Shown: positions 1-22,590 of the stretch, piece after piece
Layout of the letters: every line of letters starts with the position of its first letter
Numbering within the stretch: position 1 is the stretch's first letter
From: a virus
DNA length: 22,590 bases
IMG/VR virus record: IMGVR_UViG_3300028610_000693
Coordinates: 1 to 22,590 of that record
Strand: one strand, 5' to 3'
Position numbers and translations under genes: made by a program
The notes under the pieces: generated by a model
What the model was told of the DNA's origin: nothing
The model's input: the letters and a program-made list of their open reading frames with translations, nothing else
Databases searched by the model: none

Positions 1-41
1 GCCGCATCCAGGATGTCCTGTACGCTGGTCGTAGCAGCCAT
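1..41 (-). CDS. Start of a further late gene, truncated by the window edge
   Basis: Thirteen complete codons are visible, beginning MAATTSVQDILDA, and the reading frame runs off the left edge. The ATG overlaps the TAA of the preceding 387-aa gene as TAATG, so the gene continues the leftward late operon and is probably translated by re-initiation. No function can be assigned from this fragment. Confidence 0.6.
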   Translation of the reverse strand, partial: MAATTSVQDILDA

Positions 42-1204
42 TACCAGCCCCCTGGGAACACGTCGCGGGTCTGAGAGACCTCTGCACCCTTCTGCTGCCC
101 TACGGAAGCTAAGAAGTCAACCTCCGCGTGGTTGCTGGCGAACGACGTGATCGGTGGGGTGGCCCGCATCGCCATCTTTATCGTGAGATGCTCTACGTAA
201 GCGTCCTCGCCGTAGTCGGGGAGCGCGAGAGGGTCGTTCAGGCCCACGAGATCCCTCGGCGTCAGTACCAACTGCAGCCGCAACTGATCGTAGGCATCGT
301 AGTTCTCAGCCCTCCTGCCCAGAAAGAGACGCTGGCCCTGGAGGTACGCGAACTTGCGCGGCTGCTCGAAGTCCGACTGGAACGTCGCGTTCACGAGATC
401 AATCGGCTCACGGACCTCATTGTTCGTGGTGATGAGAGTCGGGTTCGGGAGCAGATAAGTGAACGAAGGGAGGGTCACCCCCGCAGCAAAATCCTCCAGG
501 GGCAGGGAGACGAAGAGATTCGAGGCACAGAGCGCCGGGTTCACCTGGGCGATCTTGGCGAGGATGGTCTTCTGGTAGCTGGACAGCATCCTGAGCAGCA
601 CACGGTCAGGGTTGCGTCTGGGCTCGAAGCTCGTGTGGTGGTCTCTGGCGTCCGTGATGATATCGCCAGCCGTCAGGCTCCCCAGGCTGCAGGTCTCAAC
701 GAACACCGCTGGCACGCAGGAGAGAACCTCGATCCACGATATCTGTGGCACCTGAGTCACGTCCGTGGCGTCGGGCGTCATCTCGATGTAGAGGCCGAAG
801 GCTGCAGCATCGCCGCTGAAGTCCTCGTAATCGAAGGCTATGTCGATCGTCTCGAACTCAGTGTTGGAGAACCCAGCGATCGACCTCTCGAAGAGGAGGA
901 CGGGATTGTCCACGCCCAGAGCCGCTGCGTTGGCCAGCCCAATGCGAACCGTCGCCGGGTCTGCAGTCAGGGCCAGGTCCCAGCGCATCGCTACGCGGAC
1001 CTCGATCCGGCCAGACGAGCCGAAGGGAATCCCCAGGTCGCCCAGCGCGAACGACACCTGTGGATCTTCTGCACCCGGTTGGAGTCCCGTGATGAACGCG
1101 GAGTCGTCACGCTCGACGGAGTTCAGCTTGGAGAACAGGGGCGCGACTCCCCAGCCGGGGGCCGGGAAGCTGGCTATGTCCGCTGTCGGCCTGACCAACG
1201 CCAT
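41..1204 (-). CDS. Virion-type protein of unknown function (387 aa)
   Basis: I do not recognise this protein. It is 387 aa, without an obvious signal peptide or membrane segment, and is rich in short beta-prone stretches with many Asp, Thr and Phe residues, as is common for phage virion proteins. The start ATG is preceded by a G-run Shine-Dalgarno (GGGGGG) directly after the TAA of the upstream gene, with a 12-base gap. It lies downstream of capsid, paralogue and small genes in the late unit and overlaps the next gene as TAATG. By position it could be a head-tail connector, tail or fibre-associated protein. That role is inferred from context only, because no motif supports a specific one. Confidence 0.75.
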   Translation of the reverse strand: MALVRPTADIASFPAPGWGVAPLFSKLNSVERDDSAFITGLQPGAEDPQVSFALGDLGIPFGSSGRIEVRVAMRWDLALTADPATVRIGLANAAALGVDNPVLLFERSIAGFSNTEFETIDIAFDYEDFSGDAAAFGLYIEMTPDATDVTQVPQISWIEVLSCVPAVFVETCSLGSLTAGDIITDARDHHTSFEPRRNPDRVLLRMLSSYQKTILAKIAQVNPALCASNLFVSLPLEDFAAGVTLPSFTYLLPNPTLITTNNEVREPIDLVNATFQSDFEQPRKFAYLQGQRLFLGRRAENYDAYDQLRLQLVLTPRDLVGLNDPLALPDYGEDAYVEHLTIKMAMRATPPITSFASNHAEVDFLASVGQQKGAEVSQTRDVFPGGW

Positions 1205-1216
1205 GGTCTACCCCCC

Positions 1217-1678
1217 TTATTTCTTCGGAGCTAGTGCAGCTTCGATATCCGCCTTGCGGTCGTCCCGATTCTCGTTCTCCATCTCAAACACCAGGAACAT
1301 CCTCAGTGCCGACTTCCTGGGTCCTGAAGCCCGTGCAAATTCCGCGCTGTACAGGGCCTCGTAGAATGCCGGGTTGCCCTCGAGCGCAGATGCGAGTTCC
1401 TCCAGGTTCGTGGTCGTCGGAGCCTCGATCTTCTCGATCTCGGCTTCTGCACGCTGTTCAGCAGCCTTCTCGACCGCCTTGGCTCTCTTGACGGCCTTCT
1501 CGGTTGGGTCGGAACGGCTGTCCTTCGCGCCGTCGTCCTGTCTCATCTCGAGCCTGCGCTTGGCGAGCACGTCACCGATCACCCGATGGCCGAAGTGAAC
1601 CGCACGAGTCTCCTCCAGGACGGCCTCTTCCGCTGCCTTCGTGTGGCCGATCACTCGATTTCCGAAATGTCCAGTCAT
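1217..1678 (-). CDS. Small charged protein with a duplicated HFGxRVIG motif (153 aa)
   Basis: The function is unknown. Residues 4-11 read HFGNRVIG and residues 28-35 read HFGHRVIG, so the N-terminus is a short tandem duplication with a helical linker between the copies. Residues about 60-90 are rich in Lys, Glu and Ala and look like a coiled coil. The C-terminal part is helical and charged. The start ATG overlaps the TGA of the 174-aa gene as ATGA, which implies translational coupling in the late operon. Its place behind the capsid paralogues suggests a virion or assembly role, but nothing in the sequence proves it. Confidence 0.75.
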   Translation of the reverse strand: MTGHFGNRVIGHTKAAEEAVLEETRAVHFGHRVIGDVLAKRRLEMRQDDGAKDSRSDPTEKAVKRAKAVEKAAEQRAEAEIEKIEAPTTTNLEELASALEGNPAFYEALYSAEFARASGPRKSALRMFLVFEMENENRDDRKADIEAALAPKK

Positions 1679-2199
1679 GTCAAGTCCACCCCCACCGGCA
1701 CGGGGGCCGGATTCTGCCGCAGCAAGCGGCTGAACAAGTAGCGCCCATCGGCCTTGATCCTCTCGATCGTGGCCGCACGAGCCTTCAGTCTCATCTCATC
1801 CTCCAGAACTCCGGAGTCCTGAATCTGCGCTTCGATGGCTGGGTTGGAAATCCCCCAATTCCTGTAGACGAAATCCGCGAAGCGGAAGTCCTCGATCAGC
1901 GCCCCGAAATCTGCACCCTCTTCGCCAAACCTGTACTTACCACAGAGTCCGAAGCCCTGAGACTTCAGAAGCTCGAGCCTCATCACTGGCCAGGACTGCT
2001 CGATACCCTTGTCGGCCCAGTAGTTCAGATGCTTTTTCCCTTCCTCGATTCGGGGCGCGTCAGGCTTCACGACGCCCATCCACCACCAGCCGTTGCCAGC
2101 GTAGAAGAGTTCGGCCATCGAGTCGATCTCCCGGAGACGCTTGAGCACGTCTTCGGGAGTTTCCTTCTCCACCCAGATATCAATGAAGCGTTCGATCAT
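1675..2199 (-). CDS. Conserved-type phage protein of unknown function (174 aa)
   Basis: This is a soluble, mostly helical protein that begins MIERFIDIWVEKETPEDVLK. It has a Trp-rich segment (GNGWWWMGV) near residues 35-43. No membrane segment or known catalytic motif is visible. The ATG overlaps the stop of the third paralogue as ATGA and its own stop overlaps the next start in the same way, so it sits in a tightly coupled run of late genes. The product could be a head-completion or chaperone-type protein, but I cannot assign a family. Confidence 0.75.
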   Translation of the reverse strand: MIERFIDIWVEKETPEDVLKRLREIDSMAELFYAGNGWWWMGVVKPDAPRIEEGKKHLNYWADKGIEQSWPVMRLELLKSQGFGLCGKYRFGEEGADFGALIEDFRFADFVYRNWGISNPAIEAQIQDSGVLEDEMRLKARAATIERIKADGRYLFSRLLRQNPAPVPVGVDLT

Positions 2200-3062
2200 G
2201 GCACGAAGCTCGAGGGGGTTTGAGACACCGACACGTCACCCAGACCCTCACCGCCGACCGGCCAGGGCCGGTACTCGATGATCGCTGACGACGGACCCAC
2301 GATGACTGGCGCACCCGCAGACCGAACGGTCAGGGCGATGAGGTCGGTCACGGCCTTGCCCTGAAGGATAGACGTGCCCGAAGCGTCCTTGAGTTGCTGG
2401 CCCAAGATGGCCTGGTAATCTCGGTTTTCGCTGGCTGCGCTGACTGCCGCAACGTGCCCATCCTGGGGGGCGGTATTGAACGCTGCCACTAGGGCCGCAT
2501 CTGTGTTGGTGGTCTGGGCTATGAAATCCCCACCTACAGCCTGGATGGTCAGGATGGCGACCCTGCCTAGTCCTGGAGGGACTCTCGGACAGCTTTGCAG
2601 CGCGAGTTCTTCCGTGGGGAACGCCATGACCGCAAGGGCCTCGTGGGTCGAGAAAGAGACCTCCCCTGAAGTGGCTGCAAGTAGCACGACGCCCCAGAAG
2701 CCGTCGAGGATCGTGAACGCATTCGTGAACGCCTGGGCCGCTGGCCCTGAGACGTTGCCGAACCCGCCCCCCGGAGCGGTAGCCTGAGAAAAGTCTTCCA
2801 TGCTGAAGGTGGGTGCAGCGTTCTGCCCGAACTGCGGACTCCCCACAGCGTACCCTGGCCTCACGGCCTGGACCTTCACTTCCATAACCGCTACCGAGTG
2901 CCCCACGGTGGACACCCGTAGGTCGCTGAGTCGCCAGTTGTAGCTGGGCCGCGTCGAGTAGATCGGAATGTCTTTGTCCGTGACGAGCGGCGAGACGATG
3001 GGTACGGAGATGACCTTCCGAAGTAGCTGGGCATCCCGGTGTACGTTTCTGTCTTGGATCAT
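2196..3062 (-). CDS. Third tandem paralogue behind the capsid gene (288 aa)
   Basis: This is the last of three homologous genes in a row. It shares with the other two an N-terminal IQDRN.HRDAQ.LRK segment, YNWRLSDL near residue 40, a central FTILDGFWGVVLL, then AVGGDFIAQTTNTDAALVAA, LGQQLKDASGT, and a C-terminus with EYRPWPVGGEGLGDVSVSQ ending in SFVP. There are no membrane segments. The start ATG overlaps the TGA of the second copy (ATGA). Placement right after the major capsid gene suggests a capsid decoration, head-fibre or other virion surface protein. That is inference, because I do not recognise the family. Divergence between the copies shows the duplication is old. Confidence 0.8.
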   Translation of the reverse strand: MIQDRNVHRDAQLLRKVISVPIVSPLVTDKDIPIYSTRPSYNWRLSDLRVSTVGHSVAVMEVKVQAVRPGYAVGSPQFGQNAAPTFSMEDFSQATAPGGGFGNVSGPAAQAFTNAFTILDGFWGVVLLAATSGEVSFSTHEALAVMAFPTEELALQSCPRVPPGLGRVAILTIQAVGGDFIAQTTNTDAALVAAFNTAPQDGHVAAVSAASENRDYQAILGQQLKDASGTSILQGKAVTDLIALTVRSAGAPVIVGPSSAIIEYRPWPVGGEGLGDVSVSQTPSSFVP

Positions 3063-3955
3063 GGCACGAACGACGGCCTGTTCTGACTCACCGAAGCATC
3101 GCCCACGCCTTCACCGCCTGACGGCCACGGCCTGTATTCCATAGCCCCGAAGGCTGGACCGTTGAGGAGCGACACGCCCCCGAAGCACTTGGTCATCAGC
3201 ACGAGCGCATCGCCACCAGGACCGCCCTTGCCCTGGAGCAGATTGGTGCCTGACGCATCCTTGAGTTGCTGCCCCAAGACCGACTGGGTACTGCGCGGTG
3301 CGCTGCTCACGGGCAGGCTGGCAACGTGGCCCACCTGCGGGGCCGTGTTGAAGGCCGCGACGAGCGCGGCATCCGTGTTGGTCGTCCCCGCGATGAAGTC
3401 TCCACCGACCGCCTGGACGGTCAGGATCGCCAGCCGCCCATCGGTGTTGCCCGTATCGCGTAGCTTCGGGCAATTCGCCAACGCGATCTCCTCCGTCGCG
3501 AAGGCCATGATCGGAGCCTGGGCGTACACATCCTTGTCGGATGACGCATTGGTCTGAAGCAGCCAGACGCCCCAGAAGCCATCCAGGACCGTAGCCACTC
3601 CAGGGCCAGAAGTGAAAGCCTGCGCTGCTGTAGGCGCGACGTTGATGAAGCTCTCCCCGTCAGGCGCGAGCCTCCAGAACTCGTCAATCAGAAACGTCGC
3701 TGCTGCCGTCCCTGGCAGAAGGCGAGGGCTCCCGAGAGCCGCCCCGACAGGACACGCTTGGGCCGTGATGGTCAGGACCGCATCGGAGAGATCCTGACGC
3801 CAACAGGCTAGATCACTCAGCCGCCAGTTGTAGCGGGGAGTGATGTGAAAGATCGGCTCGTCCTGATTGACGCCGAACTCGGGGACACTGAGGGCCACCG
3901 TGATGGTCTTCCGTAGAGCCTGTGCGTCCCTATGGATATTGCGATCTTGAATCAT
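3059..3955 (-). CDS. Second tandem paralogue behind the capsid gene (298 aa)
   Basis: This is the middle copy of the triplicated family. It starts MIQDRNIHRDAQALRKTITV and carries YNWRLSDLACW, a central VLDGFWGVWLL, AVGGDFIAGTTNTDAALVAA, LGQQLKDASGTN, and the shared C-terminus EYRPWPSGGEGVGDASVSQ ending PSFVP. The start is set by an AGGAG Shine-Dalgarno 8 bases before the ATG, which overlaps the TAG of the first copy. The gap to the first copy is 11 bases, and the overlap with the third is ATGA. The role is unknown, and virion decoration or surface function is inferred from position and copy number. Confidence 0.8.
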   Translation of the reverse strand: MIQDRNIHRDAQALRKTITVALSVPEFGVNQDEPIFHITPRYNWRLSDLACWRQDLSDAVLTITAQACPVGAALGSPRLLPGTAAATFLIDEFWRLAPDGESFINVAPTAAQAFTSGPGVATVLDGFWGVWLLQTNASSDKDVYAQAPIMAFATEEIALANCPKLRDTGNTDGRLAILTVQAVGGDFIAGTTNTDAALVAAFNTAPQVGHVASLPVSSAPRSTQSVLGQQLKDASGTNLLQGKGGPGGDALVLMTKCFGGVSLLNGPAFGAMEYRPWPSGGEGVGDASVSQNRPSFVP

Positions 3956-3966
3956 GGGTCAGTCTC

Positions 3967-4875
3967 CTATGGGACGAAGGATGGCCTGTTCTGGCTCACG
4001 GATGCGTCACCGACGCCCTCGCCGCCTGCGGGCCAGGGCCGGTACTCCACAACGGCAATCCCGCCCACGAGAACTGGAGCGCCCGCCGTTCGCACACTCA
4101 AGACCAGCGAAGTTCCAGCCCCGCCTGGACCGGGATTGTCGAAGCCGCCAATGCCCTGTAGGATGTCGGTCTCCGAAGCGTCCCTGAGTTGCTGGCCGAG
4201 CACGGACTGGAACGACCGGGGGCTGTTGTTGGGAATGATCGTCGCGACGTGTCCGTCCTGCGGAGCCGTGTTGAACGCGGCCACGAGCGCAGCGTCCGTG
4301 TTCGTGGTGCCCGCGATGAAGTCACCGCCCACCGCATTGATCGTGAGGATGGCAACCCGCCCCACGTCACCATCGGAGCCTGGGAAGGGCCTCGGCTTGG
4401 GGCAATTCGCCAGCGCATCCGCCTCGGTCGCGAACCCCTGGATCGCGCCGTTCACGATCACGCCCACAGCGTCGGAAGTATCTATGAGCACGAGGGCCAC
4501 ACCCCAGAAGCCATCCAGGACCGTGAATAGTTCTGTGAACGCCTGGGCGGCGATGGGACCGATGTTCCTGATCTGGTTCCTGTCATCTCGCTTCTTCCAG
4601 AACTCTTCGATCCCGAAGGTCACCGCTGCAGCCGGAGAAAGCTGTGGGCTCCCAACCGCAGCAGCAAAGGGCACCGCTTGGGCCTTCACGATTAGGTCGG
4701 CGGTCGCAAGGGATAAGACCTGGACCTCCAGATCACTCAGCCGCCAGTTGTACCTCGGCTGGATGAGGAACTGGGGCTCGTCCTGGTCGGTGCCGAAGGC
4801 CGGTACGATGAACGGGATGGTGAGAGACTTGCGAAGAGCCCTGGCGTCCCGATGGATGTTGCGGTCCTGAAGCAT
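3967..4875 (-). CDS. First tandem paralogue behind the capsid gene (302 aa)
   Basis: This is the first-transcribed copy of the triplicated family. I place the start at the ATG encoding MLQDRNIHRDARALRK because a GGAGG Shine-Dalgarno lies 6 bases upstream and the next copies start at the equivalent residue; an upstream in-frame start would add nine residues. Shared blocks are YNWRLSDL, VLDGFWGVALV, AVGGDFIAGTTNTDAALVAA, LGQQLRDASE and a C-terminus ending PSFVP. It is the longest copy because of a Gly/Pro-rich insertion (GGFDNPGPGGAG) before the last block. It follows the capsid gene after a strong hairpin, which may set its expression relative to capsid. Confidence 0.82.
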   Translation of the reverse strand: MLQDRNIHRDARALRKSLTIPFIVPAFGTDQDEPQFLIQPRYNWRLSDLEVQVLSLATADLIVKAQAVPFAAAVGSPQLSPAAAVTFGIEEFWKKRDDRNQIRNIGPIAAQAFTELFTVLDGFWGVALVLIDTSDAVGVIVNGAIQGFATEADALANCPKPRPFPGSDGDVGRVAILTINAVGGDFIAGTTNTDAALVAAFNTAPQDGHVATIIPNNSPRSFQSVLGQQLRDASETDILQGIGGFDNPGPGGAGTSLVLSVRTAGAPVLVGGIAVVEYRPWPAGGEGVGDASVSQNRPSFVP

Positions 4876-4910
4876 GATGATCCTCCGTTTTTTCAAAGCC
4901 AATGATGCGG

Positions 4911-4936
4911 CCCTGGGGGGCCGAAACCCCCCAGGG
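4911..4936 (-). terminator. Strong hairpin between capsid gene and first paralogue
   Basis: The arms CCCTGGGGGG and CCCCCCAGGG form a perfect 10-bp stem around a 6-nt loop, 16 bases after the capsid stop codon. No U-tract follows directly on the minus strand; the only nearby run is an A-run before the next ribosome site. It may be a partial or factor-assisted terminator, or a 3' stabiliser that raises capsid mRNA above that of downstream genes. The structure is seen directly and the role is inferred. Confidence 0.6.
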
Positions 4937-4951
4937 TTACCCGCCTGCTGA

Positions 4952-6301
4952 CTAGAACGAAGCGTCGAGGTTGTCGATGCGGACGTTCTTCCGGGGATGC
5001 GTGCAGAACAACTGCTCGTACATATTCCCGGTGGCGAAAAATGCGTCTTTCCGCCCGATGCTGTCGATCACACGGTTCCAAATGCTGCCCGTCCGATCGT
5101 CCCAATCCCACGTACCGAGCGTCAGACGACGCCAGGTATCGGACTGCAGACAGAAGACCACTTCTGGGGGGAGCTTCCGAGCCACCATCATGCGAACCTC
5201 ACGGTCCCCAAGGATGATGCTCAGTCCGCTTCTACCGCCTGCAAACGTCCTCGGATCGTTGAAGACCCGATCGCCCTTGAGGGACTGCCAGTAACCTCTG
5301 GCAGCGGCGCGAGACGAGATGATCGTGTCGATCTTGCCCGCACCCTTCACGGAGACCTCATCGTCCGCGAACGACAGCAACTCTTCCGTCAGTTGCCCGC
5401 CCCACACAGCATCCGAACCGTCGATGATGATCGACTTCCACTGTCTGGAGAGAGTCCCTGAGCGGGAGATGTTGTTGTACGTGGCGATGATGCCGCCGTC
5501 GTCCGCCCCGGCCATCAGTCCCGCGATCTCACGGTCTGTGCCGCCAGCGTTCTGCGACGAGGCTCCTGCCTCATCCCCTGGGAACAGATAGATATCTGCC
5601 CCTGCCGCGACTACGGCATCGACCAGGGTGTCGTTCCCGGCGAAGGTGACGAGATCGTTGTCCTCGTCAATGTCCGTCACCTGGAGGCTACGGAAGCCGC
5701 CACCAGTGATGAGGGACTGCCCATCTGCAGCCGTGTCGAAGACGATCCTCTCGCCCTCGAGGAACTGCAGCCAGGCATCCGTGAATCCATCCACTCCAAG
5801 GGAGCGGTTCACGGTGATCTCCACGACGCCCACACCGGGCTTCACTGGAGTGAGTTCTGCACGGGCTTTGATCCCCGCGCCGAACCCGATGTACATCCGA
5901 TCCAACTCGTTCACCAGACGAGTCACGAGATCGGGGAGTGCCCGCTCCATGTAATTGATAAAGGCGCCCTCGTCGCCAACGACACGACGCATCGTGTCGC
6001 CAGTCATCTCCACGGTCCCCTGAATCTTCCGGAGGAAGAGCCTGGAGTTCTTGAAGACCGGATCGTCGGCTTCCGGGATGTATTCGTTCTCACCCCTGGC
6101 ACCTACTCCAGCAGGAAGCTGGAAGTAGTGGGCCATCTCGATGAACCGTCCGCCAGTCGTGTCGTCTACTGACACGTTCATGTCGGTTTGGAAGATCGAG
6201 AGAAGCTCAGAATCCTCGACTATGTTGACGATGAGGGGGTCCGAGAAGATGATTTTCATCGCCTCGGTAATGGCATCGGTGGTGGTAGTCACGCTGGCCA
6301 T
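4952..6301 (-). CDS. Major capsid protein, HK97-fold type (449 aa)
   Basis: This forms the icosahedral head shell. Supporting evidence is the position directly after portal and scaffold, the length (449 aa, normal for this class) and the typical layout. The layout has an N-terminal arm with ITEAMKIIFSDPLIVNIVEDSELLSIF split by short turns, a segment resembling the E-loop region (GENEYIPEADDPVFKNSRLFLRKI, residues about 70-93), a long spine-helix region with ALPDLVTRLVNELDRMYI, and a C-terminal domain with GTWDWDDRTGSIWNRVIDSIG. A GTGAGG Shine-Dalgarno lies 7 bases before the ATG. No protease gene is seen next to it and no cleavage site is evident. I am fairly sure of the role but not of the subfamily. 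Confidence 0.85.
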   Translation of the reverse strand: MASVTTTTDAITEAMKIIFSDPLIVNIVEDSELLSIFQTDMNVSVDDTTGGRFIEMAHYFQLPAGVGARGENEYIPEADDPVFKNSRLFLRKIQGTVEMTGDTMRRVVGDEGAFINYMERALPDLVTRLVNELDRMYIGFGAGIKARAELTPVKPGVGVVEITVNRSLGVDGFTDAWLQFLEGERIVFDTAADGQSLITGGGFRSLQVTDIDEDNDLVTFAGNDTLVDAVVAAGADIYLFPGDEAGASSQNAGGTDREIAGLMAGADDGGIIATYNNISRSGTLSRQWKSIIIDGSDAVWGGQLTEELLSFADDEVSVKGAGKIDTIISSRAAARGYWQSLKGDRVFNDPRTFAGGRSGLSIILGDREVRMMVARKLPPEVVFCLQSDTWRRLTLGTWDWDDRTGSIWNRVIDSIGRKDAFFATGNMYEQLFCTHPRKNVRIDNLDASF

Positions 6302-6327
6302 AACCCAACCTCACTGTAGCTAAAGGA

Positions 6328-7563
6328 TCAAGCTCCAAGGAACTTGCCCAGCCCCCCTTCCTTTCGGACGAGTTCGAGGCGTTCCTTGATCGTCTGACCC
6401 GCAGGCAGCTTAGTAGGTTGGGTGGGTGCGGTTGCTTTGCCCGCTCCGGGCGCCGCCGCCACCTTCCGCCGTTTGGCACTGGCCTTAACGAGTTCTTTCC
6501 CGGATTTTGGCTTCTTCTTAGGACCCTTCTTGGTCGAAATTCGTCCCCGGCTCCGAGCGCCGTCCTTGATCGCCGTCCTCGCATCGAGGGGGTCGATCCC
6601 GTTGGTCTCAAGTCTAGCGGCCACAATCGTCGGGATATCCTTCACTTCCAACGTCTGCAGCTTGTTCCTTTGTATATGCTCCACAAGGTCGCGAGTCAAG
6701 TCTTGGACGAGTTGGGTCCTCACGGCAGCGCCCATTTTCTCGGGCACAATCAGGTCGATCGCGTCCCGGAGTTGCTGCCCATTCTTGCTCTGTTCGGCCC
6801 TCGCTTCCCGCGTTTTCTTTAGGTCTGCAACGGTTTCCAGCCGAGCCGCTTTTGCTTCGGCCTGCAGAGTTCTGAGTTCTTTCGGGTCTCCGATGAGCTT
6901 GTCCACCACGGCCTCGAGCTTCTCCCAAACCCCTTCATGTACTAGGATCGCGAGAGCCACTTGAGGGAGATCCTTGGCGTCCACGTACTCCATGAGAAAC
7001 CCAGCCGGATCAACCTCGAACGATTCCGAGATCCCGGCCAATTCATTCTCTCGGACCTGCAGATTGGCCTCTTTCTCGCGGTGCTCCTCCCCACGCATGA
7101 AGCCGTTACGCATCTGGTTCAGCCGTTCGGCGGTCTCTTCGTCATCGACCTCGATCTCGAAGTCTTCGCCGTCAGCCTCCCTGGAGGGGAGCTTGACGCT
7201 GTGGGGCTTCTTTTCCTCGCCCTCGTCCTCGTCTACGTCATCAGCGTCGGCGTCATCGTCGGCATCGGCGTCTTCATCTTCCTCGTCTTCATCTCCCGAT
7301 TCGTCCTCGACTCCCTCCTCCTCGCCCGCTTCCTCCTCTTCGTCTTCCTCGCCGCCTTCGTCCTCCTCTTCCCCATCGCTGTCGTCCTCCTCGTCGCTGT
7401 CGCCCTCCTCGTCTGTAGCGGCCATCATGGAACCCTTTTTCTCTAAGGTGGCCCGAGCCTGAGCGAGAGCGTCTTCAATCGTCGGGGGGCCTGTCTCTTC
7501 CTCAGTCGTGTCGTCGCTTCCGGCACCGTCTTCGGTCGCGGTAGCGTCGTCTGAATCTGCCAC
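6328..7563 (-). CDS. Scaffold-like capsid assembly protein with polyacidic tract (411 aa)
   Basis: This probably guides procapsid assembly. It sits between portal and capsid genes, the usual scaffold slot. Residues about 51-117 are almost entirely Asp, Glu, Gly, Ala and Ser. They are followed by a Glu-rich helical middle (coiled-coil-like, residues about 150-300) and a Lys/Arg-rich segment around residues 340-375, ending KLPAGQTIKERLELVRKE and a short tail. The strong charge asymmetry, acidic front and basic back, fits scaffolds that bind capsid through a basic C-terminal region. The start is GTG, chosen because AGGAGG lies four bases upstream; an ATG overlapping it is out of frame. Confidence 0.72.
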   Translation of the reverse strand: MADSDDATATEDGAGSDDTTEEETGPPTIEDALAQARATLEKKGSMMAATDEEGDSDEEDDSDGEEEDEGGEEDEEEEAGEEEGVEDESGDEDEEDEDADADDDADADDVDEDEGEEKKPHSVKLPSREADGEDFEIEVDDEETAERLNQMRNGFMRGEEHREKEANLQVRENELAGISESFEVDPAGFLMEYVDAKDLPQVALAILVHEGVWEKLEAVVDKLIGDPKELRTLQAEAKAARLETVADLKKTREARAEQSKNGQQLRDAIDLIVPEKMGAAVRTQLVQDLTRDLVEHIQRNKLQTLEVKDIPTIVAARLETNGIDPLDARTAIKDGARSRGRISTKKGPKKKPKSGKELVKASAKRRKVAAAPGAGKATAPTQPTKLPAGQTIKERLELVRKEGGLGKFLGA

Positions 7564-7583
7564 ATTTCCTCCTGGTTATGGGC

Positions 7584-9968
7584 CTATTGGCCCGCTGCTG
7601 TTGGTGCTCCTAATTCGCCCGGTGGAGTGCCCCCGGTTCCCTGCGCTGGCTGGGACGCGGGTGCGCCTTCCGGAGATCCCGCCGCTCCCGAGCCATCCGG
7701 GTTGCTGGCGTCCGTAAACTGGTTGTCTCCGGCCTCTCCCTCGATGTTTCCATCGGGGTTGGCCTCTGCAGACTGTTGGGTCTTCACGAAGATGTTGATG
7801 ATGTGCATCTGCCGGTGCATCTGGAAATTTTGCTGGATAACCGGGTCGATGTTCAGGAACTCCGGAGACGACATAAACTCTTCGTGCGACAGGAGATGCA
7901 CGAGATCGTTGTACCACTCGAAGACCGGGATCTCCGTCGCAGGAACCCCCTGCAAGAGCTTCCCGTTCTCCTGGTCCGCCGTGATCCGGTGGACGCCACC
8001 GAACTTGCCAGCGCGACCCAAGTGGGGGAACTGGCTCAACTCGAAGAACGTCGCCACAGATTCCGGAGCGCCTGGAGGACCGAAGAGGCCGTTGGCGTAC
8101 AGCGCCGTGATGTTCTTCTGGCGCTCCCCGCGCCCCTCCGGGAGCATGGACTCCACATCCGCCAGCGCGTTCACTGAGCCTTCCTCGAACATCTCAGGCT
8201 GCACCATGATCGTCCGCGCCACGTTGTCCGTGCCAGCGTAGGAAAGGATCTGCTCCTCATCGTAGATGACTGGGAGGATCACCTTCCAGTCTTCGGCCAT
8301 GCGGGCGAACTCCTCTGCAGCCCGCCGCATCGTAGGCCCAAGGAACCGATCGCTGTTGAAGCGGAGTTCCTTCACGAGTTCGCCCGAAGCGTCCTCTGTG
8401 GGGGCGTCACCTTCGGTGCCTGCGAGGTTCCCGATATCGTCAATCTCCTGACGCATGAACTCGAGGGTCCGGTAAGCATCCTGCGAGAGCGGGGGCGGGG
8501 CGACCCACTCGAAGGGTGGAATCCGGTCGCGCCTCGAGACCTTCAGGTTCAGGCCGGGGCGGTTCGTAATCATCGACTCCTCAATGCCGCTGTTCGTGTC
8601 GATGACCTTGATCGGGTTGGCTGAGAGATTCGTGTGCTCGATGATGAGGGCAGCGACCTTGTTGAAGACCCTCTGGGGCTGATTCATGGCCTCTTGGGGC
8701 GTCGTACCCGCTGCAGGCCGTCCAGGGAGCCGAACGAAGTCAAACTTCCGTATAGGGCTCGCGCTCTGATACCTCACCGGCCTCGTGCTGTCGTGGAGAA
8801 CCTCTTTCCGGGTCAGGATGAGCAGCCTGCCACCGGGCTCCTCCGGGTTCTCGTCCATCCGAGCATACGGGGCGGGCCTGTGCCAGAGCGTGAAGACCTC
8901 CACCGTAGACTCCGGGATGCTCACGTCCGCCGAGAAGTCGGCACCGAACACCGCTGGATCTGCAGCCCCGAAGTACCCGTCACCGTAGGTGAGGCGCTCT
9001 GCGACCCCAGTGTCCCCTCCCCGGCTGCTGCCACCCTTCGGCGCCTGCTGTCCCTCGATCTTCACTTGGTAGGTCTCGAAGATTTCCGCTTGGGTTAGGA
9101 AGCTCCGGACCATGTGCCATCTCTTGTCCTGCCATGCGGCTGGACCCCACTCACCACGAACCTGCACAGGGTTCAGGACTTCGACCGCCAGGTCGCCCTT
9201 TCGCTCTGCAAATCCAGACTCAGGACCCATGGGTTGGCCGGTCTCTTGATCGAACTGGGGAAGACCCTCTTCGGTGAAGCCGATATTGCCCGCACCCTCT
9301 CCCTGGAACCCACGCAGAATCTCCTGCTGCTCAGGGTTGAGATCCTGCATATCCTCTTCGCCTGGCTGTCCCTCGAAGCGAATGAAGTCGCCTTTGCTCA
9401 GGTCGATCGTACTCTGCAGGTAGACCATGCCAGCGGGGATCAGCCACGCACTCGCACGGTCCCAGACCTCGGGCATCTTCACTTCCCGCCACTTCGTCTT
9501 GAAGATCACGTCCATGGTCTCCGCGAGCAGCGCGTCGATCCGGTCGGGTCCAGGCGTGAACGTGATGATGGGAGGGTTCTCAGTCATGCGAGCGTGCGTG
9601 AGGATGAACCACGTCAGCAGCCGGTTGAAGACCGGCCTCTGGCGCCACTTCTTTTCCTCGGCGGTCATCCACTGGGTCACGTCGATGAAGCGGCCCATAC
9701 GGGGGTTGAAGACCGACCATTGCTGCCCCGCCAGCATCCGGATGTTCTCCTCTACCTGGCGTATCCAACGCCGAAGAACGTCGTCCTGAGAGTCGTAGAG
9801 GAACGTGGCCCAGGCGATCCGATCGTCATCCCGCTCGTCCGCTGTCCCGTGACCGTTCTCGCTGTCCGCACGGATATCCGGGATCTGGTCGAACTCGAAC
9901 CGCTTGCCCAGGGCGAGCGTCCTGGCGCCTTCCGTGCCGCCTCCAAACCGAGATGATGCGAGTGCCAT
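7584..9968 (-). CDS. Portal protein (794 aa)
   Basis: This is the dodecameric head vertex through which DNA enters and leaves, and it is the docking point for terminase. Residues about 60-150 contain the typical portal front end: a coiled segment (DDVLRRWIRQVEENIRMLAG), then RPVFNRLLTWFILTHARMTE and ENPPIITFTPG. A later segment (QRVFNKVAALIIEHTNLSAN) and a helical stem region with LEFMRQEIDDIGNLAG follow. The last 60 or so residues are Gly, Pro, Ala and Gln rich and probably disordered. The length is at the upper end for portals. A GGGA-type ribosome site precedes the ATG. It is followed after 20 bases by the scaffold gene, the classic portal-scaffold-capsid order. Confidence 0.82.
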   Translation of the reverse strand: MALASSRFGGGTEGARTLALGKRFEFDQIPDIRADSENGHGTADERDDDRIAWATFLYDSQDDVLRRWIRQVEENIRMLAGQQWSVFNPRMGRFIDVTQWMTAEEKKWRQRPVFNRLLTWFILTHARMTENPPIITFTPGPDRIDALLAETMDVIFKTKWREVKMPEVWDRASAWLIPAGMVYLQSTIDLSKGDFIRFEGQPGEEDMQDLNPEQQEILRGFQGEGAGNIGFTEEGLPQFDQETGQPMGPESGFAERKGDLAVEVLNPVQVRGEWGPAAWQDKRWHMVRSFLTQAEIFETYQVKIEGQQAPKGGSSRGGDTGVAERLTYGDGYFGAADPAVFGADFSADVSIPESTVEVFTLWHRPAPYARMDENPEEPGGRLLILTRKEVLHDSTRPVRYQSASPIRKFDFVRLPGRPAAGTTPQEAMNQPQRVFNKVAALIIEHTNLSANPIKVIDTNSGIEESMITNRPGLNLKVSRRDRIPPFEWVAPPPLSQDAYRTLEFMRQEIDDIGNLAGTEGDAPTEDASGELVKELRFNSDRFLGPTMRRAAEEFARMAEDWKVILPVIYDEEQILSYAGTDNVARTIMVQPEMFEEGSVNALADVESMLPEGRGERQKNITALYANGLFGPPGAPESVATFFELSQFPHLGRAGKFGGVHRITADQENGKLLQGVPATEIPVFEWYNDLVHLLSHEEFMSSPEFLNIDPVIQQNFQMHRQMHIINIFVKTQQSAEANPDGNIEGEAGDNQFTDASNPDGSGAAGSPEGAPASQPAQGTGGTPPGELGAPTAAGQ

Positions 9969-9985
9969 TTTCCCTAAGCTCCTAT

Positions 9986-10639
9986 TTACATTCCAAGGCC
10001 AGCTTGGGCCACTTCAGGTTCAATCTCGAAGCCCCGCGCTATGCAGTCGTATCCGTCCACCCCTGACGTATCATCACGAACCGTGAGCCTGAGAACTTCG
10101 TCGCTGCCCGCCGCGAGCCTGATCCCCCACGGCAGGCCGAACATCCTCTGGAAGTCGAGCACCGGCAGGTAGCCCTCTGAGATCCCCACCACGTTGCCGC
10201 CACGGAACGCGGCTGTGCCATCACCGAAGGGTGGGTCACCCCCCGCCAGACGGACGTGATCGTAGTTCGATACCATGTCCGCCAGCAGGACCGTCTCACC
10301 CTGCCGGTCCCACTCGAAGAGGACCCCATCGGTCAGGGCACCGATGTTGCCGAACTGCGATAGGGTCGCGTTTTGGTCCGCGATGGAGAAAGCGACCGTC
10401 TTGATGTAGCGGTCTCGATCCGTGTCGGGCCGGATCTCGAAGAACACCGGATCGGCCAGAGTCCCGACGATCGCCATGTTGGCCGACCCAGCTTCGTCGG
10501 TGAAGAACTCGCTGAACGGGATCGCCTGGACCGTGTTCCCGAAAGGCGGCAGGCCGGTGTCCCTCGTTCTGAGGGCACCGAAGATATCAATGCCAGCCGA
10601 CCGCTTGGTCAGAAAATCCCGAAGACCGAACCCGAGCAT
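9986..10639 (-). CDS. Virion-type protein of unknown function (217 aa)
   Basis: The function is unknown. The start codon abuts the TAA of the upstream gene (TAAATG). The protein starts MLGFGLRDFLTKRSAGIDIF and is beta-rich, with segments such as DPVFFEIRPDTDRDRYIKTVAFSI and LRLTVRDDTSGVDGYDCIARGF. It has no membrane segment. Together with the preceding 198-aa gene it resembles the pairs of beta-rich proteins often found beside fibre genes in phages, and may be a structural or fibre-associated protein. This is inferred from composition and context. Confidence 0.72.
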   Translation of the reverse strand: MLGFGLRDFLTKRSAGIDIFGALRTRDTGLPPFGNTVQAIPFSEFFTDEAGSANMAIVGTLADPVFFEIRPDTDRDRYIKTVAFSIADQNATLSQFGNIGALTDGVLFEWDRQGETVLLADMVSNYDHVRLAGGDPPFGDGTAAFRGGNVVGISEGYLPVLDFQRMFGLPWGIRLAAGSDEVLRLTVRDDTSGVDGYDCIARGFEIEPEVAQAGLGM

Positions 10640-11236
10640 TTACGTGAAGACCTCGATGGGCTCCATGTGGAACCGGAAGGCCAGCGAGGCTGTGATGGCT
10701 CCACCAGTCGGGTTCTGGTACGCGAAGTACGCGCTGTCCAGACGACCCAGGCGAACCGCGTTCTTCAGGTCCAACGTGCCCGCAGGAACCGACCGGATGA
10801 ACGACGCGACCTCTTCGCCACCCGTGAGCCCTGTGAGCCCCACCACGCCGGTCTCGTCCCAGACGTGAGCCTCCACGTCCGCATCTCTGGTCGAGGAGAA
10901 GTTCCGGTTCGCCGCGACGATAGCCTCGTTCGCTCCAATGACCCCCAGGACCGGATTCTTCACCAAGTACAGGATCATCCCTGCCCCGCCCTCCGTGGCG
11001 GTGAAGCCGTCCGCGACCAGGATCTTCGACTCCGACAGATTCCTGACGTACATAAGGGGGCCGTCATCTGCAGCCGCGAACGAGAGTACGCGGTTCGTGC
11101 CTTGGGACGTAGCGAGCGTAAACGCCTCGCCGTCGCGTGAGGCTGCGGCCTCCAAAGACTCCTGAATCCCCTGCGTCCGCAGCCGACCATCTGCTACCCG
11201 TGCGCCCTGTGCGGTGATCGGATCTCTAATGAACAT
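10640..11236 (-). CDS. Virion-type protein of unknown function (198 aa)
   Basis: I place the start at the ATG encoding MFIRDPITAQGARVADGRLR because a GGAG site lies upstream inside the end of the 54-aa gene; an alternative upstream start would add 15 unconserved-looking residues. The opening pattern of Asp-Pro, Gly-x-x-Ala-Arg-Val and a short linker to Leu-Arg-Thr recalls N-termini of beta-rich virion proteins found in other tailed phages, though I cannot name a family. The rest is beta-sandwich-like, with FAYQNPTGGAITASLAFRF near the C-terminus. It overlaps the preceding small gene by 11 bases. Confidence 0.72.
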   Translation of the reverse strand: MFIRDPITAQGARVADGRLRTQGIQESLEAAASRDGEAFTLATSQGTNRVLSFAAADDGPLMYVRNLSESKILVADGFTATEGGAGMILYLVKNPVLGVIGANEAIVAANRNFSSTRDADVEAHVWDETGVVGLTGLTGGEEVASFIRSVPAGTLDLKNAVRLGRLDSAYFAYQNPTGGAITASLAFRFHMEPIEVFT

Positions 11237-11390
11237 CGTTTTCCATCTCCTCGTCGGTTGCGACCTCCCAGTGCTTCTCAATTCTGAGCAGCACCTTCAG
11301 AATCTCCTCCAGCAGAGCCCTGGTTTTGTTGTTCTCTTCCTGGATGCCTTGCAGTACCTCGAGCGCGTCTGCTCCGGGGTCGAAGCTCAC
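11226..11390 (-). CDS. Small coiled-coil protein (54 aa)
   Basis: This short gene fills what would otherwise be a gap. It starts with GTG, overlapping the TGA of the 399-aa fibre-like gene as GTGA, and ends TAG, overlapping the next gene by 11 bases. The protein starts MSFDPGADALEVLQGIQEEN and continues with NKTRALLEEILKVLLRIEKH, a regular heptad pattern of Leu and Ile typical of a coiled coil. Coupled start and stop codons on both sides support that it is translated. It may trimerise or dimerise next to the fibre product. The function is unknown. Confidence 0.65.
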   Translation of the reverse strand: MSFDPGADALEVLQGIQEENNKTRALLEEILKVLLRIEKHWEVATDEEMENDVH

Positions 11391-12586
11391 TGGATGAACC
11401 ACCCAGCGCCGTCACTCACCAGCGTGAACGACAGGTTGCTTCTCCGCATAATTGCAGCCTCAAAGCCGTCGATCAACTGGCCTGGCACAGAGGGCGTGAG
11501 AGTGACAAAGGGATCACCGAACCCAGACCCGATGATCTTGAAGTGTAGTTGGTCAGTGAACCCGGCTGCAAAATGGGCCGCTGCGTCTGGGACCTGAACC
11601 TCCACAGAGCCCAGGGATATATCTACGTTGGTGTGCCAGTCGGTGGCAACCAGTGTGTATGGCGTATCCGCAGCCGTGATCGTGCGAATGCCGCGACGGG
11701 TCTGGTTCTCGAGGGTCGTGACGCCTTCGACATTGACGGTGGACTCGAACACGGCTGCAGCCTGGAACGTCGCGAGCGCCTGGAAGATCGCAGCAGCCTC
11801 GAACGTCGCGAGCCCCTCGACGTTGAGCGTGGACTCCATGACCACGGCACCCAGGAAGAAGGCCAGGGCCTCGGCGGTGAATGTCCCGCCTACCATGAGG
11901 GTCTCTATGACCTGAAGGTCTTCGTTGATGATCGCATCGCGGCCAACGAAGAGATCCTGGGTGACATCCAGGTCTCTCGGGAAAGTGTAGTCCAGGAGCA
12001 GCCCCAGTACGCCGAAGGTCCCTGGCGTGATCTGGGCCGCATTGATGACGAGTTCCCCCTCCCATTGCTTGACGACCTCGAGCGGAACTTGGGAGCCCAG
12101 GATGACTCCAAGGATCTCTGGGAACGTGATCCCACCAGGACCGCCTGAGACGGGTGCGCCGCCAATCTCAGGGCGGCTGTCGATGTAGGTGCTCCCAACG
12201 AATGCCCCGTTCCTGGCGCCGATCTGGGCCATCGGAATGAAGCCGTCGTGGGTGAAGCCGGTGGTGTTGACGACCACGTTCCCTATGTCCGAACGCTCGA
12301 TGAAATTCGTCTCACCATCGACCAAGGTTACGGAGGTTCCCCCGTTCTCCTCGTCCGCGCTGTCGGGGATGAGCACCCACGCATCGACCCCGTTGTCGAT
12401 GTAGCCACCGTGGTAGGAGTACCGGAGATCCAGCGAGTTGAAGCGGTCCCAGGCGAAGGGCCTGAAGACCATGGCCTCCAGGAGTTGGGTGACTCGGAAT
12501 ACGCGCTGAGAGGCTAGGTCGTCAGCGTCAGCATCCCATCCCCTGGGGAACCCCTTCTCTGATACTTCCTCGCCGGAAAACGGCAC
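11387..12586 (-). CDS. Fibre-like virion protein with beta-repeat region (399 aa)
   Basis: This is probably a trimeric fibre or spike component. Residues about 205-294 consist of short repeats of 6-7 residues. They begin with DLDVTQDLFVGRDAII, continue through LMVGGTFTAEAL and ESTLNVEG, then two near-identical units LATFEAAAIFQA and LATFQAAAVFES, then ESTVNVEG and VTTLEN. This strand-turn periodicity is typical of triple-beta-helix fibre shafts. The N-terminal 200 residues would be the attachment domain. The C-terminal 100 residues, ending SFTLVSDGAGWFIQ, form a separate beta-rich domain. The start is GTG directly abutting the upstream TAG. Host receptor binding is possible but unproven. Confidence 0.72.
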   Translation of the reverse strand: MPFSGEEVSEKGFPRGWDADADDLASQRVFRVTQLLEAMVFRPFAWDRFNSLDLRYSYHGGYIDNGVDAWVLIPDSADEENGGTSVTLVDGETNFIERSDIGNVVVNTTGFTHDGFIPMAQIGARNGAFVGSTYIDSRPEIGGAPVSGGPGGITFPEILGVILGSQVPLEVVKQWEGELVINAAQITPGTFGVLGLLLDYTFPRDLDVTQDLFVGRDAIINEDLQVIETLMVGGTFTAEALAFFLGAVVMESTLNVEGLATFEAAAIFQALATFQAAAVFESTVNVEGVTTLENQTRRGIRTITAADTPYTLVATDWHTNVDISLGSVEVQVPDAAAHFAAGFTDQLHFKIIGSGFGDPFVTLTPSVPGQLIDGFEAAIMRRSNLSFTLVSDGAGWFIQ

Positions 12587-13012
12587 CTAGCTGCTCTGGC
12601 CGAGATTCGTACCCATGATATCGAAGAAGATGACCTCACCGGCACCAGCCGGATCGAGGGCGATTCTCAGCCAGTTCTCACCGACGTGTTCGGCGGCTGT
12701 GATGTCCAGCGTGAACTCAACATCGTCAACCCAGGCCGTGCCGCTTGCAGCCGGTTCAGAGGTCGTATACTCCTTGGCGAGCGGTAGATCATCCGGGTTC
12801 TTCTGACGCGCTGGCCTGGCGAACGCGAGGTCAACCACACCAGCAGTACCTTCGATTCTCCCACGGATTCGGATGGCCCCCCACTGGATGATGGGAACGA
12901 ACACCACCTTGATATCGTCCACGTCAACGATCTGGAGCAGGTCTGGGAAGGGGCTTCTGGCTGACTTGGCCTTCGGGAAGGGACGCTTCAGGCGGGTTGG
13001 CTCTTCAGGCAT
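12587..13012 (-). CDS. Beta-rich protein of unknown function (141 aa)
   Basis: The function is unknown. The N-terminal 25 residues are basic and Pro-rich (MPEEPTRLKRPFPKAKSARS), followed by a beta-sandwich-like body with VDVDDIKVVFVPIIQWGAIRIRG split by short turns. It has no membrane segment. It is the first gene after an 80-base intergenic stretch that contains possible control sequences, so it may head its own transcript. It abuts the fibre-like gene (TAG then GTG), which suggests a role in fibre assembly or attachment. That link is an inference from position. Confidence 0.7.
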   Translation of the reverse strand: MPEEPTRLKRPFPKAKSARSPFPDLLQIVDVDDIKVVFVPIIQWGAIRIRGRIEGTAGVVDLAFARPARQKNPDDLPLAKEYTTSEPAASGTAWVDDVEFTLDITAAEHVGENWLRIALDPAGAGEVIFFDIMGTNLGQSS

Positions 13013-13019
13013 GATACGC

Positions 13020-13065
13020 TCGCTTGTTGGTGTGGGTCGCTTGTGTGGCGTATGGCCTACTTATA
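13020..13065 (-). promoter_or_regulatory. Intergenic stretch with direct repeats and -10-like box
   Basis: This is one of the few real gaps in the late unit (13013-13091). On the plus strand TCGCTTGT occurs at 13020-13027 and again at 13037-13044, a 17-base spacing. On the minus strand a TATAAG box (13060-13065) lies just upstream of the repeats, with no convincing -35 before it. It could be an internal late promoter with an operator, placed directly after the LuxR-type HTH gene. Only the repeats and the box are seen; the role is inferred. Confidence 0.3.
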
Positions 13066-13091
13066 CAACGAAACCGTCACCCGCGCACCAT

Positions 13092-13361
13092 CTAGGTTCT
13101 GGGACCGGGCATCCAGCCGTCCCCGGTAAGCTGGTGGAGACGCGCCCCTCGAGCCCAAAACTGCAGCTTCGTTCTGGGTTTGAGGATCTCATCTCCGGGG
13201 ATTTTATTCGCCGCGTTCTTGGCGTGAAAGTTCACTGTAGACCGCTTGATACTTAGCCTTTTGCCGATCTGGGAGTAGCTCTCTCCACGGATCACCATGG
13301 CCGCGACGAGGTTCTCCATCGTGGTGAACTTCTTTAGCAGCTTGATTCTCTCGCGCCTCAT
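13092..13361 (-). CDS. LuxR-type helix-turn-helix protein (89 aa)
   Basis: Residues about 20-55 read as a LuxR/GerE-type helix-turn-helix: VIRGESYSQIGKRLSIKRST followed by VNFHAKNAANKIPGD. It has the characteristic Gly, Ile-Gly-x-x-Leu, Ser-Thr-Val and His positions and no receiver or ligand domain. The segment after the HTH (KLQFWARGARLHQLTG) resembles that of other small phage HTH proteins found near terminase genes. It may regulate late transcription or bind packaging DNA as a TerS-like protein; the sequence does not separate these. The start overlaps the upstream stop as ATGA. It lies two genes downstream of TerL, and the gap after it contains direct repeats that could be its target. Confidence 0.72.
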   Translation of the reverse strand: MRRERIKLLKKFTTMENLVAAMVIRGESYSQIGKRLSIKRSTVNFHAKNAANKIPGDEILKPRTKLQFWARGARLHQLTGDGWMPGPRT

Positions 13362-13753
13362 GGCATCTCCGGTCCTTCTGCAGCCAGCATCCTCTCAACC
13401 TCGTCCCTCGCCTGCTCTTTACTCAACTGCTCCCCCGATTCTCTCGCGACTTCGAGTAGGTAGTTGACCCCGTTCTCGATGGTGTCCTCATCGAACTCTA
13501 GCTTGCCGTTGTCCTCTGGGCCAGACCTCGTAACCCGTGTCCCCATAAGACTTTGCAGCTTGTCGATCTCCTCCTCAATCCGGTCCTCGGCATTGGGATC
13601 GACCCAGGACGTGGCTTTTGCAGAGGGTTCGGACTGGCCGTAGGCCCTGTAGTTTTCGATGAACTTCCTGGCACGCCTCTCACCGTTCAGCATCCCAACC
13701 GCGAAACCCGCGATCAGCCAGCCCACGAGGCCAAAAACGCCTACCCAGGTCAT
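13358..13753 (-). CDS. Membrane-anchored charged protein (131 aa)
   Basis: One N-terminal transmembrane segment (residues 3-21, TWVGVFGLVGWLIAGFAVG) is followed by RRAR, so the body probably lies in the cytoplasm. Residues 50-131 are acidic and helical (DRIEEEIDKLQSL, LLEVARESGEQLSKEQARDE) and may form a coiled coil. The family and function are unknown. Its start overlaps the previous stop as ATGA and its stop overlaps the HTH gene in the same way. A membrane protein here, between terminase and structural genes, could belong to lysis or to superinfection exclusion. Both are guesses. Confidence 0.7.
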   Translation of the reverse strand: MTWVGVFGLVGWLIAGFAVGMLNGERRARKFIENYRAYGQSEPSAKATSWVDPNAEDRIEEEIDKLQSLMGTRVTRSGPEDNGKLEFDEDTIENGVNYLLEVARESGEQLSKEQARDEVERMLAAEGPEMP

Positions 13754-14019
13754 AGCTTGATGATGGGGCTGTGGTCCTCTTTCTCCACGTTCTCGCGCTC
13801 CTCCCGGATCGTCTCCCGGATCGCCCGTCGCAGCCCGAAGTCGAGAACCTTCATCGCCTCGTGAACGTCGATCTTCTGGGCGTAGAGGGCCAAAACCTGC
13901 ACAAGCTCCTGGCGGGTGACCCTGAAGCCCATCTTTGCAGGGGCGAAATACTGGGAGAGTGGTTCGTCGCCCACCAGCGCCATCGGCTCGCCTTCTCCGT
14001 TCGGTTTTTCGTCACTCAT
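13750..14019 (-). CDS. Small helical protein of unknown function (89 aa)
   Basis: This is a soluble protein with a disordered acidic N-terminus (MSDEKPNGEGEP) and a helical C-terminal half (TRQELVQVLALYAQK, then LRRAIRETIREERENVEKED). No recognised motif is visible. It is translated with TerL through an ATGA overlap at its start and passes on to the next gene by another ATGA. Being next to TerL, it could support packaging, but that is only positional evidence. Confidence 0.68.
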   Translation of the reverse strand: MSDEKPNGEGEPMALVGDEPLSQYFAPAKMGFRVTRQELVQVLALYAQKIDVHEAMKVLDFGLRRAIRETIREERENVEKEDHSPIIKL

Positions 14020-15515
14020 AGCATCCCATCTACGTATAGGTCGTGGAACTCTTTGTCCTGGGGTTTGTCTAGTGTAAGCGAACTCGTGTGTCTGCGCGAC
14101 TGCTCCATCTCGTACTGGAGCGTTGTGCGACTGAACGCCCGCACTTCCTGGTCCTTCCAGGTGGACCTCGCACGCCCAGGACGGGACGCCAGCGCGTACC
14201 GGGTCTCATCGTAGAAGTCGTCCCCTCCCTCGCCTGTGATCGGGTCTGCGCTGACCTTCAGGGCGTCCTCCGGGTCGTCCGGATTGATGATGATGTTCTG
14301 CATGTTCTCGAAGCACTTCATGTTTCCCGGCGTGTCCATCATGTAGAAGTTCGGCTCGCCGTCACCGCCCGCCAGACGGCCCTTGTAGGCGATCTGCTCT
14401 CGGAAATTTCGGAGTCCAGCGTAGCGAGCCACGGACGCCCGTGTCATGTGGATGCCAATCTCCGCGAACCTCTCATATGTCGAGGGTGTCGTGTCGTCCC
14501 TACGGGCTCCATGGTGCGCCCAGCAGTCGTGACCAGCGACGATGTAATCGAACTTGTCCACATCGAAGTGGTGATTGATCGCTTCTCCGATCAGCCGGTC
14601 GGACATGAGGCGCCCGGTCATGGTGTTGACCTTGAAGATCACGCCATCCTCGTTCACCGCGTAATGGCCGAAGACCCACGGGTGAGAGAAGCCCCAGTCG
14701 AAGGCCCCGAACTGTATCCAGTTGGCAGGGATATTGAACTCCTGAACGATGTGAACGTCCTCGCTCAACTCGTCAAGCGCCATCCCGAAACCGGCGTCCC
14801 AGTCCCCGTAGAGAAGCTGCCTTCGGAGCATCTCGGGGAGGGAGAACAGCTTCGCCATGTAGACCGCATCATTCGCGTAGACCGGGTTGTCCGTCACTCG
14901 AGCGGGGATGAAACGTCGGCTCATCGTCGCGACCAGCCCTCCAGGCATCTTGTACTGGTACTTGTAGATGATCTCGCCGTTTTTCCCGCACTTGTCGATG
15001 AACCTGCGCTTGATCCAGGGGTGCCCCGGCTTTCCGGGGTTGGCAGAGCCACGCATCATCAGGAGCACGTCGGGGTTCGGGCAGCGGTTCTCGGCCATGA
15101 GCATGACCCACACGTTCTCGTCCTGCACGTCACCGACCTCATCGAAGCCAATGTAGGCCCATTCCTGCCCGTGGTAACGCTGAACCTCGTCTTTCGTTTT
15201 GCAATACCCGAATTGCAGAATGCCACCCCCGGAAAACGTCCAACGCTTGAGATCCCCGGCCCATTTCGGGGGATTGGCCATCTGGGGGAACGACCGCTGC
15301 GATCGGTCGATGAGTTCCTGGACTTCGGGGAAAGTCTGCCTGAGAATCAGGGCTTTGTACATCGGGAGATGGATCTGCCCCAAGCCTGCGAAGAGGATCG
15401 CGTCAGACTTCGCACAGCCCTTCGCGCCGCCGTAGAGTACCTCGGTCTCCCCGGCTGCACAGAAGTCGGTCTGAGGTACGCTGTTGGGCTCCCAGACCGT
15501 CCTCTCTTCGGTCAC
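14016..15515 (-). CDS. Terminase large subunit, ATPase and nuclease (499 aa)
   Basis: This is the packaging motor that cuts concatemeric DNA and pumps it through the portal. The ATPase domain has a Walker A at residues 29-37 (GGAKGCAKS), a Walker B with catalytic Glu at 121-126 (YIGFDE) and a coupling motif around 155-160 (RGSANP). The C-terminal RNase H-like nuclease has acidic residues in AFDWGF (Asp273), AGHDCW (Asp330) and DDFYDETRYAL (Asp432, Asp433, Asp436). The length is normal for TerL. The start is GTG, four bases after the upstream stop, with only a weak ribosome site, so translation is probably coupled. The family is certain; the packaging type (cos, pac or terminal repeat) cannot be read from the sequence. 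Confidence 0.93.
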   Translation of the reverse strand: MTEERTVWEPNSVPQTDFCAAGETEVLYGGAKGCAKSDAILFAGLGQIHLPMYKALILRQTFPEVQELIDRSQRSFPQMANPPKWAGDLKRWTFSGGGILQFGYCKTKDEVQRYHGQEWAYIGFDEVGDVQDENVWVMLMAENRCPNPDVLLMMRGSANPGKPGHPWIKRRFIDKCGKNGEIIYKYQYKMPGGLVATMSRRFIPARVTDNPVYANDAVYMAKLFSLPEMLRRQLLYGDWDAGFGMALDELSEDVHIVQEFNIPANWIQFGAFDWGFSHPWVFGHYAVNEDGVIFKVNTMTGRLMSDRLIGEAINHHFDVDKFDYIVAGHDCWAHHGARRDDTTPSTYERFAEIGIHMTRASVARYAGLRNFREQIAYKGRLAGGDGEPNFYMMDTPGNMKCFENMQNIIINPDDPEDALKVSADPITGEGGDDFYDETRYALASRPGRARSTWKDQEVRAFSRTTLQYEMEQSRRHTSSLTLDKPQDKEFHDLYVDGML

Positions 15516-15519
15516 GGCG

Positions 15520-15810
15520 TCACAGGTCCCGGAGAACCTGCCTCTGTTCAGGGGTCAACTCGTCACTGGGCTCAGGATCGGGCTCAGGTTCCTCGTATAT
15601 CTCGCCAAAGTCAACCCTCGCCCACTCTCCCTGGTCGTTCTCTTCGGGATCGGGGATGTAGCTCCGCTCGTCCCTTTCGACCTGCTCCTCGATCTCACGC
15701 CTGACCCGCGCCTTCATGGCCTTGACGAGCGAAGATGGGATCTCGGGCGGGGGCTTGTAGGCCCCACCCAAGACTCTCGGCCCTAGATGATCGTCCCCGA
15801 ACCCCGGCAC
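15520..15810 (-). CDS. Small acidic protein upstream of TerL (96 aa)
   Basis: The function is unknown. A helical basic stretch (SSLVKAMKARVRREIEEQVE) in the middle is followed by an acidic Pro/Glu-rich stretch (EIYEEPEPDPEPSDE) and a short C-terminal helix. The GTG start overlaps the upstream TAG by one base (TAGTG). The slot directly before TerL is where many phages encode the small terminase, so a TerS role is possible. The protein is short and lacks a clear DNA-binding motif, and the HTH gene at 13092 and the gene at 19453 are alternative TerS candidates. Confidence 0.68.
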   Translation of the reverse strand: MPGFGDDHLGPRVLGGAYKPPPEIPSSLVKAMKARVRREIEEQVERDERSYIPDPEENDQGEWARVDFGEIYEEPEPDPEPSDELTPEQRQVLRDL

Positions 15811-16115
15811 TACAGCCCTCTGTGGCTGATCCCCTGGTTGGCCCAGAACATCGCCTCCGCGACAGCCTTCAGGGCGTGGTCCTTCTCGGCCCCGTTCGGC
15901 ACCCGCTCTTCGATCGTGAGCGCGAAGACCCGCGCACGGTCGCGCACCGTCAGGATGGCTTCGGCCTGCTGCGTGCCCTGGGGCACCACGACGGGCTTGA
16001 AGAAGTTCGTGATCGACTGGATGCGCTGCCGCCTGCTGGACGACGGATGGCTGGCCGGGGCCGCTGGTGCCATCTCTTCGCTGATTGCTACTTCACCTTC
16101 GGTGCTCTCGCTCAC
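15810..16115 (-). CDS. Putative Acb2/Tad1-like cyclic-nucleotide sponge (101 aa)
   Basis: Residues 38-100 resemble the helical-hairpin domain shared by phage Acb2 and Tad1 proteins, which soak up the cyclic nucleotide or gcADPR signals of CBASS and Thoeris defence. The similarity lies in an N-terminal NFFKP, a first helix VRDRARVFALTIEE, the turn RVPNGAEKDH, and a second helix ALKAVAEAMFWANQGIS with the typical Ala-x-x-Trp-Ala-Asn core. The first 35 residues are Ser/Ala/Pro-rich and probably disordered. The start is GTG, overlapping the upstream TGA as GTGA. The family match is from memory of the pattern, so binding activity and ligand are inferred. It is encoded in the late unit, upstream of terminase. 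Confidence 0.6.
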   Translation of the reverse strand: MSESTEGEVAISEEMAPAAPASHPSSSRRQRIQSITNFFKPVVVPQGTQQAEAILTVRDRARVFALTIEERVPNGAEKDHALKAVAEAMFWANQGISHRGL

Positions 16116-16330
16116 GTCTGTGCTCCCTCATACGGGTGGAAGGTCGGGGGTCCATGCTCTTCTGCGGTCTGCAGAATGATGGCGATTTCGTTGTTGTGGA
16201 TATCGTTCAGGACCGGCTTGTAGGCGTCCTCACGGGTGTAGTGGCCTGCGTCGTGCAGGTTCGGCGTGTAGCCTAGAGCGTCTGGTCTCCACCACTGGTG
16301 ATGTTCGTGACTCCAAATTACGTATACCAT
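16112..16330 (-). CDS. Small phage protein with Trp/His-rich motif (72 aa)
   Basis: The pattern YVIWSHEHHQWWRPDALGYT followed by DAGHYTREDA is one I associate with a widespread family of small phage proteins of unknown function, with the order Trp-Ser-His-Glu-His, Trp-Trp-x-Pro, Gly-Tyr-Thr, Ala-Gly-x-Tyr. The C-terminal half contains NDIHNNEIAIIL. The ribosome site is the best in the late unit (AGGAGGT, four bases before ATG), so it may be highly expressed. It overlaps the next gene as GTGA. No catalytic role is known to me. Confidence 0.72.
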   Translation of the reverse strand: MVYVIWSHEHHQWWRPDALGYTPNLHDAGHYTREDAYKPVLNDIHNNEIAIILQTAEEHGPPTFHPYEGAQT

Positions 16331-16339
16331 CGTTACCTC

Positions 16340-16972
16340 CTAGTTCACGGCAAGGACAATCGCGACGGCTACCAAAGCCGCCCTCCCCTGCCGCCAAATC
16401 TGAGTCAGAGCCCCTGGGGTTGCAGCCCGTTCCCAGGCGTCTGACTCGTCCATCGAGATCCGTAGGGACTCTCTGAGTCCCGAGATCACGAGATCGCTGG
16501 CGCTTCGCTCATTGATAAGCTGCATCCCGAGCGTTCGCTCCCGCTGTTGGCCCGCGAAGATCGCGGACGCACTCACGGCCCTCTCCTCCAGCCTAGCTTC
16601 CTCTGAGGCTGCAAGGGCTGTCTCTGCTCGCTGTAGAGCAGCTTGGACGACCGGCAGGCCACGAGCAGCTTCCCTGGCCTCTGCCAGCGCCCTGGCGGTC
16701 TCTGTGGCAGTCGCATCGGATACGATCGCCACCGCGTTGACCGCCGCCGTGTCCGCCGCCTGAGCCGAATCCTGAGCGGCGATCAAGGCGTCACTCACAT
16801 CCCTCTCGGCCACCAGGGAATCGGTGACCACGGCCACGGAATCCATCGCGACCTCGAGTAGATCGTCCAGCATCCGAGCTTCGGCGCTGGCCGTGAAGTA
16901 GCTGTAGGCAACCCACCCGAGCAGGCTCAGAATCCCGATCTGCCAGATCCACTGGCCACGCGAGCTAGGCAT
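16340..16972 (-). CDS. Membrane-anchored coiled-coil protein, spanin-like (210 aa)
   Basis: One transmembrane segment at residues 8-27 (WIWQIGILSLLGWVAYSYF) is followed by a long Ala- and Glu-rich helical region (residues about 30-185), and a short hydrophobic C-terminal end (ALVAVAIVLAVN). An inner-membrane anchor with a periplasmic coiled coil fits an i-spanin (Rz-like) that links inner and outer membranes at lysis. The C-terminal hydrophobic end is unusual for Rz and could be a second membrane segment. The start codon abuts the stop of the holin-like gene (TAGATG). No separate Rz1 lipoprotein is seen. The family is not proven. Confidence 0.65.
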   Translation of the reverse strand: MPSSRGQWIWQIGILSLLGWVAYSYFTASAEARMLDDLLEVAMDSVAVVTDSLVAERDVSDALIAAQDSAQAADTAAVNAVAIVSDATATETARALAEAREAARGLPVVQAALQRAETALAASEEARLEERAVSASAIFAGQQRERTLGMQLINERSASDLVISGLRESLRISMDESDAWERAATPGALTQIWRQGRAALVAVAIVLAVN

Positions 16973-17254
16973 CTAGTCCTTCGGTGCTCGCACGCTCCGG
17001 ATGATCTTGGCCACTTGATCCAGGGATGCGATCCCGAACCCGACCAGACTCATCGTGAAGCCCAGAGCGGCCATGAGGGTGTTGTCGAGCATGAGCGCGG
17101 TCACGAACGCGAAGATCAGGCCGGTGAAGCCCACGAGGTATCCACCGATGCGCTGGGTCCGCGTCTTCCTCGCCTTCGCGATCTTGGCTTGGATCTCGGC
17201 CTGCGAGACCTGCCGCTCGTTATTCCTACGATCCGTGGGTGGCTGAGAGGGCAT
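16973..17254 (-). CDS. Holin-like small membrane protein (93 aa)
   Basis: I take the start at MPSQPPTDRR because a GGAG ribosome site lies 6 bases upstream; a TTG 60 bases further upstream is less likely. The basic N-terminus (residues 1-36) is followed by two membrane segments at about 37-56 (IGGYLVGFTGLIFAFVTALM) and 58-76 (NTLMAALGFTMSLVGFGIA) and a basic tail. Size and topology fit a holin, which would form the lysis hole and time lysis, and the next gene is spanin-like. No endolysin is in the window. It is the first gene of the leftward late unit, 32 bases downstream of a possible promoter. Another small membrane role cannot be excluded. Confidence 0.65.
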   Translation of the reverse strand: MPSQPPTDRRNNERQVSQAEIQAKIAKARKTRTQRIGGYLVGFTGLIFAFVTALMLDNTLMAALGFTMSLVGFGIASLDQVAKIIRSVRAPKD

Positions 17255-17285
17255 GTGCGGCTCCGTGCTTGAGGGGGAGTGCCTG

Positions 17286-17314
17286 AATAGAGTGCAGTAC
17301 CTCTGCTCCCGCAA
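17286..17314 (-). promoter_or_regulatory. Possible late promoter, leftward
   Basis: On the minus strand TTGCGG (17309-17314) and TCTATT (17286-17291) are separated by 17 bases, which would start transcription about 25 bases before the holin-like gene. The -35 matches consensus at 3 of 6 positions and the -10 at 4 of 6. The spacer contains GCAG and CTGC as an inverted repeat. It is weak on its own but well placed. Confidence 0.3.
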
Positions 17315-17625
17315 GTAAAGCCCGGTGGTTTTCGCCTGCCTCGTATGGCCAACGAGCGGCCACAGGCTGCGGGTGCCCTACCACCCATCCACCGGGTCCT
17401 CTGCGTAGGGGCACAAAAAACGACGCGATGCCAGAGAGGCCGCAGTACAGGTACGCAGGGCCGCAAAACCCATAAACCTGGGAGCCAGCCCTTGGGAGGG
17501 CCTTCCGCTCCAAGCTCCCTTAGAAGCTCATACCTCTCTGACACCACGCCAACGACAAACTTCACCCTGGGGGGCTGGTGCTTCTGAATGGTAGTAGATG
17601 CAATCGCCGTGCCGCAACCCCTGAT

Positions 17626-17654
17626 TTGCGGAACAGTCGTGAGACTGATACACT
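17626..17654 (+). promoter_or_regulatory. Possible promoter of the DUF1376 operon, rightward
   Basis: TTGCGG (17626-17631) and TACACT (17649-17654) are separated by 17 bases. The spacer contains a perfect 5-bp inverted repeat, CAGTC and GACTG, around GTGA. A second -10-like box, TACAAT at 17687-17692, lies downstream without a good -35. Either would give a leader of roughly 65-105 bases to the ATG at 17765. Confidence 0.4.
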
Positions 17655-17764
17655 GTCGAGGGACCGGGGTTCCAGGACGCTGGATATACAATACCTCACC
17701 TGTCGGGAGGGAAGGTCGCCACACCGACTCCTGGTTTCATTTTTTTCGCCTGTGTGGAGGTCAG

Positions 17765-18028
17765 ATGGCCTACGAAAACGGGGCGGTACACTTTCCAGTC
17801 TCCTGGAGCAGCCGCAGCCCCGCAGAAGTAGGACACGAGGTATCCTGGCTTGGTGAGCGGGACCGCGTTTATCCGAATCTCCCCCCAGAAACAGTGGTCA
17901 AGATGCACTGGCAGAAGAGCCGGTACACCGTCACATACGCAGACGGGTCGCGCTGGTGCTGCATCAAGGATCTCGAACTATTCGGACACGAGGAGGAGTT
18001 AGGATGGATCTCGAAACAAGGGCGTTAG
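17765..18028 (+). CDS. Small protein of unknown function (87 aa)
   Basis: The start is fixed by a GGAGG site four bases before the ATG. The protein begins MAYENGAVHFPVSWSSRS and is rich in aromatic and charged residues, with VVKMHWQKSRYTVTYADGSR and CCIKDLELFG near the end. It may be a small beta-barrel or SH3-like fold. No known motif is present. It is the first gene of a four-gene rightward operon and overlaps the next gene by 25 bases, so it is probably co-expressed with the replication-type gene downstream. Confidence 0.65.
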   Translation: MAYENGAVHFPVSWSSRSPAEVGHEVSWLGERDRVYPNLPPETVVKMHWQKSRYTVTYADGSRWCCIKDLELFGHEEELGWISKQGR

Positions 18029-18207
18029 GCGCCATCGAAAACTTAGGACCCTGCACGATCGTGGATCTGTGGGAGGCAGGCTTGGAACGGGGGAGGCCGC
18101 TTCACGAAGCCCTTCGCAGCCTGGAGGCAGACGGCCAGATAGAGAATCGACTCGAGTTCGCCCACAGCCGCCACCGGGTCTACAGCGCCACGAGAACCTA
18201 TGGCTGA
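18004..18207 (+). CDS. Small winged-helix-like protein (67 aa)
   Basis: The ATG at MDLETRALGAIENLGPCTIV is preceded by a GAGGAG site inside the end of the previous gene. The sequence contains helix, turn, helix and a possible wing (IVDLWEAGLERGRPLHEALR, then SLEADGQIENR). This resembles a minimal winged-helix DNA-binding domain, in which a conserved Leu-Glu-x-x-Gly turn precedes the wing. It overlaps the DUF1376 gene by 8 bases. It may regulate this operon or help replication; the fold is suggested rather than certain. Confidence 0.6.
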   Translation: MDLETRALGAIENLGPCTIVDLWEAGLERGRPLHEALRSLEADGQIENRLEFAHSRHRVYSATRTYG

Positions 18208-18931
18208 CGATCTGAGGCTGTGGTTCCCGCTGTACGCCCACGACATGCTGAACTCCCGGAAGGTGCGGAAGATGCAGGCCGAAGAGTTCGGGATCTTCAT
18301 GTTCCTGCTGATCGAGCAATGGGCCGGTGGCCCGCTCCCGGATGACCAGGGCGATCTCTGCGATATGGCCAAGTCCGACTGGCCCGCTGTGCAAAAAATT
18401 TTGCAGGCCCAATTCGTCTTGACGGACAAGGGCTGGATCAACGAGAGGCTGGTGGAAATCTGGGTTGAGCAGGACGCCCGCAGACAGAGAAAGAGCCGTG
18501 CAGGCCGAGCCGGGGCGGAAGCCCGGTGGGGAAAGAAGCTCAAACTCGTCAAAGACGAGGAACCTCCCGTACCTACTGAGGAAGATGGCAACCGCATTCC
18601 GCCTGCTACTGCGGACGCATTGCCACCGCAATCCGACACCAATGGCAATGAAAGTAGTAGAAAGGAAAGTATAGAAGAAGAAAGTATAACTGAGACGCCT
18701 ACGGAAAAACCGAAGAGGAAACGCGGTGAGGCGAAGTCCGACGTGATCCGAATCAGGAACGGCCTGAAGTGGGGAGAGACCCAACATCCTGAAAAGCGTG
18801 GCTACAAAGAGATCACGCGGGAATACTTCGAGGACGTGATGTACGTGACGAAAAGCGACGGGGAGTTCCCGGAGAATCTGGTGATCGAGACCCAAGAGGA
18901 GTTGGATGTATGGCTGAGTGCGACGACGTAA
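18200..18931 (+). CDS. DUF1376-family replication-associated protein (243 aa)
   Basis: The N-terminal 110 residues fit the DUF1376 (YdaU-like) family found in phage replication regions. They contain WFPLYAHDMLNSRKVRKM, EEFGIFMFLLIEQWAGGPLP, DDQGDLCDMAK and a basic end RRQRKSRAGRAGAEARWG. The middle (residues about 118-170) is low-complexity and acidic, and the C-terminal part is basic then acidic. Family members usually sit beside helicase loaders or act as replication initiators; biochemical activity is not well established. The start ATG overlaps the previous gene by 8 bases. The N-terminal match is strong and the remainder is not conserved in my memory. Confidence 0.75.
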   Translation: MADDLRLWFPLYAHDMLNSRKVRKMQAEEFGIFMFLLIEQWAGGPLPDDQGDLCDMAKSDWPAVQKILQAQFVLTDKGWINERLVEIWVEQDARRQRKSRAGRAGAEARWGKKLKLVKDEEPPVPTEEDGNRIPPATADALPPQSDTNGNESSRKESIEEESITETPTEKPKRKRGEAKSDVIRIRNGLKWGETQHPEKRGYKEITREYFEDVMYVTKSDGEFPENLVIETQEELDVWLSATT

Positions 18932-19161
18932 AGTTCAGGGTGCAGATGAAGAGGGGCGATCGGATCTACACAGGGGTTGCTGAGAGCCTCCAGTTGGCTA
19001 TGGCTGAAATGATCCAGACGATACGTGTGAGACCGCACGAGGATGATCTGGTGGTGATGGTGGACAACTTCAGGACCGTTGAGAAACAGTGCGTGGAGGT
19101 CAACAAAGAGATCGGCCCGATCATGGACCTGTTGGAGAAGTTGGAGGGCCTCGAGCCCTGA
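18910..19161 (+). CDS. Small helical protein of unknown function (83 aa)
   Basis: A GAGGAG site inside the previous gene precedes the ATG by eight bases, and the two genes overlap by 22 bases in different frames. The protein begins MAECDDVKFRVQMKRGDRIY with beta-prone segments, then a helical C-terminus with VEVNKEIGPIMDLLEKLEGL. No known motif is present. It is the last gene of the operon, and a terminator hairpin overlaps its stop codon. Confidence 0.65.
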   Translation: MAECDDVKFRVQMKRGDRIYTGVAESLQLAMAEMIQTIRVRPHEDDLVVMVDNFRTVEKQCVEVNKEIGPIMDLLEKLEGLEP

Positions 19162-19170
19162 TTTTTTTTT
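19145..19170 (+). terminator. Rho-independent terminator of the DUF1376 operon
   Basis: The arms AGGGC and GCCCT form a 5-bp stem around CTCGA, followed by GA and nine T residues. The hairpin overlaps the last codons of the 83-aa gene. A second, competing hairpin can form from CCCTGA and TCAGGG around the T-run, which would hide the terminator arm. Confidence 0.7.
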
Positions 19171-19452
19171 CAGGGAAAAATTCTGAGGAGATACGGGATT
19201 GCTTCGAGGAGAGCGAGCGCCCTGAGAGCCTGGAAAAGTATTTGGCTCAAACCGTGTGAGAAGGGTGGAATCATTGGAGTCCCGAGCCTCGCGAAAGGCC
19301 ACTCCGTGCAGAGGTCCCCCCGCACCTTGCCGACACCCCCACCCAGCCTCACGCCGTCACCATAGCTAAGTGCCTACGTACCAACACGTTAGCTAGTGCT
19401 CGCATGTGCTAGGTTAACATAATGTATCTTATACGAAGGGGACATCGTAAAT
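19171..19452. other. Intergenic region without a convincing gene
   Basis: About 280 bases lie between the terminator and the 3' end of the leftward gene at 19453. There is a stem-loop at 19276-19305 (outer arms GGAGT and ACTCC, inner GCCT and AGGC). An inverted repeat AGCTAA and TTAGCT lies near 19363-19393. An AT-rich patch is at 19411-19434, including a GTTAAC palindrome. A leftward promoter candidate overlaps the right end. No gene with a good start is visible on either strand. Confidence 0.5.
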
Positions 19453-19456
19453 TCAA
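19428..19456 (-). promoter_or_regulatory. Leftward promoter candidate facing into the DUF1376 operon
   Basis: On the minus strand TTGAAT (19451-19456) and TATAAG (19428-19433) are separated by exactly 17 bases, a good match to sigma70 consensus at both boxes (4 of 6 and 5 of 6). It lies right at the end of the 19453-19806 gene. Transcripts would run antisense to the rightward operon 17765-19161 unless they end in the gap between. Confidence 0.5.
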
Positions 19457-19806
19457 GCGGGGGAAGGACTTACGCCATCACCCCCATCGGTGAGCAAGGC
19501 ACGCACGGGCGCGGCCTCACCATCTGCAGCTTGTTCCCTCTGCCCCTCACCCTCACCCGTAGGCGGTGGGCGGATCTCCGGAAGTCTAACAACCCCAATG
19601 ACTTGCGACCCCTCTCCCGCGTGTATGTGTACAGCCGCCTGATCCGCGCTCCCGAGGCCAAAAGCTCCTAACTCGTGGATTGCCTTGATCTTATCGCTGT
19701 TTCGCGCCTCCGGATCGACCGCGATTTGTGAGAGTTCCTCCAGCGCGTCGTAAAATCTCGCTCTGCAGGCTGCGCGGATGATGCCAGGAGCAGGTAAATC
19801 CCCCAT
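19453..19806 (-). CDS. Possible small terminase-like protein (117 aa)
   Basis: This is the only leftward gene in this half of the window. The N-terminal half is helical (IIRAACRARFYDALEELSQI), followed by ARNSDKIKAIHELGAFGLGS. This pattern is one I associate with small terminase-type or related phage DNA-binding proteins. The C-terminal third (residues about 80-117) is Pro/Gly/Glu-rich and probably disordered. An AGGGGG-type ribosome site precedes the ATG. If it is TerS it is separated from TerL by more than 4 kb and by an operon on the other strand, which would be unusual. The gene itself is likely; the function is weakly supported. Confidence 0.6.
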   Translation of the reverse strand: MGDLPAPGIIRAACRARFYDALEELSQIAVDPEARNSDKIKAIHELGAFGLGSADQAAVHIHAGEGSQVIGVVRLPEIRPPPTGEGEGQREQAADGEAAPVRALLTDGGDGVSPSPA

Positions 19807-19833
19807 AGTCTCCCCCTCTGTCTAAGTCCGTGC

Positions 19834-19872
19834 GATCGCATTACGCCCGCATCATGCCTGCCATGCGCGATC
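19834..19872. promoter_or_regulatory. Interrupted inverted repeat in the divergent control region
   Basis: GATCGCAT (19834-19841) and ATGCGCGATC (19863-19872) form a dyad with two extra bases in the right arm. It lies between the leftward gene ending at 19453 and the rightward operon starting at 20039, so it could be an operator. The region 19807-20038 otherwise holds no gene. Confidence 0.25.
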
Positions 19873-19967
19873 CCCGATATCATGGCCAACTGGCTGCAAT
19901 TCCGCAATACCCCGAAACGCTATCCCCTTGTGAAATAACAACTTACGGCCTACCCTGAAATAAACTC

Positions 19968-19996
19968 TTGACAGGACGAAACAGCCTGTGTAACTT
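19968..19996 (+). promoter_or_regulatory. Early-type promoter P1 of the rightward operon
   Basis: A perfect -35 TTGACA (19968-19973) is followed by a 17-base spacer and TAACTT (19991-19996). The spacer contains ACAG and CTGT around one base. The distance to the ATG at 20039 is about 42 bases, with an AGGAGA ribosome site between them. A promoter sharing TTGACAGGACG stands at the right end of the window, so these are repeats of one promoter type. Confidence 0.65.
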
Positions 19997-20038
19997 GGAA
20001 TCAGCAGCACAACGCAAACTCGACAGGAGAACCGCAAA

Positions 20039-20434
20039 ATGAAAACCTCCCCACGCACGCTCGATCTAAGCTGGGAACTCATCGGATTTGACGAGATCCC
20101 AGACGCGGACTACTCGCACACCCTCGCGGTATTAACCCCCGTGCCCGAGGCCGAATGCTGGGAACGCACGATTCTCGGATTCGATGAAATTCCGCCCCAT
20201 GGCTACACGCCCCTCGCGTCTTCTCGCACACACTCAGATGCGGACGCGGCTTTTGACGCGCTCGAGGAAGCCTACGAGAACGGCGTCGAATCGCAGCAGG
20301 TTTTTCTGGCTCGCTTGCTCGCGATAAATATCCCCGAGTGCGAGGGGCTTCGCTTCGTCACCGAGTGGCGCCAAGATCACGCGGACCCGTGGATTAGGGC
20401 GCACGATGAGAGAGCCGAGATGTTCTGCAAATAG
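20039..20434 (+). CDS. First early gene, with internal GFDEIP duplication (131 aa)
   Basis: The start is set by AGGAGA eight bases before the ATG. The protein is acidic and soluble. Residues 12-25 (WELIGFDEIPDADY) and 41-56 (WERTILGFDEIPPHGY) are an internal repeat. The rest is helical, with AFDALEEAYENGVESQQVFL. I do not recognise a family. Early phage genes of this size and acidity are often host-takeover or anti-defence proteins, but no evidence here shows it. It is followed by the first composite boundary element. Confidence 0.68.
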   Translation: MKTSPRTLDLSWELIGFDEIPDADYSHTLAVLTPVPEAECWERTILGFDEIPPHGYTPLASSRTHSDADAAFDALEEAYENGVESQQVFLARLLAINIPECEGLRFVTEWRQDHADPWIRAHDERAEMFCK

Positions 20435-20450
20435 GGTCGCGACATAGTGG

Positions 20451-20520
20451 CGCGGGAGGTCGAACTCTCGCGTTGCTTTGCCCCGTAGGGGCAGTACGAC
20501 GCAGTTACACGCAAACGCAG
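20451..20520 (+). repeat. Boundary element 1: T-arm-like hairpin, 3-nt-loop hairpin, ACGCA leader
   Basis: CGCGGGAG and CTCTCGCG (one G-T pair) form a hairpin with loop GTCGAA at 20451-20472. TGCCCC and GGGGCA form a hairpin with loop GTA at 20479-20493. ACGCA copies follow at 10-base and then 6-base spacing (GACGCAGTTACACGC, then AAACGCAGG), next to the ribosome site. The order of the two hairpins is reversed compared with the other elements. Confidence 0.6.
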
Positions 20521-20530
20521 GAGCAGGATC

Positions 20531-20626
20531 ATGGGTAACGCAGCACGCAGGCAGGAGGTCTTTCTCGCGAGCCTGGCGGTCACGTTTGGGCCGTTCTTGA
20601 TCGCTTTCCTCGCGACGATGCCGTAG
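20531..20626 (+). CDS. Micro membrane peptide (31 aa)
   Basis: An AGGAG site seven bases before the ATG and a full boundary leader precede this short gene. It begins MGNAARRQEVFLASLAVTFG and ends PFLIAFLATMP, with a single membrane segment covering residues 11-30 after a short basic N-terminus. The stop TAG is inside the next hairpin. Being flanked by boundary elements on both sides supports it as a separate translated unit. The function is unknown. Confidence 0.6.
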   Translation: MGNAARRQEVFLASLAVTFGPFLIAFLATMP

Positions 20627-20685
20627 GCATCCGGGGCGCGGGGGTTCGACTCCCTCGCGCTCCAATTCACACGCAGTAATCACGC
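20617..20685 (+). repeat. Boundary element 2, with canonical T-arm-like hairpin
   Basis: GATGCC and GGCATC around loop GTA form a hairpin at 20617-20631 that contains the stop codon of the 31-aa gene. GCGCGGGGG and CCCTCGCGC around loop TTCGACT form the second at 20636-20660, the closest match to a real tRNA T-arm. It is followed by TCCA. The leader ACGCAGTAATCACGCAC lies before the GGAGG ribosome site, with an 11-base repeat period. Confidence 0.65.
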
Positions 20686-20702
20686 ACGATTGGAGGCCGA
20701 GA

Positions 20703-21029
20703 ATGAGCAGCATGTACGAGCAAACGGTGGCCAGACACACCTGGACGCCCACGATGGATGCCGCGCAGCTATGCGGGGACTGCCCCGAGTGCATGACGCG
20801 GGGAGTTCACACTCACACCGAGTTCTCCGGAGGAGATGGGGAACGTGGCTTCGTAGAATACGAATGCCCAGCCTGTGATTGCCATTGGACCGATAGCTAC
20901 AACCTCGTGACGCGCACGGTTTACCCTGCGGACGAGGTTGATTTGCAGCACCAGATCGACGCCCTGAAAGGGCGGCTCGCAGAGCTTTGCTCTGACCTTG
21001 GGGATCTTGAAGCCCCGCACACGCAGTAA
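20703..21029 (+). CDS. Zinc-ribbon protein with C-terminal coiled coil (108 aa)
   Basis: Cysteines form two CxxC pairs, CGDCPEC (Cys24, Cys27, Cys30) and CPACDC (Cys55, Cys58, Cys60), a typical zinc ribbon. Residues 78-102 (EVDLQHQIDALKGRLAELCS) look like a coiled coil. A GGAGG site six bases before ATG sets the start. It is probably nucleic-acid or protein binding; the partner is unknown. The last 50 coding bases double as boundary element 3, so the C-terminal residues may be shaped by RNA structure. Confidence 0.7.
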   Translation: MSSMYEQTVARHTWTPTMDAAQLCGDCPECMTRGVHTHTEFSGGDGERGFVEYECPACDCHWTDSYNLVTRTVYPADEVDLQHQIDALKGRLAELCSDLGDLEAPHTQ

Positions 21030-21046
21030 ATACGCACTCACACGAG
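20980..21046 (+). repeat. Boundary element 3, partly inside the coding region
   Basis: CAGAGC and GCTCTG around loop TTT form a perfect hairpin (20980-20994). GGGG and CCCC around ATCTTGAAG form the second (21000-21016). Both lie within the last codons of the zinc-ribbon gene. The leader ACGCAGTAAATACGCAC follows, crossing the stop codon, again with an 11-base period, ahead of the GAGGAG site of the next gene. Confidence 0.55.
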
Positions 21047-21056
21047 GAGCAGCAGA

Positions 21057-21308
21057 ATGAGACTCAACGGACACGTTTACAACGGGCTCGCGACGGTGGA
21101 CGACCCCGATGCCGAGATTCGCGGGATCATGGGCGATCACGCTACGTACACCTGGATTTACAAAGTGGCGCACGAGGCCATGCAGCACGATCCGGTCGAT
21201 GCCATGGCGAGCCTAGAGGCTCTGGCCGATGCTTTCAAACGCCGGAACTCGTGCATACATGAGGCGGCTGTGCGGCTTCAACAGCCGATCGAGTTGGACC
21301 TGGGCTAA
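21057..21308 (+). CDS. Small acidic helical protein (83 aa)
   Basis: The GAGGAG site nine bases before the ATG sets the start. It begins MRLNGHVYNGLATVDDPDAE and has helical segments (WIYKVAHEAMQHDPVDAM, SLEALADAFKRRNSC). No known motif is present. It lies between boundary elements 3 and 4, so it forms a cassette of its own. The function is unknown. Confidence 0.65.
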   Translation: MRLNGHVYNGLATVDDPDAEIRGIMGDHATYTWIYKVAHEAMQHDPVDAMASLEALADAFKRRNSCIHEAAVRLQQPIELDLG

Positions 21309-21386
21309 CCGCCCTACGGGGTGCGGGGTGTCGAAAGCCCCGCGCTCCCATGCAGTACCGCAGGAAAACGCAACGCAGTACCACGC
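21309..21386 (+). repeat. Boundary element 4
   Basis: A short stem around TAC (CCC and GGG, 21312-21320) is followed by the T-arm-like hairpin GCGGGGT and GCCCCGC around GTCGAAA (21323-21343, with a terminal T-G pair). Then come a CTCCCATGCAGT stretch and the leader ACGCAGTACCACGCAA with a 10-base period, directly before the AGGAG site. The first hairpin is the weakest of the set. Confidence 0.55.
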
Positions 21387-21397
21387 AAGGAGTTCGG

Positions 21398-21850
21398 ATG
21401 GAAAACATGGAAATTTGGACCTGCAGATTGGTCCGAGAAACGAGCCAAGTCCCCATGCCCAAGGGCGGGCCGAAAGTCCAGGGGCCTGCAGACGTGGCGC
21501 GGATCATGGAGGCGCTGCATGGGGCTTCGCCGGTCGAACACTTCGTCGCTTTTGTGCTCAATTCAAGGCATGAAATCACGGGGATTGTGCCGATCAGCAC
21601 GGGCATACTGGACGCCTCGATCGTACACCCTCGCGAGGTCTTCAGGGCGGCGATTTTGGGCAACGCAGCAGCCATCGTAATCGCACACAATCACCCTTCG
21701 GGTGACGTGACGCCGAGTTCGGAAGATCGGCAGGTCACGCGCCTGTTGAAAGACGCGGGAGCCATCATCGGAATCCCCTGCCTCGACCACGTAGTGGTTG
21801 GGCGGGACGCGAAGTTTTTCGCCTTCAGCAGCGAGGAGAATCATGTCTGA
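21398..21850 (+). CDS. Stand-alone RadC-type JAB/MPN domain protein (150 aa)
   Basis: The start at MENMEIWTCRLVRE is set by AGGAG five bases upstream. Residues 47-130 carry the RadC-type JAB fold: VEHFVAFVLN with the upstream Glu, then the metal motif HNHPSGD (His97, His99, Ser101) and Asp110 in PSSED. GIPCLDHVVVG follows near residues 125-135. The N-terminal helix-hairpin-helix of full-length RadC is missing, so only the JAB domain remains. Such phage and plasmid proteins are proposed to act in DNA repair or against host defence; the substrate is unknown. It overlaps the next gene by 8 bases. Confidence 0.78.
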   Translation: MENMEIWTCRLVRETSQVPMPKGGPKVQGPADVARIMEALHGASPVEHFVAFVLNSRHEITGIVPISTGILDASIVHPREVFRAAILGNAAAIVIAHNHPSGDVTPSSEDRQVTRLLKDAGAIIGIPCLDHVVVGRDAKFFAFSSEENHV

Positions 21851-22148
21851 GCAAGGCTACGTAGTAGCAGTCTACGAAATCGACAGGGCCTACGGTGGGC
21901 CGGAGGAAGGCGGGTGGTGGTACAACACGGGGGAGCTTGTGCGTGTCCTTCGCGCCTTCAAATCGAGCCAGGAGCAGCAGGCCATGGAGTTCTGCAGCAG
22001 AGTCAACCGCTCGCTGCACTTCAAGGCCGAGCACAACAACGTGCGGAGCACGGGAAGCGTAGCTTACTGCGGGGGACGGTACGCTGCAGAGATGCACGAT
22101 GGGACGGCGCCGGAATCGTACCCCGAGTGCCACCCTCACTACGAGTGA
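21843..22148 (+). CDS. Small protein of unknown function (101 aa)
   Basis: A GAGGAG site four bases before the ATG sets the start inside the end of the RadC-like gene. The protein begins MSEQGYVVAVYEIDRAYGGP and contains GGWWYNTGELVRVLRAF and a His-rich tail (ECHPHYE). Three Cys and several His residues could bind metal but form no clear motif. It is coupled to the JAB gene without a boundary element between them, so the two may work together. Confidence 0.65.
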   Translation: MSEQGYVVAVYEIDRAYGGPEEGGWWYNTGELVRVLRAFKSSQEQQAMEFCSRVNRSLHFKAEHNNVRSTGSVAYCGGRYAAEMHDGTAPESYPECHPHYE

Positions 22149-22232
22149 GCCGAAGGCTCAGAACGGCGTTCTAAGGGACGTGAGGCGTCGAACCCTCACA
22201 TCCCCATGCAGAGTAGCACGAGCAGTCACACG
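22146..22232 (+). repeat. Boundary element 5
   Basis: TGAGCC and GGCTCA around GAA form a hairpin at 22146-22160 whose first arm starts with the stop codon of the 101-aa gene. AGAAC and GTTCT around GGC form another (22160-22172). GTGAGG and CCTCAC around CGTCGAAC is the T-arm-like hairpin (22180-22199), followed by ATCCCCATGCAG. The leader has one clear ACGCAG copy and a degenerate one before it. Confidence 0.55.
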
Positions 22233-22248
22233 CAGCGCGGGAGGCAGC

Positions 22249-22317
22249 ATGAAAGAGCTTTTGATCCTCACCCTATGGGTGGTTTTTCTTCACTTCACAT
22301 ACCGGAGGGAAGCATGA
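22249..22317 (+). CDS. Micro membrane peptide (22 aa)
   Basis: This very short gene begins MKELLILTLWVVFLHFTYRR and ends EA. A hydrophobic core (residues 4-17) with a basic end suggests a small membrane peptide. A GGGAGG site lies five bases upstream, and its TGA overlaps the next ATG as ATGA, which supports translation. It could also act as a leader peptide that couples translation of the 73-aa gene. The function is unknown. Confidence 0.5.
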   Translation: MKELLILTLWVVFLHFTYRREA

Positions 22318-22535
22318 GCGACGAGGCGCTTTACGTCACGATTCTAGGCCCCGTGGACCTGAACGGGAACACGCGGCAGATGCACATCCGAGTCGATCCG
22401 ATCACCGCCGAGCTTTGCAAAGCAGAGCCGACGATCATGGTGACGGCGGAGGAGTTCCGGCGCCTCGCGTTGATGTGGGACTTCCCGCTCAACGATGACG
22501 ATCGCGAGACCGCCGAGAACGAGGCGCACGGGTAG
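22314..22535 (+). CDS. Small acidic protein of unknown function (73 aa)
   Basis: It starts at MSDEALYVTILGPVDLNGNT with a CGGAGG site upstream, overlapping the micro peptide as ATGA. The N-terminal half is beta-prone (NTRQMHIRVDPITAELCKAE) and the C-terminal half helical and acidic (TAEEFRRLALMWDFPLNDDD). No known motif is present. It is the last gene before the next promoter, so it closes the early operon in this window. Confidence 0.62.
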   Translation: MSDEALYVTILGPVDLNGNTRQMHIRVDPITAELCKAEPTIMVTAEEFRRLALMWDFPLNDDDRETAENEAHG

Positions 22536-22543
22536 CACGCAGG

Positions 22544-22558
22544 GCTCTTGGTAAGAGC
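22544..22558 (+). repeat. 3-nt-loop hairpin ending the last cassette
   Basis: GCTCTT and AAGAGC pair perfectly around GGT, the same form as the first hairpin of the other boundary elements. It follows the stop codon of the 73-aa gene after CACGCAGG and lies just before the next promoter. It may be the start of another composite element or an end-of-operon structure. Confidence 0.5.
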
Positions 22559-22562
22559 AGGG

Positions 22563-22590
22563 TTGACAGGACGGATCGACCGTTGTATCG
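22563..22590 (+). promoter_or_regulatory. Second copy of the early promoter type, cut by the window edge
   Basis: TTGACA (22563-22568) is followed by a 17-base spacer beginning GGACG, as in the promoter at 19968. Then TATCG is visible before the window ends, so the -10 lacks its last base. The spacer holds ACGG and CCGT around ATCGA. It probably drives the next early operon. Confidence 0.55.

Follow-up and report, generated by a model that had tools for sequence, protein, structure and literature searches.

Gene boundaries in polycistronic RNA carry tRNA folds in mitochondrial tRNA punctuation, a system in which intergenic tRNAs are the sites of cutting by RNase P and RNase Z. RNase P also frees mascRNA, and its minimal substrates, such as AT1, comprise an acceptor stem, a T-stem and a T-loop. 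Bacterial RNase P cuts such acceptor/T-type hairpins and is thought to measure 12 bp (PMC11143913). In cluster K mycobacteriophages, repeated inverted-repeat elements (SAS and ESAS) lie between small non-structural genes; these are conserved sequences (13 bp, and inverted repeats of 17 bp) at gene starts. At the DNA level, d(C-GNA-G) minihairpins are known mainly as isolated or synthetic molecules. In this study, two kinds of hairpin in the early region of a phage sequence were compared with these systems: element B, a 12-bp hairpin at gene boundaries, and element A, a perfect hairpin with a 3-nt loop. Element B is like mitochondrial punctuation in placing a tRNA-like fold at polycistronic gene boundaries, but it consists of the acceptor/T minihelix alone, without a cloverleaf, and lies in a phage mRNA that is putatively cut there.

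The window, i.e., the whole stretch of DNA analysed here, comprises 22,590 bases of an IMG/VR virus record, with the portal, terminase and capsid genes on its minus strand and small early genes on its plus strand (Table 1). No nucleotide-level matches to it were found among phages and plasmids. With its capsid protein, 19 relatives were found whose genomes were retrieved complete or near-complete, and one of these, G002 (49,797 bases, with an end repeat of about 128 bases), is the sole capsid relative with a common early region; protein scans with the window's early genes gave matches solely in G002. A capsid gene 69% identical to that of the window occurs on a Gemmatimonadota MAG contig, which may hint at the host and is taken as a lead only. 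No RNA ligase or RNA-directed nuclease was found among ten G002 proteins scanned. The two promoters in Table 1 were not reported by a strict promoter-consensus scan.

Table 1. Features of the early region, with positions in the window
Feature	Position	Strand	Remarks
Early operon promoter TTGACA-17-TAACTT	19968..19996	+	read from sequence
Early gene A	20039..20434	+	53% identical to G002 counterpart
Element B, junction A-B	20447..20476	+	12-bp stem (8 WC + 4 GU), hexaloop GTCGAA; covariance model 38.7 bits
Element A TGCCCC-GTA-GGGGCA	20479..20493	+	between B and leader motif
Leader motif GTACGACGCAGTTACACGCAAAC	20494..20516	+	resembles post-promoter leader
Early gene B	20531..20626	+	hydrophobic 31-aa peptide; G002 counterpart exists
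Element A GATGCC-GTA-GGCATC	20617..20631	+	overlaps gene B stop codon
Element B, junction B-C	20633..20663	+	12-bp stem, canonical 7-nt T-loop TTCGACT; covariance model 40.6 bits
Early gene C	20703..21029	+	G002 counterpart 61% identical; C-terminus shorter in window
Element A CAGAGC-TTT-GCTCTG	20980..20994	+	within gene C
Weak hairpin GGGG/CCCC	21000..21016	+	9-nt loop with TTGA; inside ORF 20703-21029; not B
Early gene D	21057..21308	+	
Element B, junction D-RadC	21318..21348	+	12-bp stem, loop GTCGAAA; covariance model 46.0 bits
RadC-like JAB protein	21398..21850	+	PF04002, 5.6e-37
Early gene E	21843..22148	+	
Element A TGAGCC-GAA-GGCTCA	22146..22160	+	overlaps gene E stop codon; conserved in G002
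Element B, junction E-F	22175..22204	+	10/12 bp paired, loop GTCGAA; covariance model 41.2 bits; ortholog G002 2432-2461
Early gene F	22249..22317	+	hydrophobic 22-aa peptide; 76% in G002
Early gene G	22314..22535	+	43% in G002
Palindrome GCTCTTGGTAAGAGC (GCTCTT-GGT-AAGAGC)	22544..22558	+	located 4 nt ahead of TTGACA promoter; same sequence in G002
Next operon's promoter start: TTGACA, 17 nt, TATCG..	22563..22590	+	read from sequence; ends at contig end; matches G002 promoter

Element B was sought in junctions defined by ORF coordinates alone, by looking for UCRA without requiring pairing. Exactly one UCRA site with a flanking 12-bp stem was found in each of the 11 early-operon junctions of at least 76 nt (four in the window and seven in G002), and none was present in overlapping junctions or in either of the two junctions shorter than 30 nt. 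The element lies 6 to 28 nt after the stop codon and 39 to 70 nt ahead of the next start. When the stems of the 11 junctions were anchored on the loop, 104 cells were Watson-Crick, 23 G.U, 3 A.C and 2 other, an asymmetry between G.U and A.C with a binomial probability of about 4e-5. As a G.U pair on the sense strand is an A.C pair on the opposite strand, the G.U excess points to the mRNA. B-like hairpins also far outnumber those in shuffled sequences, with four observed against 0.10 in window positions 20435-22560 (0/300 shuffles) and seven against 0.13 in G002.

In a structure-based alignment of 13 elements, 96.8% of the paired cells could pair, falling to about half when the partners were slid by one; two-sided changes occur in 12/12 pairs, and covariation is 0.876, compared to 0.22 for shuffled and 0.12-0.26 for slid alignments. 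As these 13 elements were selected by structure, the case rests on the loop-anchored junction test and on the orthologous junctions. At junction E-F (window 22175, G002 2432), the hairpin is kept at the homologous boundary with compensatory changes in pair 4 (A-U versus G-C) and pair 7 (U-A versus C-G). At junction A-B, the stems of the two phages are entirely unlike. The stem sequence is different at every site, with loop and length kept. The structure of element B is kept in the sense-strand RNA and is under selection, and B is firmly established as RNA punctuation at these boundaries.

A covariance model, suggested as a check in the initial annotation, separated element B cleanly (15 matches at 30.7-46.6 bits, the next best at 20.5). 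Beyond the window and G002, the model matched well only in G006, G007 and G008, with one copy in each, all with loop TTCGACT. The array itself is seen in two phages, with one copy each in three other retrieved relatives and zero in the remainder. No convincing B was found at 73 loci of RadC relatives, and a scan with the loop and flank pattern returned G002 plus two chance matches. A B-like match in G022 was an ordinary terminator.

The initial annotation had described a composite of a perfect triloop hairpin and a second hairpin with a TCGA or TTGA loop, shaped by selection on RNA structure. All five of its triloops (GTA, GTA, TTT, GAA and GGT) are present, and a second hairpin stands beside three of the first four (20447-20476, 20633-20663 and 22175-22204); the TTGA-loop variant at about 21000-21016 is a mere GGGG/CCCC stem inside a gene, where the covariance model finds no element. 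The B at 21318-21348 had been overlooked. No fixed composite exists, since triloops may precede B, follow it, flank it on both sides or fall within genes. The terminal GGT hairpin, previously counted as a fifth element, is a promoter-side palindrome, another kind of element than the A/B set. Selection on RNA structure applies to B, with G.U far above A.C and compensatory changes, but not to the triloops, which follow strict Watson-Crick pairing in G002 and have DNA-type loops. The same division holds for punctuation: B occupies every junction that is long enough, whereas triloops are found in genes as well as between them. The claim that the layout is unlike SAS/ESAS was substantiated. Those elements stand at gene starts and B behind stops, and the B stems are 12 bp and unlike at each site rather than 17-bp, sequence-conserved inverted repeats. 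The 13-bp SAS GGGATAGGAGCCC, which lies near start codons, had no match with up to two mismatches allowed. Novelty relative to SAS/ESAS is based on tested differences.

Perfect inverted repeats can also be written by fold-back or template-switch DNA synthesis, which would produce compensatory changes without selection on RNA. For element B, the probability of such an origin is low, given its many G.U pairs, its conserved loop and its presence once per junction. For element A, we regard this origin as nearly an even prospect. With stems of at least 5, perfect triloop hairpins number 15 versus 2.4 expected in window positions 19961-22590 (9 versus 0.6 with stems of at least 6) and 48 versus 6.4 in the early 6 kb of G002, a 6-7x enrichment in early regions that includes the genes, the remainder of both genomes being near expectation. 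The excess in G002 is confined to perfect stems, as stems with one G.U (15 versus 12.9) or one A.C (16 versus 16.4) show none. In the window, stems with one G.U are slightly in excess (11 versus 5.8), which is not the case for those with one A.C (2 versus 6.2); strict Watson-Crick pairing is therefore a clear rule in G002 only. Few of these hairpins are common to both phages, and template switching has been reported to create and repair such stems (PMC8794818), both of which speak for a mutational origin. However, synonymous codon choice builds the stems in early and not in late genes: compared to reshuffles of synonymous codons with the protein kept, early genes contain 31 versus 9.0 hairpins in G002 and 10 versus 2.5 in the window, while late genes contain 21 versus 18.6. 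A purely general mutation process would therefore need to act in the early region alone. An apparent codon-phase bias of element A was mostly accounted for by codon composition.

The loops of element A also bear on this origin. GNA loops make up 23/48 (48%) in G002 and 9/15 (60%) in the window, compared to 8% and 5% in shuffles; the closing pair is C-G in 36/48 and 11/15, and G-C in 0/63 against about 32% expected. These are traits of stable DNA minihairpins. RNA-type tetraloops were not favoured (GNRA 1/19, UUCG 1/19). N4-type vRNAP promoter hairpins have 3-nt loops; a promoter of this kind is unsupported here, as stems as well as loops are variable and the promoters of these phages are of the TTGACA type. 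Very stable DNA minihairpins result when a GNA loop is combined with two or more G-C pairs (PMC4686876), and DNA minihairpins prefer a C-G closing pair (PMC5815330). Because it has this loop and closing pair, element A looks like a DNA-level trait separate from B; unlike the known d(C-GNA-G) molecules, it occurs by the dozens in one early region.

What recognises element B may be suggested by its likeness to tRNA. Position 13 is unpaired in 13/14 elements, so that the helix is exactly 12 bp, equal in length to the acceptor plus T helix of tRNA (7+5 bp). TCRA is present in 14/14 loops, and the canonical T-loop TTCGACT occurs at window 20633 and in G006, G007 and G008. Relative to the T-loop pattern UUCRANY, the element at 21318 has a 7-nt loop beginning with G and the other nine keep UCRA in a 6-nt loop; the first position is G or A in 10/14, and 9/11 operon elements have 6-nt loops, most of them RTCRAA. 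The base at -1 is A or C in 13/14, not U. Neither 3' RCCA nor N-CCA was found at B, where the 3' sequence is mostly CATG, otherwise CATT, ATTG, AATT or other, and thus the RCCA contact of RNase P is missing; the CATG flank beyond the stem is conserved. B shares with the RNase P minimal substrates and mascRNA the 12-bp helix and a T-loop-like loop (canonical at 20633-20663) but differs in its 3' end and its mostly 6-nt loops, and both the lack of CCA and the short loops genuinely weaken its reading as a tRNA mimic. ARAGORN detected no tRNA, hence no cloverleaf, in the window or at nine loci from G002, G006, G007 and G008. Rfam gave no family at or above the gathering threshold for either element, the nearest model to B being mascRNA-menRNA, weak and below threshold (20633-20663). 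Two other ideas about the flank were discarded: a pseudoknot between loop GUCG and flank CGAC is not kept at all sites, and leaderless translation from the AUG within CATG would be in frame with a downstream gene at three sites only (21350, 22206 and G002 2463).

The second operon of G002 has its own boundary element. Twister-P5 (RF02684) is found there at three gene ends with 60.4, 52.7 and 46.5 bits (gathering threshold 37.6), so that B is used in the early operon and Twister-P5 in the next. No Twister-P5 match was found in the window, and B is without any twister core. Arrays of four to eight Twister-P5 occur in other phage contigs (G019, G022, G026, G028 and G020), many starting at most a few bases away from a stop codon. 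This position behind stop codons, which is B-like, supports the view that operons of this kind habitually have their RNA cut between genes and, by analogy, indirectly favours a putative processing role for B.

The B hairpins probably mark sites where a long mRNA is cut or protected. In the reading we favour, B in the early polycistronic mRNA would copy the tRNA acceptor/T minihelix (7+5 bp, with a U-turn loop [G/A/T]UCRA) and might be recognised by host RNase P on its 5' side, by RNase Z on its 3' side, or by an equivalent nuclease, so that cutting would yield messages of one gene each, much as tRNA punctuation does in mitochondria. After each B comes a repeated leader (GYACGACGCAGUUNACACGCAAAC-like, a Shine-Dalgarno sequence and AUG) like those behind the promoters; because of this resemblance, a cut near B would leave every gene its own leader. 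The self-cleaving Twister-P5 ribozymes may do the same job in the next operon of G002. This mRNA-cutting signal is put forward tentatively, with chances slightly below even. Element A would form a separate layer, most likely at the DNA level, through fold-back or template-switch copying or as DNA minihairpins. The combined account, in which interchangeable RNA-cutting modules (minihelices, then twisters) give single-gene mRNAs and cGNAg minihairpins act or arise at the DNA level via codon choice, is rather unlikely to hold as a whole.

Alternatively, B might be bound by an RNA-binding protein of the phage or its host, or might simply stabilise 3' ends against exonucleases, with no cutting involved; the early messages would then be regulated or protected together as one set. 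A conserved loop on a free stem, one B per message 3' end, the conserved CATG flank and the use of a different element by each G002 operon are all consistent with this, but a stabiliser needs neither an exact 12-bp length nor a T-loop core, and the Twister ribozymes at equivalent positions cut rather than bind; we consider it possible but doubtful. A recombination site (integron-like or single-stranded DNA hairpin) for the exchange of early gene cassettes would fit the different gene content between B elements in the window and G002, and the YqaJ and RecT recombination proteins that G002 encodes. Cassette exchange as such is compatible with this gene content. However, the B stems differ from site to site without a common core, which argues against B as the recombination site, and G.U is tolerated solely on the sense strand; these features also rule against attC-like sites, and the explanation is very improbable. 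Least probable is a role of B in intrinsic termination or attenuation, which a GC-rich hairpin directly after a stop codon might suggest, as in no case is B followed by a T-run, a terminator scan picks no B, and the downstream genes continue without an evident promoter.

Elements B and A are two separate things, both real and worth following. The minihairpins built at the codon level in early genes form an anomaly of their own, one that is measurable and can distinguish a mutational from a functional origin. If B is a processing site, these phages have shrunk tRNA punctuation to a 30-nt minihelix, and intergenic RNA cutting would be a module that can be exchanged among phage operons, in which the twister arrays would supply a clear natural job for small ribozymes.

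Twister-P5 ribozymes occur in G002 (locus L109), the sole relative sharing the early region of the window, and form arrays of 4-8 per contig in the other phage contigs G028 (L191), G022 (L190), G026 (L192), G019 (L188) and G020, where many of them start a few bases from stop codons within arrays of small genes. L109 also carries hairpins with GGA in the loop, the type bound by CsrA-type proteins.

RNA features of L109 (G002)
Feature	Position	Location
GGA-in-loop hairpin	1768-1782	directly upstream of start codon
GGA-in-loop hairpin	1926-1940	directly upstream of start codon
GGA-in-loop hairpin	2565-2579	directly upstream of start codon
GGA-in-loop hairpin	2992-3004	directly upstream of start codon
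Twister-P5 ribozyme	3405-3458	gene boundary, second early operon
Twister-P5 ribozyme	4222-4274	gene boundary, second early operon
Twister-P5 ribozyme	4784-4835	gene boundary, second early operon

A CATG lies 3' of element B, the UCRA-loop hairpin behind early stop codons, and its ATG is in frame with the RadC-like gene (window 21350; extended ORF 21350-21850), with gene G (22206; extended ORF 22206-22535) and, in L109 (2463), with the downstream gene G002 2583. In the window, gene C falls 40 residues short of its G002 counterpart, and its end (21000-21029) extends into the leader motif; a B element may have been lost by deletion here. The 22-residue gene F contains an internal hairpin, CACCC-TAT-GGGTG (window 22268-22282; L109 2525-2539), followed in the window by TTTTTC, and this copy looks like a terminator within a leader peptide.

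Between the operons, a partly palindromic stretch (TTAACATAAT..) is conserved at window 19413-19445 and at about 8475-8500 in locus L111; the window copy presumably bears partial similarity to loxP.

Neither B nor twister was found among the part of the candidates scored in the Gemmatimonadota MAG of contig L194 (JAOTVV010000018.1). This contig carries a related capsid gene (69%), a sequence lead that points to Gemmatimonadota as a possible host.
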